Source of the DNA: Trichocoleus desertorum ATA4-8-CV12
Lineage (GTDB): Bacteria > Cyanobacteriota > Cyanobacteriia > FACHB-46
NCBI GenBank assembly: GCA_019358975.1
Contig: JAHHIL010000017.1
Coordinates: 1-64,000 of the forward strand
Direction of reading: 5' to 3'
DNA: 64,000 nt
Made by a program: the position numbers and the translations under genes. How positions within the stretch are numbered: the first letter of the stretch is position 1; every line of letters starts with the position of its first letter. The notes under the pieces are model-generated. The model had not been told where the DNA came from. It ran no database searches and saw nothing but the letters and a program-made list of their open reading frames with translations. This document shows, piece after piece, positions 1 to 64,000 of this stretch.

Positions 1-150
1 TTCACCCTCATGGTTATCAAGTTGTCAAGGTTCTGTTGAACCAGGCGGTCATACCCTCAAACCTTTATAAGTCTTGGGTTTCAGACCAACGAATCACAGC
101 CGCGACTTTAGTCCGGGGTAAGCTTACAAGATTTAACCTGCTGAGAGGGC

Positions 151-1608
151 TTATACCAAAGCTTTCAAATTCAACGCTGTTTCATTCAGTTTTTGAGTTT
201 CTACCTTGGTTTGGCTGATGCTACTCGCTGTTTGACTAGCTCCTTGATTAAGTACATTCATGGCATCAATGACTTGTTGAATCGCGATCGCTTGCTGTTT
301 AGCGGTGAGCGAAATTTGTTGGCTATTCATCGTGATGCCATTCACAGCAACCACAATTGTTTCTACCGTTTTAGTGCCTTCATCAGTCACCATGACAGTA
401 ACGTTGGTAGTATTTTGAATGTCTGTGACTAGGGCGTTGATGCGTTCGGTGGATTGTCGGCTTTGGTCAGCCAGTTTGCGAATCTCGGCAGCGACCACTG
501 CAAAGCCTTTGCCCTGATCTCCGGCTCTGGCTGCTTCTACGGCTGCATTCAGCGCCAACATATTGGTTTGATTTGCCAAGTCTCGGACTAGATCGGAGAT
601 GTTACCAATTTGGTTGGTCTGCTCACTTAAGCGCAAAATCTGCTTAGCTATCTGCCCGACTCTTGCTTGTAGGCTGGTGCCATCAGCGGATAGCTCATCG
701 CTACTATTACCGTTCACCAGCGTTAGCACTTGTTGCGCTCCGGTGGCGGCAGCCTCAGCTTGACTAGCTGACTGACGCGCAGAAGTTCCTAGCTCATCCA
801 TCGTCGTAGTCGTTTGGCTGACTGAAACGGCTTGTTGGGCAGCGGTACGTTCTTGCTGCTCAACGGCCACTGCAATTTCTGTTGATGAGGATGCGAGTGT
901 GTTGATGACACTGCTGAGTTTGGTACTCAATGGTTTGGCGATCGCTTGAGTGAAGTAGAAGCCAAAGATAATAGCGATCGTAGGCCCCAACACCATACCT
1001 AAAATTGCCAGAGTTGAAGTTTGTCTAACATCATTTAAAGCTAAGTTTTCGGCTTCTTTGGCCACTTTATAGTTGAGGTCGAGCAGAGCCAGTAGATCAT
1101 TTGTAGCAGCGTCAAAGGCTGCCCGCTCTTCATTCGCCAAAAAGCGATTGAGCCGATCCATTTCAGTTAAAGAAATGCCATCTACTTCTAGTTCTTGATA
1201 AAGCTGCAAAAACCTAGCTTGTTGTTTCTTCCATTCTTCCCATTGCGGTAGGAACTGAGTTTTGTAGAGTTTAGCTTCTGCAAGAGTTTGGGGGGCGGGT
1301 TCATATTCCTCAAATCCTGCGTTAATTTGCTGCCAAGCAGCCTCAATTCGGTTTAATTCAACGTTGCGATCCTCCGGGCTTAAGCGGGGATTGGTTAGCG
1401 ATCGCATGGAGGACTCTACTTGAGTTTGTCCTTCATTAATCTTCCATAACCCGGTGATGCTAGGAATACTAGTTTTGCTAAAGATTTCAATGCGACTACT
1501 GAGCCGAGTGGTACTATTCCAACCCAAAGCAGTAGACGAAAAAACAATAAACCCCATAAACAGAAATGAACCGATGAGCCTGCCCTGTAGCGTCATGCTC
1601 TTAAACAT
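151..1608 (-). CDS. Methyl-accepting chemotaxis protein (MCP A)
   Basis: Transmembrane chemoreceptor of 485 residues. The N-terminus has a membrane segment at about residues 10-30, then a helical extracytoplasmic region (30-195), then a second membrane segment (about 200-222). The cytoplasmic half carries the MCP hairpin tip, read as [18 protein letters not shown], which contacts CheW and CheA in this family. It is the last gene of a leftward chemosensory operon, 38 bp after MCP B, and the two receptors are close paralogs in their signalling halves, so a tandem duplication is likely. The ligand cannot be inferred. No CheA is present in the window. Confidence 0.93.
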
Positions 1609-1646
1609 TAGAAAATCCTAATGAAGGTAATAGTGAAATGGATTGC

Positions 1647-3059
1647 TCATACTACTGCCTTTAAATCGTGAGCCGCTTCATTCAGCTGCTGCGTACTAAT
1701 TTTGGTTTGGCTAATGCCGCTTGCCGTTTCTAAAGCTCTTTGGTTTAAGGAGCCCATTGCATCCACGACTTGTTGAATTGCGATCGCCTGTTGTTTAGCG
1801 GTTAGTAAAATCTGCTGATTATTAACAGTGATGTTGTCAATTGCTGTGACAATACCTCCCACCGTTTTGTTGCCTTCATCAGCAACCATGACTGTGGAGT
1901 TGGTGGCATTCTGAATATCAGAGACCAGTGAACTAATTCGTTCTGCTGACTTACGGCTTTGATCTGCCAGCCTACGAATTTCGGCGGCAACAACTGCAAA
2001 ACCTTTGCCATGTTCTCCAGCCCTTGCTGCTTCTACGGCTGCATTTAAAGCCAACATGTTTGTCTGATTTGCCAAATCACTCACCAAGACGGAAATACTC
2101 CCGATTTGGCTAGTTTGCTCGCTCAAACGCAAAATCTGCTCGGCGATTTGCCCTACTTTGTCCCGTAAGCTGGAGTTATGTACTCCTCCTTGTGCTCCAA
2201 CTGAGCCATTCCCATCTACTAAAACCAAGGCTTTTTGAGCGCTAGTTGCCGCAGCTTCAGCTTGCTGTGCTGACTGCCGAGCAGAAGCCCCTAACTCATC
2301 CATCGTTGTGGTAGTTTGGCTGACTGCGGCGGCCTGTTGGCTAGCGGTACGTTCTTGTTGCTCTACAGCCACAGCAATTTCTGTAGCAGAACTGGCGATC
2401 GCACTTGCTACTTGATTGATAGGTTGCACAATGCGACGAGCAATAAAAAACGCGATTGAGGAACCCAAAACAACCACAATGACAGTTCCACCAAAGGATG
2501 AAAAAGAGGCAAAGCGTTCAGCTCTAGTTGCCGTAGCCTCTCGATCTGCTAAAAGCTTGTCCTCCACAGCTTGCATCGCAGCCAGGTTTTTGCGAATATC
2601 ATCCATTGTTTCCTTGCCCTGGCCTGACAGCACCAAAGCCCTCAGTTCCTGTTCTTGACCTTGTCGCTTGAGCGTGATGGTGCGGGCTAGCTCATCTAGT
2701 TTTCGTTCGGTTAAAACTTCTACTTGATCAAGCTTTCGTCTTTGTTCTTCACTTCTAATTTCGCTTTTTAGTTGGCTTATATGGTCATCAAGCACCTCTG
2801 TAGCTTGATTATAGGGTTCTAGAAAGTCTTCTCGACCTGTGAAGATGAACCCACGCTGCCCAGTTTCGGCATTCACCAAAATAGTTTCTAGTTCTTGAAG
2901 ATCTTGTTTAACTCGATGGGTGTGATTGACCCAAGTAATTGAGTTAACCAAAATATTCATACTCAGTTTTGAGGCTAAGCCGACCCCAACCATGAGCGCA
3001 AAAATAACTGCAAAGCCCATCGGAACGACTCGGCTCAATTTCATATTTCTTTGTAACAT
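1647..3059 (-). CDS. Methyl-accepting chemotaxis protein (MCP B)
   Basis: Second chemoreceptor of the operon, 470 residues from the chosen start. The ATG at 3059 is preferred over an upstream GTG/ATG extension because GGAGGG lies about 6 bases before it on the minus strand. The order is membrane anchor, a helical CHASE3-like sensor region containing the motif [13 protein letters not shown], a second membrane segment around residues 190-215, and the MCP signalling hairpin with [18 protein letters not shown]. The N-terminal sensor differs clearly from MCP A while the signalling half is nearly the same. This suggests duplication followed by divergence or swapping of the sensor. Confidence 0.93.
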
Positions 3060-3456
3060 TTCAGTCCCTCCACTCCAGTGATTACATGAGCGCAATCAGC
3101 TTCTTTTTACGGGCGATCGTCCTGTTTTAGATAAAATAACTGCCCAACTCAGTAATATTCTGATTTAGACTCTGAAAAAACTAAAGCGTAATCAGTGGCT
3201 GGCACGAGTATTTCATAAAAATAAAAAAACAGTATAAATGCTGATTTTGCTATCTAGAGCATGCTTAAACAATAGTTTCGCTGAAATAAATCTCAGCATC
3301 AATCAAGACCTAGCTACTTTAGCAAGCCCATCTCAGTTTAATAAAGTAGAGATCTTTATAAATTTTATGGTTTGAAGACAAAGGTTAATATATGTAAAAA
3401 TACACAAAAAGCGATCGCATTAATTGCAATATTGTCTACTAATGAGCTATTTAGCA

Positions 3457-3498
3457 GAGATATTTAATTAAAGATATTTAGTTAGAGATATTTAGTGA
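3457..3498. repeat. AT-rich 14-bp tandem repeat, three units
   Basis: Three back-to-back 14-bp units, GAGATATTTAATTA, AAGATATTTAGTTA and GAGATATTTAGTGA, sit immediately after the stop codon of the cheW-like gene (minus strand). The rest of the 444-bp gap 3060-3503 is AT-rich, with no ORF and no clear terminator that I can see. Confidence 0.7.
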
Positions 3499-3503
3499 AA
3501 ACT

Positions 3504-4541
3504 TTATAGCTCCTCCTCAATGAATAAATTACCTTGCTGTAGGATTTTTGGCATATCTAAAATCCCCATCATTTTTTCGCGATAAAGCGCGGTTCCTTTT
3601 AGAAAGTCACTCGCTTCAAAGTACATAGCAGCAGGCACAGGCTTTAGATCATGGGGATGTAAGTAGGTTACATCGAAGACCTCATCTACTGTGATGCCAG
3701 CAATTACATCAGAAATGTCTACTATCATCGACTTCATGGCTGAATTACTAGGACTAACCGCTAAATTCAGCAAATTTCGAATATCAATCAGTGTGACAAT
3801 TTCCCCTCTTAGGTTCACGTTTCCAACAATATGAGGGGGGCAGCAGGGAATCGGTGTGACCTTGTGGATATCTGTAAACTCTCGGACAAACTTGAGATCT
3901 AACCCAAAATACTCTCCATTGAGACCAATCACCGCTAGCGGCATCAAACCCGTAAAGTCCTGGTTTTGAGGCAGTTGCAGTAAATTAGTGGCTCGATTTC
4001 GTAAGACTGCTTGTTCTGCCACCGATAAATGACGGGATAGCTCCATTGGTTGTCTTGATTCATCTGTCTGATCGGCTGCAACTTGTAATGCAGCTAATGT
4101 TTCATTCAGTGATGACTGACGAACCAAATTTTCGTGATTGAGAATAGTAATAATTTCGCCATCAGTTTTGGCAATTCCAGACGTAAATCTGGATGTAGTC
4201 TCTTGCTCTCTACCGTACTGAACTGCGACTTCAATAGTAGCGGAATCGAGGTTTTTAACAGCATGGACTTGATTTACTAAGATGCCAATCAAGAGTTCCT
4301 GCCACTCCACCACAAGCACACTATCGCTTAACTGATAATCTTTTGGTTGTCGTCCTAACCGACGAGCGAGGTCCATGATTGGCACGATTTTGCCCCGCAG
4401 ATTAATCATGCCGATAATGTCGGGTGGTGCCTCTAAAGCCACTGTTAGCTCTGGTACATAAAAGATTTCATAAACGAGGGTGGCTTTTACACCATACAGT
4501 GAACCATGAAGACTAAAGATTAAGTAGGGATCTGACAGCAT
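3504..4541 (-). CDS. Chemotaxis adaptor with two CheW domains
   Basis: Scaffold protein of 345 residues that couples chemoreceptors to a CheA kinase. Two CheW-like folds can be read: residues about 5-150, with the hallmark IIGMINLRGKIVPIMDL, and about 190-335, with HIVGNVNLRGEIVTLIDI. Single CheW proteins are about 150-180 residues long, so this is a fused tandem form. The linker (about 150-190) is polar. It lies between cheR upstream and the receptors downstream in one leftward unit. Double CheW proteins can bridge arrays, but which partners this one binds is inference. Confidence 0.9.
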   Translation of the reverse strand: MLSDPYLIFSLHGSLYGVKATLVYEIFYVPELTVALEAPPDIIGMINLRGKIVPIMDLARRLGRQPKDYQLSDSVLVVEWQELLIGILVNQVHAVKNLDSATIEVAVQYGREQETTSRFTSGIAKTDGEIITILNHENLVRQSSLNETLAALQVAADQTDESRQPMELSRHLSVAEQAVLRNRATNLLQLPQNQDFTGLMPLAVIGLNGEYFGLDLKFVREFTDIHKVTPIPCCPPHIVGNVNLRGEIVTLIDIRNLLNLAVSPSNSAMKSMIVDISDVIAGITVDEVFDVTYLHPHDLKPVPAAMYFEASDFLKGTALYREKMMGILDMPKILQQGNLFIEEEL

Positions 4542-4601
4542 TTTTGAAAATTAATCTAGTTTTAGATAATTAGAGATGTAGTTAAATTTATATCCTCGAA
4601 A

Positions 4602-6074
4602 CTATGCCTGATGTAACAGTTTTTTGATGTATAGAATCAGCTCACTTGCCGTCAACTGCTCCTGATACTCTATAGTTGTATGCGGAGATACCTGCCTCAG
4701 CAACTCTAAGGCTGTGTTGCGCATTTTTTTAGCTCTAATAATATCACTTTCCCTGTTGTAAATAGCTCCTAAATCTAAGTAGGCAGCGATCGCCTTAGGA
4801 TCTAAATAAATAATTTTTCTCAGAATAGATTTGGCTAGCTCTATATCCCCCTGCTCTTCAGCAATTTTAGCCAATAGATAGTAAGGTTTGACCGATGAAG
4901 CCTTTAAATTCATGGCTTGCTGACAACAATCTTGGGCTTTTTGATACTGACCTAGATTGGCATATGCTTGAGCGGCTAAGTAATAGGCATCAAAACTGCT
5001 GGGGTCATGCTTAATAGCTTGGTTCGTTGCTTGTAGAGCGAACATGTAAGCACCCTCTTCAACCAACTTCTCAGCTTGCCTCAACGCTGCTTGATACAAG
5101 GCGACTTGAGTTTTCTCAGGCAGGGGAGAGGCAGGCGATCGCTGGAATGTTGTCTCCGGTGAGGGTAATGGCCAAGACTGTTCTGGCTGGTTAGCCTGGA
5201 GCGAAGCGGGAATAGGGCGCTGATATATAATTGATTCTGGCAAAATTTGAGCATGAAACTGGCTTAACTCTTGATTGTAGAGTTCTGCATGACCCGTTAT
5301 TAAATATCCTCCTGGTCTCAAAGAATTATGAAACTTAGTTAAGACTGTCGCGATCGCAGTAGCGTCAAAGTAGATAAATACATTGCGACAAAGAATTAGA
5401 TCTAAATCACAGAGGTTAGACAAAGAATTAGGAAGTTTGTCTCGGATTAAATTTCCCGTGGAAAACTTCACCATCTGACGAATTTTGGCATCAATCTCCC
5501 AACCCGATTTAATTGGGGAAAAATGCTGCTTTTGCAACTCAGTGCTCACCATCCGAAAAGACCAGGAGCTATAAATACCCTGCTGTGCTTTTTTAATGGC
5601 CTCAGGATTAATATCCGTTCCTAATATAGTAATGTTCCAATCATCTTGTCTTGGCAGTAATTCATTAACTAAAATGGCTAGTGAATAAGCTTCTTCTCCT
5701 GTGGAACAGCCTGCACTCCAGACCTTGAGTGCAGCTTTGGGTTTACCCTGCTGAATCTTTAGATTTCTTTGATAACTAATGATTTCTGGCAATATTTTAT
5801 TTCTTAGAAGATTGATTTGCCCCTGATCTCGGAACAAGTAACTTTCTCCAGTCGTTAATAAAACAACTAACTCTTGCCATTCGCGATCGCTCTGAGAGCT
5901 TGAACCTTCTAGAAGACTGTGGTATTGGGAAAGATTTGACAGTTTGAGGGTTTGCCTCCTCGTGATAATTTTTTTAGAAATATTAGTCTGATCTTGCGAT
6001 CGGATCTGCAATCCTGTTCGTACAGAAATTAATTGAAATAAAGCTGGCAGGAATTCATCCTGAGTGGAAACCAT
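4602..6074 (-). CDS. CheR-type protein methyltransferase with C-terminal TPRs
   Basis: S-adenosylmethionine-dependent methyltransferase of 490 residues that would methylate receptor glutamates. An N-terminal CheR helical domain (about 10-75) is followed by the methyltransferase fold with VWSAGCSTGEEAYSLAIL (SAM site) and LILCRNVFIYF. From about residue 325 there are at least three tetratricopeptide repeats, for example ALQATNQAIKHDPSSFDAYY. CheR-TPR fusions belong to alternative, Frz- or Wsp-like chemosensory systems. The gene lies 83 bp downstream of the kinase and 60 bp upstream of the cheW gene. No CheB methylesterase is in view. Confidence 0.92.
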   Translation of the reverse strand: MVSTQDEFLPALFQLISVRTGLQIRSQDQTNISKKIITRRQTLKLSNLSQYHSLLEGSSSQSDREWQELVVLLTTGESYLFRDQGQINLLRNKILPEIISYQRNLKIQQGKPKAALKVWSAGCSTGEEAYSLAILVNELLPRQDDWNITILGTDINPEAIKKAQQGIYSSWSFRMVSTELQKQHFSPIKSGWEIDAKIRQMVKFSTGNLIRDKLPNSLSNLCDLDLILCRNVFIYFDATAIATVLTKFHNSLRPGGYLITGHAELYNQELSQFHAQILPESIIYQRPIPASLQANQPEQSWPLPSPETTFQRSPASPLPEKTQVALYQAALRQAEKLVEEGAYMFALQATNQAIKHDPSSFDAYYLAAQAYANLGQYQKAQDCCQQAMNLKASSVKPYYLLAKIAEEQGDIELAKSILRKIIYLDPKAIAAYLDLGAIYNRESDIIRAKKMRNTALELLRQVSPHTTIEYQEQLTASELILYIKKLLHQA

Positions 6075-6156
6075 AATTTATGGAGCCTGTCTCTTAAAAA
6101 ATAATTGATTTTAACTTTATGAAATATCAGAAACAGAACTACCTACTTTGCTGTAA

Positions 6157-9100
6157 TCAAGCTGCGTAATTCACATTTACTTCTACGGGCCTCAAAGCTG
6201 TAGGAGGAGCTATGGGAATTTGAATCAAAAACTCTGACCCCTGTCCTGGCTCCGAGAGGCAATTTAGCATTCCACCGTGCTTATCTACCACAATCTGGTA
6301 GCTGATCGATAATCCTAGACCCGTTCCTCTGCCTACAGGTTTTGTCGTAAAGAAGGGATCAAATAACCGTCCTCTTACAGATTCATTCATTCCAGGGCCA
6401 TTATCCCTCACTCGAATGAGAATTTGAGGAGCTGTGCTAATCTGCCCCAAACCTAATAGCTCTAGAGAAGCTGCCAATTCAGCTGTCAATAGTTCTGTCT
6501 GAATGGTAATTTTTCCGAATTGTGACTGTTCTTCTAAAGCATCAACAGCGTTGCTCAAAATATTCATGAAGACTTGATTTAGTTGCCCTGCATAACATTC
6601 AACTAAGGGTAATTCTCCATACTCTTTAATAATTTCGATCCCTTGATTGCTGCCAGCAGGCTTGAGACGGTTTTGTAAAATTAGTAAAGTATTGTCAATA
6701 CCTTCATGGATGTCTACTGGCTTCATTTCCGCTTCGTCTAAACGGGAGAAGTTACGGAGTGATAGCACGATTTGGCGGATGCGATCGGCTCCCATTTTCA
6801 TAGAAGAAAGCAACTTCAATAGATCTTCAGTCATAAACTCAACATCCAATTCTTCAATCTGCTGCTGAATGCTCTCCGCTGGTTCGGGATAACACTTTTG
6901 ATACAAGTGCAGCAACTCTAATAAATCTTGAATGTAGTTGTCAGCATAGATGAGATTGCCGCTGATGAAATTCACAGGATTGTTGATTTCATGAGCAACA
7001 CCAGCCACCAATTGGCCTAAGCTCGACATTTTTTCGGTTTGGATGAGTTGCGATTGCGTCTGCTTCAGATGTTGTAGCGCTTCGGTTAACTGTTTTGCCT
7101 GAGTCTGAGCGGCAAAGGCAGCAGCCCGTGTCTGAGCATACAGTTCGGCCTGGTCAATCGCGATCGCTAGTTGGTCTGTTACGGCTCGCAACAACTCTAC
7201 TTCTGTCTCAGTCCATTGCCGAGGGCCACTCGCATGGCTACAAACAATGGCTCCAAATTGTCCCGAACGAGTTTCTAAGGGGAGCAGCAATTGCGAAGTC
7301 ATGCCTAAGTGTGCCAACAAGGGTTGCACCTCCACATCGATGTTCTGCCCATCGCTCGCATCATCGATCTGAATCACATCGGCGCTGAGAATTTGCCTGA
7401 CGACCAAATCAGTGTACTGAGGTGGAAAATCTCCCAACAAGCTAGCTAGAGTGGCATGCCGAGCTTCATGAGTGACGGCTAGCGTGGGTTGTTCTGGATG
7501 TGGCCAGCACCAAATGAAGTGACAGCGATCAATCTTCAACAAACTACGAATTTCGGTGACAGCCGTTTCTAAAATGGTGTCTAAATCAAGGGAGTTACGA
7601 ATTTGATTGGCTAAGCGCAGCATTAAAGCTTCACGCCGACTCAGCAACTCTTCTCGCGCCCAAGCTCGGTCGATCGAGACTGCAATGCTGTTAGCTACCC
7701 AGCCCAAAAAGTTCTGGACTGTGTCTGTAATCACGTTGCGGCTGAAAAGTGCCATCACTCCGACGAGTCGGTCTTCCACAATCAGTGGATAGCCTACAAA
7801 GGTCTGCATCCCTTCTTGCTGCACCCACTCGGTAGCTCCAATGCACAAATCCTTGGACACATCATGACTTAAATAAGGCGTCCGATTCTGGGCAATGAAG
7901 CCAACAATAGAGATGCCTAAAGAGATCAAACTAGGGAAGTCTTCTGTATGGCTGTGTTGTCCTGCGATCGCCTGTAGTTCTAATAAATTGGTATCAGTGT
8001 TGAAAGTCCAGATGCGTACAAAGGCGGCTTCGAGTTGCTGGGCTACGGCGTTAACAAAGTGCTCCAGTACCTCTGGTAAATCTCCACCTTGGGCCAAGGC
8101 AATCCCGATTTCAGCGCTTAAGGTTGAAAGGCGCGATCGCTCAATCAGAGCCACTTCCGCTTGCTTTCTGGCCGTTACATCTCGGAAATAAACCGATAGG
8201 CCATCTTGGTAAGGATACGCCTGCACCTCAAACCAGGTTTCTAGAGGGGCGTAGAATTCCTCAAAATGTACCGTTACCTGCTCGGTCACGGCTCTGTGAT
8301 ACTCACGGTGAAATGTAGATCCTACAGTCTCCGGTAGCTGGTCCCAAATCCGCTGACCAATCAACTCTGCTCGGTTCCTAAATAGGATCTGCTCAGCTTG
8401 CGAGTTGACGTAAGTAAAGCGCCAATCGCGATCGAGCGCAAAAAACGCATCTGTGACACTTTCCAAAATATTGATAATGCGCTTGTTCGACTTGTGCAGC
8501 TCTTCCTCTGCCCATTTGCGATCGCTGATGTCGATCAAGATGCCATTCCACAGGAGATCTCCGTTGGCTTGCCGAGATGGACACGAAGCTCCTTGTATCC
8601 ACTTCACTTGGCCTGAGGACAAAACAAATCTCCCCTGCCAAGCCCAAGACTCTAGCGTCTCGGCTGAAATGGCAATGGACTGATCTAAACCTAGGCGATC
8701 GTCTAGGTGGATGAGACTAAAAATGGCATCAGCATCCTGTTGAACAACTTCTGGCTCCAACTCTAGCAATTCCCGCGAACCAGGACTGATAAAGGGAAAA
8801 GCCAGTGAACCATCACAGCGCAAGAGAAATTGGTAGACCATGCCAGGAATCGTAGTCGCCATCTTCTGGAAGTTGGCTTCACTCTCTCTTAAGGCAGCTT
8901 GAGATTGCACCCACTCAGTCACATCATTCAGCGTGCCAGACACACCCATCACGGTGCCATTCGCTGCACACATCTGTTGCATATAGATTTCTAGCCAACA
9001 GAGATCACCCGCTTCTGTGAAGAAACGGAGTTGCTGCCGAAAAGTATCTATCTTTCCTTGCACGATCGCTTGCAGTTGGGCCTGGGTAGACTCATGGTCG

Positions 9101-10965
9101 TCTGGATGCAAGTAGTCAGTAATGGAGCTACCAATGGATTCTCCCAGCGAGAAGCCCGTGATTTCTGTCCAAGCAGGATTAAGAAAAGTCCAGCGACCCT
9201 CCACGCTGAGTTGAAAGATTACTTCTTTAATACTCTCGACTACAGAGCGGTACTGCCTTTCACTTTCCTGTAGGGCTGCTTCGGCTCGCTTGCGCTCTGT
9301 AATGTCTTCTGAGATCCCTAATAGATATTGAGGATTTCCAGTGGCATCTAGTAAAGGAATTTTTTTGGTATGTAAAACCCTAGAGCCTCTGTGCTTGGTA
9401 TGAATTCTTTCTTCTGAGCTATCAATTAATTGTTTGACCTGTATTACTTCTTGGTCTTTGGCTCTAAAAAAGTCAGCTTCTGCTTCAGAAAAGAAGTCAT
9501 AATCATCTTTACCAATCATTTCGGCTCTAGAGAGACCCGTTAGTTCTTCACCAAATTTGTTGAATTTAACAAACTTGAAATCGTGAGCATCTTTCACAAA
9601 AACCATGTGCGGAATGTTTTCGACGATCGAGTCTAAAAACATCTGGGTCTGTCGGATTTCTGCTTCGGAAGCTTTACGCTCTGTGATGTCATGAGCAACT
9701 GCATAAATCAAGCCCTGCTCTACTAGAGGCGTGGCCTTCCAAGAAAGCCATCTGTAAGAGCCATCTTTACAGCGATAGCGGTTTTCGAAGCAAAGTGTTT
9801 CTAAACCCGACTTCAATCTCTCCAGTTCGGCTGCGGTGGCTGCTTGATCCTCTGGATGTACCCATTCGCTGAGAGGATAGGCCGAGAGTTCTTGCTGCGT
9901 AAAACCTAAGTTCTTTTCCCAAGCTGGGCTGAGATATCTAAAATAGTGGTCAAAATCAGTAATAGAAAGCATGTCGAGGGAGAGAGTAAAGAAGCGATCG
10001 CGCTCTTCCTCAGCTTTCCGACGTTCTGTAATATCAATACCTGTACAAATAATATGCTTAGTCGATTCATCTGCATTCAATAAAACCGTATGTGACCAAG
10101 CAATAATGCGGCGATCGCCGAGCTTGGTTAAACATTGGCTTTCGTATTGGTTGACAGGCTGCCCCAACTGCAACTTCTGTAGCATTGCTGCTACCTGCTC
10201 TATATCCCGAGGGGAGATAAATAAGTCCCAAAAATAACGCTCTTTGACTTCCGAAAAGGTGTACTGGATTGTGTCAGCGCAAACCTCATTGATCCGCAGC
10301 ACTTGTCCTTGGGGATTTAACACAACCACTAGGGCGTTGGCTGTCTCTAGTACAGTAGAAACAAAGTTACGAACTAGCTCATCGGTTGAATCTAAAACAG
10401 TGGCCAGGAGGTTACGTTCTTCTTGGAGTGCTCGTTCAACCTGCTGGCGATCGCTAACTGCTTGAGTCAAAGCTTGCAGATTGTAACGTAACTCCAGTTG
10501 AGCCACAACTTGACGGCTCAATGCTAACAGCCCTTCTTGTTGTTCTTGGCTTAGCCCTCGAGGTTCATAATCGATTACACAGAGGGTTCCTAAGGAAAAT
10601 CCTGCCTGTGTAATTAAAGGCGCTCCCGCATAAAACCGAATATGGGGGGCATTAACGACTAAAGGATTGGTTGCAAACCGTTCATCCAACAACGCATCCT
10701 CAACCAAAAGCAACTCTGGCTGCAAAATCGCGTGAGCGCAGAATGCTACCTCCCGTGAGGTTTCACAGGCTGTCAACCCAATTTTGGACTTAAACCACTG
10801 GCGGCTTTTATCCACCAAGCTCACCAAAGCAATCGGGGTTTGACAAACCTGTGCAGCCAAACGAGTGATGTCATCAAAACTAGCTTCAGAGCCAGTGTCT
10901 AGAATTTGATACTGGTGCAAAGCAGCTAGTCTGGCTGATTCGTTGCTAGGAATGGGTGCTTGCAT
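6157..10965 (-). CDS. Large multi-PAS/GAF sensor histidine kinase
   Basis: Soluble sensor kinase of 1602 residues with no obvious membrane segment. Domain order by eye: GAF (about 25-160), six PAS/PAC units (about 195-315, 325-435, 445-560, 570-690, 700-820 and 830-930, mostly ending in ITERK- or VTARK-like linkers), GAF (about 945-1100), GAF (about 1120-1275), coiled-coil linker, H-box with the phospho-acceptor in [12 protein letters not shown], and HATPase with RDNGPGMNE and [10 protein letters not shown]. It has no receiver domain. As the first gene of the chemosensory operon it may supply an input that CheA normally gives, or it may signal to the divergent response regulator at 11856. Its ligands are unknown. 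Confidence 0.95.
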
Positions 10966-11643
10966 AATCGGGTTTACTACCTACTAGCTGGGTTCTGTGA
11001 TAGTTGAGATACTGCTCTACAGTGCAGTCCTATCGCTGATCACAGAACATCGATACTCAAATCCCTAACTGACCAACTTTAATGATTTAGCTGGATGTGT
11101 CTAAGGGAAGTTCAAGACAAAGGTCTCAACGTAGCTATTCATGGGCGATCGCGGCTGGTTCTGGGCAAATGACTGCAACATCAGCAGTCGGTCAGGTGGT
11201 TGGTAAACAACGCAACGCTCAGCCTTTGCTAGTAAATAAGACACGGCCTTTTGCGTTCTGATTTATCGTGCCCAAGAAACCACTAATGAGAATCAAAAGG
11301 TCGAAGGTTCTACATTTATGTTTATGTGGGCTTGTGTGGGCGGTTGCTAGAGCGGGTGGGAGCCTGAGCCATTCACCCAGCCAATGCTTCTAGGCTTTCA
11401 ATTAAAGGGTGTTGGGCGATCGCAGTCATCCAAGCAAAGTGCCCACAAAAGGTGCTCCTACAGTTGTTATGAAATATTTATTCGTTGTTGATAAAACCTA
11501 TCTTTTCTTGAGTCAGCTATAACCAAGCCTGACTGAAAGTAAGCCTAGCTAACTGAAACTCTTGAATATTAAGATATGTTGATTGAAAGGTAGTTAGATT
11601 TTTGAATTGGGAATTTATAACTTTAGTTGAAGTGAAGCTCAAG
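10966..11643. other. Non-coding gap with a long inverted repeat
   Basis: Upstream region of the kinase operon. Ten-base arms GTTCTGTGAT (10992-11001) and ATCACAGAAC (11039-11048) form a perfect inverted repeat with a smaller ACTGC/GCAGT pair inside, 27 bp or more from the kinase start. It could be an operator or a 5-prime leader stem. A 47-codon frame with a GTG start (11244 down to 11101, minus strand) looks protein-like but has no visible ribosome site. I see nothing else that I can support. Confidence 0.4.
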
Positions 11644-11747
11644 ACAGGATAGAAACAAAGCTCTAGCTTATTTTCAGCCTTGTAGTAAAGCGAAAGCCTT
11701 ACAACTCAAAAATTAAGTTTTTCTTAAGTTTCTATCCTGTTTTTTTA
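11644..11747 (+). ncRNA. Candidate small RNA with closing stem and T-tract
   Basis: Thirteen-base perfect complementary arms, ACAGGATAGAAAC (11644-11656) and GTTTCTATCCTGT (11728-11740), enclose about 71 bases and are followed at once by seven T (11741-11747), as in an intrinsic terminator. The enclosed part holds smaller hairpins: AAGCT/AGCTT, TTGTA/TACAA, and TTAAG/CTTAA. It ends about 108 bp before the response regulator start, so it could be a free small RNA or an attenuator in that gene's leader. No known RNA family is recognised. Confidence 0.45.
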
Positions 11748-11855
11748 TTTAGCTTCAGATGGAATCATAGATTTTCTGACCAAACCTTCTTTATCCCAAC
11801 CCTTGAACATTTTAGTTTTAGCTAGTAAGTCAACTGTGATATTTACTCTAAGCTT

Positions 11856-12287
11856 ATGTCATCTTCTTCGAGTTCTATACCTACTGTTCTAGTAGTTGAT
11901 GATAGCGCGGTGATGCGAGATTTGATGCAGGCAGCATTATCCCCTAAATATCAAGTCTTACCAGTTAGCAATGCAGTTGATGCTTTGGCGGCTCTCTATC
12001 ATGAAAATATTTCTATTTTGTTGCTAGATGTTTCTATGCCAGAAATTGATGGCCTAGAGCTGTGCCGAACTATCCGTAATCTGCCTCAATTTCACCAAAT
12101 GCCTATTATTATGGTGACAGCAAAAGATAGCTTCTTTGACAGAGTTCAAGGAAGGCTAGCAGGGGCGACGGAATACTTGACCAAGCCTTTTGATACGGAT
12201 CAACTTCTGCAAGTAGTTGAAAGATTTGTTGATGTCACCTTCATGAATAAACTACTCTCTGGTAGCGAGCTTGAGGAGAAAAGCTAG
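11856..12287 (+). CDS. Single-domain response regulator (CheY/PatA-like receiver)
   Basis: Phosphoacceptor protein of 143 residues made of one receiver domain (about 9-128) and a short acidic tail. The acidic pair is in VLVVDDSAVM, the phosphorylated Asp is in ILLLDVSMPEIDG, the conserved Thr is in MVTAKD and the Lys in EYLTKPF. There is no output domain, so it acts by protein contact, like CheY or PilG. It is transcribed away from the chemosensory operon, about 0.9 kb from the kinase start. A phosphorelay between the two is plausible from position but not shown. Confidence 0.9.
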   Translation: MSSSSSSIPTVLVVDDSAVMRDLMQAALSPKYQVLPVSNAVDALAALYHENISILLLDVSMPEIDGLELCRTIRNLPQFHQMPIIMVTAKDSFFDRVQGRLAGATEYLTKPFDTDQLLQVVERFVDVTFMNKLLSGSELEEKS

Positions 12288-12508
12288 CATTTTTAGAAGC
12301 CGCCACTGCTAGATTGAAAGCGCTGAACTGGCAGGATGACAGCACGTTGAAAACCTCTACCAAAGAGTTAGCTTGATGCAAGAGATTTTGGAAGCTAACC
12401 TCAGCAAGCTAGAGACGCTACCCCCTGCCTACTGTTAAGGCGTTTTATGTCAACAACGTAGACAAGTTGCTACTGCCTACTCCATCTACCACTTCAAGCA
12501 GGCCCGTT

Positions 12509-14467
12509 TTACGCTGGATAAATCCGTAGACGGCGATTAGGTTCCTCCCCAAAGCTGGAAGACTTGAGATGATAGTGTTCCACCAGCTCATGTTGCATCT
12601 TTCGCACCTTAGACGATCGTGGCAACAACTCTACGGGTTGACCTTTGGGAATCACGATTTGCTCCACCGCAAGTCTGGCTTCTTCGAGTGCTTCGATTTC
12701 GTCTTCATCACTATCGCGGTAAAACAGGCTTAAGTCCGATGCTTCTGGAATAGCGGGGTCGTCCATGTTTAACAACCGCCGCAATGAACGGACAATTTGT
12801 GGGACTGTATTGGCCTTAATGGTATGGATCGGCACATGGCGATTTTTGGCCATACTTCGCAGCTTGGCATGGTTTTTGACATGCGATCGCAGTGCTAACA
12901 CGGCATCAGAACTGTCAATATCCTTCGTCAACACCACAGGCAAATTGAGGGTTTGAATCACTTGGTCGAGCTGATGCCGACTAATGCCGTAGGGATAGAC
13001 ATGTAAAGGCAAATCTTCTCCGTTAGGCCCTGCGGTGCGAGCTGAGAGATCCGTAACGAAATCTGAGCTGCTGCTACCAAAGCTAGCCTGCTGCCAAGAG
13101 GCATCCAACAGTTGCTCAAATTCTTGAGCCGCCGGAGAGCTATCTAAGCGGCTGTTAAGAGCTGATGATCGCCTCGACAAGCGCTTTTCCCCAAAACTAG
13201 GACTCGGAAGTGGCATCATCTGACCCGAAGAACGCCAGCCGACAGTCCCCTTAGCCGCTGCAAAGCGATTTGGGGAGGTTGGGGCTTCGGCGATCGCATT
13301 AGGCACTTCGTGGGTAATTACCACTGCGCCAGCTTCGTTCACCGTTCTGGTCTGCGGATTGGGTTGACGACCTCGCAGCAAGCTATCCACAGTGTCAGCC
13401 ACATGCTCATGTACCACCCACTTTTGCCGCTCCATCATCTCGACCGCAATATCGAACGTGGGTGGAGCTTTGCGCTCTAGTACACTCTTTTGGCTCCCGC
13501 GCCGTCTCGCTTCCTCATCACCCAAGGTCACCGATTGAATGCCACCCACTAGATCCGACAATGTGGGATTTTTGATCAAGTTTTCAATGCGGTTACCGTG
13601 AGCGGTACCAACCAGTTGCACCCCCCGCTCCGCGATCGTACGAGCTGCCAGAGCTTCTAGCTCTGTGCCGATTTCATCAATCACAATCACTTCGGGCATG
13701 TGGTTTTCCACGGCCTCAATCATGACTTGATGCTGCAATTCCGGTCGCGCGACTTGCATCCGACGGGCACGTCCGATCGCGGGATGAGGCACATCTCCAT
13801 CGCCTGCAATCTCATTAGAGGTGTCAATAATGACCACGCGCTTTTCTAGTTCATCCGCCAAAACACGAGCGATCTCGCGCAGAGCTGTCGTTTTACCCAC
13901 ACCAGGTCGCCCCAGCATCAAAATGGAACGGCCACTCTCTACCAAGTCCCGAATCATGCCAATGGTGCCAAAGATGGCTCGCCCCACTCGGCAGGTGAGA
14001 CCGATCACCTCGCCCCGCCGATTGCGAATCGCACTAATGCGGTGCAACGTTCGCTCGATACCCGCACGATTGTCTCCACCAAAATCTCCGACCCGCTCAA
14101 TGCAGTATTGGAGGTCTGCTTGGGAAACGGGTGTTTCGGACAAGTACTCTGCTTTACCTGGAAAACGGGCTTCTGGACGACGGCCTATATCCATGACCAC
14201 CTCAACCAAGCTGTCTTGGTCAGGATGCTGCTCTAAGCGTTGGCGGATCTCGCTAGGCAAAATATCTAGCAATTTACTGAGATCGTCTGTAATTTGCATG
14301 TTTTTCATCATGACGTTTTGAGGCTCGATCGCTGCCGTTTCTGCTGCCAGAGGGGCTGTTTTGGGCTGCGGTTTTTGGCTCTGGCTCGGTGAAGCTGGGA
14401 GCGAGTCAGGAACACCCGGCAGATTGTCCTGATTCTCAAAAGAATTTATACCGTCAAGGCTCACCAT
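12509..14467 (-). CDS. Ycf45-like AAA ATPase with R3H domain
   Basis: Putative nucleic-acid-binding ATPase of 652 residues, related to plastid Ycf45 and to the ATPase of sporulation protein SpoIIIAA. The first 60 residues are low-complexity. Residues about 75-350 hold the ATPase core, with Walker A GRPGVGKTTALREIA and Walker B VIVIDEIG. A linker follows, then a region with HVYPYGISRHQLDQVI, and the C-terminal R3H module ends EEPNRRLRIYPA. It starts 5 bp after the ldpA stop, so the two are probably co-transcribed. The exact cellular role is not established. The 221-bp gap to 12288 shows no feature. Confidence 0.9.
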   Translation of the reverse strand: MVSLDGINSFENQDNLPGVPDSLPASPSQSQKPQPKTAPLAAETAAIEPQNVMMKNMQITDDLSKLLDILPSEIRQRLEQHPDQDSLVEVVMDIGRRPEARFPGKAEYLSETPVSQADLQYCIERVGDFGGDNRAGIERTLHRISAIRNRRGEVIGLTCRVGRAIFGTIGMIRDLVESGRSILMLGRPGVGKTTALREIARVLADELEKRVVIIDTSNEIAGDGDVPHPAIGRARRMQVARPELQHQVMIEAVENHMPEVIVIDEIGTELEALAARTIAERGVQLVGTAHGNRIENLIKNPTLSDLVGGIQSVTLGDEEARRRGSQKSVLERKAPPTFDIAVEMMERQKWVVHEHVADTVDSLLRGRQPNPQTRTVNEAGAVVITHEVPNAIAEAPTSPNRFAAAKGTVGWRSSGQMMPLPSPSFGEKRLSRRSSALNSRLDSSPAAQEFEQLLDASWQQASFGSSSSDFVTDLSARTAGPNGEDLPLHVYPYGISRHQLDQVIQTLNLPVVLTKDIDSSDAVLALRSHVKNHAKLRSMAKNRHVPIHTIKANTVPQIVRSLRRLLNMDDPAIPEASDLSLFYRDSDEDEIEALEEARLAVEQIVIPKGQPVELLPRSSKVRKMQHELVEHYHLKSSSFGEEPNRRLRIYPA

Positions 14468-14472
14468 AGTGA

Positions 14473-15723
14473 TTAAAAAATTGAGTTAACAGCAGGTGCT
14501 TCGGAAGGTAAGGGTTGGTTGAGAGCAGAGGTGAGAGCAGGGGGTGACTTGAGTTGGCCCACTAAGGAGTGAGCTAAATCAACGGCTTGCCACAGGAGGT
14601 CTGGTTGAGCTTCTAATTGCAGGAGTTGGGGTTGAGCTTCTGCTAAGGCGATCGCGCCTAGAGGGCTTTCAACCGCAGGCAAGGCCAAAGTTTCTAATTG
14701 GTCTAAAACAGGGGATAACAAGACTCTGGCATAGCTGCCGTAGGCCACTCCAGCAATCTGTTTTTGGCCTAAGGTTTGAGCAGCTAGAAGCCCTAGACTG
14801 TTTAGCTTCTCAACAGTATGACGGTTCGTTCCTCCTGCTAATTGCACAAATCCGGGTAGGTTGGCGGCCAACACTTTCTGGCCCAGCTTGACCGCAGCTC
14901 TAGTAGCTCCATCTCCAATGTCTCCACTCATGGGCCGACCATCGGTTTGCCAAACTAAAGCGCAGGTAAGCGGCGAAATGGTTTCGTAGATTGACCAGAG
15001 ATAGTCAATCAAGCCATCGCCATCGGGGCAGCTAATCGCCAACAATTTGAGTTGTCCCGCCCAGGGAGCGATCGCTCGCCACAACCGCTGAAAGTCAGCC
15101 AGCCGTCCTACTTGTGTATGAATTTCTAGCGCATCTACCCCTGCTTGCAACACTAGGGGTGCGATCGCTTCTGGGGTAAACACATGAGCGCGGGTAGTGA
15201 TTTGCTGAATCGGGCAGATAGGTAAACACCGCCCACAACCATAGCAACGGGCATCTATAACTCCAGAAAATTGCTCCGCTTGGTTTTGCTGTGGTTGCTC
15301 AAGGACTCGTTGTTCAAAGACTGGTTGCTTAAAGACTGGTTGCTTAAAGACAATTGCTTGGGCAGGACAGATTGCCTCGCAAGGGCGGGGACACTCAGGT
15401 GGACATAAAGCTGGGTTAAATTCTGCTTTGCGAAAGTGGGGGTCTTCGCCATCATTCAAACTCACCATCAGCCAGGGACGGCCTCTCCAAGCAAGGGCGG
15501 GATGCTGAGCGGCGATCGCAATTTGGCTCGCTGTGTCTAGAGCGGCTTGGGCGATCGCAATTACTGCTGGGTCTGCGGCAACATCAATACAATCAGCACC
15601 AGCCAAAGCATAGGCCAGGGTCAAGTTTCGGACGGCAGGGAGATGTTGGAAACTGGCTCCGCAAATCAACTTGAACCAGCGTCCCTCCCTTAGAGAACGT
15701 AAGGGATGGTCGAAATTAGTCAC
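14473..15723 (-). CDS. ldpA: LdpA, iron-sulfur circadian clock input protein
   Basis: Cyanobacterial protein of 416 residues that senses redox state and feeds light information to the Kai clock (known for the family in Synechococcus elongatus). Two 4Fe-4S motifs are visible, CPPECPRPCEAICP and CYGCGRCLPICP, at about residues 105-165. The start is GTG at 15723. Between the two clusters lies an odd run of FKQPV-type pentapeptides encoded by a 15-bp tandem repeat (15301-15360). The gene is coupled to the R3H ATPase downstream. Assignment rests on the N-terminal SLREGRWFKLICGASFQ block and the cluster pair. Confidence 0.88.
   Translation of the reverse strand: MTNFDHPLRSLREGRWFKLICGASFQHLPAVRNLTLAYALAGADCIDVAADPAVIAIAQAALDTASQIAIAAQHPALAWRGRPWLMVSLNDGEDPHFRKAEFNPALCPPECPRPCEAICPAQAIVFKQPVFKQPVFEQRVLEQPQQNQAEQFSGVIDARCYGCGRCLPICPIQQITTRAHVFTPEAIAPLVLQAGVDALEIHTQVGRLADFQRLWRAIAPWAGQLKLLAISCPDGDGLIDYLWSIYETISPLTCALVWQTDGRPMSGDIGDGATRAAVKLGQKVLAANLPGFVQLAGGTNRHTVEKLNSLGLLAAQTLGQKQIAGVAYGSYARVLLSPVLDQLETLALPAVESPLGAIALAEAQPQLLQLEAQPDLLWQAVDLAHSLVGQLKSPPALTSALNQPLPSEAPAVNSIF
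15301..15360. repeat. 15-bp in-frame tandem repeat inside ldpA
   Basis: Unit AAAGACTGGTTGCTT occurs exactly at 15316-15330 and 15331-15345, with diverged units on either side (15301-15315 and 15346-15360). Because the period is a multiple of three, the coding effect is repeated FKQPV/FEQRV pentapeptides in the linker between the two iron-sulfur motifs of LdpA. Confidence 0.85.
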
Positions 15724-15980
15724 ACCTTCATGCTAATGCCCTCGCAGTAAAATGACGAGGCTCTAGGCAAAATTTGATCCCGCAACCTCAGTGCAAGGGC
15801 TGTTTACAACTGGGTGGCGTTGGCATTGTTGACTGCTCCTTCGCTACATCTGTTGTCTTAAGGAACCCTTCGCCGCCAACCCACTCCAAATCTGGTAATT
15901 GTTTCAGGGGCGATCGCGGATCAGCCCATGCCAACCTTGATTAATAGCAATTAGCGTTTGTTAACAAATTTGGCCTATCC

Positions 15981-17906
15981 TTAAACCAAAACCTCGGCTT
16001 CATTGGCTGCAAGCTGACGAGCGCGGACTTCTAAGTGAACTAAAAGGGCGTTGATGTCGGCTGGGTTGACTCCGCCAATCCGGGTGGCTTGACCGAGGGT
16101 GAGTGGCTTGATCTTAGCTAGTTTTTCGCGGGACTCTTTCGAGAGGGTTTCGATCGCGGCATAGTCGAGGTCGGCGGGCAGCTTGCGGTGTTCTTGGCGG
16201 GCGATTTGCTCGATTTGGTGTTGTTGGCGGTGCAGGTAGCCTGCATATTTGAGGTCAATTTCAGCCCCTTCTTTCTCGACACGTTCCAGTGCTGGGTTGC
16301 CTAGGCCGTAGTGGTCAAGGTTGACATAGTGGAATCCGGGACGACGAAGCAAATCAGCTAGAGTAGCGGAGCCTTTAATGGCTTGTTGCGTGTCAGCGGC
16401 GATCGCTTTGCCGACCGGATCGTTTTCTTTGATCCGGGTTCCGTGCAGGCGTTCTTTTTCGGCGGTGATGTTGGTTTGCTTGCGGGTAAACAGTTCCCAG
16501 CGGCGATCGTCGATGAGGCCAATTTCGCGACCGAGGGGGGTGAGGCGTTGGTCGGCGTTGTCGGAGCGCAGCAACAAGCGGTACTCGGAGCGGCTAGTGA
16601 GCATGCGGTAAGGTTCGCGCAGGTCTTTGGTGCAGAGGTCGTCGATCAAGGTACCGATGTAGCTTTGCTCGCGCGGAAGAATCACCATTTCCTGGTTATA
16701 GGCATAGCGGGCGGCATTCATGCCTGCGACTAGACCTTGAGCGGCAGCTTCTTCGTAACCCGTGGTGCCGTTGATTTGCCCTGCACAGAAAAGCCCTGCT
16801 ACCTTTTTGGTCATCAAGGTGGGGTAGCACTGGGTGGCGGGTAGGTAGTCGTACTCCACCGCGTAGGCAGGCCGCAGCATGGTGCAGTTTTCGAGTCCAG
16901 GCAGCGATCGCAGCATTTGCAATTGCAAGCCTTCTGGGAGTCCGGTGGAGAAGCCTTGAATATAGAGTTCTGGGATGTCTCGGCCTTCTGGCTCAATAAA
17001 GATTTGGTGGCTCTCTTTGTCGGCAAAGCGCACAATTTTGTCTTCAATGCTGGGGCAGTAGCGTGGCCCTTTGGCATCGACCCAACCGCCATAAACCGGA
17101 GACAAGTGTAAGTTCTCCCGAATCAGACGGTGGGTTTCAGCCGTGGTGCGGGTCAGGTGGCAATTCATCTGCTCTCGCTCTACCCATACTTCGGGGTCGA
17201 AGCTGAACCAGCGCACGTCTTCGTCGGGAGGCTGGGGTTCCATTTTGCTGTAGTCTACCGATCGCCGATCGACCCGTGCAGGGGTACCAGTTTTGAGTCG
17301 TCCAGTTTCAAAGCCAAGTCGGTTGAGGGTTTCGGTTAGTCCTACGGCAGCAAATTCTCCAGCTCGTCCTGCATCCATCGACTTGTTGCCGACCCAGATT
17401 TTGCCACCCAGAAATGTGCCTGTAGTTAAAACCACAGCTTTGCACTGGAAAGCCACCCCAAAGTAGGTTTGTACGCCGATCACTTCATCGTTCTCGCCCA
17501 AGATTAGGTCGGTGGCCATGCTCTCTCGCAGTACCAAGTTCTCTTGGTTCTCCACGATGACTTTCATGATGTTGGCGTATTCGCGCTTGTCGGTCTGCGC
17601 ACGTAAGGCCCAAACTGCTGGCCCTCTGGAGTTGTTGAGGATGCGTTTTTGCAAGTAGGTGCGATCGGCCATTTTACCAATCTCGCCCCCTAGAGCATCG
17701 GCTTCATGCACAAGCTGAGATTTTGCGGGTCCACCGACGGCTGGATTGCAAGGCTGCCAAGCAATTTTGTCGAGGGTGAGGGTGAGCAGCATGGTACGGC
17801 AACCCAACCGCGCGGAAGCTAGGGCTGCCTCACAACCGGAGTGGCCCGCTCCAACCACAATCACATCAAAAGCATCTAAGAATTCAACAGAATTTGGCGA
17901 TCGCAT
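15981..17906 (-). CDS. mnmG: tRNA uridine-5-carboxymethylaminomethyl modification enzyme MnmG (GidA)
   Basis: FAD enzyme of 641 residues, the usual length, that with MnmE installs the cmnm5 group on wobble U34 of certain tRNAs, using methylene-tetrahydrofolate. The N-terminal dinucleotide fold reads [19 protein letters not shown]. Family signatures [11 protein letters not shown] and [14 protein letters not shown] are present, and the C-terminal helical MnmE-binding region ends in [16 protein letters not shown]. It stands alone, 257 bp from the ldpA start (that gap holds no gene). mnmE is not in the window. Confidence 0.97.
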
Positions 17907-18068
17907 ACCTACGCTTCAACCCATGCAAAGGACCCATGTTTAATCTTAGCGAGTCTATGTGGGCTTCTATATCAATCAGCTCCATAACTTCAACACTCTT
18001 TTAGTAACTGGGAATGTTGGAGTTGCGTGATGTAGTCAATATTCTCTAGCCAAGCCCAACTTAAAAAT

Positions 18069-19331
18069 ATGCCTCAGTCTGCTCCTTCCAGAAATTCAGC
18101 TTGGTGCAATAGGGCTGAAGCTTTACTCATTGCAGGTTCCATTGGTAGCTCAGTCGCAGCGGTTGTGTTGCAACAAGTCACCTTTGCAGCGATTACATCA
18201 ATCCAGCTTTCTTTTGTAGTTGGTCTAAATTCTTGGAGCCGTAAACGCTTCGATGAAGTAAATCAGCAAAACCAAACTGTTATTACTCAATTGCAGCAAC
18301 AACTTTTACAAGGACAAAACTCTTTTAATCAAATTGAGCAGGTAACACGGCAGCTACCCACCTACAAAGAAATTGGAGATCTACAGCACCATCTGGAGCG
18401 ATTAGAGACTGACAATCAAAAACGAATTAATCAACTGCATGAGGATCTTGAAAAGCAAGAAGATCAATTTAATCAGTTAAGAAAAGAACTATCCTCTCTA
18501 CAACAAGCTCCACAATCCATCCCATTTGTAGATGTTGATTCCTTTCAAAATGAAATTCACAACTTAAAATCTCGTTTTGAGCTTAAGTTCAGAGAATTAA
18601 AAGGAACTAATCACTCTTTGGTTGATCAAGTAGAAAACCGCGTTGCTCAAGTTGAAAAGACTGTTAATAAATTGCTAGAGATTGCAGATTCAACAACTCT
18701 CTTTAGTGCTCAAATTCAAGGTTTTAGAAAGGAGATTGCAGGGATAAATGTTACAGCATCTAAGCTGTCTTTCCTCAGTGAATTCGATCCTGAAACTTTA
18801 CATGCTGATGTGCAAGGATTGTCTGTTAATCTTCAAAAACTAGAAAGCCGAATTCACGAAATGGAGATTAATCTCAAAAAAATTTCTTTAATAAATACAG
18901 AGGTAGAAAATAGAACTCCTCAAACCCAAGAACTGTTTGATTTCGACTTTATTCAATCTGAAATTGATGAACTAGATGGTAGAAACCAAAAACTTTATCT
19001 CCAAATTTCTACACTAACAAATCAACTTGAATCTTATTCAAGCAGTATTACTCATAGATTTCAAAAAAGTGAAATCGAATCGACTGCTCGTTTTGGAACT
19101 CTAGAAGCAGAAATTAAAAGAATTTATGTCTATATTGATTCAAGAATAAATAAAAACATTCCTAATCCTCCTGGTTTAACCCAACCTAATACAGCTGCTA
19201 AATCAGTATGTGCCTGGTGTGGAAAGGTTTGTAATTCGTTTGTTAAAGGTAGAGTTGTAGAGGGATATATTTTTTGCTCAACAAGTTGTAGAAAAGTTTA
19301 TGAAGACACTGAAGATAAAAGAGGACACTGA
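18069..19331 (+). CDS. Membrane-anchored coiled-coil protein with C-terminal Cys4 zinc-finger-like motif
   Basis: Unrecognised protein of 420 residues. Residues about 18-58 are hydrophobic and could form a membrane hairpin. Residues 65-375 are almost entirely predicted coiled coil, rich in Gln, Glu, Leu and Asn. The C-terminus carries CAWCGKVC and FCSTSCRK, four cysteines spaced like a treble-clef zinc site. Base composition is visibly more AT-rich than the flanking mnmG and tolC genes, which suggests later acquisition. The start is the ATG at 18069. There is no operon partner. The gap 19332-19683 after it is AT-rich and holds no gene I can support. Confidence 0.75.
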   Translation: MPQSAPSRNSAWCNRAEALLIAGSIGSSVAAVVLQQVTFAAITSIQLSFVVGLNSWSRKRFDEVNQQNQTVITQLQQQLLQGQNSFNQIEQVTRQLPTYKEIGDLQHHLERLETDNQKRINQLHEDLEKQEDQFNQLRKELSSLQQAPQSIPFVDVDSFQNEIHNLKSRFELKFRELKGTNHSLVDQVENRVAQVEKTVNKLLEIADSTTLFSAQIQGFRKEIAGINVTASKLSFLSEFDPETLHADVQGLSVNLQKLESRIHEMEINLKKISLINTEVENRTPQTQELFDFDFIQSEIDELDGRNQKLYLQISTLTNQLESYSSSITHRFQKSEIESTARFGTLEAEIKRIYVYIDSRINKNIPNPPGLTQPNTAAKSVCAWCGKVCNSFVKGRVVEGYIFCSTSCRKVYEDTEDKRGH

Positions 19332-19683
19332 GTATACATTTTTTTACTTGTCATCCCTAAAAATACGCCTTTTTTACAAGTAACAAGTAGCTGTTGGAGC
19401 TGTTTTAGATGATTAAGCTCATATTTAGATGAGTGGCTTTGTTGCTGCAAGTGCGATCGCTAGCTTCAAATGCATCACCACAATAGAACTAACTGTTTGC
19501 TCAGTAGCCTTCGATGCTTAGGATGACGCGATCGCATCCCTCTATTGAATTTTTCTCTGTTTAACTGTGGCTTTGCTGATTATCCTGGTGAGTTGCAACA
19601 AATACTGAATGATACTGAAGAATCATGAAAGATTAGATTTAGAACGTCATAATTTCAAAGCCATTTCTCATTTTTAATCGCTT

Positions 19684-20016
19684 GTGAAGTACTTCTTTTT
19701 GTCAGACGGCTGGACTGTGGGGCGAGTGTGGGAGTCAGCAGGGTTATGGAGCGAAGTAGCTTGGCGGCGAAAGCCAGACATTGAGAAAATGAACGTCTCA
19801 ATCTTAGAGCAAGGGGAAAAGCTGTGGCTTTACCGAGTGGAAGATGCAGTGCTGATGGTAGAAGTGAGGCCCACTGAGTCAGCAGACCTGAATCACAGCA
19901 CTCAAGCCATTGGGCAAGTTGTACTCAAGCGCTTAATTACAGCAGAGCAAGTCCTAGAGTGGCTGTCTAGCTCTAGCTCAGTTTGCACCCAGAAAGAGGC
20001 TGAGCTTGACATCTAG
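19684..20016 (+). CDS. Small cyanobacterial protein of unknown function
   Basis: A 110-residue soluble protein starting at GTG 19684. Aromatic-rich N-terminus (YFFLSDGWTVGRVWE) with a central segment LWLYRVEDAVLMVEV that looks like a beta hairpin, then a helix. There is no signal peptide or membrane segment. I believe similar proteins occur widely in cyanobacteria, but I cannot name a family. It may be co-oriented with the small helical protein at 20144. Function is unknown. Confidence 0.6.
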   Translation: MKYFFLSDGWTVGRVWESAGLWSEVAWRRKPDIEKMNVSILEQGEKLWLYRVEDAVLMVEVRPTESADLNHSTQAIGQVVLKRLITAEQVLEWLSSSSSVCTQKEAELDI

Positions 20017-20143
20017 CGAGCTTTGCACGGGCGTTCACTCATTCGGGGGAAGAAGATTTTCACCACATCATCCACACTAAGCTAATAGGTATTTAAGCCA
20101 CCTCACGTTCTAGCGCATCACTGTATAACTAGCGGGTTTTGTA

Positions 20144-20347
20144 GTGGGAACTAACTTGGTCGAACAAGCGTATCAGCGTCTTGCCATCGCTACAGACCTG
20201 GTGAGAAATAGTGTGGATTCTCTAGGAAAAGTAAGGGAAGCAAGCGATCGCTCAGAAACTAGCTTTGAAGTCTTGCAAGACCTAACGGTTGCCCTCTACG
20301 AACTGGAAAAGCTGGCCCAAGATTTCAACACGTTGCTGAAAAACTGA
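20144..20347 (+). CDS. Small helical protein, unknown
   Basis: A 67-residue protein from a GTG start with a weak ribosome site. It is nearly all amphipathic helix (VEQAYQRLAIATDLVRNSVD, then ALYELEKLAQDFNTLL), like a short coiled coil. It follows the 110-residue gene by 127 bp and converges on the TolC gene. No family is recognised, and it could be a spurious frame, although its composition is protein-like. Confidence 0.45.
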   Translation: MGTNLVEQAYQRLAIATDLVRNSVDSLGKVREASDRSETSFEVLQDLTVALYELEKLAQDFNTLLKN

Positions 20348-20387
20348 GCCAGTCGGTTTTACAAATAAGAGCCAAACTGCCTAATGG

Positions 20388-22487
20388 TTACGGAGCGGTA
20401 GCCTCAGGAGTCGTACCGATAGGGGTGGTAGGAGCAGCTCCCAAGTTGGTAATCGATCGTTGCAGATTAGCGAGAGCCCGGTTATAGTTCAAAATCGCAT
20501 TCAGGCGATTGCCTTCAGCTCTAGTCAACTCGTTTTGGGCACTGATTACGTCTGTTTGAGTGCCAACTCCTGCCTGGAAGCGCAGCCGTGCTAAACGTAA
20601 GCTCTCCCGTGCTTGCTCCAAGGCGACTGAAGCCGTTTGAATATTTTCAAAGTTGGATTGTAGGTTAAAGAAGGACTGTTCTACATCCAAGCGGACTTGA
20701 TTTCTCGTATCTGCAAACTGGTTTTCAGTAATTTCTGCATTAATTTCTTCCTGTCTGGCTCGCGCTCTAGCCGCCCCGCCATCAAACAAGTTCCAGTTGA
20801 CCCTAGCGCCGAGGGAGTACCTCCTGAGGGCATCTCGGTCATCATCAAACTGATCTTGCAAGCTAGTGTTCAGAAAAGCGCTAATTTGCGGTCGGTTCTC
20901 TGAAAGGGCAATCTGACGCTGTTGCTGGTTGATTTCTCGCTGTAGCAGTTGTTGTTCTAGCTCAGCCCGGTTTTTGAAGGCTTGGACAATACTCTGTTCC
21001 AGCGACAGATTCCACAAGCCTGAAATTTCCACTGGGTCTGCTGCTGCTAAATCGATTGATTGGGTGGTATTGAGCCGCTGAGCCAGTTGCCGTCGAGCAG
21101 TTCGTTGGTCGCTGAGGGCTTGAGTCAGGTCTTGCTGCGAGTTGGCCAAGTCTACTTGAAATCGCAACACATCAAAGCGGGTGCCTACACCTGCTCGTTC
21201 TAGAGCTAGGGCATCTCGTAAACTGGCTTGAGCCGTTTCTACCGCAGCCCGGGAGATACGAACTTGCTCATCGCTTTGTTGCAAATCATAGTAATTGTTT
21301 GTGACATCCAGTCGTAGCTGCTCTCGCTGCACTTCAACTTCTAATTCGTTAGAGCGCACCTGCGTCTCTCTGGCTCTAATGGTGGCAGATCGTCGGCCTG
21401 AGGTGAAAATGTCGTAGCTAACGCCAACTGTGCCACTCAAGGATGTGCTGGCAGTATCGCCATCATCCAACTGGGGTTGTTGTGAGATGTTGTCTTGGTT
21501 CGAGTCTTGGTGCGTAACGTCAGCTTGGGCCGACACGCTGGGGTAATAAGCGGCTTGAGCTTCTCGCAGGGCAGCACGGCTTCTTTCTAGATTGAGTCGG
21601 GCAACTTGCAAGCTAGGTGTATTGCGCTCGGCTAGGGCGATCGCCTCTTGTAAGGTAATCGGTTGAGTCCCTTGAATTTCGACTTCGCTAGGTCTAGTCG
21701 GAAACCTCAACGGATTAGGGTCAGGATTGAGATAACCCCGGGGAACAGGTCTGACCGATGGGTTGGGATTGCCAGCAGGAGTCGTGGGAGTGACGGCTGG
21801 AATTACAGTCGGTAGGTTAGTGCCCGGACTAGGCTGAGAAGGGTTAGATGTAGGATTCACCAGGCTCGGAGCGGGTGTTTGAGCACTGCCCGGACTGTTA
21901 GAATTGGTCGGAACTGTCCCATTTGCAGGTTGTAGCGCAGGCAAGGGAGAGTTAGTCTGAGCTGTCCTTTTGGCGGGAGTCCCAGTGGACTTGGTTTGAT
22001 TCGCACTCTGATTTGCTTTTTTAGCGGTAGTCCCAGATTGAACGACGGTCCCAGTTTTAGCCGTATTCTTGGAGCGCTTAGAGTTAGGCTGAGCCGTTGT
22101 CTTTCGGGTAACGTTAGTCTGAGTTGTGCCTTTCTGAGCTGCATCCTGGCTAGGAGCGTCAGTCTGATCTGTGCTCTTGGAAATAGCGCTAGTGTTAGTA
22201 GCACTCTGATTAGCAGGATGCGAGGAGCGAGTAGAGCGGCTAGAGCCAGCCTTAGTCACACGCTTAGAACTAGAGGTAGTAGAGTCAGAACTAGTTTTAG
22301 TCGTCCGCTCGAAGGTGGAGTCGGAGACGGTAGCGTCAGTCTTAGCAGCACTCTTTGGCGTTGCATCAGTGGAAGGCTGAGCCGAAGTTTTAGACTGGGC
22401 TGCACTGGGTTCGGGGGTACCCAACGTACTACCCAAGGCGATCGCCGCACTCATACCTACAGCCATCAAATAGCGAATGGTTTGCAT
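20388..22487 (-). CDS. TolC-family outer-membrane efflux channel
   Basis: Outer-membrane factor of 699 residues, forming the exit duct for tripartite exporters or type I secretion. The start is set at the ATG 22487 (MQTIRYLMAVGMSAAIALG), which begins a signal peptide; upstream codons lack one. Residues about 30-240 are a low-complexity Ser/Thr/Lys/Gln/Pro stretch. Two TolC repeats follow from about 270, with ITLQEAIALAERNTPSLQ, FDVLRFQVDLANSQQDL and TQTDVISAQNELTRAEGN. Typical TolC is about 450-500 residues long, so the N-terminal insert accounts for the excess. No membrane-fusion partner lies next to it. Confidence 0.9.
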   Translation of the reverse strand: MQTIRYLMAVGMSAAIALGSTLGTPEPSAAQSKTSAQPSTDATPKSAAKTDATVSDSTFERTTKTSSDSTTSSSKRVTKAGSSRSTRSSHPANQSATNTSAISKSTDQTDAPSQDAAQKGTTQTNVTRKTTAQPNSKRSKNTAKTGTVVQSGTTAKKANQSANQTKSTGTPAKRTAQTNSPLPALQPANGTVPTNSNSPGSAQTPAPSLVNPTSNPSQPSPGTNLPTVIPAVTPTTPAGNPNPSVRPVPRGYLNPDPNPLRFPTRPSEVEIQGTQPITLQEAIALAERNTPSLQVARLNLERSRAALREAQAAYYPSVSAQADVTHQDSNQDNISQQPQLDDGDTASTSLSGTVGVSYDIFTSGRRSATIRARETQVRSNELEVEVQREQLRLDVTNNYYDLQQSDEQVRISRAAVETAQASLRDALALERAGVGTRFDVLRFQVDLANSQQDLTQALSDQRTARRQLAQRLNTTQSIDLAAADPVEISGLWNLSLEQSIVQAFKNRAELEQQLLQREINQQQRQIALSENRPQISAFLNTSLQDQFDDDRDALRRYSLGARVNWNLFDGGAARARARQEEINAEITENQFADTRNQVRLDVEQSFFNLQSNFENIQTASVALEQARESLRLARLRFQAGVGTQTDVISAQNELTRAEGNRLNAILNYNRALANLQRSITNLGAAPTTPIGTTPEATAP

Positions 22488-22989
22488 AAGTTTTATTCGG
22501 TCTGCAATCCAGAGAAACGTCCAGAAGTCGGGCAACTAACCTTAAGCAGGATACTGGCTGGCAAAGGCACTTGGCAAATAGTTCAGCCTGGCAACTCCTA
22601 CACCGCTCTAATTTACTAAGTATGTGAACTAAAAGCACCCTAAAGATATCAATAAGACTATAGGATGCTGTGGCTCAGAAAGCTCAGCAACAATAAGCAA
22701 CAGTAATTAGTCGCAGATCAACAAGTCTCAGAACAACAGTTGCAAGCTCAATTGCAACTAGCCTGCCGAGCCGCTTTGACTCGCACTGCTCAAGATTTAC
22801 CAACAAAACTTAGCTAGTATTTCTGTAACAACTAGTTAAAATCTCAATCCTCTTGGCTGGAATCATCACGGCCCTTGCTAAATTTTGTAGATCCAGCGAT
22901 CGCAGTTTCAGCTTCAGATCACAAAATTCATTGTATTCTTCCTGTAAATTACTCATAACTTTTCGCCTCGCCAGCAGAACCTGCGGCAA
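22488..22989. other. Intergenic gap between tolC-type gene and PilP-like gene
   Basis: Divergent promoter region of about 500 bp. It contains one small minus-strand frame (listed separately at 22810-22956). An unstarted plus-strand frame of about 34 codons overlaps the same stretch. There is no recognisable terminator or RNA gene. Confidence 0.4.
22810..22956 (-). CDS. Possible 48-residue small protein
   Basis: ATG at 22956 to TAA at 22810. The product is charged and helical (it opens MSNLQEEYNEFCDLKLKLRS). No Shine-Dalgarno sequence is obvious. It is listed because its composition resembles real protein and it fills part of a 500-bp gap. It could be chance. Confidence 0.25.
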   Translation of the reverse strand: MSNLQEEYNEFCDLKLKLRSLDLQNLARAVMIPAKRIEILTSCYRNTS

Positions 22990-24099
22990 ATGAGGCCGCG
23001 ATCACCTTCTCCAGCAACGATTGAACTGTCACTGAGCGAGCAGTCTATGTCCCAGGATGTCGTAACAAATCAGATGGCCTCAGACTCACTAGAAGGCTCA
23101 ATGCCGAGCCAGGTTTGGTCAGTCGAAGACTATGCTGACAAATTGATGGATGAGCTATTTGAGGATGTGGATCGTGTCGTGGAAGGCGGCACCTCACTAC
23201 CGACCGAAACCACGCCGATCGAGACCCCTCCCCTCCAAACTCTCGCCATCCCTCAAATGATCTTGGCTTCGGCCTTAATGCCCCGCCAAGGTCTCACCTC
23301 CCAGCCTGTTCGCCGTGAAGCATCTGATACGGCGTTAGTAGAAACTGATGGTTCGATTACCAAGCATCACCCTCTTACTCGGTCGTTTGATAAGTTGCTG
23401 TTGGGTGCCGCTTGCGCTTCTATTATCGTCACTATCCTCATTTGGTTAGGCAGTCAGGGGAGGCTGGGGCGCTTTTTCCCCGCTAGTAACTCCACCCCGA
23501 CCGTCACTGCACCCGCTCCCACGGCTAAAGAGCTAGCAGATGCTCAATTTGGGGAGTATGTGCAGCGATCGCTAGAGGTAATCGCTCAGCTCGACACCCC
23601 AAACAAACAAGTTGCAGCAGTTCCCACCACCGCTCCTCAACCTGCGGGCACTCTACCAACTGTGCCAGTGACAGGTAACTTAGCTCAGCCCCCAACTCGG
23701 ATTCCTAGCGCCCTAGAGAGAATCTATACCCTGCCCAAGATACCCCAACGTCCCTACAAGCTGCCTGCGCCTGTAGCACCTGTGTCGCCGCGTCCTGTGG
23801 TGGTGCGCCCCGTAGTGCCCATGCCCAGAGTTGCTCCTGCGCCTGTTGCTTCTGCGCCTGTAGTACCCGTTGCTCCTGCTGCACCTGCCGCACCCGCACC
23901 TAAAGTGACCTTGCAAGGAGTTGTGGAGTGGGGCGATCGCTCTGCCGCTCTGTTTGAAATTGGTGGCAGCACTCAGCGGATTAACCTAGGCGAAAACATT
24001 GGCTCTAGTGGCTGGACTTTGGTAAAAGTCAACAATCAAGAAGCCATGATTCGTCGTAATGGTGAGGTGCGCTCGGTCTATGTAGGACAGCAGTTTTAA
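22990..24099 (+). CDS. Single-pass membrane protein with proline-rich linker and PilP/GspC-like C-terminus
   Basis: A 369-residue protein with a cytoplasmic N-terminus, a membrane segment at about 133-152 (LLLGAACASIIVTILIWLG), a long Pro/Ala/Val linker (about 165-300) and a compact C-terminal domain with VTLQGVVEWGDRSAALFEI and RINLGENIGSSGWTLVKV. That architecture resembles inner-membrane clamp proteins of type II secretion and type IV pili (GspC, PilP), where the C-terminal fold binds the secretin; this is inference. The start at 22990 is uncertain, and an in-frame ATG at 23047 is an alternative. Confidence 0.7.
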   Translation: MRPRSPSPATIELSLSEQSMSQDVVTNQMASDSLEGSMPSQVWSVEDYADKLMDELFEDVDRVVEGGTSLPTETTPIETPPLQTLAIPQMILASALMPRQGLTSQPVRREASDTALVETDGSITKHHPLTRSFDKLLLGAACASIIVTILIWLGSQGRLGRFFPASNSTPTVTAPAPTAKELADAQFGEYVQRSLEVIAQLDTPNKQVAAVPTTAPQPAGTLPTVPVTGNLAQPPTRIPSALERIYTLPKIPQRPYKLPAPVAPVSPRPVVVRPVVPMPRVAPAPVASAPVVPVAPAAPAAPAPKVTLQGVVEWGDRSAALFEIGGSTQRINLGENIGSSGWTLVKVNNQEAMIRRNGEVRSVYVGQQF

Positions 24100-24214
24100 G
24101 CTGACATCAGGCCGAGCCAGTTCTTCGTAAGTTCTTCCTTAAGCTTGTAGCGGACTTTGGGTTACTCCTTGTTACCATCAGGAAAAGCTTTATCCGACCG
24201 CAGGAGTTCTTGCC

Positions 24215-24808
24215 GTGGGTTTATTTGAAGATTTCAGCCGTTTTCTGGAAACTCGACTAGAGGAGTTTCTACGGAACAACCCTCATCTGGAGTTGCAAGC
24301 CCTAGAAGAACAACTGCGGGAACAGGAAGAAGAATCGCTGCGGCTCATGGCAGATTTGCGCCTGAAAGAGAAGCAAGCCCAAGACAATATTTTGGCGACA
24401 GCTCAAGAGATTCAGCGCTGGCATGAGCGGATTGACAAGGCTAAAAAGGCAGGAAGATGGGACTTGGTGAAGCCAGCGGAGGAACGAGAAGCCGCTCTGT
24501 TGCGCGAAGGCAATCAGCGTTGGGGCCAGATGCAAGCTCTGAAGGAACGCATGAAGCAAGCAGAAGAACTACAGCGTAAAATTCAGGCCCGTCGTCAAGA
24601 AGTGAGAGCTAAAGCGGTGGAAGCGGAAGCGGCTCGCGCTACAGCTAGTGCCAATGCGAGTGCCAAAACCGAACCCAGTTGGCAGACGATTGGCTGGAAT
24701 CAAAGCAATACCTATCTACATAACAGCGCCGACCCCTTAGAAGCCCAATTTAAGCGCTGGGAAATGGACGAAGAACTAGATCAACTGAAGCGCAACATGG
24801 GGCGATAG
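24215..24808 (+). CDS. TIGR04376-family coiled-coil protein
   Basis: Cyanobacterial protein of 197 residues, function unknown, starting GTG at 24215 with CAGGAG about 9 bases ahead. The opening MGLFEDFSRFLETRLEEFL is the hallmark of the family. The body is a long charged helix (about 25-145) suggesting coiled coil, then an Ala-rich stretch, and a C-terminal FKRWEMDEELDQLKRNM. There is no membrane segment. It is 115 bp after the PilP-like gene in the same direction, so co-transcription is possible. Confidence 0.8.
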   Translation: MGLFEDFSRFLETRLEEFLRNNPHLELQALEEQLREQEEESLRLMADLRLKEKQAQDNILATAQEIQRWHERIDKAKKAGRWDLVKPAEEREAALLREGNQRWGQMQALKERMKQAEELQRKIQARRQEVRAKAVEAEAARATASANASAKTEPSWQTIGWNQSNTYLHNSADPLEAQFKRWEMDEELDQLKRNMGR

Positions 24809-24884
24809 TTCAGACTGATTGGGAAAAGCTTAATTTAGCGATCGCGACCCCTGACTTGTCCAAATCAAGAGCTAGCTTAAGTTT

Positions 24885-25241
24885 TTACTCTTGGGGCTCA
24901 GGGCGACGAATAGTAAATGAAACGGGGCGAGGTGATTGAGCTTTGAGGTTAGGTAACTGAGGCTCTAAAGGTTTTTGGGCTGAGTTAAGTTGAACCGGAA
25001 TGCCTGATTGAGCAGGGTTAATCACTGTAGGAGCTGGGCTGGCGATCGCCTTTGATTCCTCAAACTTCAAGGCGAAGGGTAAGCCAGTCCGTTTGTCATA
25101 GTTAGAGGCGATCGCTAAAGCCGCTCCACCCAAAATAAACACAGGCAACGGTAAGGTAATCGTCCAGTTGAAATGCTGCACCCATTGGTACAGTTCCACC
25201 AAGCCAAACAAGACCACAAAAGTAGTTGCCCAGATTTTCAT
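24885..25241 (-). CDS. Small two-helix membrane protein, unknown
   Basis: A 118-residue protein with hydrophobic segments at about residues 4-17 and 27-46 and a polar, Pro-rich C-terminal half (about 60-118) probably in the cytoplasm. There are no catalytic motifs. It lies convergent to the TIGR04376 gene and downstream of the hydrolase-like gene in the same direction, with 80 bp between. No family is recognised. Confidence 0.6.
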   Translation of the reverse strand: MKIWATTFVVLFGLVELYQWVQHFNWTITLPLPVFILGGAALAIASNYDKRTGLPFALKFEESKAIASPAPTVINPAQSGIPVQLNSAQKPLEPQLPNLKAQSPRPVSFTIRRPEPQE

Positions 25242-25321
25242 GGCTCAGCCCCAAGATTCACTCATGTACCAGTACTGTACCAAAGCCGTACTATATCGCA
25301 ACGCTTGGAGCTAGAAGTGCC

Positions 25322-26260
25322 TTAGGCTGACCATTCCTGGATAAAAGGCGCGATCGCTTGGACAAATTCAGGAGTTGTTTCGTAGGGCATGACGTTTCGG
25401 CCTGTCATCTTGAGGCTACGGCCTTGAGGGAGATGAGCGAGATAGTCGGCAATGCGTTGATCAGGGGTTTCCTGCTTTCCAGAACGACTGATGCTGGACG
25501 CAGTTTCTCCCACCACTACCAGCGTGGGTTGCTGAATGGCCGCGATCGCTTTCTCGTAGTCTTGTCGCCAAAAGCCTGCTAAGAACGCAAACACTGCATG
25601 ACGACTCGCTGGATCTTGAGCCCCTTCCACTAACATGTCTACCCATTCTTGATCCACAGCCTCGGCGCGATCGAACAGTTGTTTGGTAGAAAACGATCGC
25701 AAAAACTGGGGACGACGAGCATACCGGAAGAAGGCTGCACCTAAAGGCGAATCAAACAGATTCCAAGAGAGTCGTCGTTGCCAAGGGGGAGAAGCTTGGG
25801 TCATCACGGGCCAAGCCGGAGGGCCAGAGAGCACTAAACCACGAATCAGATTGGTTTCGGTTTGTAATTGGGTCAAGGCGATCGCAACTGGAAACAACGC
25901 TCCCTGCACCACCAAAATCACAGGCTGCTGAATCACCGTCTGCAAAAAGTACTGCAACTGCTCCGCCCAATCTTCGGGAGTGTAAGTCACGTGAGGCATA
26001 TCGCTGTCTCCACAGCCCAACAGATCAGGGTTGTAGATGGGGTTGCGATTTCCAGCTTGATACCACTCGCGACAAAAGCGCTGCCAAAAATGCCGCGACA
26101 ACCCCACACCGATAGGATGAATCAACAATAAGGGCGTTCCAGTTGCCGTAGACGCATCGGTAGGAGTTTGCACCTCATAAGCGCAACGATATTCTTTCCA
26201 GGTATAGAACTGCGTGGGGGAAACAGTTTGGTATTCGGGGGCAGAAGTTGGAGATTGCAT
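25322..26260 (-). CDS. Alpha/beta-hydrolase fold protein with degenerate catalytic sites
   Basis: A 312-residue protein with the alpha/beta-hydrolase order: oxyanion region LLLIHPIGVG, the strand-turn PDLLGCGDSDMP, and the usual elbow position reading VVQGALFP where a GxSxG serine is expected. The late His position (TGRNVMPYETTPEF) also lacks a clear histidine. The fold is well supported, but the catalytic serine and histidine seem replaced, so it may be a binding or scaffold protein, or use other residues. It is separated from the ABC exporter genes upstream by the dispersed repeat at 26342-26425. Confidence 0.8.
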   Translation of the reverse strand: MQSPTSAPEYQTVSPTQFYTWKEYRCAYEVQTPTDASTATGTPLLLIHPIGVGLSRHFWQRFCREWYQAGNRNPIYNPDLLGCGDSDMPHVTYTPEDWAEQLQYFLQTVIQQPVILVVQGALFPVAIALTQLQTETNLIRGLVLSGPPAWPVMTQASPPWQRRLSWNLFDSPLGAAFFRYARRPQFLRSFSTKQLFDRAEAVDQEWVDMLVEGAQDPASRHAVFAFLAGFWRQDYEKAIAAIQQPTLVVVGETASSISRSGKQETPDQRIADYLAHLPQGRSLKMTGRNVMPYETTPEFVQAIAPFIQEWSA

Positions 26261-26341
26261 AGAGGTTGAGGATTGGGGTGCTTGAAATTCTCTTGCGTAA
26301 CTACCGTGTCCAATCGTTTGCTGAGTGCAAATTCCTGTGAA

Positions 26342-26425
26342 ACCTAACCCCCAGCCCCTTCCCTGCCAGGGAAGGGGAGCTAGATTTAAAGCCCCTCGCC
26401 TCGCAGGAGAGGGTTTGGGGAGAGG
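26342..26425. repeat. Dispersed G/C-rich palindromic repeat, copy A
   Basis: Begins ACCTAACCCCCAGCCCCTTC, then a stem CCCTGCCAGGG, then CCCCTCGCCTC...GAGAGGGTTTGGGG. The same element recurs at 52749-52830 with only small differences. Elements of this type are common in intergenic DNA of filamentous cyanobacteria. It lies between the hydrolase-like gene and the ABC permease. Confidence 0.8.
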
Positions 26426-26514
26426 TCTGTGGCTTCACTGTACTATCAAAAATTAGTGTGTACACGGTAGTGACACAGGGAGGGTTTGCGGGGCATTCTT
26501 CCCGCATTTTAGGA

Positions 26515-27288
26515 TCAATACCCGCTCAACAAACCTCGTTGCTTAGCTCGGCGTTCGGCTTGCCAAAATAGCAGTACCCCAACTACTAGATATACAGCTC
26601 CGTTGATAAAGGCGATCGCCAACTCGTTCCAATCTAGGGCTTGCCCTTCTGCCATCAGTTCTCGTAATACACCCGCCCCAGCGGTCATGGGCAGAATTCT
26701 TGATAACACTTGCAGGGAACCTGTCCAATTTTCTGTAGGGGTTGAAATCAAGAATAGTAGGGCAAATTGAAAAATGCCTAACACTTGCTGTACCCGCTTG
26801 AGTAGCAACGCTAAGGCTCCTAGCGCAAAGGATAAACCATAGGCTCCGAGCAGAATGGCGCTAAGCGGTAAAAATAAACTGAAGCTGAAATTGAGCCGAC
26901 TGCCTGTGACTGCCATGATGATCAGCAGCACTACGAGAGTTAGGAATAAGCGGAGAGTGAGACTCGCGATCGCCCGCATCAAGAAGACCCGTGAGGCTCC
27001 AAAGGGAGATAGGAATAACTGCTCTAGCGTCCCGGTTTGAGCTTCTGCCTGTAAGCCGACGGCAATGTCGTTCATGATGAAGATCAACAGCGTCCACAGT
27101 ACATAGCCAATGACTACCGCATCTAAGCGATCGCCAAACTGGATACTAGGCCCAGCAATGTAACGGGCACTGGCAAATAGCCCGTAAAAGACGAGAGTCG
27201 TGATTAAAATTCCAGCGATCGCATCAGCGGGATAACGAATGAACTGAATCCAACTTCGTCGCAGTTCGGCCCAAAACAAGTTAAGCAT
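26515..27288 (-). CDS. ABC-2 type transporter permease
   Basis: Integral membrane subunit of 257 residues with about six hydrophobic segments (about 22-42, 56-76, 105-128, 138-162, 170-186 and 225-245). It carries the ABC-2 family mark TLEQLFLSPFGASRVFLMRA in the first half. It overlaps the ATPase gene upstream by 8 bp, a clear operon. The substrate is unknown; ABC-2 pairs of this kind export drugs, lipids or polysaccharides. Confidence 0.9.
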   Translation of the reverse strand: MLNLFWAELRRSWIQFIRYPADAIAGILITTLVFYGLFASARYIAGPSIQFGDRLDAVVIGYVLWTLLIFIMNDIAVGLQAEAQTGTLEQLFLSPFGASRVFLMRAIASLTLRLFLTLVVLLIIMAVTGSRLNFSFSLFLPLSAILLGAYGLSFALGALALLLKRVQQVLGIFQFALLFLISTPTENWTGSLQVLSRILPMTAGAGVLRELMAEGQALDWNELAIAFINGAVYLVVGVLLFWQAERRAKQRGLLSGY

Positions 27289-28204
27289 CTCGCCCCTCCC
27301 GCACCAATTTCAAAAAGATGCCTGTCAAATCAGCTTGATCCTTCTTCACCCGCAAAATCGGCAGCGGTTGCAGAATGGCAAACACTTGATACAGCGTGTC
27401 GGAACCCTGCACATACACGGTTTGCTCAGCTTCAACGACTGCACCCAGCGCCGCGATCGCCTGACTTTGCTTGGCATCCAAGGAGCTTTCGAGTTCGATC
27501 GTGTAAGCAGAACCAGAAAACTGCCGAATCAATTCTCGTGTCGGCTCCTCAGCAATAATTTCTCCTGCTTGAATAATTGCCACGCGATCAGAGAGTTGTT
27601 CGGCAATGTCAAGCTGGTGGGTAGTGAGGAGAATCGCCCGTCCTTCTTGAGCAATCTCGCGCACCAAAGCTTTGACGTTTTCGGTGGCTTCTACATCAAG
27701 GCCGAGGGTGGGTTCATCTAACAGTAAAAGCTGCGGTTGATGTACCAGAGCCACAGCGATCGCCAGTTTTTGTTGCATCCCTCGTGACAGGGCTTGCACT
27801 GGAGTCCGGCGTTTATCCATCAAGCCAAAGCGCTCTAGTAGCGATCGCCCGTATCGTTTAGCGTGGCGCTGGTCTAATCCCCGCAACATGCCGAAGTATT
27901 CTAGATTCTCTTCTGGGCTGAGCCGCCAGTAGACATTGCGATTGCCCTCCAAAACGGCACCAAGCAGTTTTAAGGCGTGGGGCTCACGGTGGGGGTCACT
28001 TCCGGTAATTTTGACAAAGCCAGAGTCGGGACGAATTAAGCCCGCAATCATCTTGATGGTGGTGGTTTTGCCTGCTCCGTTTGGCCCCAGAAACGCCAGA
28101 ACTTCACCTGTCTTGATAGTTAAGGAAACGTCGCGCACGGCTTGGATCTGTTTGCCGCGATCGCGATAGGTTTTGCTCAGGTTGTTGGCTTCGAGTGCAA
28201 TCAT
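27281..28204 (-). CDS. ABC-2 type transporter ATP-binding protein
   Basis: ATPase subunit of 307 residues that powers the permease encoded downstream. Walker A is FLGPNGAGKTTTIKMIAGL, the signature is LSRGMQQKLAIAVAL, Walker B is QLLLLDEPTLGLD, and the H-loop is LTTHQLDIAEQL. A C-terminal extension of about 90 residues follows, as in DrrA-like exporters. The ATG at 28204 is chosen over a GTG at 28222 because the GTG would overlap the RHH gene that stops at 28210. Confidence 0.94.
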   Translation of the reverse strand: MIALEANNLSKTYRDRGKQIQAVRDVSLTIKTGEVLAFLGPNGAGKTTTIKMIAGLIRPDSGFVKITGSDPHREPHALKLLGAVLEGNRNVYWRLSPEENLEYFGMLRGLDQRHAKRYGRSLLERFGLMDKRRTPVQALSRGMQQKLAIAVALVHQPQLLLLDEPTLGLDVEATENVKALVREIAQEGRAILLTTHQLDIAEQLSDRVAIIQAGEIIAEEPTRELIRQFSGSAYTIELESSLDAKQSQAIAALGAVVEAEQTVYVQGSDTLYQVFAILQPLPILRVKKDQADLTGIFLKLVREGRDA

Positions 28205-28209
28205 GTCGC

Positions 28210-28422
28210 CTAAACTAACCACCCTGTTTCATCGCGTTCGTGGCGCTCGTGGCGAGCTTGAGCAAATTGCTGGAGCTGCCCCGCATTTTGTTGTTCGCAC
28301 CACCAGCGCAAGCCAGCCTCAATCGCTTGGTCGCGATCGCTGGTCAATTGGTCTACTTGTTGCACCAGTGCTGCATCTAAGGTGACAGAAATGGTCTGCT
28401 GTGAAAAATCCACCGAGGACAT
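28210..28422 (-). CDS. Ribbon-helix-helix antitoxin-like small protein
   Basis: A 70-residue protein. A short beta strand (ISVTLDAALVQQVDQL) followed by two helices matches the MetJ/Arc ribbon-helix-helix fold used by antitoxins and small repressors. The C-terminal tail is His/Arg/Glu-rich (QARHERHERDE). No toxin gene follows; the ABC ATPase starts 5 bp after its stop. This suggests either an orphan antitoxin or a repressor of the exporter operon, and the second is inference. Confidence 0.65.
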   Translation of the reverse strand: MSSVDFSQQTISVTLDAALVQQVDQLTSDRDQAIEAGLRWWCEQQNAGQLQQFAQARHERHERDETGWLV

Positions 28423-28565
28423 GTTGAGATTGCCAGTCAGGGTTAGGTTTTGCGAAGGTTTGCGATCGCTTTGTTACTATATCAACCTAAAACCACTCTC
28501 TGAGTCAGCTCACTGAGGATAGATTAGGACATAATTTCTGTAGCTAGATTTTGTAAGGAGAAAAG

Positions 28566-29645
28566 ATGCCTATTGAAGTTGGAATTTGGCGATTAGGAGA
28601 TAAGCCAGAGAAAGTTGTTATGTCCGCCATTGACTCTGAGATAAGGCTTGAAGATGCTCTTACCAAGGATCTATCAATTTTATCTCCACAACTAATGCTG
28701 ATTGGCCGACAAATTCCAACTGCATACGGGAAGTTTATTGATATCCTGGCGATGGACATGTCAGGATATCTATCTATCATTGAGCTAAAAAGGAATCGTA
28801 CGCCCCGTGAGGTAGTAGCTCAATTGCTGGACTATGCTTCTTGGGTACAAACACTTTCATATGAAGCAATTGCCAAAACTTACTCGGATAAAAATCAAAA
28901 CAAAAAAATAGAAGAGGGGTTCGATGAAGCTTTTGGCATGAGTTTGCCAGAGCAAATCAATCAAGCACATGAATTGATTGTAGTTTCATCAGAACTAGAT
29001 ACTAGTACAGAGCGAATTATTAGCTATCTCTCAGATAACGACGGTGTACCAGTTAACGCAGTATTTTTCCGCTTTTTTCGAGACAACGATCGCGAGTATT
29101 TAACAAGAACTTGGCTCACTGAACCGGAAGAAGTTGAACGAAAAGCTAGTAAATCAAAAAGTAGAAAAGGTGGTGAATCTTGGAATGGCCGAGATTTCTA
29201 CATCAGTCTTGGAGAGGGTGAACATAGAACTTGGGATGATTGCCAAAGATATGGCTTCATCTCTGGTGGCCAAGGTAAATGGTATAACCAAACCTTAAAG
29301 CTTTTATTTCCTGGAGCAAGAGTTTTTGTCAACATACCTAAAACAGGTTATGTTGGCGTCGGAACAGTGAAGGAAAGTCCTCTTCCTATCAAGGATTTTA
29401 AGGTAGTCATTGATAGTCAAGAGATTCCAATTCTAAATGCTCCTCTCAAAGCTATAAATATGAAAGAAAATGTCAATAATCCAGATTTATGTGAATATCT
29501 CGTTCGGATTGAATGGATAAAAACCTTTCCCAAAGGTAAAGCTTACTGGGAGAAGGGGTTTTTCGCCATTCAGCATACAGCCTGTAGGTTAACAAACACT
29601 TTTACGATAGAAAGGCTTGCTAAACATTTCGGTTTGGATGATTAA
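28566..29645 (+). CDS. NucS/DUF91-like PD-(D/E)xK nuclease-fold protein
   Basis: A 359-residue protein whose N-terminal half (about 15-130) matches the nuclease domain of the NucS/EndoMS family: YGKFIDILAMDMSGYLSIIELK supplies the Asp and the Glu-x-Lys triad (quoted as two parts, FIDILA and IIELK), followed by REVVAQLLDYASWVQ. The C-terminal half (about 190-355) is unrecognised, with repeated Trp and Gly-rich turns. TAAGGAG lies just ahead of the ATG at 28566. The gene is relatively AT-rich and has no restriction or repair partner next to it. It could act in DNA repair or defence. Confidence 0.75.
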   Translation: MPIEVGIWRLGDKPEKVVMSAIDSEIRLEDALTKDLSILSPQLMLIGRQIPTAYGKFIDILAMDMSGYLSIIELKRNRTPREVVAQLLDYASWVQTLSYEAIAKTYSDKNQNKKIEEGFDEAFGMSLPEQINQAHELIVVSSELDTSTERIISYLSDNDGVPVNAVFFRFFRDNDREYLTRTWLTEPEEVERKASKSKSRKGGESWNGRDFYISLGEGEHRTWDDCQRYGFISGGQGKWYNQTLKLLFPGARVFVNIPKTGYVGVGTVKESPLPIKDFKVVIDSQEIPILNAPLKAINMKENVNNPDLCEYLVRIEWIKTFPKGKAYWEKGFFAIQHTACRLTNTFTIERLAKHFGLDD

Positions 29646-29789
29646 TGTGTATAAAAATCTTAAAAGTCAGAAGACGTAAAAATATTTAGAAGTTGTATTG
29701 CTTTAGTTAGCGATCGCCTAACTCATTACTCAAAACCTAAACTATGACCCCCAATAGTTAAATTTTAAGCTGCTAGTTGCAGGTAAGCC

Positions 29790-30299
29790 ATGAATCTAAA
29801 ATCGCATTTTGTCACGATCGCAAAATATAATGCTTGGGCGAATGCCAAACTCTACAAAATGGCTCGTGAATTGCCCGATGAAGCCTATCGTAAAAACGTC
29901 GGGGCGTATTTTGGCAGCTTGCAAGGAACCCTCAATCATATCCTTACCGCCGATCGCATTTGGATGCGTCGCATGACTGGAACTGGAGAGCATCCTGACA
30001 AGCTGAACGCGATCGCCTTTGAGGATTTGCCTTCCCTCCAAGCAGCCAGAGAAGCTGAAGACGATCGCATTCTGCAATTTGTAGAAGGATTAACAGACGC
30101 TGACCTCGACCGAGAGTGGAGCTACCAAACCCTTGATGGAGCACCTCACCGTCAACCCCTCCACGAGATCCTGGCCCACTTCTTTAATCACCAAACTCAT
30201 CATCGCGGCCAAGCCCATGCCATCCTTACCGCCCTCGGTGTTGCTGAACCTGACCCCCTCGACCTTTTAATGATGGTCCGTGAGGCTAAGGGTTCGTAG
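29790..30299 (+). CDS. DinB-family metal-binding protein
   Basis: A 169-residue four-helix-bundle protein of the DinB/YfiT superfamily, members of which are metal-dependent thiol transferases or hydrolases. The three-His site can be read as H in TLNHILTAD and the pair in FFNHQTHHRGQAH. The full family length is present. It stands between the nuclease-like gene and the retropepsin pair. No substrate can be inferred. Confidence 0.88.
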   Translation: MNLKSHFVTIAKYNAWANAKLYKMARELPDEAYRKNVGAYFGSLQGTLNHILTADRIWMRRMTGTGEHPDKLNAIAFEDLPSLQAAREAEDDRILQFVEGLTDADLDREWSYQTLDGAPHRQPLHEILAHFFNHQTHHRGQAHAILTALGVAEPDPLDLLMMVREAKGS

Positions 30300-30382
30300 A
30301 GCGATCGTCTTGATATTAGCCGTAAAGCTAAGACGGTATGGCTTACGTTAAGTTGGGTGATACAAGTATTTCTTGAGAAAAA

Positions 30383-30643
30383 ATGCCCCTCAGCGAGTTG
30401 CTATCTGCTGCTAGCCAACTAACCCATCAAGACAAATTACGCCTTATCCATTTTCTACTGCTGGAAGTAGCAAAAGAAGAGGGATGTAATCTCGAATCAC
30501 CTGGGCATCAAGCACCAGAAGACTTACTACTAAGTCAACTAGCATCAACCGAAGCTACTGTGTGGTCTCCCTACGATTCCTACGAAGCAGCTCAAACCCT
30601 CTCTAACCTTTTAGAAGAAGCAAGAAAAGAGAATGATGCTTGA
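30383..30643 (+). CDS. Small helical protein upstream of retropepsin-like gene
   Basis: An 86-residue protein, start ATG 30383. The first helix LSELLSAASQLTHQDKLRLI is typical of small cyanobacterial proteins that sit ahead of toxin- or protease-like genes. The rest is acidic, with a YDSYEAAQTL segment. It overlaps the next gene by 11 bp, so the pair is translationally coupled. No established family is recognised; an antitoxin-like or adaptor role is a guess. Confidence 0.65.
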   Translation: MPLSELLSAASQLTHQDKLRLIHFLLLEVAKEEGCNLESPGHQAPEDLLLSQLASTEATVWSPYDSYEAAQTLSNLLEEARKENDA

Positions 30644-31058
30644 TGGGAGACGGTTTCCCTTCGTTGAGCGGAGTAGCAACCTTGGTACTTCTAGCATGAT
30701 GCCTTATCTGCCCTTAACACTGACTTACCGAAATCAATCGGTAGAAGTGATGGGTTTGCTGGATACAGGTGCCAGCGTCAACGTATTGCCTTACGAAGTG
30801 GGCTTACAACTTGGCGCTGTCTGGGAAGAACAAACAGTTCCAGTTCAATTGGGTGGTAATTTGGCCCAGCTAGAAGCAAGGGGCTTAATTGTTTCATCTC
30901 ATGTAGATGAGTTTGCCCCGGTGATGCTTGCGTTTGCTTGGACATCATCTAAAGACGCCCCTGTAATCCTAGGGCACATGAACTTCTTTGCAGAATTCGA
31001 TATCTGTTTTTATCACTCTGATTTAGCATTCGAGATACATCCACGAAGAAAAGGATGA
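30633..31058 (+). CDS. Retropepsin-like aspartyl protease
   Basis: A 141-residue protein with the single-domain aspartic protease motif LLDTGASVNVLPYEVG at about residues 42-57 and the second Gly-rich hydrophobic motif APVILGHMNFF near 110, as in retropepsins that act as dimers. It has no signal peptide, so it is probably cytoplasmic. The first 20 residues may not be translated, since an ATG at residue 22 (SMMPYLPLTL) is a reasonable alternative. It is coupled to the 86-residue gene upstream. Confidence 0.75.
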   Translation: MMLDGRRFPFVERSSNLGTSSMMPYLPLTLTYRNQSVEVMGLLDTGASVNVLPYEVGLQLGAVWEEQTVPVQLGGNLAQLEARGLIVSSHVDEFAPVMLAFAWTSSKDAPVILGHMNFFAEFDICFYHSDLAFEIHPRRKG

Positions 31059-31240
31059 TCTTCAGAGCCTTTATGACTTTGGCTGGTTTTCAGGTTTGTC
31101 CAAGCCTTTCATAGCGTTAGGCCAGTATTGACTTTGTTCCGACAGCAGCACGAGTTGAGCAGAAATAAACCCAGCTTCTGGTTGGTTAGAACGTGTCCAT
31201 CGCCATTTATAGTGGAATTGCAGTCAATTCTTAAGCGATT

Positions 31241-32437
31241 GTGAAAGCAATTACTCTCCTCGGCTCCACTGGCTCGATTGGTACGCAAACGCTAGACATC
31301 GTGGCTCAATATCCCGACCAGTTTCGGATTGTTGGGTTGGCGGCGGGACGGAATGTCGAACTACTGGCGCAACAGATTCGGCAATTTAAGCCAGAAATCG
31401 TGGCCCTTTGTGACGAGGAGAAACTGCCAGAACTGAAAGCGGCGATCGCAGACCTTGCTCCCCAACCGATTCTGCTGACGGGGGAGGCGGGGATTGTAGA
31501 AGTGGCACGCTATGGCGATTCAGAGGCCGTAGTCACCGGAATTGTGGGTTGTGCGGGTCTGTTACCGACGATCGCCGCGATCGAAGCAGGGAAAGATATT
31601 GCTCTTGCCAACAAAGAAACTCTGATTGCAGGTGGGCCAGTTGTGCTGCCCTTGGTTGAGAAACATGGCATCAAGTTGTTGCCTGCCGACTCCGAACACT
31701 CCGCCATCTTTCAGTGCTTGCAAGGCGTACCGAAAGGTGGACTGCGACGAATTCTTCTGACTGCTTCCGGTGGTGCTTTCCGCGATTGGCCTGTGGAGAA
31801 ACTGCCTCAAGTGACAGTGGCTGATGCCTTAAAGCATCCCAACTGGTCCATGGGTCGCAAGATTACGGTAGACTCTGCCACCTTGATGAACAAAGGTTTG
31901 GAAGTCATTGAGGCGCACTATCTATTTGGTATGGACTACGACGACATCGAAATCGTCATCCATCCCCAAAGCATTATTCACTCTTTAATTGAGCTGCAAG
32001 ATACCTCTGTTCTGGCGCAACTGGGCTGGCCCGATATGCGCTTGCCACTGCTCTACGCCCTTTCTTGGCCCGATCGCATCTACACCAACTGGGAACGCCT
32101 CGACTTGGTGAAAGCAGGAGATCTCACCTTCCGCGCTCCCGACCACCAGAAATATCCTTGTATGCAGTTGGCTTATGCCGCAGGTCGAGCCGGGGGTTCT
32201 ATGCCCGCTGTCCTCAATGCCGCGAACGAACAAGCAGTGGCCCTGTTCCTCGACGAAAAGATTCGCTTTTTAGATATCCCTCGCGTGATTGAAACTGCTT
32301 GCGATCGCTACCAAACCCAAAACTCTACCACTCCTTCCTTAGAAGATATTGTGGCCGCTGACCAATGGGCGAGACAAGCGGTTCTGCAAGCCACTGAGGA
32401 ACTAAACCAGGGCGATCGCCTAATTTCCCTGCGCTAA
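31241..32437 (+). CDS. dxr: 1-deoxy-D-xylulose 5-phosphate reductoisomerase
   Basis: Second enzyme of the MEP isoprenoid pathway: it rearranges and reduces DXP to MEP using NADPH and a divalent metal. It has 398 residues, the normal length. The NADPH site is [15 protein letters not shown], the substrate and metal region is [15 protein letters not shown], and [13 protein letters not shown] and [14 protein letters not shown] are family blocks. The start is GTG 31241, which gives the conserved MKAITLLGS beginning. It supplies precursors for the carotenoid pathway represented by zds in this window. Confidence 0.98.
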
Positions 32438-32463
32438 CCTCGGCTTATTCCAGTTATGCTTTT

Positions 32464-32555
32464 GGCACTTCAGTCATACAGAGACTAGCGCGTCAGTACG
32501 TTCCGAAACTTCTAAGAGCGATCGTACTAGCGGGTAGCTGCATAACTGGAGTGCC
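32464..32555. repeat. Nested inverted repeat downstream of dxr
   Basis: Outer arms GGCACTTCAGT (32464-32474) and ACTGGAGTGCC (32545-32555) pair with one G-U, and inner arms AGTACG and CGTACT add to the fold. No T-tract follows, so it is not an obvious intrinsic terminator. It may be a small foldback element or an RNA end structure. Confidence 0.45.
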
Positions 32556-32634
32556 GCAATCAGATCTCCTGCTAACTCAACAAAGTTAAACTACCAAGCT
32601 GAGCAATCTATTTAGGTTTGCTATAGCAGAGTAA

Positions 32635-33387
32635 TTATTCTTTGGCTGTCATAGTCCGTTTTCTGGTAAAGGCCGCCAACCCTACAACTCCTAAACCAAT
32701 TAGAGCAGATGGTTCAGGAACAGAGGCACGAGGTGCAAGGCGTTCTGCGGTTAAGCTAGCACCATACTCAACAGCCTGACCATTGCTAGACCTGATTTGA
32801 TAGCTAGCTTCAATGGGTTGCAATCCATCCGCTCCTACAGGAATTGCAGCGATACCATTGCTATCTAACGCAACCTCCTCTCCTAAGTATTCCAACAATA
32901 CATTATTAGTGGGCGCTCCCTGGTAGAGCACTTGTACGGGCAGAGATGCCCCCGTGAGCCCAATCGGATTCCGGAGGGGCAAAATTTCAAAGGGTAAGCC
33001 TAAAGGGTTCGCAACAAAGTCTGACCAATCATAAAGAGCTTTCGTGTACTTCAAGGTATTGACAGTTGTGTTGATGTTGCGGTCAAAGTAGCTGCTTTCA
33101 TAAAAGGCGGTAATCGCCGCAACGTCTCCTTTAGCAGTGATAGAAACGCCATCTGTATGCGGAACCTGAGAGAAGGGAAGAGCAGCTCCAGAGGCATCGT
33201 AGACATTCACTTGCTTGACTCTAGCGGGATCATAAGGTTGTGGTGTGCCCAACTCAGGATGACCAAATAGAAGGTCGAAATTGCCGTCCTGTTGCTGAAA
33301 CCAAATCGCATGCGCTAAAGCGGGTTGAGCCAATAAGGGCAGTAGAGCTACTGACAAAAGTACTTCTTTCAACCACTTCTGAGCCAT
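32635..33387 (-). CDS. Secreted DUF4198-like protein with PEP-CTERM tail
   Basis: Exported protein of 250 residues. A signal peptide (about 1-25) ends PALA before HAIWFQQQ, so the mature chain would begin with His. Two beta-rich parts follow, as in DUF4198 proteins, some of which bind metals in the periplasm. The C-terminus has a PEP-CTERM anchor: VPEPSALIGLGVVGLAAF then basic TRKR, pointing to exosortase processing. It is monocistronic. A function in metal uptake is inference from family neighbours, not from this locus. Confidence 0.8.
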   Translation of the reverse strand: MAQKWLKEVLLSVALLPLLAQPALAHAIWFQQQDGNFDLLFGHPELGTPQPYDPARVKQVNVYDASGAALPFSQVPHTDGVSITAKGDVAAITAFYESSYFDRNINTTVNTLKYTKALYDWSDFVANPLGLPFEILPLRNPIGLTGASLPVQVLYQGAPTNNVLLEYLGEEVALDSNGIAAIPVGADGLQPIEASYQIRSSNGQAVEYGASLTAERLAPRASVPEPSALIGLGVVGLAAFTRKRTMTAKE

Positions 33388-33732
33388 TTTATTTCTCCTG
33401 CAATGGGTAGATGCTCGTTTTGATTACGCGAGCGACAAGGGAAGCAACCTACACCCCGTAAAAGCCTTAGGTAGGGAGCTTTTAGCAGTTTGAGGATGAT
33501 TCCCATTATCTCCATCACAGATTAGTAAGCCAGTGAAAATACTACCATTCCCCTGCAAGTATCTTCACCAAATCATTAAACAAGGCCTCTTTTTTAAAGT
33601 TTCTATAAAGGAGAAGCTTTAATATTTCGCAATATCGAACTAGAGGATAAATGCCAATGGCATTAATACCTAAATTTGCAGACAGAAGGCTGGAATGAAG
33701 TATTTTCTCCCTCTACCCCGTTATGGGTTCAA
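33388..33732. other. Upstream region of the PEP-CTERM gene
   Basis: AT-rich non-coding stretch before the IS relic. I examined it for cobalamin- or nickel-type riboswitch motifs and saw none. No ORF is present. Confidence 0.35.
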
Positions 33733-33965
33733 CTGCTAACGAGATTCAAGTTCAAACCATAGATCATCTAGCATCGTCGCTGGAACGATGAATGAGATTG
33801 GACTGGTTGAACAAGTAGTCAAATGATTGGAAGCTCATCCGTAGGCAGTAATGACGCTAGGACAAGGGTTCAAATCGATGATTTTCGATGGTTGAGTTTT
33901 GCCTCAACCCCGTTGTATCTCTTTAAGCAGCCCTTGCTGGCAAGGCGATCGAGCCTTTGCTGGGC
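33733..33965 (+). pseudogene. Relic of an IS1634-type (DUF4277) transposase N-terminus
   Basis: Broken translation in shifting frames gives NEIQVQTIDHL, then IVAG..NEIGLVEQV, then STPLYLF, in the order of the DUF4277 domain that opens IS1634-family transposases. Frameshifts and small deletions interrupt it, and nothing of the catalytic part remains. No terminal inverted repeats or target duplication could be identified. It is an old, inactive fragment of about 230 bp. Confidence 0.65.
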
Positions 33966-33993
33966 ACTGAGGTAAGAGCCTATCACTGAATTG

Positions 33994-34488
33994 TTAACTG
34001 GCACTCACTAAGCGGGCTAAGGCATCCTTCACAGCAGGCGGGAGTCTTCGCATAATCTTGCCTTTTTCCCGGTCAACCGCTACTAAGATCACCCGCGCTG
34101 TCAGGTACAGTTCTGCGCCATCCGGAGATTGAATCTGGTAATCCCAGTTAATTCGCACTCCATCGACATCGGCCATCCGAGCTTTTACGATCGCCGACAT
34201 CCCTAAGCGCAGACCTCGGTGGTAACGCACCGACAGATCCACTACAGGTAAATCACAACCCAACGCGACTAGGTCAGCATAGTCAATGCCGATCGCGCGT
34301 AGACATTCAATTCGAGCTTCTTCCATCCAAGCTACATAGGCACCGTGCCAAACGGCTCCTGCATAGTCAGTATGGTTAGGATGAACCCGCACCGGGTACT
34401 CAAACCAACTTCCCGCTGCAAACAACGGTGGGCTTTGAATGGCTCCCGAAGCAGGGACTTGAGGTTGTATTTGTTTACTTTCCGACAC
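33994..34488 (-). CDS. Hotdog-fold acyl-CoA thioesterase (4HBT/YbgC-like)
   Basis: A 164-residue thioesterase. The hotdog active-site segment is HPNHTDYAGAVWHGAYVAWM, with the catalytic Asp in TDYAG and the helix after it, and VRYHRGLRLGMSAIVKARM forms the central strands. It would hydrolyse an acyl- or aryl-CoA. Cyanobacteria use a related enzyme for DHNA-CoA in phylloquinone synthesis, but nothing here fixes the substrate. The extra N-terminal 25 residues are polar and may be unstructured. Confidence 0.88.
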   Translation of the reverse strand: MSESKQIQPQVPASGAIQSPPLFAAGSWFEYPVRVHPNHTDYAGAVWHGAYVAWMEEARIECLRAIGIDYADLVALGCDLPVVDLSVRYHRGLRLGMSAIVKARMADVDGVRINWDYQIQSPDGAELYLTARVILVAVDREKGKIMRRLPPAVKDALARLVSAS

Positions 34489-34901
34489 GTTGCGATCGCC
34501 TAAAAAATCTAAGTTTTACATTAATTTCTAAACTAATTTTTACACTAATTGTTCAGATTATTTAAGTTTGCCTGAACCCAATTTTGCTTAACCAATTCAA
34601 ACCGTCGATTTTTACTTCCCTCTCAGGGCAAAAACTGACTTCGATTACTACAAATCCTTTACACAGATAATTCTGGCCTAATAATCGTGACACTTCTTAA
34701 CAAGAAGTTGGAATCACAAATCTTTAAGAGAATGAGACCATTCACTATCAGTAGATATGATGATCTTGTAAGAAGAAGGCTAAAGTTTTTCAGCCAATCG
34801 ATCATTCAATGTAATGAATGATTAAAAGGTGTTACTAATCACTGAACTGTTCGGGCATTAACTTAAGAAACTAGACAATTTTTTGGGCACGAGGCGAAAC
34901 A
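34489..34901. other. Divergent promoter region with inverted repeat
   Basis: AT-rich 413-bp gap between the thioesterase and the stress-protein gene. ATCATTCA (34801-34808) and TGAATGAT (34815-34822) form a perfect 8-bp inverted repeat about 80 bp before the stress-protein ATG, a possible regulator site or leader stem. No RNA gene is seen. Confidence 0.35.
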
Positions 34902-35747
34902 ATGATTGAGAGAATTCTGCTAGCTGACTCCGGAAATGGACACTCTGAAGAGATGCTCAAGGCTTTAATGGCCATTCCGTCCATGCAACGGGCATCCGTT
35001 ACAGTTCTCCACGTAGTGCAGCCCCAAATTACGGCTGAATCAATGGCTGCAAAGCGAGAGCAAGGCCAGCAGCTTTTAGAGTCGGCTGTGCAATCCCTGC
35101 ACCTTGATTCGGGCCATGTTACGACGATTCTACGGGAAGGCAATCCTAAGGATGAAGTCTGCCGCGTCGCTGATGAGATTGATGCCGATCTCGTCATTAT
35201 GGGTTCCCGTGGCCTCAAGCGTCTAGAGGCAATTTTAGAAGACTCTGTCAGCCAGTATGTGTTCCAAGCTTCTTCTCGTCCCATGTTGTTTGTGAAGGAC
35301 GACGTTTATGTGAAGCAAATCCATCGAGTTATGGTCGCGATGGATAACTCTGATTCAGCTAAAAAGTCACTCGACTTAGCCATGTTCTTGCTACGAGATG
35401 TGAAGGGTGGACAGCTACTCCTGACTCACGTCAATCCCAAGAAGGAACGATCAGGCGTAGCCATGCAAAATCCAGAGCAAGATCCTGTCTTGGCTCCTGC
35501 GGTGGCAGCAGCGAAAAAGTGGGGCATTGCCTACCGTTGCATTTCCACAAGTGGTAAGCCTGGAGAAGAAATCTGTCGCTTGGCAGAAGAGATGAGCGTT
35601 GACCTGCTAATGCTCGGCTCTCCCGATCGCCGTCCCATGATCGGCAAAACCTTGCCCGATCTCGATCGTCTCCTCGGCGGCTCCCTATCAGATTACGTCC
35701 GAGTTTATGCCAACTGCCCTGTACTGCTAGAGCGGACAGTAGGTTAA
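34902..35747 (+). CDS. Tandem universal stress protein (UspA fold x2)
   Basis: A 281-residue protein of two Usp domains (about 1-137 and 143-278). Each ends in an ATP-binding-type loop: MGSRGLKRLEAIL with SVSQYV in the first, and LGSPDRRP with GGSLSDYV in the second. Usp proteins bind ATP or AMP and help survival under stress. It is monocistronic, with a strong terminator at 35773-35828. The upstream inverted repeat at 34801-34822 may be regulatory. Confidence 0.9.
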   Translation: MIERILLADSGNGHSEEMLKALMAIPSMQRASVTVLHVVQPQITAESMAAKREQGQQLLESAVQSLHLDSGHVTTILREGNPKDEVCRVADEIDADLVIMGSRGLKRLEAILEDSVSQYVFQASSRPMLFVKDDVYVKQIHRVMVAMDNSDSAKKSLDLAMFLLRDVKGGQLLLTHVNPKKERSGVAMQNPEQDPVLAPAVAAAKKWGIAYRCISTSGKPGEEICRLAEEMSVDLLMLGSPDRRPMIGKTLPDLDRLLGGSLSDYVRVYANCPVLLERTVG

Positions 35748-35772
35748 GTCTGAAGTTAAATTGAGTTGAGTC

Positions 35773-35828
35773 AAACAACCTGGGCCAGAAGCAAACATTG
35801 CTAAGATCTGCCCCAGGTTGTTTCTTTC
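35773..35828 (+). terminator. Intrinsic terminator of the stress-protein gene
   Basis: Twelve-base perfect arms AAACAACCTGGG (35773-35784) and CCCAGGTTGTTT (35812-35823), followed by CTTTC. The stem is long and the tail is pyrimidine-rich. Confidence 0.7.
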
Positions 35829-35894
35829 TAAACTAACCTCAGAGCTGTTCCTGCGGCGCTATCTTAGAGCAAAGCCTGGTTTGAAGGGTGAAAC

Positions 35895-36869
35895 GTGGCA
35901 GAAAGAATCAGAGCAGCTCGAAATCGTACCCTGACGTTGACAGAGGCAGAGCGATCGCATTACCCATCCCAACTGTTACAGCTATCTGGCCCAGTTACTG
36001 CTGAGGCGATCCTCAACCAAACGATTTGCCAAGATTTGTTCCAAGTTTTGGATTGGCTCCCAGAGCAGTTTGTCGATTTGCTGGTTATAGACCCTCCTTA
36101 TAACCTCACCAAACAGTTCAATCAACAATGGGTAAAGCAGCGATCGCTCGAAGACTACAGCGATTGGGTGGATAGTTGGCTGTCTCGCCTAGTACGGGTA
36201 CTAAAGCCCACGGCCTCGGTTTATCTCTGTGGTGACTGGCAATCTTCCCTCGCCCTCTACGCGATCGCCTCGCGTTATTTTACGGTGCGTAATCGCATCA
36301 CGTGGGAACGTGAAAAAGGTCGGGGAGCTAAAGCCAATTGGAAAAACTGTGCCGAAGATATTTGGTTTTGTACTGTCTCAAAAGACTACTACTTCGATGC
36401 TGAGGCAGTGCAATTAAAACGCCAAGTTCGGGCTCCTTACACCGATGGGGCAGGGCAACCCAAAGATTGGCAAAATACCGCAGAAGGTAACTTTCGCCTC
36501 ACAGCCGCTTCTAACCTCTGGACGGATATGACTGTGCCCTTCTGGTCTATGCCCGAAAACACCGATCACCCTACCCAAAAACCAGAGAAGCTAATCGCCA
36601 AAATTATTCTGGCTAGCTCACCCATGGGTGCTGTCGTCCTCGATCCATTTCTCGGTTCAGGGACTACTTCTGTGGTTGCTAAAAAGTTAGATCGGCAGTT
36701 TGTCGGGATTGAACTAGACGAGTACTATGCTTGCCTAGCGCTAAAACGTCTAGCCCTAGCAGAGAGCGATCGCCACATTCAAGGCTACTGCGATCGTGTT
36801 TTTTGGGAACGCAACACATTGCCCCACCAAAGAACATTGCTCAAACGTAGATTTTTATCTCAGCCATAG
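35895..36869 (+). CDS. Orphan DNA methyltransferase (DPPY class, N4-cytosine or N6-adenine)
   Basis: A 324-residue amino-methyltransferase. The catalytic motif IV VIDPPYNLTKQF comes first and the SAM motif DPFLGSGTTSVVAKKL comes last, so the order is beta-class, with HPTQKPEKLIAKII before motif I. DPPY allows either N6-adenine or N4-cytosine chemistry. No restriction endonuclease is adjacent, so it is a solitary methylase, as is common in cyanobacteria. It may correspond to the GGCC-type N4-cytosine methylase of Synechocystis, but that is a guess to be tested. The start is GTG 35895. Confidence 0.88.
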   Translation: MAERIRAARNRTLTLTEAERSHYPSQLLQLSGPVTAEAILNQTICQDLFQVLDWLPEQFVDLLVIDPPYNLTKQFNQQWVKQRSLEDYSDWVDSWLSRLVRVLKPTASVYLCGDWQSSLALYAIASRYFTVRNRITWEREKGRGAKANWKNCAEDIWFCTVSKDYYFDAEAVQLKRQVRAPYTDGAGQPKDWQNTAEGNFRLTAASNLWTDMTVPFWSMPENTDHPTQKPEKLIAKIILASSPMGAVVLDPFLGSGTTSVVAKKLDRQFVGIELDEYYACLALKRLALAESDRHIQGYCDRVFWERNTLPHQRTLLKRRFLSQP

Positions 36870-36872
36870 CAA

Positions 36873-36902
36873 AAGCGCCGCACTTTTGAGAAGTAGGCGC
36901 TT
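36873..36902. terminator. Weak stem-loop between convergent genes
   Basis: AAGCGCC (36873-36879) pairs with GGCGCTT (36896-36902), right after the methyltransferase stop. There is no T-tract. Two TTGATCAA palindromes (36936-36943 and 36950-36957) lie between it and psbM. It is probably an mRNA 3-prime structure. Confidence 0.35.
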
Positions 36903-37039
36903 AGCAGTATCAATCCAATTCAGTTGTTCAGTTGCTTGATCAAAAATGATTGATCAAAACGCAAATTAACACAAGTTTTGAAGCCGTTGGCAGGAGAGTA
37001 AAATCACCAACCCAGGGTTGCTCGATCTCCTAAGCAAAA

Positions 37040-37159
37040 CTATTTGTCTTGGTCTGCTGATTGGCGGCTAGCAGTTTGGATATAAAGAATCAGCAAAAAT
37101 ACAGTTGGAACCAACACAAACAAAATACTTGCGACAAATCCTAGCTCATTAACTTCCAT
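37040..37159 (-). CDS. psbM: Photosystem II protein M
   Basis: A 39-residue single-helix subunit at the photosystem II dimer interface. The sequence begins [18 protein letters not shown] and ends in a polar tail SRQSADQDK, slightly longer than the usual 34-36 residues. One membrane helix runs from about 6 to 27. It lies downstream of the ferredoxin gene in the same direction (176 bp apart) and close to psbB, a grouping of photosystem genes. It is too short for routine ORF calling. Confidence 0.95.
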
Positions 37160-37335
37160 TACCCAGCCTCAATTTCATTTCAAAGTTACTAGCAGGCCCA
37201 GCTCACTCAAGCAAACAAGTTACCGCTTACTGGCAATGCTGTCGTCAGAACTGGGCTTTGAAAAAGCCTTAAGTGCCCTGTCTATCTTGTATCACAGATG
37301 GGCTGTCTGCTAACACCTACTCTCTTGATCTCCAA

Positions 37336-37641
37336 TCAACGGCTCTTAGGTTTAGTGTTTACGCTCACAGGCCCATTCACCAAGGCTTGGCAAGCTAACC
37401 GATAGTTGTCAGGCTTTTTCTTGAGTTTACGATCCTCAACCTCAGTCCGAGGAGAAAGATTATCAAGACCTTCCACAACCTCAACAATGCAGGTACCACA
37501 TTGGCCATACCCGCCACAGTTCGTCATTTTGCCAATGAGGGTATAAACATCAATCCCATTCTCGATCGCCTTAAACCTCAAGTTGGCCCCATCTGCTGCG
37601 ATCACCTCTTTATTTTCTTTGACGAACTTAATATTTCCCAT
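37336..37641 (-). CDS. Plant-type 2Fe-2S ferredoxin
   Basis: A 101-residue electron carrier. The start is the ATG at 37641 ([15 protein letters not shown]); upstream codons are not typical of the family. The cluster ligands are C in [17 protein letters not shown] (three Cys) plus the distal C in YRLACQALV. The charged C-terminal end (NTKPKSR) and KLKKKPDNY loop differ from the main photosynthetic ferredoxin PetF, so this is one of the minor cyanobacterial ferredoxins. It is divergent to psbB and shares the 520-bp upstream region with it. Confidence 0.92.
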
Positions 37642-38161
37642 GCCCGTTTCCCTCGTTGTCGCTTCGTTACATTCACCCGTCATCACAAAAGCTGCTCTAT
37701 CTCAGTGGCATAGACGTTGCCGCAAAAATGTAACAGCTTAACCAGTAAGGTTCAAGAAACGCAAATTCTTTCTCAGAATCAAAGCTCCCCGTTTCTAAGC
37801 TAACAAATGAATTGATGCTGATCTGACCCAGAACGTTGTATTCTGCTAGCTTTCAGTCAAAAACCGTGAAGATGCCAGGATATTGAAGAGTAATTACAAG
37901 TCACAAAGGACTATTGCAGAACCATCAACTTTACTTGCATTAGGCTCTAACACTGGTTACACTTCTTTATACATTTCATCTTTATAAGCGCATTGTCAAA
38001 CTGCTTAAGCTGTCTTGTTTAGAGGCAATTTTGGTAGACGGTGCTAAACGGCAAAAGAGTTACAGCGGTTCCAGATCTGGTAGGTTTATCAGTATCCGGC
38101 ACCTTAACAAAATGCTGAAAGAAGCGTTGAAGTAGGAATATTTAGAGGAGGAGCGTAGTCA
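37642..38161. promoter_or_regulatory. Divergent promoter region of ferredoxin and psbB
   Basis: About 520 bp without ORFs. A strong ribosome site GAGGAGGAG ends about 10 bases before the psbB ATG. A TTATAA (around 38010) preceded by TTACAC is a possible promoter core for psbB, but the spacing is not ideal. Nothing else specific was seen. Confidence 0.4.
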
Positions 38162-39691
38162 ATGGGACTACCCTGGTACCGAGTACACACAGTCGTTCTG
38201 AATGATCCAGGGCGGCTGATTTCTGTACACCTAATGCACACTGCCCTTGTGGCAGGCTGGGCCGGTTCAATGGCGTTGTATGAACTGGCTATTTTTGATC
38301 CTAGCGACCCCGTCCTGAATCCCATGTGGCGTCAGGGCATGTTCGTTCTACCCTTCATGACTCGTTTGGGCGTCACCCAATCTTGGGGTGGCTGGAGCAT
38401 TGCAGGTGAAGCAGCTGCCAATCCTGGTATCTGGTCATTTGAAGGTGTTGCAGCTGCTCACATTATCCTTTCCGGTCTACTATTCCTCGCTGCCTGCTGG
38501 CACTGGGTTTATTGGGATCTAGAACTGTTTAGAGATCCTCGGACTGGCGAGCCTGCTCTCGACTTGCCAAAAATGTTTGGCATTCACTTGTTCTTGTCTG
38601 GTCTACTCTGCTTTGGCTTTGGTGCATTCCACCTGTCAGGCTTGTTTGGACCCGGAATGTGGGTTTCCGACCCCTATGGTATAACAGGCAGTGTTCAGGC
38701 TGTGGCTCCAGAATGGGGACCTGCTGGATTTAACCCCTTCAACCCTGGTGGGATTGTGGCTCACCACATTGCAGCTGGAACGGTTGGCATTATTGCTGGT
38801 TTATTCCACCTCAGTGTCCGTCCTCCTGAGCGTCTCTACAGAGCGTTGCGGATGGGTAACATTGAGACTGTTCTCTCTAGCAGTATTGCGGCTGTCTTCT
38901 TTGCTGCTTTTGTGGTTGCAGGCACGATGTGGTACGGCAACGCTGCTACCCCCATCGAATTGTTTGGCCCCACTCGCTATCAGTGGGACCAAGGTTACTT
39001 TTATCAAGAAATCAACCGTCGTGTTGAAGCCAGTGTTGCTGGAGGCGGCAGTCTCGAAGCAGCTTGGTCGGAGATTCCTGAGAAGCTAGCGTTCTACGAC
39101 TATGTCGGCAACAACCCTGCGAAGGGTGGTTTGTTCCGTACTGGTCCCATGAACAAAGGTGACGGGATTGCTCAAACTTGGCTAGGCCACCCTGTCTTCA
39201 AAGATTCTGAAGGTCGCGAGCTGTTTGTTCGTCGTATCCCCAACTTCTTTGAGAACTTCCCCGTTGTCTTGATTGATAGCGAAGGAATAGTTCGGGCAGA
39301 CATTCCCTTCCGTCGGGCTGAATCTAAATACAGCTTTGAGCAGACTGGAGTGACTGTTAGCCTGTACGGTGGCGAACTCGATGGCAAAACCTTCGATGAT
39401 CCTGCAACTGTGAAGCGCTATGCTCGTGCAGCTCAGTTGGGCGAACCCTTCCAGTTCGATCGCGAAACTTTGAACTCTGACGGGGTATTCCGGACTAGCA
39501 CTCGTGGTTGGTTTACCTTCGGACATGCTGTATTTGCACTCTTGTTCTTCTTCGGCCACATCTGGCACGGTTCTCGGACTCTGTTCCGCGACGTGTTTGC
39601 TGGGGTTGAGGCCGACCTAGAGGAGCAAGTTGAGTGGGGTCTGTTCCAGAAAGTGGGTGACAAGAGCAGCCGCCGGAAGGAAGCTGTTTAA
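38162..39691 (+). CDS. psbB: Photosystem II CP47 chlorophyll apoprotein
   Basis: Core antenna protein of photosystem II, 509 residues as expected, with six membrane helices binding chlorophyll a and a large lumenal loop between helices five and six. It begins [20 protein letters not shown], and the conserved His ligands in [12 protein letters not shown] and [10 protein letters not shown] are visible. The C-terminus is cytoplasmic and basic (KSSRRKEAV). psbT follows 123 bp downstream, the usual cyanobacterial order. Confidence 0.99.
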
Positions 39692-39814
39692 GCCTCTGTA
39701 TGAGAGCGGAAGAATGGTTTGGCGGCATCTCACCTATAGAGGTTAGTTCGTTAGGCCGTTCTTCCCGTTCTCTTGATAAACTAACAATTAGCTAGATGCT
39801 CAGGAATTTCTGAC

Positions 39815-39910
39815 ATGGAAGCCATTGCTTACATTTTGATTTTGACTTTGGCGATCGGAGTGCTGTTCTTTGCAATTGCCTTCCGCGAACCTCCTCGGAT
39901 TGGTAAATAG
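39815..39910 (+). CDS. psbT: Photosystem II protein T
   Basis: A 31-residue single-helix subunit at the photosystem II dimer interface, sequence opening [20 protein letters not shown] and ending FREPPRIGK. The length matches the family. CAGGA lies about 9 bases before the ATG. It sits just downstream of psbB and is probably co-transcribed with it. Confidence 0.97.
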
Positions 39911-40145
39911 TCACTATTTACAGGCAATATTCTTCACAAAGAACAATTTGTGAGAGGCTGGCGGGACTCGGTAATCTGACATTACTAGGGTAAAATTCTC
40001 CCAAAAGCAACAATTCAAAGTTTTTGATGACCTGAGCCTTAGCGCTGTTCGTAGGGAGTTATATCACTCTCAATCTGAACAGTTTGCATCTTAAGTGGCT
40101 CAGGTTTTCACCTTTGTTTTTTCCGACGCAAAGGATTTGGTGAAT

Positions 40146-40709
40146 ATGCGGTGTCCCTTCTGCCAGCACCCCGATAATCGCGTTCTTGAGTCTCGCTCTG
40201 CGGAGGCGAGCCAAAGTGTGCGACGGCGACGGGAATGCTTGAAGTGTAACCGCCGCTTTACCACTTACGAGCGAATTGAGTATGTGCCGATCGCAATCAT
40301 TAAGCGAGATGGCGATCGCGAATCATTTGACCGTTCCAAGCTGCTTCGAGGAGTTGTGCGGGCTTGCGAAAAAACAGGCATCAGCTCAGACCGATTAGAA
40401 GCCTTAGTCGATGAAATTGAAGCTGAACTACAGCAAAGAGCGGTACGCGAGGTACCAAGCACCGAGATTGGTGAATTAGTATTGCAGCGCCTACAGTTTC
40501 TGAGTGAAGTTGCTTATATTCGATTTGCCTCGGTCTACCGTCAGTTTCGTGGCATTCGAGACTTCATTGATACCCTTAATCATCTGCAAGGATGTCTTGA
40601 CCAAGGAGAGAGTATTAGTAAAGCTGCCGAGGACAGAATAGATGCCGGAGCTAGCGCTGATGCAGAACCTGAGCAAGAAACACCTGCTTCCTTTGTGACC
40701 CATTCCTAA
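40146..40709 (+). CDS. nrdR: Transcriptional repressor NrdR
   Basis: Zinc-ribbon/ATP-cone repressor of ribonucleotide reductase genes, 187 residues from the ATG at 40146 ([17 protein letters not shown]), chosen because the zinc ribbon must be at the N-terminus. The second Cys pair is in [15 protein letters not shown], and the ATP-cone begins near [16 protein letters not shown]. The C-terminal 30 residues are an acidic, variable tail. The order psbB-psbT-nrdR-rps1 is conserved in cyanobacteria. Confidence 0.96.
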
Positions 40710-40934
40710 GAATTACAAAACTGTCATAGAAAGTTACAAAAACCCCTCTAAAGATAATAGCGGGGGAAGCTATTGCGTTATGATAGTTCTTCTGAACCCA
40801 CAAACCATCTAGAGCAAATCTCCTACAATAGTGCTTGGGGGGGATACAGGTGTAGGCTGCACATTAGTAAACGTGCGTGTACATCGATAGGAGACGAAAC
40901 TACCAAATAGATTAGACACTGGGAAACAATTAGC

Positions 40935-41951
40935 ATGGTCAATCAGGAAACAACGGCTAAGGACATTGGCTTTACTCACGACGATTTTGCAGCCCTACTC
41001 GACAAATACGATTATCATTTCAGCCCCGGCGATGTGGTCGCCGGCACAGTATTCAGCTTGGAGCCGAGGGGCGCTCTGATTGACATCGGTGCTAAGACGG
41101 CTGCTTATATTCCGATTCAGGAGATGTCGATTAATCGCATTGATGCTCCCGAAGAGGTACTCCAGTCAAACGAAACTCGTGAATTTTTCATTTTGACGGA
41201 TGAAAACGAAGATGGACAGTTAACTCTGTCTATTCGTCGAATTGAATATATGCGAGCTTGGGAGCGGGTCCGTCAGTTGCAAGCAGAAGATGCGACGGTT
41301 CGTTCTAGTGTATTTGCGACTAACCGAGGGGGGGCGCTGGTCAGAATTGAGGGATTGCGCGGCTTTATTCCTGGTTCTCACATCAGTACTCGTAAGCCTA
41401 AAGAAGAACTGGTTGGCGAAGAGCTACCTTTAAAATTCTTAGAAGTAGACGAAGATCGTAACCGCTTAGTCCTCAGTCATCGTCGCGCTTTGGTTGAGCG
41501 TAAGATGAATCGCCTGGAAGTGGGTGAGGTGGTCATTGGTACTGTGCGCGGTATTAAGCCTTATGGTGCATTTATCGATATCGGTGGTGTGAGCGGTCTG
41601 TTGCACATCTCTGAAATTTCTCATGATCACATTGACACACCTCACAGTGTTTTCAACGTCAATGATGAAGTGAAGGTTATGATCATTGACTTGGATGCTG
41701 AGCGCGGTCGGATTTCTCTCTCTACCAAGCAATTGGAACCAGAACCCGGCGACATGGTGAAGAATCCTCAAGTTGTCTATGAAAAGGCAGAGGAAATGGC
41801 GGCTAAGTACCGTGAGCAACTCCGGGCTCAGCAAGAGGGCGTGACCGCTGAAGAGCCTCCTGCGGCAGTTGAGGAAGTTGCTGAGGACGTGGTAGAAGCA
41901 GCAGTTCCTGAAGAAGTGCTAGAAGAGCAACCTTCGGCTGTAGAAATCTAG
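40935..41951 (+). CDS. rpsA: 30S ribosomal protein S1
   Basis: RNA-binding ribosomal protein of 338 residues with three S1 domains, as in cyanobacteria and plastids rather than six as in Escherichia coli. The domains sit at about 32-100 (GDVVAGTVFSLEPRGALIDI), 118-182 and 197-265 (GEVVIGTVRGIKPYGAFIDI). The tail (about 290-338) is Glu/Val/Ala-rich and acidic. The 225-bp leader after nrdR holds TATGAT near 40779, a possible promoter element. A good terminator follows. Confidence 0.97.
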   Translation: MVNQETTAKDIGFTHDDFAALLDKYDYHFSPGDVVAGTVFSLEPRGALIDIGAKTAAYIPIQEMSINRIDAPEEVLQSNETREFFILTDENEDGQLTLSIRRIEYMRAWERVRQLQAEDATVRSSVFATNRGGALVRIEGLRGFIPGSHISTRKPKEELVGEELPLKFLEVDEDRNRLVLSHRRALVERKMNRLEVGEVVIGTVRGIKPYGAFIDIGGVSGLLHISEISHDHIDTPHSVFNVNDEVKVMIIDLDAERGRISLSTKQLEPEPGDMVKNPQVVYEKAEEMAAKYREQLRAQQEGVTAEEPPAAVEEVAEDVVEAAVPEEVLEEQPSAVEI

Positions 41952-42046
41952 ACTTTCAACTACTGGGTTTTAGGCTACTGGGCTAGTGCTGCTACAGCTC
42001 GTTTTTTCTCTGTAAGCTAGCGCTCAATTATCTAAATGTTTTTGAA

Positions 42047-42076
42047 TGAAGAGGGGCTGACTCCTCTTCATTTTTA
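42047..42076 (+). terminator. Intrinsic terminator of rps1
   Basis: TGAAGAGG (42047-42054) pairs with CCTCTTCA (42063-42070) around an 8-base loop, followed by TTTTTATT. A canonical stem plus T-tract, about 95 bp after the stop codon. Confidence 0.85.
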
Positions 42077-42121
42077 TTGTCTTAGTTTTATTGGTTTAAC
42101 GAGTTTGCAGGAGTGATAGAT

Positions 42122-42868
42122 TTGGCGATCGCGCGCTGCCAGCACTTAACTTTTACTAATATTGAAGCGGTGGTTTTTGACAAAGACGGCACCCTAGCAA
42201 ATTCGGAATCTTTTTTAAGCAAGTTAGGTCAGACGCGATCGCACCTCCTCAATCTCGAAGTTCCAGGCATAGAAGCATCGCTGTTGCGAATGTTTGGTTT
42301 AGTAGGCGATCGCCTCAACCCCGCTGGAGCTTTAGCAGTGGGCAGTCGCCGCGAGAACGAAATTGCTGCTGCCGCTTATGTTGCGGCTACGGGTCGAGAT
42401 TGGGTGCAGTCATTGGCGATCGTTCAAGCAGCCTTCAAATCAGCGGATGAATATTTTCAGCGCAAGGCTGACTACACAGCAGTTTATCCAGGTGCATTAC
42501 CTCTGTTGCGATCGCTCAAAGCTGTCGGTGTGAAGACGGCCATTCTCTCCTCCGATAGCATCACTAATGTCCAAGACTTTGCTCAAAAATATGAGTTGGA
42601 AGCTTATTTTGACTTACTGATGGGCACCGAAGCAGGACTCACAAAACCTGACCCTAAATTGCTGCAACAAGTTTGTGTCGCGCTGGAAGTAGCCCCTGCC
42701 ACAACACTCGTAGTGGGTGATTCTAGTGCGGATTTAGTCATGGCCCGGGCAGCAGGAGCAGCGGGTGGAATTGGGGTAACCTGGGGATGGGCTGAATCCT
42801 TTGATTTACCAGATGCAGATGTCGCGATCGCACGATGGGACGAAATTGAAGTGTTGAGCGTAAACTGA
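42122..42868 (+). CDS. HAD-superfamily phosphatase
   Basis: Haloacid-dehalogenase-type hydrolase of 248 residues. Motif I is VVFDKDGTLANS, motif II is AILSSDSI, the motif III Lys is in GLTKPDPKLL, and motif IV is VVGDSSADLVMARAAG. A cap domain fills about 25-110. The TTG at 42122 is preferred as start because GCAGGAG (42107-42113) ends 8 bases before it, whereas an in-frame GTG at 42113 would overlap that ribosome site. It is close to metK in the same direction. The substrate is unknown. Confidence 0.88.
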   Translation: MAIARCQHLTFTNIEAVVFDKDGTLANSESFLSKLGQTRSHLLNLEVPGIEASLLRMFGLVGDRLNPAGALAVGSRRENEIAAAAYVAATGRDWVQSLAIVQAAFKSADEYFQRKADYTAVYPGALPLLRSLKAVGVKTAILSSDSITNVQDFAQKYELEAYFDLLMGTEAGLTKPDPKLLQQVCVALEVAPATTLVVGDSSADLVMARAAGAAGGIGVTWGWAESFDLPDADVAIARWDEIEVLSVN

Positions 42869-42958
42869 AAATTGCTTGCAAACCATTGATCTCAGTCAGA
42901 GAACCGCTTTGCTCGTGGGAGCCTACATCCAGGCCTCTAGGAGCATAACCACAAGTGG

Positions 42959-42964
42959 TATAAT
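42959..42964 (+). promoter_or_regulatory. Candidate -10 element for metK
   Basis: Exact TATAAT, 55 bp before the metK start, within ACCACAAGTGGT dyad context (42949-42960). No good -35 hexamer is found 17 bp upstream. I looked for SAM riboswitch folds in the 150-bp leader and found none. Confidence 0.4.
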
Positions 42965-43018
42965 TCCGGAACTTAACCCCTGAGCGCTTGTCCGTTTAGC
43001 TAAAGAGAGGATATTTCC

Positions 43019-44275
43019 TTGTCTCGTCGCTACCTTTTTACATCTGAATCAGTTACAGAAGGCCATCCCGATAAAATTTGTGACCAAATCTCGGACACCA
43101 TTTTAGATGCTCTCTTGGCTCAGGACCCCACTAGCCGAGTTGCTGCTGAGGTGGTTGTCAACACAGGTTTGGTTTTGATTACTGGCGAAATCACTTCCAG
43201 AGCTAATGTCAACTACATTGAACTAGCTCGCCAGAAAATTGCCGAGATTGGATACACAGGTGCCGAGAACGGCTTCTGTTCTAATAGCTGCTCCGTCTTA
43301 GTAGCTTTAGATAGGCAATCCCCCGACATCGCTCAGGGTGTGAATGCGGCACAGGAGCGCCGTGAAGAGTCCAGCACAGAAGACCTGGATGTCACCGGAG
43401 CAGGCGACCAAGGTATTATGTTTGGTTTTGCTTGCAACGAAACTCCCGAACTGATGCCCTTGCCGATCAGTCTGGCCCACCGAATTGCCCGCCGTTTAGC
43501 AACCGTTAGGAAAACTGGGCAACTGTCTTACTTACGCCCAGACGGTAAAACTCAGGTCACGGTCGCTTACGAAGATGGCCGTCCGGTTGGCATCGATACT
43601 ATTTTGGTTTCCACGCAGCATACGGCAACTATTGGCGATCTCACCGATGAAGTTGCGGTACAAGCCAAGATCAAGGAAGATTTGTGGTCTTTGGTCGTAC
43701 AGCCTATCTTTGCAGATATTTCTGTAGAGCCCGATGAAAACACCCGTTTCCTCGTGAATCCTACAGGCAAGTTTGTGATTGGTGGCCCTCAGGGTGACTC
43801 TGGTCTGACGGGACGCAAAATTATTGTGGATACCTATGGAGGTTACTCTCGTCACGGTGGCGGTGCTTTCTCTGGAAAAGACCCCACCAAAGTAGATCGC
43901 AGTGCTGCTTATGCTTGCCGTTATGTCGCTAAAAACATCGTGGCGGCTGGACTAGCGGAGAAGTGTGAAGTGCAGTTGAGCTATGCCATTGGTGTGGCTC
44001 GCCCGGTCAGCATCATGCTGGAGACTTTTGGTACGGGTAAGGTCGATGATGAGAAACTCCTAGAGCTAGTGCAACAGCATTTTGAGTTGCGCCCAGCGGG
44101 TATCATCAAAGCCTTTAACTTACAAAAACTCCCAAGCGAACGGGGTGGCCGTTTCTATCAGGATGTAGCTGCTTATGGTCACCTGGGCCGCACTGACCTA
44201 GAGTTGCCTTGGGAGAAAACCGATAAGGCGGAGCTCCTAAAGGAAGCTCTTACCCTGTCTAGCGCTTTAGCTTAA
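43019..44275 (+). CDS. metK: S-adenosylmethionine synthetase
   Basis: Makes S-adenosylmethionine from methionine and ATP; 418 residues, in the normal range. Motifs [30 protein letters not shown] and GGGAFSGKD (the P-loop-like signature) are all present. The start is TTG 43019, with GAGAGGA about 8 bases upstream. It feeds the many methyltransferases, including CheR and the DNA methylase in this window. The gene ends in a HIP1-built terminator. Confidence 0.98.
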
Positions 44276-44291
44276 TCCTAAGTTGTTCATC

Positions 44292-44336
44292 AAGCGATCG
44301 CCACTCTTAATCGGGTCGCGATCGCTTTCCGTTTTT
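44292..44336 (+). terminator. metK terminator built from two HIP1 octamers
   Basis: AAGCGATCGC (44292-44301) and GCGATCGCTT (44318-44327) are perfect inverted copies, each holding the HIP1 palindrome GCGATCGC, followed by TCCGTTTTT. The stem is 10 bp with a 16-base loop. Confidence 0.75.
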
Positions 44337-44377
44337 ACTAGGCTTCAAGAATATAAGCCTCAACCAAAGGCAAGCTG

Positions 44378-45121
44378 CTAGTAACGGACTTGTAGTGTCA
44401 CAATTGCCGCGACTTCTTGTTCTCCGCCGATTATGGGCGTAGGCACTTTAGCATTTTGAGTTAATTCTCCCGCGATCGCCATTGGCATTGGCGGGGGCAT
44501 TTGGTTAGCACCCATTACTTGAACGTTGACAATTTCTCGCTGTTGCAGCCCTAACGCTCCTAGAGCCGAACTCACTTGAGTTTTAGCTTTGTCGGTTGCT
44601 TCCCGAATTGCATCTTGTTGCGCTGTGGCGATCGCTTCGTCGGAGGCAGCAAAGGAAACGCTATCAATCCGGGTTGCGCCTGCTTTGACAGCATCATCTA
44701 GTAAGGTGCCAACTTTGTCTGTTGGCATCTGGAAGCTGACTATATTTGCCCCTGAATAGCCTTTGATGCTCTGTTCTCCATCTTTGTAGCTGTATTGAGG
44801 ATTGAGCCGAATCCCAGTAGTTTCCAGCTTTTCGACTTGGCGAGACTGGAGGAGCTTGACCACAGCTTGCGATCGCTGCGCCACTTGTTGTTGCACAGCC
44901 TCAGCCGTCTGATTCTGGACTTCTACCCCCAGTTGTACTTGGGTTAGAGTTGTTGGAATATTGACCTCACCTTTACCCGAAACCATTAAGGTTCTGGTGA
45001 GTGGGTTGGTGTTTGACGGGGCTTGACAAGCGCTTAGGCCAATGAGACCCAGTAACAGGAATGCAGCTCTTAAATACTGATTTCTGGCTCTAACAAAACG
45101 ACTTAGAGGGGCACAGTTCAT
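44378..45121 (-). CDS. SIMPL-domain (DUF541) lipoprotein
   Basis: Envelope protein of 247 residues. The N-terminus has a basic region and hydrophobic helix ending in the lipobox LIGLSACQ, so the mature protein is probably lipid-anchored at Cys32. The SIMPL/DUF541 domain fills about 42-245, beginning LMVSGKGEVNIPTTLTQVQL and with ATRIDSVSFAASD. Members elsewhere are linked to oxidative stress or outer-membrane assembly, but the function is poorly defined. It is convergent to metK. Confidence 0.88.
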   Translation of the reverse strand: MNCAPLSRFVRARNQYLRAAFLLLGLIGLSACQAPSNTNPLTRTLMVSGKGEVNIPTTLTQVQLGVEVQNQTAEAVQQQVAQRSQAVVKLLQSRQVEKLETTGIRLNPQYSYKDGEQSIKGYSGANIVSFQMPTDKVGTLLDDAVKAGATRIDSVSFAASDEAIATAQQDAIREATDKAKTQVSSALGALGLQQREIVNVQVMGANQMPPPMPMAIAGELTQNAKVPTPIIGGEQEVAAIVTLQVRY

Positions 45122-45206
45122 ATATCCTCAATACTGGAATCGAGCGGATATGTCTACTGTGTCACTGTCGTCATTGAGCATCTGGTAAGTTACAGTTTTG
45201 GCAACC

Positions 45207-45452
45207 TCAAGTTTTGGGGTTCAGTTTTTGCGAAATCCAACTAACGGCTCCACTGGCTAAAGCTCCCGCCATCAGAATTCCTAGCGCTGGGGTAAACACA
45301 GGGTCCCAGAGCTTGTACCACAAATCTAGGCCTAGAGGAACGCCCGCAGAACGGCCTATCACCGCGATCGCCAGCCAGAAAAAGCTAAATAGAACTAAAA
45401 ATAAATCGGCAACAAGCGCCAGATTGATCCACTTTAAAAGATTGTCTTTCAT
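45207..45452 (-). CDS. Small membrane protein with two helices
   Basis: An 81-residue protein with hydrophobic segments at about 9-34 and 52-73 and short charged ends. Motif LALVADLFLVLFSFFWLAIA is the first helix. It is 85 bp upstream of the SIMPL gene in the same direction, so they may share a transcript. No family is named with confidence. Confidence 0.65.
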   Translation of the reverse strand: MKDNLLKWINLALVADLFLVLFSFFWLAIAVIGRSAGVPLGLDLWYKLWDPVFTPALGILMAGALASGAVSWISQKLNPKT

Positions 45453-45578
45453 TAATTGTTTAGGCTCAGAGCCGCAAAAAATAGATTAACAAAAAAAGAT
45501 GGCCGTACTTGCAATGAGTACAGCCACAATTGTAGAAGCAGAATTGATAATTTTGGAATTAACTATCTAAAGGTCTGC

Positions 45579-45773
45579 TTAGTCCAGATCATTCATCGCT
45601 TCTCCAGGCATGCTCAGATCATCTGGATCTACATAGTGGCAAACTGCATCATCAATACAAATCAAAGCCCAACCTGATTGATCAATCCCAACCAGCTTGT
45701 AAGAAGTTTCTTGAACAAAAAATCCTTTGTGATTGCGAGTTTCTGGCTTAACAGCGACATTCTCAATAATCAT
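45579..45773 (-). CDS. Small conserved-looking cyanobacterial protein
   Basis: A 64-residue acidic protein from ATG 45773. The central segment ETSYKLVGIDQSGWALICID suggests a small beta structure, and the tail is DPDDLSMPGEAMNDLD. There is no membrane segment. It is isolated between a terminator (45796-45847) and the small membrane protein gene. Function unknown. Confidence 0.6.
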   Translation of the reverse strand: MIIENVAVKPETRNHKGFFVQETSYKLVGIDQSGWALICIDDAVCHYVDPDDLSMPGEAMNDLD

Positions 45774-45795
45774 GGCGGCCTAACTCCGTGAATGT

Positions 45796-45847
45796 TAAAA
45801 ATGAACTAAGCGATAAATCTAAAAGCTCAGCTTATCGCTTAGTTCAT
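45796..45847 (-). terminator. Long AT-rich inverted repeat, terminator-like on the minus strand
   Basis: Sixteen-base perfect arms ATGAACTAAGCGATAA (45801-45816) and TTATCGCTTAGTTCAT (45832-45847). Read on the minus strand, a run of five T (45796-45800) follows directly, so it would end transcripts of the TPR gene at 45967-46389. It could also serve as an operator for the gene at 45773. Confidence 0.6.
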
Positions 45848-45966
45848 AAAATCTTATCATTAGAGTTTCGGATTTATCGTTAAGTTGTTTGAGCAATTGT
45901 TGAGCGATATCAACAGACAGAGAGTTTTATGTCTTTAAGGGCTCAACTTACGACTCCAGCGGCTGG

Positions 45967-46389
45967 CTAAGACTCAAATAACCACTGCTGAACTCGCTTT
46001 AAGCTCTTCCAGTCTGGTTTTCTGCTTAACCCTTCTTCAAGATTTTGTTTAACTTCATCCTCTAATTCTTGAGCCACCATCATGATCTGTTGAGCTATTT
46101 CCACATGATCACGGACCCCTTTCTTAGAAATTTCCAGCATGGCGATCGCTAGATTCACTTGGGCTTGTGGATCTTGCGGATTAAGCTTGACTGCTTTTTG
46201 GGCCGCGTTGTAAGCCTGTGTCGGTTTGTCATCTAATAGATACAACCAAGCTAAGCAAGTCCAAGCGGGGCTACTTTTGCGAGAGCGATCGCAAATGTCT
46301 TTGAACACAGGAATTAAGGTGTCTGGGCCTTCTCCTGCCTTGTAGCGTTCAATGCTGGCATCAAAGAGATCTTCAATAGTCTGAGTCAT
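45967..46389 (-). CDS. Small TPR protein
   Basis: A 140-residue tetratricopeptide protein. Two repeats can be read, about 40-73 (SPAWTCLAWLYLLDDKPTQA) and 74-107 (KAVKLNPQDPQAQVNLAIAM), with a helical C-terminal cap (SLKRVQQWLFES). It is cytoplasmic with no signal peptide, and it has 175 bp to the Fe-S carrier gene upstream. It is probably an adaptor; its partner is unknown. Confidence 0.8.
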   Translation of the reverse strand: MTQTIEDLFDASIERYKAGEGPDTLIPVFKDICDRSRKSSPAWTCLAWLYLLDDKPTQAYNAAQKAVKLNPQDPQAQVNLAIAMLEISKKGVRDHVEIAQQIMMVAQELEDEVKQNLEEGLSRKPDWKSLKRVQQWLFES

Positions 46390-46484
46390 AACAATTCAAA
46401 GCTTGAATGGTTGAGATGGCAACAGCACAGTGGCTGCGTAGTTTCTAAGGAGTTGCTATCAGTATTGCAACCCATAGCCGCAAT

Positions 46485-46512
46485 AAATTAAACCATGCTG
46501 GGGGAGCATGGT
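46485..46512 (-). terminator. Intrinsic terminator of the Fe-S carrier gene
   Basis: On the minus strand, ACCATGCT and AGCATGGT arms (46505-46512 and 46492-46499) with a five-base loop are followed by TTTAATTTATT. It lies 52 bp after the iron-sulfur carrier stop. Confidence 0.75.
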
Positions 46513-46564
46513 TCGTAATTTAGGACCGATTTCTAGATACAAATCTAAACTCGCAAGTGGCAAA

Positions 46565-46918
46565 TCAAGCCGAGAATGACTTCCCGCAACCACAAGTTTG
46601 AGAAGCGTTGGGATTGGTGAATTGGAAGCCACCACCAATTAAGGCATCATTGTAATCCAGCACTAAGCCATAGAGATAAAGCAAGCTCTTGCGATCGCAG
46701 ATGACCTTAAAACCGTCATAGTCAAACACATCATCGTCTTCGCGAATATCTTTGGGATCTGCAAAATCCATTAGGTAGGACATGCCCGAACAACCTCCGT
46801 TACGGACTCCTACCCGGAGGCAAAGGTCTTTACCTTGCTTTTCTCGCAGGGAAAGCACTTGACGGAGGCCATTTTCAGTTAGCAAAATTCCTTGTTGAGA
46901 CTGAGTTGCTTGTGTCAT
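46565..46918 (-). CDS. A-type iron-sulfur cluster carrier (IscA/SufA family)
   Basis: A 117-residue protein that carries or delivers Fe-S clusters. The three conserved cysteines are in [13 protein letters not shown] and in the C-terminal QTCGCGKSF. The length matches the family. It probably serves photosystem I and ferredoxin maturation. It is monocistronic with its own terminator. Whether it is IscA or SufA cannot be told from sequence alone. Confidence 0.93.
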
Positions 46919-47595
46919 TGATCGGTGCGACTCCTTATGCTTCTTAAACGTAGACTGCTTCAGCTTTTCAGTCTATTTTCTTGAGGGTATTTCAGCTAAA
47001 TTGGTTGTTACAGGCTAAACCCCTCGAAATAACCGTGATGGGTCTACTTTTAGATCTTAACTCCGATAGCGGATTGGTCAGCTAACAGAAACCCAGGCTT
47101 GACACAATCGCGATCGCTGCTCAACCCAGTGAGCAGATGGTTAAGGTTTAATCTCCGGGTTTAATTCCCGTCCCTTAGAGCACGAATGATAGGATTTGAT
47201 TGGTGTTGCGTCCCGTAGATTGAGAGTAAAAGTCAGGCTTTGCCGGGACCTCCAAAGCTCTAGAAACCGCATCAGAACCTTAAACTGAAGTTAGGGGGTT
47301 CCATCCAGAAACACTCAGCTTTCAGCGGGTGGGTGTGGATGGGTAAAAACTTCACAGTCTAAAGGCAAGCTTTGAGTCCAAAGCAGTACCCAGAAACTCT
47401 GGGAATGGGAAACTGCCTGCCAAGTCGGTCTGTCGGGGAAAGAATCATGAGGTTCGATCTAGATCAGTGGCGTGGGGCAGGAATGCCTAATTGCGAGGTT
47501 AGGATGCCCTGCTGCTTGCGGCGGGGAGGATGTCACTATGGCTACCATTGAGCTTTCCCCCTTGTCCTAGCCTTCTATAATCACTGGTTCGGTCT
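46919..47595 (+). other. Long structured non-coding region upstream of the DUF6930 gene
   Basis: About 680 bp with no ORF but many local stems: CTGCTCA/TGAGCAG (47117-47136), CGGG/CCCG (near 47156-47170), GTCCCG/CGGGAC (47210-47249), CCCAGA/TCTGGG (near 47389-47403) and CCTAA/TTAGG (near 47487-47502). I looked for signatures of RNase P RNA, tmRNA, SRP RNA and tRNA and did not find them. An exact TATAAT lies at 47576-47581, only 14 bp before the next ATG. It could hold one or more unrecognised RNAs, or a decayed gene. Confidence 0.4.
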
Positions 47596-49224
47596 ATGAC
47601 TACTCTGACTCGCCCCACCTGTCGTCGTCTTCAAAACTTACCGCAAATTCCTAGTGTGTGGGAGGGCGATCGCCGTCCTTTGACTGGAGAAGCCGCCGCA
47701 AGTGTTGGGGCAGAGCTGAAGGGGGAAGGGGAGTGCATTTTGTGGGTCGATGGCTCACAGGCAGTGGTGCGAGCGATGGACATAGTAGCTCCCGAAACGG
47801 GGTCGGAAGCGGTAGTCCGAGCGCTTTTGCAAGCAATGGAGCATCCCCATAGCCCAGCCGCTCCAGCTCGTCCACAAAAGATTGTGGTACGCGATCGCGA
47901 GTTGCAGTTTTTTCTACGGGGGGTCTTGCAAGATCTGGATATCGTAATTGATTATGTGCCAGACCTGCCGCTGATTGATGAAATTTTTAAGGGCTTTCAA
48001 GAAGCGGCCAGTGTACATCCACCCCAACTACCACCAGCCTACGCCAAAACCTTAATTGAAAAAACGTACGCACTTTGGGAAGGAGAACCTTGGGAAATTT
48101 TGGGGGAGCATCAAATCCTGGCGATCGAGATCAATCAGTGGGATGTCGAAACGCTTTATGCCTGCATCATGGGCATGATGGGGATGGAATATGGCATTCT
48201 GCTCTATCGCTCGTTGGACTCTCTTAAGCAATTTCGCCAACAAGTTCTCACCCAAGACTCTAGCGAGGACATGGAATCGGCGTTCCTGAAGCAAGATTGC
48301 ATGTTTGTCACCTTTGAGCGCACTGAAGACGCTACTGACGACGAAACGCTCGACTTATCGGAATTGCCCCTCTCCGAAGTCCAACCCAACTTTGGCAACC
48401 TGCACCCCCTAGAGCGGATGCGATCGTTTTTGTATGAGGAAGAAGCGATCGCCTGTTTAGTTGCTTTAGAAGCCCTCCACCGCTTTTTTAAGCAGCATGG
48501 CAAAAAGCTATCCCTCGACCACTTTCCTGCGATTAATAGCCGCTATCGCATTCCCTTAGCTGAATTGGGTATAAAGTCCTCCACATCTCAGCTTTCCGTC
48601 CAAGTTTCGACCTTGCCTGATGTCGCCAATGAACTCGCCGAGCTGAGCGATGACACAGACGAAGATTTAGACTTTCCGGTGCTACGCGACGATTTGGTGC
48701 CTAGAGATTGCCTACGCTGGCTAGAAATTTTGCCTTGGGACACCATCGAACTCCTCAGGAAAGGCTCAGGAGTTTACCAGCCTGCCGATACCCGCGTTGA
48801 AGCAGTAGGCGAAGGTCTCCCTGTCGTCTTCATTCAAACCTCACAGCCCAAAGCGAAAGCCTTAATTCAAGGATTGCAAGCGGCAGAAGGCTTAAGCGCG
48901 ATTTGTTTTAATCCAGGTGAAGATCCGTTTTCAGGCATGACCTACGATCTAGGGGTTTTGCAAACCAATAACGGCGATCTGCATTTATTTGAAGAATTTA
49001 TTGATGAGAATGCTGCCTACAAAGCTGCCCGCAAAAAGTGGGAACGGGTTTGTAAAAAAACGAAGGGCTACTGTGGCTTAGTGATTGCTAAAGGTGTCAC
49101 CGGAGCTTCCCGTGGCAAACCACCCGTCAAAGACATGCTGGCCCTGATGGAAGCGCGATCGCTCTCCGCCGAAGAATTAGGCATCGGCCCGATGGAGCTG
49201 AAGTTAGAGATCGATTGGGTCTAG
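47596..49224 (+). CDS. DUF6930-type cyanobacterial protein
   Basis: A 542-residue cytoplasmic protein of unknown function found in cyanobacteria. The N-terminal part (about 1-125) includes LWVDGSQAVVRAMDIVAP and VVRDRELQFFLRGVL, the middle is acidic, and the C-terminal part (about 400-540) has GLPVVFIQTSQPKAKALIQG and GVTGASRGKPPVKDMLAL. There are no catalytic motifs I can name. The zds start lies 63 bp downstream in the same direction, so they may be co-transcribed. A TATAAT 14 bp ahead of the ATG implies a very short leader. Confidence 0.75.
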   Translation: MTTLTRPTCRRLQNLPQIPSVWEGDRRPLTGEAAASVGAELKGEGECILWVDGSQAVVRAMDIVAPETGSEAVVRALLQAMEHPHSPAAPARPQKIVVRDRELQFFLRGVLQDLDIVIDYVPDLPLIDEIFKGFQEAASVHPPQLPPAYAKTLIEKTYALWEGEPWEILGEHQILAIEINQWDVETLYACIMGMMGMEYGILLYRSLDSLKQFRQQVLTQDSSEDMESAFLKQDCMFVTFERTEDATDDETLDLSELPLSEVQPNFGNLHPLERMRSFLYEEEAIACLVALEALHRFFKQHGKKLSLDHFPAINSRYRIPLAELGIKSSTSQLSVQVSTLPDVANELAELSDDTDEDLDFPVLRDDLVPRDCLRWLEILPWDTIELLRKGSGVYQPADTRVEAVGEGLPVVFIQTSQPKAKALIQGLQAAEGLSAICFNPGEDPFSGMTYDLGVLQTNNGDLHLFEEFIDENAAYKAARKKWERVCKKTKGYCGLVIAKGVTGASRGKPPVKDMLALMEARSLSAEELGIGPMELKLEIDWV

Positions 49225-49287
49225 GGTTTGCTCACTCTGTCCCTTACGCCATTAAAATATGTAAAGCAATTGATCAGGAAAGGCAGA

Positions 49288-50763
49288 ATGCGAGTTGCGA
49301 TCGTTGGGGCGGGGCTTGCTGGCATGGCCGCAGCCGTCGATTTAGTCGATGCAGGGCATGAAGTAGAGATTTTTGAGTCTCGTCCGTTTGTGGGTGGCAA
49401 AGTTGGCAGTTGGGTAGACCCTGACGGCAACCACATCGAGATGGGCCTGCATGTGTTTTTCTTTAACTACGCCAATCTGTTTGCACTGATGAAAAAGATT
49501 GGGGCGTTTGAGAACCTGCTGCCCAAGCAACACACGCATACTTTCGTCAATCGCGGTGGTGTGGTTAAGAAACTCGATTTTCGTTTTCCGATTGGCGCAC
49601 CGTTTAACGGCCTGAAAGCCTTTTTCACCACGGGGCAATTGTCGCTGCGAGATAAGCTGCAAAACGCGATCGCCCTCGGCACTAGCCCGATGATTCGTGG
49701 CTTGATTGACTACGAAGGTGGCATGAAACAAATCCGGGCGCTCGATCGCGTCAGTTTTGCCCAGTGGTTCCGGAGTCATGGTGGCTCAAATGGCAGCTTG
49801 AAGCGGATGTGGAACCCGATCGCCTATGCTTTGGGCTTCATCGACACGGAAAACATCTCAGCTCGCTGCATGCTGACGATCTTCCAGATGTTTGCCACCA
49901 AAACCGAAGCCTCGAAGCTGAACATGCTGAAAGGCTCCCCTCACGAATATCTGCTCAAGCCGATTGTGAATTATTTAGAATCGCGCGGCACTAAGATTCA
50001 TACCCGTCGCGGTGTCCGCAAAGTCCTGTTTGAAGATGCAGGGAATCAAACCAAAGTTACTGGGTTAGTGATTGCCAATGGTGACACCGAAGAAACCATC
50101 ACTGCTGATGCTTACCTCTGTGCCTGTGATATACCGGGGGTTCAACGCCTCCTACCCTCAGAATGGCGGCAATGGTCCGAGTTTGACAATATCTACAAAC
50201 TCGATGCAGTCCCAGTGGCAACGGTGCAATTGCGCTTCGATGGTTGGGTGACAGAACTGCAAGACCCCCAAGCTCGCAAACAACTGGAACATGCGGCTGG
50301 AATTGATAACCTGCTCTACACCGCTGATGCAGATTTCTCTTGCTTCTCCGATTTAGCGCTGTCTAGCCCTGCCGATTACTACCGTCCGGGTCAAGGGTCG
50401 CTATTGCAGTTGGTGTTGACTCCGGGCGATCCGTTTATTAAGCAGAGTAACGAGGCGATTGCGCAGCACGTCCTTAAACAAGTGCATGATTTATTCCCCT
50501 CCTCCCGAGAACTGAACATGACCTGGTATAGTGTCGTCAAATTGGCGCAATCTTTGTACCGGGAAGCTCCGGGCATGGACCCCTACCGTCCCCCGCAAAA
50601 AACCGCGATCGCCAACTTCTTCCTGGCAGGCAGCTACACCCAGCAAGACTACATCGACAGCATGGAAGGAGCCACACTGTCTGGGCGACAAGCTGCTAGA
50701 GAAATTTTGGCTAATTTTTCTCAAATCACTGAGAATCGTCAACCTGTAACAATGAACGTTTAA
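49288..50763 (+). CDS. zds: Zeta-carotene desaturase
   Basis: FAD enzyme of the plant-type carotenoid pathway (CrtQ/ZDS) that converts zeta-carotene to lycopene isomers. It has 491 residues from the ATG at 49288, chosen because it begins directly at the dinucleotide fold [19 protein letters not shown]. Other family blocks are [30 protein letters not shown] and the C-terminal [17 protein letters not shown]. The SRPBCC gene that follows is a common cyanobacterial neighbour. Confidence 0.95.
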
Positions 50764-50770
50764 CTCACTA

Positions 50771-50796
50771 GCCCCCCTTTATCAGGGGGGTTGGGA
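50771..50796. repeat. Short C/G stem-loop repeat
   Basis: GCCCCCC TTTATCA GGGGGG, a 6-bp stem with TTATC-type loop just after the zds stop. This is a frequent intergenic hairpin in cyanobacteria. It may act as a transcript end or processing signal. Confidence 0.55.
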
Positions 50797-50830
50797 GGAT
50801 CTAACCCACCTTCATCAGCGAGATCCGAGT

Positions 50831-51283
50831 ATGTCCGATTGGCTAGAACACAGCGTCCAAGTTGAAGTCGATGTCCCGATTGAGTTGGCCTGGAGCCTCT
50901 GGTCTGACCTGGAACAGATGCCCCGCTGGATGAAGTGGATTGACTCGGTGAAAGTGCAGGAGGACGATCCAGATCTCTCACGCTGGAAGCTAGCTACAGG
51001 CGGTTTGGAATTTAGCTGGCAATCGCGCACTCTCAAAGTCATCCCCCACCAAATTATCCAGTGGGAATCGGTGGGTGGTTTACCCAACCGAGGGGCCATC
51101 CGCTTCTACGATCGCGGTAACAGCAGCATCGTCAAGCTCAGCATTTCCTACGCCATCCCTGGCATCATCGGCAAATTGATGGATAACCTATTCCTGGGGC
51201 GTGTGGTGGAATCCACCATCCAAGCGGACTTAGAACGATTCAAGCAATACGCGCTGCAAGCTAAAACCCAGGTAGAAGCCTAA
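50831..51283 (+). CDS. SRPBCC-family (START-like) protein
   Basis: A 150-residue helix-grip fold protein of the polyketide cyclase/coenzyme Q-binding type. Segments VDVPIELAWSLWSDLEQMPR and WMKWIDSVKV mark the N-terminal strand-helix unit, and SKVVESTIQADLERFKQYA-like C-terminal helix residues close the cavity (actual text VVESTIQADLERFKQYA). It probably binds a hydrophobic ligand, and the constant place beside zds suggests carotenoid or quinone handling, which is inference. The start is ATG 50831. Confidence 0.85.
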   Translation: MSDWLEHSVQVEVDVPIELAWSLWSDLEQMPRWMKWIDSVKVQEDDPDLSRWKLATGGLEFSWQSRTLKVIPHQIIQWESVGGLPNRGAIRFYDRGNSSIVKLSISYAIPGIIGKLMDNLFLGRVVESTIQADLERFKQYALQAKTQVEA

Positions 51284-51327
51284 GCATGTTGCTCTAAAGT
51301 TAAGCGGTAGCGATCGCTCAAAATACC

Positions 51328-51359
51328 TTGACTCTCTAGCCGACTGGAGACTCTAAGAT
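51328..51359 (+). promoter_or_regulatory. MerR-family metal-responsive promoter
   Basis: TTGACT (51328-51333) and TAAGAT (51354-51359) are separated by exactly 20 bp, longer than the usual 17 and typical of promoters twisted into shape by MerR-type activators. The spacer holds an imperfect dyad, ACTCTCTAG with CTGGAGACT. Downstream is a Met- and Cys-rich secreted protein. No merR-type gene is in the window. Confidence 0.65.
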
Positions 51360-51422
51360 AGCTTCATTCCCATCTCTGCTATTTCTACCGAGTAGAGCGA
51401 CTTAAAAATGGAGCATTCAATT

Positions 51423-51758
51423 ATGAGTACGACAAAGTGCAAAGTAGCAATTTTGAGTAGTGCGATCGCAGCGCTGGGCCTGTTCACTGTAGCAGTAAGC
51501 TCCGCATCAGCGAATGAGCACAACTTAAATCAAACGAAAGCGACGGCTGTAGACACAAAGAGTGATTCGGTCACTCAAAAACCGATGAATCAACCTGCTG
51601 TTCGGCAACAGCCAACGATGCAGCCATCTAACGAGGGTGGGTGTAGCTGCTGCAAGAACATGATGGGCGGCAACATGTCAGGCATGATGAATCACAACAA
51701 AAAAGATATGATGCAGCCCATGCCAGGAATGATGAGAATGCCAAATTCGTCCAAATAA
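51423..51758 (+). CDS. Secreted Met/Cys-rich putative metal-binding protein
   Basis: An 111-residue exported protein. The ATG at 51423 has GGAG 9 bases upstream and starts a signal peptide (KCKVAILSSAIAALGLFTVA, then SASA); an ATG at 51408 is an alternative. The mature part is polar, then ends with GGCSCCKNMMGG and repeated MM, MSGMM, DMMQPMPGMMRM segments and His/Lys. Methionine clusters with Cys are typical of periplasmic copper or silver ligands. Together with the MerR-type promoter this suggests a metal-induced chaperone or scavenger; that is inference. Confidence 0.75.
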   Translation: MSTTKCKVAILSSAIAALGLFTVAVSSASANEHNLNQTKATAVDTKSDSVTQKPMNQPAVRQQPTMQPSNEGGCSCCKNMMGGNMSGMMNHNKKDMMQPMPGMMRMPNSSK

Positions 51759-51822
51759 ATAGCAAGAACTCTTGATAGCGTGGGCAAGATGTCCGCGCTA
51801 CAGTTCTATCTACGCTGCGCCT

Positions 51823-52683
51823 TTACCTACCAGAGGCAGGTAGATGCAACAGAGATAGGACACAGGGTTTATCACCCACCTGGATAGGCATAGCCTCAAC
51901 GTAACAGTGAATCAGTTCACAGCCGAAATCTAGCGTCTCCAAACCCGTTTGTGGCTGACCACTGCTAAAGGCCACCGCAATTAAAGAGTCGTGGGGAATC
52001 GATTTGTTTTTGGGAATGAAGCCGCTGCTCCAGCCTTGAGCCTTGGCTCGCCACCACACGCGCAATTTCTTTTTGGGTTGGGGTTTAGTCGGGAGACAGC
52101 CTTTTTCTTCTCGACGACTTAATGCCCGGTGCCACATTACTACCGCATAGGCTCCCGACTCGTGTTGCACCATGCGGAGCAAAGTGGCGAGCAACGAGGT
52201 TTGGTAGAGATTGGCGAGAATTTGTCCGGTGCGGAGGGAAAAGCCGAGACTGCGGAGTTGAGGCAGAAACGAAGAGGTGGGCATCAACAACTCAGCGGCT
52301 CCGCGATCGCACAACTGCTCTTTTTGCTCAGCCTGCCAAGGTAGTTGCGTGTTGGTGCCTAACAATAACCGCTCCTGAGCATCAAACAACAACTCCATCA
52401 GTTCATGGCCTTCGGTGAAGCGCTGCCGTACCAAGGGGTCATCTTCTTTAATCAGAATTAAGCCTGCATCACTATCCACCAAAATGCCCTGCTGATCGGC
52501 CAGTGGTGCCCGCAGAGGCGTCGGCATCCCGAATTGTTGGTAGATGCGTAAGAGATCGATCGGTGGTTCGTCGCTCAGCCCTGCTGATTGCCGCAGAAAC
52601 TCGACATAGCGACCTACATCCTGCTCAGTTTGCAACAGCCCATAGCGGGACAGGAAAGCTTGCCCAGGATGCCTGTACTGCAT
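51823..52683 (-). CDS. ImmA/IrrE-like protein with altered metal motif
   Basis: A 286-residue member of the ImmA/IrrE (M78) peptidase fold. These proteases cleave Xre-type repressors to switch on mobile elements or stress genes. The expected HExxH reads HELME in RFTEGHELMELLF, so the second zinc His is Glu; GAAELLMP, the usual third-ligand region, is intact. The C-terminal 100 residues are an extra beta-rich domain. The ATG at 52683 is preferred; a GTG at 52701 is possible. Upstream in the same direction lies the Xre gene, split off by a dispersed repeat. Confidence 0.82.
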   Translation of the reverse strand: MQYRHPGQAFLSRYGLLQTEQDVGRYVEFLRQSAGLSDEPPIDLLRIYQQFGMPTPLRAPLADQQGILVDSDAGLILIKEDDPLVRQRFTEGHELMELLFDAQERLLLGTNTQLPWQAEQKEQLCDRGAAELLMPTSSFLPQLRSLGFSLRTGQILANLYQTSLLATLLRMVQHESGAYAVVMWHRALSRREEKGCLPTKPQPKKKLRVWWRAKAQGWSSGFIPKNKSIPHDSLIAVAFSSGQPQTGLETLDFGCELIHCYVEAMPIQVGDKPCVLSLLHLPASGR

Positions 52684-52748
52684 GGAACCGTTCTGCCTCA
52701 CTCACTTGATTACTGTTTTAAGAGATGGTGGAGTGACTCAAGCTGTGA

Positions 52749-52830
52749 CCTAACCCCCCAGCCCCCTTCCCTGCAAGGGAAGGAGGAGTCATAGCCCCTC
52801 GCCTCTTAGGAGAGGGGTTTGGGGAGAGGT
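52749..52830. repeat. Dispersed G/C-rich palindromic repeat, copy B
   Basis: Starts ACCTAACCCCCCAGCCCCCT and ends GGTTTGGGGAGAGG, the same element as 26342-26425. It sits between the Xre gene and the ImmA-like gene, so it probably inserted between two genes that are normally adjacent. Confidence 0.8.
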
Positions 52831-52871
52831 TTTCAATGCTTGCTTGAGCATGTTGGACCTAAAATTTGGTG

Positions 52872-53246
52872 CTATTTACCAACGGTCATCTTAATCACGT
52901 TATAGAGCAGCTCCCATTTTTCTGGGGTGGTGGGTTGCTGGCCTCGGTACTTGAGCCGCGCCAACATTAACACATCATCCGGGGGGAGATCTGCGGTTTT
53001 GGCAAACTCCGCCAAGCTCGACGGTAAATCTGCCATTGCCTCTAAAGTTCCCGTTTGTTCTTGCTTCAACCCCAGTACTGAGGTGAGGCGTTCCATCACT
53101 TGCCAGGACAGGTTGGTGGCCTGCCCTCGCTCGATTTGCGACAGGTAATTGCGGGAAATCCCGACTTGCTGCGCTAATTCCTCCTGGCTCAGTTTTTCTT
53201 CTCGGCGGCGATCGCGCACCTTTTTACCAAAATCATCAGTTTCCAT
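52872..53246 (-). CDS. Xre-family transcriptional regulator
   Basis: A 124-residue repressor-type protein. The helix-turn-helix lies at about residues 8-62, with KLSQEELAQQVGISRNYLSQ and IERGQATNLS. The C-terminal half is helical and may hold the cleavage or dimer region (LPPDDVLMLARLKYRG). It is divergent from coiled-coil gene 1 and close to an array of direct and inverted repeats (53276-53366) that look like its operators. Pairing with the ImmA-like gene resembles ImmR-ImmA control in integrative elements. Confidence 0.88.
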   Translation of the reverse strand: METDDFGKKVRDRRREEKLSQEELAQQVGISRNYLSQIERGQATNLSWQVMERLTSVLGLKQEQTGTLEAMADLPSSLAEFAKTADLPPDDVLMLARLKYRGQQPTTPEKWELLYNVIKMTVGK

Positions 53247-53270
53247 TGCATTGACGGTCAGGCCTAAATT

Positions 53271-53366
53271 TTGACAACTACAGTTTGCAAATTTAGTCTG
53301 TTGGCTTTACATTTACTGAAGCGGATGCCATAATAGTGTTCAGTAAATGTAAACTACAGTTTGCAA
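53271..53366 (+). promoter_or_regulatory. Operator array and promoter between Xre gene and coiled-coil gene
   Basis: A 15-bp direct repeat AACTACAGTTTGCAA occurs exactly at 53276-53290 and 53352-53366. Between the copies, TTTACATTTACTGAA (53306-53320) and TTCAGTAAATGTAAA (53339-53353) form a perfect 15-bp inverted repeat. Inside the inverted repeat a plus-strand promoter can be read: TTTACA (53306-53311), 17 bp, CATAAT (53329-53334). Binding at these sites would block transcription toward the coiled-coil gene. Confidence 0.75.
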
Positions 53367-53483
53367 TCCTGATTTCACTCTAACAGAAGTTCCCCAAAAG
53401 ATTGCCCGCCGCGAGTTCGAGTTGGTTCAAAACAAGTTCTTTCCAGACTTAGTGATTCAAGTTCTAGTTCTAGGAGATGTTTC

Positions 53484-54476
53484 ATGACCTCAGGTGCCGT
53501 CAAAGACAGCAAAACCAAGATTTTAGAAGCATTTCAACAGATTTTGATGGAGCGGCAAACTAGTGAGTCCAAGGTCGCCACTAAGGAAGAAGAAGCCGAG
53601 AAAGCCCAGAATCAACAAATTCTAGAAACCGCTTCCCAATACACCGCTGACAGCATCGTGCGCGGTTTGGCAGATCTGCAAATTGAGTTTGGCAGCATCA
53701 TCACCAACCTGGCGGGTCGCTTAAGCACCGAAACCACCAAACTCGACGAGTTGAAGCGAGCAATCGCCTTTGAAACCCAACATTACCAAGAACTTCAGCA
53801 AACCCGCATCGTTGCCGATGCGCTGCACATCCTGACCCAAGAGCATCAAGAAAAACTCAAAGACCTAGAGCAGCAAGCCAACCGCGATCGCGAAACCCTA
53901 GAAAAAGAACTCGTCGAAGCCCACAAAGCTTGGCAACAGGAGCAGGAAGAATTTGCGGCGGCTCAAACCGAAAGCCACGAATTGCTGACCCGCGATCGCC
54001 AACGCCAAGAAGAAGATTACCAGTACGAAACCGAGCGATCGCGCACGATTGCCACCGACAACTACGAAGCCAAGAAACGCCAGATTGAGCGAGAAATCCA
54101 GGAAACGGCTCAAGCTAAAGACAAAGATTGGTCAGAACGGGAGCATGTCTGGGAAGCGAACCAAACGCAGCTAGAAACCTATCGCCAAAAAGCCGATTCT
54201 TTCCCCACGGAACTTGAGGAAGCGATTAAGAAATCTAGAGAAGACGGCATTCGCGAAGTTAACCAAGACGCGAAAGTGAAAGCTGATTTGTTGGAGAAGG
54301 AATGGGAAGCCACGAAGCAATTTTACGAGCTACAAATCCAATCTCTCGAAGCCAAAATCCAGAAACAAACAGAGCAAATCACCGAGATTTCCAATCAACT
54401 CCAAGCCGCCATGCGCCAAGCTCAAGACCTCGCCATGCGTGCCTTTGAAAGCTCCTCCAATCGGATGACTGCCTAA
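53484..54476 (+). CDS. Coiled-coil protein 1 of accessory island
   Basis: A 330-residue protein with no named family. The N-terminus SKTKILEAFQQILMERQ is a short amphipathic unit, residues about 50-85 form a second conserved block (RGLADLQIEFGSIITNLAGR), and from about 85 to 320 it is highly charged coiled coil. It is paralogous to the protein at 56055 along its whole length. There is no membrane segment. It is controlled by the operator at 53271-53366, with AGGAG 9 bases before the ATG. A filament, scaffold or sensor role is possible but unknown. Confidence 0.8.
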   Translation: MTSGAVKDSKTKILEAFQQILMERQTSESKVATKEEEAEKAQNQQILETASQYTADSIVRGLADLQIEFGSIITNLAGRLSTETTKLDELKRAIAFETQHYQELQQTRIVADALHILTQEHQEKLKDLEQQANRDRETLEKELVEAHKAWQQEQEEFAAAQTESHELLTRDRQRQEEDYQYETERSRTIATDNYEAKKRQIEREIQETAQAKDKDWSEREHVWEANQTQLETYRQKADSFPTELEEAIKKSREDGIREVNQDAKVKADLLEKEWEATKQFYELQIQSLEAKIQKQTEQITEISNQLQAAMRQAQDLAMRAFESSSNRMTA

Positions 54477-54488
54477 AGATTACACATC

Positions 54489-54560
54489 GTAGGGGCGAAG
54501 CATTCGGTTTTGATTATTTGGTTTCTGAGTTAATGCCTCTACCGAATGCTTCGCCCCTAC
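54489..54560. repeat. 72-bp foldback element with 20-bp perfect arms
   Basis: GTAGGGGCGAAGCATTCGGT (54489-54508) and its exact reverse complement at 54541-54560 enclose 32 bp. This type of palindromic element is widespread in cyanobacterial genomes. It lies 12 bp after coiled-coil gene 1, where it could also end transcription. Confidence 0.85.
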
Positions 54561-54594
54561 AAAATTCTAAAATTCAACATTTTTGGTGTAATGC

Positions 54595-55167
54595 ATGAAG
54601 CAATTACTTTGCGGTCATACCTCACATCGCAATGAGGCGATCGTGGAACATACCTTTTATGTCACAGATGAACACCGCACTTATGCCTGGAATGGCCAAT
54701 CTTCTTTAGATGCTCGCATTGATGCCGTGATTGATATTGCCTCTGCTTACATTCATCAAATGACTCGTCACAAACCAAAATTTCAAAAACTCGAACTTTC
54801 CTCACAAGTGCTCAGAAATGGTGAAAAGTATTACTACTTTCTGGTGATGTTTGAGCCTCCTTGGTGGGACAATCCAGATGCAGAAATCTGTGGAATGACA
54901 GAGGCGATCGTAACTCTAGATTACAAAGTAATTGAACCAGAGGTTCATCATTTCACCAGTGAAGAAGAGTACCAACGACATCGAGTTCTACAGCGATTAC
55001 ACCATCAACTTGGTAGCCTCAAACCAGGCATGGAACAGCAAGTTTCTCGTCTTTCCACCAACGTACTCTGGAGCCTAGAAACTGCTATTTGGGATTTCAA
55101 TAGTGAGAGTGACTTGACGAACTGGTTAGAAAAATATAGTTCTCATCAACACAAGAGTAAGTGCTAA
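54595..55167 (+). CDS. Unrecognised island protein of 190 residues
   Basis: Soluble protein starting MKQLLCGHTSHRNEAIVEH. The middle alternates short strands (KYYYFLVMFEPPWWDN, EAIVTLDYKVIEPE), and the C-terminus is helical (LTNWLEKYSS). Cys and His near the N-terminus (CGHTSH) might bind metal. It lies between coiled-coil gene 1 and the XisI/XisH pair. I do not recognise a family. Confidence 0.6.
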   Translation: MKQLLCGHTSHRNEAIVEHTFYVTDEHRTYAWNGQSSLDARIDAVIDIASAYIHQMTRHKPKFQKLELSSQVLRNGEKYYYFLVMFEPPWWDNPDAEICGMTEAIVTLDYKVIEPEVHHFTSEEEYQRHRVLQRLHHQLGSLKPGMEQQVSRLSTNVLWSLETAIWDFNSESDLTNWLEKYSSHQHKSKC

Positions 55168-55203
55168 AAGCAGATTTGGTTAGTTAATAAAATTTGGCAT
55201 TAA

Positions 55204-55548
55204 CTAACCAATTGCAAACTCTGTGAATTGTCTCTTATAGGGAGCTTGAAAACCTAGAACAATATCTTGCTTGGGAACCCCCAACTCTACTAGCGAAGAT
55301 GCAATATCTTCCTCTGTACCATTCCATTGAACCCAAATCTTGCCATCTTTGATATCTAGATGTAGCACAGCTCCGTAAACGCGACGTTTATTATGCCAGC
55401 CTACATACATCAATTGGTAGTGATCGTGTTCAGTATCAAAAATTATTTGGGTTTCAACCCCATCTTCTCTATTTGTTGACGAACCCTTTTGGGCATGTTC
55501 CAGTAAAGCTTTTTGAATGTAATTTCGATATTGTTCTAGTTTTTCCAT
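55204..55548 (-). CDS. XisI-family protein
   Basis: A 114-residue protein of the family named after the fdxN-element excision controlling factor XisI. It begins MEKLEQYRNYIQKALLEHA, and the core shows YQLMYVGWHNKRRVYGAVLH, DIKDGKIWVQWNGTE and VPKQDIVLGFQAPYKR, which are family hallmarks. It overlaps the upstream xisH by 13 bp. Such pairs are very common outside heterocyst excision elements and may work as a toxin-antitoxin-like or nuclease-control pair; that role is unproven. Confidence 0.88.
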   Translation of the reverse strand: MEKLEQYRNYIQKALLEHAQKGSSTNREDGVETQIIFDTEHDHYQLMYVGWHNKRRVYGAVLHLDIKDGKIWVQWNGTEEDIASSLVELGVPKQDIVLGFQAPYKRQFTEFAIG

Positions 55549-55955
55549 GCCACGATTTCCTCCTGTTCAGCATCATAAATCAGCAGATGAATTTCACTAC
55601 CTTGAATTACGGTTTGTACAAAGGGAAGTGCAAAAAACTCATCATAAGTTTCTACTGGTACTGCTAAGTACAAAATACGTTCAGGATCATGCTCAGCTAG
55701 GGCATACCGATAGTTGATGAATTGCCCGACTGCTGTATGAAAGTCAGAGATTAGAGATGCACCCAAAAAGCTCTTCACCTCAACGGCAATTCTCTGCCCA
55801 TTCCGATCAGCAGCAATAATTTTCTCAGCCCCCAAATCTATGTACAGGTTGAGTGTTCGGCTGAGACGAATGGTTAAAGGATCATCTGTAATCTGCCAAT
55901 CAGCCTTCTGCAGAGCAACTTTAACCGCGTAATGAAAGATGTCTTTTGCTGACAT
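55536..55955 (-). CDS. XisH-family nuclease-fold protein
   Basis: A 139-residue protein starting MSAKDIFHYAVKVALQKADW. The motif YIDLGAEKIIAADRNG with IAVEVKSFLG gives Asp, then Glu-x-Lys, the PD-(D/E)xK nuclease arrangement expected for XisH. It is the first gene of a leftward pair with xisI. In heterocyst-forming cyanobacteria the namesake controls fdxN element excision; no fdxN or XisF recombinase is present here. Confidence 0.9.
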   Translation of the reverse strand: MSAKDIFHYAVKVALQKADWQITDDPLTIRLSRTLNLYIDLGAEKIIAADRNGQRIAVEVKSFLGASLISDFHTAVGQFINYRYALAEHDPERILYLAVPVETYDEFFALPFVQTVIQGSEIHLLIYDAEQEEIVAWKN

Positions 55956-56054
55956 AGCTTTTCTGAATAAGCACTTAGATCTTTCTTCAGATCCTAGTCT
56001 CTCTTAGCTCGATTCTATAAAGCTCAACGATTGTTTCACAACTAGAGGTTAACT

Positions 56055-57119
56055 ATGGTTCGTAGACCGAGTGAGAAAAACACGAAGGCGGAAATTCTTG
56101 CAGCTTTTGATGAATTACTAAAAGAGAAGAAAGTGTTGGAAACTCAAGCAGCACAGGCGACAAAAGAGCGATCGCCCGAATCAAGCCAGAAACCTGCCCT
56201 GAAAGTAACCGTCGTGCAACCAGAGTCACCGACGATGACCTCTGTGTTGGAAGGGTTGAGCAAGCTGCAGCTCAGCTTTGGTGGGGCTATCAGCGATCTA
56301 TCGGAAAAGCTGACGCTAGAAGCGGTGAAGCTACAAGAAGTACGACAGGCCATCACAACCGAAGTGCAGCAGCTAGAAACCCTTCATGGTTTACGAGCTG
56401 ATGACGCGAGTTTGGAAACGTTGATTGAGCAGTATGACACTAGCTTTAAAACCTTCAACGAAGAACTGGGTCAATGTCGCGAAACTCTAGAGCAAGAATT
56501 CTCACAGGCAAAAAAGGCTTGGGCCAAAGAACAAGAAGAACATCGCCGCACCGTGAAAGAGCGCAATGAGACGCTGACCAAAACTCGCCAACGCGATACC
56601 AAAGAGTACACCTACAACCTGACGCTGCAACGCAAGCTTGACACCGACACCTACGAGCAAGCCCAAAAAGCCCTGTGCCAGGAATTAGAAGAACTCCAGC
56701 GATCGCACGATCAACAGTGGACTGAGCGAGAAATGGCGATCGCGGAACGAGAGAAACAGTTTGCCGAGCTGAAAGCAAAGGTGGAAGGCTTCCCGAAAGA
56801 GTTGGAGTCGGCGATCAAACGCGCTAAGGAAGAAGGCAAGGGCATTGCTCATCACCAAGCCAAGGTCAAAGCAGATTTGTATGCCAAAGACGTGGAAGGG
56901 AACAAGCGCAACTATGAATTACGCATCCAATCCCTACAGGAGAACTTACAAAATCAAGAAACCCGGATTCATGCTCTCTCACAACAACTTAGTGCTGTCC
57001 TCAAACAGGTTCAGGATTTGGCAGTCAAAGCGATCGAAGGCGCAGCAAATGTTAGTTCCTTCCAAGCTATGCGCGAAATTGCGATCGAGCAAGCGAAAAC
57101 TCAGTCCAAGAACAAGTAA
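56055..57119 (+). CDS. Coiled-coil protein 2 of accessory island (paralog of 53484)
   Basis: A 354-residue protein resembling the 330-residue protein upstream: N-terminal TKAEILAAFDELLKEKK, a second block SVLEGLSKLQLSFGGAISDL, then coiled coil (about 95-330) with the matching FPKELESAIKRAKEEG and AKVKADLYAKD segments. The C-terminal tail adds about 25 residues. It is followed 123 bp later by the small pseudogene at 57243, which shares a leader sequence with coiled-coil gene 1. Function unknown. Confidence 0.8.
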   Translation: MVRRPSEKNTKAEILAAFDELLKEKKVLETQAAQATKERSPESSQKPALKVTVVQPESPTMTSVLEGLSKLQLSFGGAISDLSEKLTLEAVKLQEVRQAITTEVQQLETLHGLRADDASLETLIEQYDTSFKTFNEELGQCRETLEQEFSQAKKAWAKEQEEHRRTVKERNETLTKTRQRDTKEYTYNLTLQRKLDTDTYEQAQKALCQELEELQRSHDQQWTEREMAIAEREKQFAELKAKVEGFPKELESAIKRAKEEGKGIAHHQAKVKADLYAKDVEGNKRNYELRIQSLQENLQNQETRIHALSQQLSAVLKQVQDLAVKAIEGAANVSSFQAMREIAIEQAKTQSKNK

Positions 57120-57242
57120 CCACACCTCGACGTTCTACACCCTGCTACTGCGTTGTTTGCGATCGCTCACCAGTCAGTTTCCCGCTTCCTAACACTAGTC
57201 ACTGAGTGATTCAAGTTCTATCTTCAAACCAAGGAGTCCACG

Positions 57243-57551
57243 ATGTAACCGATTCGTCAAGGCGATGTAATTCTAGCTCCCGTTGAGTCTGCTACTGGAT
57301 TCCCGACCCAAGACAGCCAAAAACTTCCACACCTCACCCTCGCAGAAGAAGTCACCGGACACAGCCACCGAATTAGTCAAGGATAAGCCGAACTGTGCGA
57401 TCGCGAAGGTACACTATATCTCTCGATTGCCTCTGACTCCGCCACCCTCACCCACGAAGAACACAAACCCATTCAAATTCCCCAAGGTAATTGGCTTGTC
57501 CGCATTCAGCGCCAATACGAACCGGGTAATTGGAGCTATGTAGAGGATTAA
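57243..57551 (+). pseudogene. Small conserved protein inactivated by two in-frame TAA codons
   Basis: A 103-codon frame open except for TAA at codon 2 (57246-57248) and codon 48 (57384-57386). Read through, it gives PIRQGDVILAPVE, LPHLTLAEEVTGHSHRI and YEPGNWSYVED, a pattern I recognise from small cyanobacterial proteins often near DUF6745 genes (no family name recalled). Each stop is one base from a plausible sense codon (AAA to TAA, GAA to TAA). The ribosome site AAGGAG before the ATG is intact, so decay is recent, unless the stops are somehow read. Confidence 0.7.
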
Positions 57552-57632
57552 GCCGCTACTCCCCCTGATCTTTTTGTATTAGGTTAGGGGGATTTCTAAA
57601 ACTTTGGGGTTGATCAGGAGCGATCGCTAAAC

Positions 57633-58058
57633 CTAAGGCAAAATCTCAAAGCTATTACAGTGTTTCGGTCGGAATAGCCTGAAATCCCGTTGGTCTAAAG
57701 TCAGAATAGTAGTACTACTGTAGCGCTCAGCAATACTCATGACACTTGCATCTACAAAATCAATACGGCTGTCAGCATACTGAGCCAGAATTTCAGCAAC
57801 GCGGACTATATCCTGATCTGTTAAAGCTACCAAGCGAAAGCGACTTGCAGACAAGCCATTTAAAAAGCCAACTACAACGGTAGTTCCCGCATCTCGGCCC
57901 AATAGATATGCAACTTCTGCTAGGACTGTTTGAGGTAACAGCACTGATCGTTGGGTTGCATATACTGCTTTGACAGCTTCATGTCTAACGTCTGTACGAT
58001 TTAGCAAGGCAACGACAAAGCCTGTATCTGCTACTGCAATGGTTCTTTCCACGTCCAC
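57633..58058 (-). CDS. PIN-domain toxin (VapC-like)
   Basis: A 141-residue putative ribonuclease toxin. PIN acidic residues are seen in AVADTGFVVALLN, the Glu in VLAEVAYLLG, and the Asp pairs in RIDFVDASVMSIAE and LTLDQRDF. The reading frame overlaps the antitoxin gene upstream by 28 bp, the usual coupling. It would cleave RNA, often tRNA or rRNA, when released from its antitoxin. A run CCCCCT...AGGGGG stem lies between it and the small pseudogene. Confidence 0.87.
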   Translation of the reverse strand: MDVERTIAVADTGFVVALLNRTDVRHEAVKAVYATQRSVLLPQTVLAEVAYLLGRDAGTTVVVGFLNGLSASRFRLVALTDQDIVRVAEILAQYADSRIDFVDASVMSIAERYSSTTILTLDQRDFRLFRPKHCNSFEILP

Positions 58059-58303
58059 CCAGACTGTTCAGTAGTGCCTTGTTGCAAGATTTCTTCTGAC
58101 TTCGTTGCTAAATCTGGTGAACCTGCGAACAGACCAATCAGCGGATCAGGTTCATTGCTCCTCGATTTTGTAGATTGAATATCTAAGTACAAGGTCACAG
58201 CCTCATTAATGATCGCCTCTGGAGACTGACCTCTTCTACGCGCTAAGGTGACTAGCTGTTCTAGAAGACCTTGCTCTGGCTTCCAGTTGAATGCAGAATT
58301 CAT
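58031..58303 (-). CDS. Antitoxin for the PIN toxin at 57633
   Basis: A 90-residue protein with an N-terminal helical region like a ribbon-helix-helix or similar dimer domain (EQLVTLARRRGQSPEAIINE, then AVTLYLDIQ) and a flexible Pro/Asp/Ser-rich C-terminus ending WTWKEPLQ, which would wrap the toxin. It is upstream of and overlaps vapC. The antitoxin would also autoregulate the pair. The family is not named with confidence. Confidence 0.8.
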   Translation of the reverse strand: MNSAFNWKPEQGLLEQLVTLARRRGQSPEAIINEAVTLYLDIQSTKSRSNEPDPLIGLFAGSPDLATKSEEILQQGTTEQSGWTWKEPLQ

Positions 58304-58423
58304 AGTTTTTAGTTACGCAGCTGTTTTAACGCTAGGGTTTCTGACAAAGTTTGAGTTTGCAACTATTTTTACTTTCTAATTTTACAACTTTGCTTAGTGC
58401 GATCGCTCCTCTTCACCAAAGTC

Positions 58424-59173
58424 ATGACTACCAAAATCGGCAAACCCACACCCGAACAAGAAGCACTCATTCCCGTATATCGAGAAAAATGGAGAGCGAT
58501 CGCTTTATCAACAGAGAGAATTGACCGTCAGAAGGTAAGAGAAATAGTTAATCTTCTTTATACTTTCCTTGAAAAGGAAACACCTGAAATTCTTTGGCTA
58601 GATAGTCCTTATGCATTTTTGAGATATGCAGAGTTAGAAAATCTAACAGGCAACACCCTCACTAATAAAATTTTTAGACAATTGAGTATATTGCCGACGC
58701 AGCTTATCGAACAGTTGACAGATGAACTGTGGGAGAGATTATCGGAAGAACTAAACGCTCAATTAGAAGACCAGTTAGAGCTTCAGTTTAATGAGCACTT
58801 ACTAATGAAACTCCATGAGGAAGTTGATTTATACTTTCAGAAATTCAAGGATAAAATTAATTTTCGAGTAATAGGTAAACTTTTAAATCAATGCATATAT
58901 CCAGAGCGGTGGGCTTACTGTAATAGTGTTTATGAATTTTGCATTTTAGTTCTTAATTGTTTATATGATCCTGATCAATGGAATATACATCGGTTGTTGG
59001 CCGAACAGTGTGGTTGGCTTGTTCCTTTCCAAAAAGTCTGTATTGTGTGTGATCGCCCCACCAAAATTTTTTTTGATTCTGAGAATTGCTTACATGCAGA
59101 AGGAGAACCAGCAATTCAGTTTGCGGATGGTTTTAGTGTGTATGCCCATCACGGAGAACTGCTTTACTCTTAA
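58424..59173 (+). CDS. DUF6745-like protein, probably truncated
   Basis: A 249-residue protein from the ATG 58424 (MTTKIGKPTPEQEALIPVYR), chosen because the relic copy at 59860 starts the same way. The middle is helical and AT-rich, and the end reads CIVCDRPTKIFFDSENCLHA then AIQFADGFSVYAHHG, where family members that I recall continue for another 100 or more residues. The abrupt end next to a toxin-antitoxin module suggests loss of the C-terminus. Function unknown. Confidence 0.65.
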   Translation: MTTKIGKPTPEQEALIPVYREKWRAIALSTERIDRQKVREIVNLLYTFLEKETPEILWLDSPYAFLRYAELENLTGNTLTNKIFRQLSILPTQLIEQLTDELWERLSEELNAQLEDQLELQFNEHLLMKLHEEVDLYFQKFKDKINFRVIGKLLNQCIYPERWAYCNSVYEFCILVLNCLYDPDQWNIHRLLAEQCGWLVPFQKVCIVCDRPTKIFFDSENCLHAEGEPAIQFADGFSVYAHHGELLYS

Positions 59174-59211
59174 AGAATAGATTTAGTCTTTTGAAGTATG
59201 GAGATATAGCA

Positions 59212-59448
59212 ATGCCTACTAAAACAATAGATTTACAAATAGAGCAAGCTAACCTACAAGACTTACTAGCTCTTGTACAAGCTGGGACGGATGTGATTTT
59301 AACTGAAGGAACAACCCCGATCGCTCAGTTGATTGCGATCGCTTCTACAACCCCATCACGAGTTGCAGGACTACATGCTGGCTCAATGCAAATGAGTAGT
59401 GACTTTAACGAGCCTTTACCCGAAACTTTTTGGTTAGGAAACTCATGA
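59212..59448 (+). CDS. Phd/VapB-like antitoxin
   Basis: A 78-residue antitoxin from the ATG at 59212, which has GGAG 8 bases upstream; a TTG at 59191 is less likely. The N-terminal IEQANLQDLLALVQAGTDVI and TEGTTPIAQLIAI match the Phd/YefM DNA-binding fold. The C-terminus is flexible (DFNEPLPETFWLGNS). It overlaps the toxin gene by 4 bp (ATGA). Confidence 0.85.
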   Translation: MPTKTIDLQIEQANLQDLLALVQAGTDVILTEGTTPIAQLIAIASTTPSRVAGLHAGSMQMSSDFNEPLPETFWLGNS

Positions 59449-59831
59449 GGCTGTTGTTAGATACCCATACATTCATTTGGTGGGACAGTGAGCCATCCCG
59501 CCTCTCTCAGCAAGCCCTGGCAGCGATCGAGAATCCAACTAACACACTAGTACTTAGTGTTGCTAGCGTCTGGGAAATGCAAATTAAATCTCAATTGGGT
59601 AAATTACAATTCAAGCTACCGCTAGTAGAAGTAATTGAGAGCCAATGTCAGACGAATCAGATTGAAATATTACCAATCAGGCTCTCACATGTTTTAGGAA
59701 TCAATCATCTACCCACATATCACAAAGATCCATTTGATCGGCTCTTAATTGCTCAATCAATTGTTGAGGAAGCAACATTGGTGAGTGGAGACCCAATCAT
59801 CAGCCAATATTCGATTCAAATAATTTGGTAA
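59445..59831 (+). CDS. PIN-domain toxin (VapC-like)
   Basis: A 128-residue toxin from the ATG at 59445, coupled by ATGA to the antitoxin. PIN features: LLLDTHTFIWW (first Asp), SVASVWEMQIK (Glu), and KDPFDRLLIAQSIVE (Asp pair), with the late SGDPIIS. It would act as a metal-dependent RNase held in check by the Phd-like partner. The module lies between two DUF6745 copies. Confidence 0.9.
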   Translation: MRLLLDTHTFIWWDSEPSRLSQQALAAIENPTNTLVLSVASVWEMQIKSQLGKLQFKLPLVEVIESQCQTNQIEILPIRLSHVLGINHLPTYHKDPFDRLLIAQSIVEEATLVSGDPIISQYSIQIIW

Positions 59832-59859
59832 CTAGCGATCGCTTTTCCTCACTAAACTC

Positions 59860-60263
59860 ATGACTACCAAAATCAATAAACTCACGCCTGAACAAGATGC
59901 ACTCATTCCGGTATATCGAGACAAGTATAGTGCTACGCATCAAGTGTAGGACAAAGGGAGTGTGGGGGCTTCGCCCCCAGCCAGGGGTTCCACCCCTGCA
60001 CCCCGTCTTAACCTTTATCAGTACTGCTATAGCGAGTCAGCCAAGAACTAGAGGCGATCGCGATCGATGCTTGGCGCGAGTACACCTTGCTCGGTGTGGA
60101 TGCTGAGATTGATGACGAGTCAATGTTGCTGCTGAAAATGACCTGCCCCAGCACTGGCCTCACGCACGTTGCCCGTGTCCCACCTGACTTTGATTCCGCT
60201 CAAGAAGCGATTCAATGGGTGAATTGGGATATCGATCCAGCAGAAGTTGCCGTCCAAACATGA
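59860..60263 (+). pseudogene. Second DUF6745 copy, gutted and interrupted by a MITE
   Basis: The first 22 or so codons (MTTKINKLTPEQDALIPVYR, 59860 onward) match the start of the gene at 58424. After the insertion at 59926-60031 a frame runs from 60033 to the stop at 60261-60263 with LLLKMTCPSTGLTHVARVPP and AIQWVNWDIDPAEVAVQT, the C-terminal end I associate with this family. The middle is missing. It either represents a second tandem copy or preserves the C-terminus lost from the first. Confidence 0.7.
59926..60031. mobile_element. MITE-like element of 106 bp
   Basis: Imperfect terminal inverted repeats: TATAGTGCTAC at the left and GTACTGCTATA at the right (8 of 11 positions pair). The inside has two strong hairpins, GGGGGC TTC GCCCCC and AGGGGT TCC ACCCCT. 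It breaks the DUF6745 relic right after its opening codons. No transposase is encoded, so it would be moved in trans. Confidence 0.65.
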
Positions 60264-60264
60264 G

Positions 60265-60678
60265 TTATTGGTTTTCCCGCAACAGTTGATACTGCACTCG
60301 CAATTCGGGTGCTTCGGTAGCGGGCGCATCCTGAACTAATAGAGGTGTAGTTTTGACCGCTGTGCCAGAGGAGCGATCGAGAATGACATCGACGCGATCG
60401 CCCACAGTCCAGCTTCTGGGCACTGGCTCTAGGGCTAAATCAGCTTGTGGGCTAGAAGGAATGGCAGGGCTGGAGCGAGTAGACGACACGACTGGTCGGT
60501 TCGATTGTCCTACTGGAAAATCTTGGCTGATACTACGACTCTCAACACCCCGGAGTGATTCTCCTGACAGCGTAAAGTTACCTGTTGCAACTTGTCGAGG
60601 AGTTTGGGCAGAGGCCGCAGGTAGGAAGCTGAGGGTGAGTAAACCTGCTCCCAAAACGGCGAAACCTTTGGAAATCAT
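60265..60678 (-). CDS. Secreted protein of unknown function
   Basis: A 137-residue exported protein. The ATG at 60678 begins a clear signal peptide (KGFAVLGAGLLTLSFLPAA, then SAQ). The mature part is Ser/Pro/Thr-rich and has LALEPVPRSWTVGDRVDVIL and LRVQYQLLRENQ. There is no membrane segment after the signal, and the 3-prime end nearly touches the DUF6745 relic. Not recognised. Confidence 0.7.
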   Translation of the reverse strand: MISKGFAVLGAGLLTLSFLPAASAQTPRQVATGNFTLSGESLRGVESRSISQDFPVGQSNRPVVSSTRSSPAIPSSPQADLALEPVPRSWTVGDRVDVILDRSSGTAVKTTPLLVQDAPATEAPELRVQYQLLRENQ

Positions 60679-60810
60679 GAATTTTGTCTCCTGATTAGTG
60701 CTGCTACTGCTCAGGGTACGAACCAAAAAATATCCCTACGTCTCTCAGAGGAAGCAAGTCATTTTTAACTTGGCATCTACCCGAGGGAGGACTTACTCTG
60801 GCTAGAGAAT

Positions 60811-61050
60811 TTACCAGCTCGGATCGGAGAACAGTTGAATCGTCAGTTGCGATCGCCCTGGTGGTACTGCCGAGATGCAGCTACGAATGGTTTCTCCGCC
60901 TTCAATTTCCACCTCACAAGCGTGGCAAGACCCCATCAGGCAACCCGTCGGAATATCAACTCCCGCTCTGTCAGCGACTTCTAGCAAGGATTCTCCTGGT
61001 TCTGCCTCAACCGTGACATCGTCTGGTAGAAAGCGGATGCAAACACTCAT
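60811..61050 (-). CDS. 2Fe-2S ferredoxin-like protein
   Basis: A 79-residue plant-type ferredoxin domain. The ligands are in PTGCLMGSCHACEVEI (C-x4-C-x2-C) and TIRSCISAV. It is shorter than photosynthetic ferredoxins and lacks the acidic surface seen in PetF. The start is taken at 61050 (MSVCIRFLPDD). It lies upstream of the secreted gene and downstream of cobQ, all leftward. Its redox partner is unknown. Confidence 0.88.
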   Translation of the reverse strand: MSVCIRFLPDDVTVEAEPGESLLEVADRAGVDIPTGCLMGSCHACEVEIEGGETIRSCISAVPPGRSQLTIQLFSDPSW

Positions 61051-61159
61051 GACCAAACCCTAAAATAAAGCTAAATCTAACGGCATTCTGACGGGCCAAC
61101 CCTTACTGTATAGCTTAAGGACAAATGGGTACGTTGCACCCAAAGGGTTAGGGACATTT

Positions 61160-61193
61160 AGCGCACCTTGAATAGCGGGTGCGCTTATTTTTT
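61160..61193 (+). terminator. Stem-loop with T-tract on the plus strand
   Basis: AGCGCACC (61160-61167) pairs with GGTGCGCT (61178-61185), followed by TATTTTTTT on the plus strand. Neighbouring genes are on the minus strand, so as a terminator it points the wrong way; it may end an antisense transcript or be a symmetric hairpin at the 3-prime end of cobQ. Confidence 0.5.
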
Positions 61194-61206
61194 TGGTTTG
61201 TTTCTC

Positions 61207-62676
61207 TTAGGGGAGAATCGGACCTAAATCTAAATGTGACTCAACTTGGGTCGCCAGAGCATCTAAGAGGGCTTCGCGTTGTTCGCGGTAATTAGAAATT
61301 CCGGTTGGCAGAGATTTGAGACCGCGTTGCTGCCGTAGCCGATTGAGCCAAGCACGTCGCCAAGGGCCGTTGTCAAACAGGCCGTGCAGATAGGTACCCC
61401 AAACAGAAAAACTCTTATCTACCACACCTAAATTGGCATCCTCAAACAAAAGCTCTACGCTTTCTCCTTCCATCACCTGTGTCCGCCCTTGATGGATTTC
61501 ATAGCCCGAAACAGGCAACCCAGTTTGCGGATAGTTGGAGCTGACCAAACGCTGACGCGCTACTTTTTGGCCTGTAATCACCGTTCTCAGAGGCAGCAAA
61601 CCCAGTCCTTTGTAGCGGCCTTCGTGTCCTTCTAAGCCTTCTGGGTCAGCGAGAATCTTACCCAACATTTGGAAGCCACCACAAATTCCTAGCACAGTCC
61701 CGCCAGCGGCTGCATAGTTTTGAATTTCTTCCGCCATGCCAGTTTTTTGCAGCGCTAGCAGGTCAGCGATCGTGGCTTTAGATCCAGGAATAATTACCGC
61801 ATCCGGATAGCCTAAAGAATCTTTAGGACTGACATATTTCACCGAAACGGTGGATTCTGATTCCAACGGGTCGAAGTCGGTGAAGTTGGAGATCCGAGGT
61901 AAGCGAACCACGGCGATCGCGAGGTCACGATTACTCTGGCTAGTACGGCGCTCAAATAAATCTAGGGAGTCTTCTGCGGGAAAACCGGAGTCTTCCATCC
62001 AGGGAATCACGCCAATGACGGGAATGCCTGTGCGCTCTTGGAGCCAATCGATTCCGGATTGCAGGAGCGATCGCTGTCCCCGGAACTTGTTAATCACAAT
62101 GCCACGAATCAAAGCTCTTTCGTCGGGATCTAGCAGTTCCAAAGTCCCAATCACATGGGCAAAAGCCCCACCGCGCTCGATATCGACGACTAAAATGGTG
62201 GCAGCATTCAAATGTTTGGCGACCCGCATGTTGGTTAGGTCACGGTGTTTCAGGTTGATCTCTGCTGGACTTCCCGCTCCTTCACACACCAACAAGTCAA
62301 ATTCTTCGCCCAAGCGTCGCACAGATTCTTCGATCGCCTGCCAACCTACATCAAAATAATTCTCGTAATACTCGGTAGCATTGACCTTACCGACTGCCCT
62401 GCCTTTGAGAATCACCTGAGACGTCATGTCTCCTTGCGGTTTCAGCAAGATTGGGTTCATTTCAATCCGAGGTGTGACCCCTGCGGCCCAAGCTTGCACC
62501 GCTTGTGCATAGCCAATCTCTCCCCCACTCGGCGTCACATAAGAATTGAGAGCCATATTTTGGCCTTTAAAGGGCGCAACTCGCCACCCTCGGCGGCTCA
62601 GAATTCGGCACAGAGCCGCAGTTAGTAGCGATTTTCCAGCGTGGGACGTAGTGCCCACAATCATAATGGCTTTCAT
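61207..62676 (-). CDS. cobQ: Cobyric acid synthase
   Basis: Amidates four side chains of adenosylcobyrinic a,c-diamide using glutamine and ATP in (pseudo)cobalamin synthesis. The length of 489 residues is normal. The P-loop-like site is GTTSHAGKSLLTAALCRIL, and CEGAGSPAEINL is a family block. The C-terminal glutamine amidotransferase has the nucleophile Cys in LGICGGFQMLG and the His in GTYLHGLFDN. No cobalamin riboswitch is seen in the 47 bp to the next gene. Confidence 0.97.
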   Translation of the reverse strand: MKAIMIVGTTSHAGKSLLTAALCRILSRRGWRVAPFKGQNMALNSYVTPSGGEIGYAQAVQAWAAGVTPRIEMNPILLKPQGDMTSQVILKGRAVGKVNATEYYENYFDVGWQAIEESVRRLGEEFDLLVCEGAGSPAEINLKHRDLTNMRVAKHLNAATILVVDIERGGAFAHVIGTLELLDPDERALIRGIVINKFRGQRSLLQSGIDWLQERTGIPVIGVIPWMEDSGFPAEDSLDLFERRTSQSNRDLAIAVVRLPRISNFTDFDPLESESTVSVKYVSPKDSLGYPDAVIIPGSKATIADLLALQKTGMAEEIQNYAAAGGTVLGICGGFQMLGKILADPEGLEGHEGRYKGLGLLPLRTVITGQKVARQRLVSSNYPQTGLPVSGYEIHQGRTQVMEGESVELLFEDANLGVVDKSFSVWGTYLHGLFDNGPWRRAWLNRLRQQRGLKSLPTGISNYREQREALLDALATQVESHLDLGPILP

Positions 62677-62723
62677 CCGAGATCCTCGCTGGCTATCCCA
62701 TCCAAATTATTCATCAGCACCGT

Positions 62724-63134
62724 CTAGAACGGTAATCTCACCCAACGGTTCAAGGCGTTATAAAGGTGATTCCAGAACGTGGCAGCAGGCCAGATCCCTC
62801 CTTGCAACTGCCACTGCTCCACAATCTGGCGACCCAGTGGGGTGAGCCGAAAGCTATCTGTTAGACCTTGACCATCGACTTCTCGCCGCAGCACGCCTAC
62901 CTGGATCAGCCATAGCAAGGCACTCTCAGCCGTCAATTCGGGCAATGGCTGACGGGTATATTGCTGCTGCACTCCAGAATGCCCCGCGATCGCTTGCAAA
63001 GAGACACTTTGCTGGCGCATGGCCACATATAAGGAACTCCGAAACGGAGAACAACGCATGGCCCGTTTGGCCCGCTTGACTGTTCGACTGGGATATTGAA
63101 TGGTTTTAGAAAGGTTGGGATTGACTACAGTCAT
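62724..63134 (-). CDS. Npun_F0494-family protein
   Basis: A 136-residue cyanobacterial protein of unknown function. The start is the ATG at 63134 (MTVVNPNLSKTIQYPSRTVK). The N-terminal part is basic (KRAKRAMRCSPFRSSLYVAM), the middle has ESALLWLIQVGVLRREVDGQ, which looks like a winged-helix strand-turn, and the end is hydrophobic. It is probably co-transcribed with cobQ (47 bp apart). Confidence 0.8.
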   Translation of the reverse strand: MTVVNPNLSKTIQYPSRTVKRAKRAMRCSPFRSSLYVAMRQQSVSLQAIAGHSGVQQQYTRQPLPELTAESALLWLIQVGVLRREVDGQGLTDSFRLTPLGRQIVEQWQLQGGIWPAATFWNHLYNALNRWVRLPF

Positions 63135-63523
63135 TAAGAAGCACAAAGGTGTTGAGTCAAAGATCAGGCTGTAATGCAGCTATCTGAAAATTACAGTTGC
63201 TTGCATTATCTCCTAATCTTAGATTCTCAGCGATATAGCCACCAGTCCGGAATGTGCCTAAGATTACTTCGAGATTTAGAGAACCTGAGGTTGAGCGGAT
63301 ACCGTGGGAGAAAGTGGTTTTTGCAAGCAGGTTAAAACTTCCCAGCTTAGGTTACGTGGAAAGTATAAGGTGTGACATCGCCCATTTAGGTGAACTCATG
63401 AGGACAGTTAAACTCATTGACTGGCAGAAAGCAAAGCTAAGGGCAGGCGATCGCAGCAGTTTGTAGTTTTCGATACATAATTGCTTATGAGCTGTTGGTA
63501 GAACTATGACAACAATTCAATTG
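63135..63523. other. Gap before the riboswitch
   Basis: About 390 bp between divergent transcripts. A 70-codon frame from GTG 63254 is open but has no ribosome site and no recognised family. The promoter of the guanidine transcript should lie here; I cannot place it. Confidence 0.35.
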
Positions 63524-63700
63524 CTTCTAGGGTTCCGGTTACAGCTTTAGCAGCTGCAACGTCTGGTCCGAGAGAGGCAACCAGTCTTTAAGTATTTCGG
63601 CAATTTTGTAGAAACACTAGCTGGTCACACGGCGGGAAAAAAGCCCGGGAGGTACGTAGCAGAGTTGGGCTGCTAGGTTTCTCCTGGGCTTTTGTGTTGC
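63524..63700 (+). ncRNA. Guanidine-I riboswitch (ykkC class)
   Basis: Hallmarks of the class appear in order: CTAGGGTTCCG (63527-63537), CTGGTCCGAGAG (near 63563-63574), and ACACGGCGGG (63626-63635) followed by AGCCCGGGAG (63642-63651). The last segment can instead pair with CTCCTGGGCT (63681-63690, one G-U), with an inner TAGCAG/CTGCTA stem, to make a terminator before TTTTG. So guanidine binding should stabilise the aptamer and let transcription run into the gene at 63741. Confidence 0.93.
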
Positions 63701-63740
63701 AATTTTTTTGTTTTTTAATCCACTCGCATCGCCATAAACC

Positions 63741-64000
63741 ATGACTGAAGATTCTCTCTTTCGCAGCCCTAATGGTGATTCACCACAGCGCCAAACCGAA
63801 GCCAGTCGTGCCCTCGAACTAGAGACACATTTGCCTCTGACGGGCTGGCAACAAGAAGTTTCCAAAGGTTTGGAGTATGGCTTGGAAGCGGCTGAAAGCA
63901 TTCGCGATCGCACCATTCCCACTTTTTCTCGTGGGGAGTTGCCGCACTATGCAGGCATCAATACTTTTCTCAAAGCGCCTTATTTAGAAGATGTGAGAAG
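63741..64000 (+). CDS. gdmH: Guanidine hydrolase GdmH (agmatinase-like), partial at right edge
   Basis: First 86 codons only. The N-terminus, with LPLTGWQQEVSKGLEYGLEA, IRDRTIPTFSRGELPHYAG and INTFLKAPYLEDV, is the type seen in Sll1077 of Synechocystis, formerly called agmatinase SpeB2 and since shown to be a nickel-dependent guanidine hydrolase. The ureohydrolase metal sites lie beyond the window. The guanidine-I riboswitch 40 bp upstream supports guanidine rather than agmatine as substrate. Nickel-insertion genes (hypA/hypB type) may follow outside the window. Confidence 0.88.
   Translation, partial: MTEDSLFRSPNGDSPQRQTEASRALELETHLPLTGWQQEVSKGLEYGLEAAESIRDRTIPTFSRGELPHYAGINTFLKAPYLEDVR

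Follow-up and report, generated by a model that had tools for sequence, protein, structure and literature searches.

The locus described here, part of a 64,000-nucleotide stretch of Trichocoleus desertorum ATA4-8-CV12 (the window), is in our view quite probably an operon inducible by DNA damage that encodes a two-subunit, intermediate-filament-like protein of the ZicK/ZacK family, with a dedicated local switch. The damage-triggered part of this reading is well supported, and filaments of the ZicK/ZacK type are probably made upon DNA damage. During normal growth, a dimer of a DdrO-like repressor (Xre1) on two operators (O1 and O2) would shut the promoter at 53306-53334. After damage, an IrrE/CapP-like protein (ImmA1) would inactivate Xre1, either by cutting it or by binding alone, and the coiled-coil genes would be switched on. 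The signal would most likely be single-stranded DNA (ssDNA), as for PprI and CapP; both known pairs, PprI/DdrO and CapP/CapH, respond to ssDNA (PMC10904395). The coiled-coil proteins would then form filaments in T. desertorum and, as a guess, these might hold trichome and septa together during stalled division.

Regulators, operator and promoter of the window locus

The repressor gene xre1 (52872-53246, minus strand) encodes an HTH_31 protein that matched DdrO over its full length in profile comparisons (6jq1, residues 5-119, E-value 9e-11; 6rmq, residues 7-118, E-value 6e-9) and capH in PADLOC (E-value 5.3e-12). When its structural model was compared with the PDB using Foldseek, DdrO ranked first, although weakly (E-value 4e-3; model pTM 0.49). 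The motif Y-R-G is invariant across the Xre1 sequences and aligns with L-R-G of DdrO, in which R-G belongs to the cleavage loop. In D. deserti DdrO, L-R-G contains the L106-R107 cleavage site.

The neighboring gene, immA1 (51823-52701, minus strand), encodes a Peptidase_M78 domain (Pfam, E-value 2.6e-8) followed by a GAF-like C-terminal part, and residues 65-273 align to 8slm. Sequence matches in the PDB were 8slm, 3dte and 7t5t (IrrE/PprI and CapP), the fold search returned 8slm (E-value 1e-10) as well as 8sln, 3dte and 7t5t, and PADLOC assigned the protein to capP (E-value 1.8e-21). By sequence and predicted fold, DdrO and PprI/CapP thus appear to be the nearest solved relatives of Xre1 and ImmA1. 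ImmA1 was found in two of 386 cyanobacterial genomes, adjacent to the coiled-coil pair both times, and it likewise stands beside the pair in every further type-1 locus read.

Every type-1 ImmA read has HELME where IrrE has HEISH, so that the second His of HEXXH is replaced by Glu while the first His, the catalytic Glu and, by alignment, the third-ligand Glu are kept. Cleavage of Xre1 may not occur, because HELME loses the second zinc-binding His. An earlier note on this DNA had proposed protease-released repression; the Xre and ImmA/IrrE-type pair is indeed present, but cleavage is uncertain given HELME in all type-1 proteins. We give a little less than an even chance to a variant in which the regulon is the same and ImmA1 is a non-protease that binds Xre1 and pulls it off the DNA, possibly while its GAF-like part carries ssDNA or some other ligand. 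Such a release has a precedent in Streptococcus thermophilus, where the COG2856 protein Rir inactivates the repressor Crh without cutting it (PMC7907104), and the altered metal site agrees with it. On the other hand, a metal can also be bound by Glu, which may leave the protein active, and all Xre1 sequences retain R-G from the cleavage loop of DdrO.

The intergenic region between xre1 and the first coiled-coil gene is 237 bp long. It contains a 15-bp direct repeat, AACTACAGTTTGCAA, with both copies exact (53276-53290 and 53352-53366), around a perfect 15-bp inverted repeat (53306-53353; arms 53306-53320 and 53339-53353), as the earlier note had described. When the region was shuffled 300 times with dinucleotides preserved, the longest direct repeat and the longest inverted repeat each reached a maximum of 10 bp, against 15 bp observed for both. 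The sole promoter-like site in the region, TTTACA-17-CATAAT with TG preceding the -10 (53306-53334, plus strand), points toward the zicK-like gene; its -35 is part of the left arm and its -10 falls in the spacer of the inverted repeat, which bears out the reported placement of the promoter within the inverted repeat.

The two direct-repeat copies are parts of larger units, the predicted operators O1 (TGACAACTACAGTTTGCAA, 53272-53290, plus strand, upstream) and O2 (palindrome TGTAAACTACAGTTTGCAA, 53348-53366, plus strand), which flank the promoter. Both are full palindromes common to distant relatives, with the consensus TGyAAACTACAGTTTGCA, and they are the only sites of the window's genome within one mismatch of it. 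The palindrome, whose purest form is ATGCAAACTACAGTTTGCAT, occurs at the same position in most type-1 relatives from other families, where it surrounds a TTTACA/TTGCAT-17-(-10) promoter, with the -35 and -10 of zicK between both units. Among the type-1 loci, TGCAAACTACAGTTTGCA is perfect in L168, L068 and L073, has one mismatch in L071 and is weaker in L047 and L049. The conserved and genome-unique operator supports the claim that the Xre and ImmA/IrrE-type pair controls the coiled-coil gene, as far as sequence can tell. The elements listed for the interval 52872-54476 are all real, and Xre, operator and coiled-coil gene lie inside it, but the ImmA-like protein falls just outside, and the second coiled-coil gene (56055-57119) and the full-palindrome operator units had been missed.

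The coiled-coil pair and its surroundings

The first gene of the pair (53484-54476, plus strand) encodes a ZicK-type coiled-coil protein of 330 aa, which is charged, contains one proline and has a significant hydrophobic period of 3.3-3.75 residues. The second gene (56055-57119, plus strand) encodes a ZacK-type protein of 354 aa that is 37 % identical to the first; profile comparison of the two families (A and B) gave an E-value of 4e-55 along the whole length. Both proteins match PHROG 29668, and no family in Pfam, NCBIfam or PADLOC scored above cut-off for them. The family is present in 53 of 386 cyanobacterial genomes (34 of 143 genera), with its two genes nearly always side by side, and the loci read have them strictly in the order A then B.

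Across the Nostocales the pair holds a conserved position, divergent from sphR-sphS-phoU. In Nostoc PCC 7120 these three genes are all4503, all4502 and all4501 (PMC7564538). The pair can therefore be placed among the relatives of Anabaena alr4504-alr4505, since the genes that adjoin it in the Nostocales correspond to all4503-all4501; the relatives read were the best 80 of 382, with PCC 7120 and Arthrospira outside them. ZicK is Alr4504 and ZacK is Alr4505. By synteny, the window pair is thus related to ZicK/ZacK, which have been described as strictly interdependent heteropolymers that stabilize the Anabaena trichome and its shape (Springstein et al. 2021, doi 10.1111/febs.15630). The statement that the effector has not been described no longer holds, as the gene and its tandem partner have these described relatives.

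A full-length ZacK-type homologue, gp268, was observed in Bacillus phage G (L146, 7995-9023; 27 % identity, E-value 5e-12). It was the only phage relative of the family found, and the search of IMG/VR returned none. These results bear on the idea that the locus is an antiphage or mobile-element module, in which the filament acts in abortive infection and the regulator detects DNA of phages, the part that CapHP plays for CBASS. The capH/capP scores of the regulators, the phage G homologue and a related Xre/ImmA pair that adjoins a long pAgo-Cas4-like operon elsewhere in this genome all speak for it. We nevertheless consider it improbable: the coiled-coil proteins are without a PADLOC match, viral relatives were not found in IMG/VR, and, in contrast to typical defence islands, the sphR-sphS-phoU neighborhood has been retained throughout the Nostocales. 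Neither the gene survey nor PADLOC revealed CBASS genes around the window locus, and no phage or conjugative element was met there; the neighbors are housekeeping genes.

In Trichocoleus a gene for a DUF4351 protein (in the window 54595-55167, plus strand) lies between the two coiled-coil genes. The window also has xisI and xisH there (55204-55955, minus strand), which belong to the fdxN-excision-factor families. xisHI is missing from the same place in the sister genome G002; the comparison indicates that it was inserted between the pair genes in the window. The zicK- and zacK-type genes may no longer share an operon here, because xisHI lies between them, and the ZacK-type gene (B) of ATA4-8-CV12 may be uncoupled from the switch. 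In the sister species G001 (L051, 9730-11172) the pair has decayed through stops and a deletion, with xre, immA and the operator kept. The module is thus eroding in the genus of the window, as the insertion and the decayed pair show.

A third conserved operon gene 3' of the pair was also sought and rejected, as none is common to the loci: a 103-aa gene, a KTSC gene and others vary. A KTSC-domain type gene lies directly downstream of the pair in the type-1 loci L068, L071, L073 and L101. In the window, a degenerate remnant of the 103-aa gene (phrog_27831) was observed just past the second coiled-coil gene (57243-57550); the gene is intact in L046 (10253-10564), and L067 is similar. A perfect 20-bp inverted repeat (GTAGGGGCGAAGCATTCGGT, 54489-54560) immediately 3' of the first coiled-coil gene is possibly a dispersed element. 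Two toxin-antitoxin-like gene pairs, with toxins that are PIN-like by eye, lie near the locus (57633-58303 and 59191-59831). Elsewhere in the genome (L194 on G000:C42, 1697-6079), a type-2-like Xre/ImmA pair is divergent from an operon with a long class II prokaryotic Argonaute and a Cas4-like nuclease, an arrangement that seems to be present also in L187 and L193.

Three switches in front of one pair

In the Nostocales no Xre adjoins the pair, and a TTGACAA-N-TATAAT-like promoter is followed directly by the box TAGTACN4[GA]TACTA. With up to two mismatches, this box was found 3' of the -10 at 70 of the 71 sphR-linked loci; with up to one mismatch it was found at 65 of 71, compared with 3 of 1420 shuffles. 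Judged by its letters it is the published LexA box of cyanobacteria, RGTACNNNDGTWCB (PMC3091678), with many Nostocales copies deviating from that consensus by ATAC in the second half. At lexA itself, three Nostoc-type genomes have TAGTACTAATGTTCTA. Xre-less loci of other groups also have LexA-like boxes, some only at two mismatches, a level that about 4 % of shuffles reach too.

Most other pair loci outside the Nostocaceae carry an Xre of another kind (type 2), in many cases along with a different ImmA that bears HEXXH. Their promoter begins with TTGAC, the -35, inside TTGACN7TCAAC, followed by the -10 and then by a second element, TTGAN8TCAA, which together form the double operator TTGACN7TCAAC-N13..30-TTGAN8TCAA. 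Most Xre2 genomes that were searched have this operator in one place. It was found in three places in G225, at the same strictness in none of G250, G161 and G176, and not in five Nostocaceae, G000 (the window's genome) or G234. The two extra copies in G225 (L210 and L231) lie off the pair, one of them upstream of a gene that is lipoamide-dehydrogenase-like by eye. Some families have three small genes (about 88, 233 and 122 aa) between the type-2 promoter and the pair; in Planktothrix (L122, L134 and L143) the order is ImmA2-Xre2 / small-231..247-small / A-B.

Xre2 orthologues occurred in 25 of the 53 genomes with the pair and in 8 of the 333 others (Fisher p 5e-18, uncorrected for phylogeny). 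Two genomes, G051 (L189, C62) and G250 (L190, C104), have type-2 operators at zicK and xre2-immA2 on a separate contig, and the pair is probably regulated in trans there. An exclusive linkage between Xre2 and the pair was rejected, as Xre2/ImmA2 also occurs without the pair, for example beside the 88-aa gene or pAgo. We also rejected Xre/ImmA as a general substitute for LexA, on the grounds that the type-2 double operator is found in a single place in most genomes and that several genomes carry LexA plus Xre. Several type-2 genomes are without LexA.

When 52 loci of an even sample were classified by script, 23 were of the LexA type, 20 had Xre2, three had the Xre2 operator without a called Xre and one had Xre1; the remaining five could not be assigned to a type, and three of these lie close to a contig end or on a broken contig. 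The window is a further Xre1 locus outside this sample. The pair is predicted to be wired to three unrelated switches: a DdrO/IrrE-like one, a CapH/CapP-like one with a double operator and the Nostocales LexA box.

Damage induction and comparison with known systems

Published data on relatives in Nostoc and Arthrospira agree with a pair that is switched on by DNA damage or by stress of the SOS type. When Nostoc 7120 was exposed to BMAA, Alr4505 was 20-fold and Alr4504 4.35-fold up, alongside RecA (4.55-fold) and the SSB alr0088 (2.04-fold) (PMC8147232). LexA boxes lie at recA and alr0088. In Arthrospira PCC 8005, which is without LexA, one cluster stands out for its gamma induction, arhG (XRE)-F-E-D-C-B-A, with RNA up to 14.6x and 22.4x under gamma rays; ArhC carries a 'chromosome segregation' domain, and ArhB/ArhC are conserved to Nostoc 7120 (PMC4398503). 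The order arhG-F-E-D-C-B fits that of the Planktothrix pair loci and, together with the homology stated for ArhB/ArhC, suggests that they are the same genes. SMC-like coiled coils are often annotated as 'chromosome segregation'. The proposed damage or stress trigger is thus upheld by the closest relatives of the regulators (DdrO/IrrE and CapH/CapP), by the Nostocales LexA box and by these induction data.

The BMAA study called alr4504/alr4505 NtcA-controlled (PMC8147232), and this claim, the broken pair with kept regulators and operator in G001, and the xisHI insertion weigh against a damage-inducible filament operon. NtcA control would suit a constitutive or nutrient-regulated cell-shape operon, in which the pair serves trichome shape and the Xre is an ordinary autoregulator without damage input. 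The adjoining sphR/sphS/phoU in the Nostocales and the role described for ZicK/ZacK in maintaining trichome shape in Anabaena point the same way. The LexA box in the Nostocales, the CapHP- and DdrO/IrrE-type regulators elsewhere, and induction linked to gamma rays and SOS (PMC4398503, PMC8147232) make this explanation an unlikely one.

The damage-inducible filament operon, as we read it, resembles several known systems in part. With IrrE (PprI)/DdrO of Deinococcus the window shares the DdrO-like C-terminal domain and R-G loop of Xre1, the M78 and GAF-like parts of ImmA1 and a likely DNA-damage input. It differs in its single dedicated target operon, against about 20 repair genes in Deinococcus, in reading HELME where IrrE has HEISH, and in the operator TGCAAACTACAGTTTGCA, which is not the RDRM. 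As with CapH/CapP of CBASS, an Xre/M78 pair with PADLOC capH/capP matches stands before an effector operon, and the Xre2/ImmA2 type retains HEXXH, but the effector is a coiled-coil pair with no CBASS genes. The logic of Xre plus ImmA is that of ImmR/ImmA of ICEBs1, but the window locus is without mobile-element genes, and IrrE and CapP are the closer relatives of ImmA1. ZicK/ZacK of Anabaena PCC 7120 (Alr4504/Alr4505) is the same pair by position beside sphR (all4503), with tandem coiled coils; judging from Nostocales relatives a LexA box would be found there, in contrast to the DdrO/IrrE-like switch of the window, and damage control is not part of the published description in so far as it was accessible. 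Finally, arhG-arhA of Arthrospira PCC 8005, the strongest gamma-ray-induced cluster (PMC4398503), has the XRE, three small genes and coiled-coil pair seen in Planktothrix; a CapHP-like type-2 regulator is expected there, unlike the type 1 of the window.

The ZicK/ZacK filament of trichome shape, the gamma-induced arh genes of Arthrospira, so far unexplained, and the IrrE/DdrO and CapH/CapP switches are joined here by a link that was not found in the literature searched. We put at even chances the wider proposal that ZicK/ZacK is a conserved damage-induced cytoskeletal filament, controlled by LexA or, independently, by two Xre/ImmA-type switches, one of them with a HELME pseudo-protease, and that building or remodelling a polymer of the intermediate-filament kind belongs to the standard damage response in these cyanobacteria. 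If true, ZicK/ZacK would be a damage-response filament too, and the role of arhB/arhC would be directly testable in Anabaena, where knockout strains are available. That LexA and Xre/ImmA take each other's place repeatedly at a single operon would then be a clear case of regulator swapping in which the input signal is kept.
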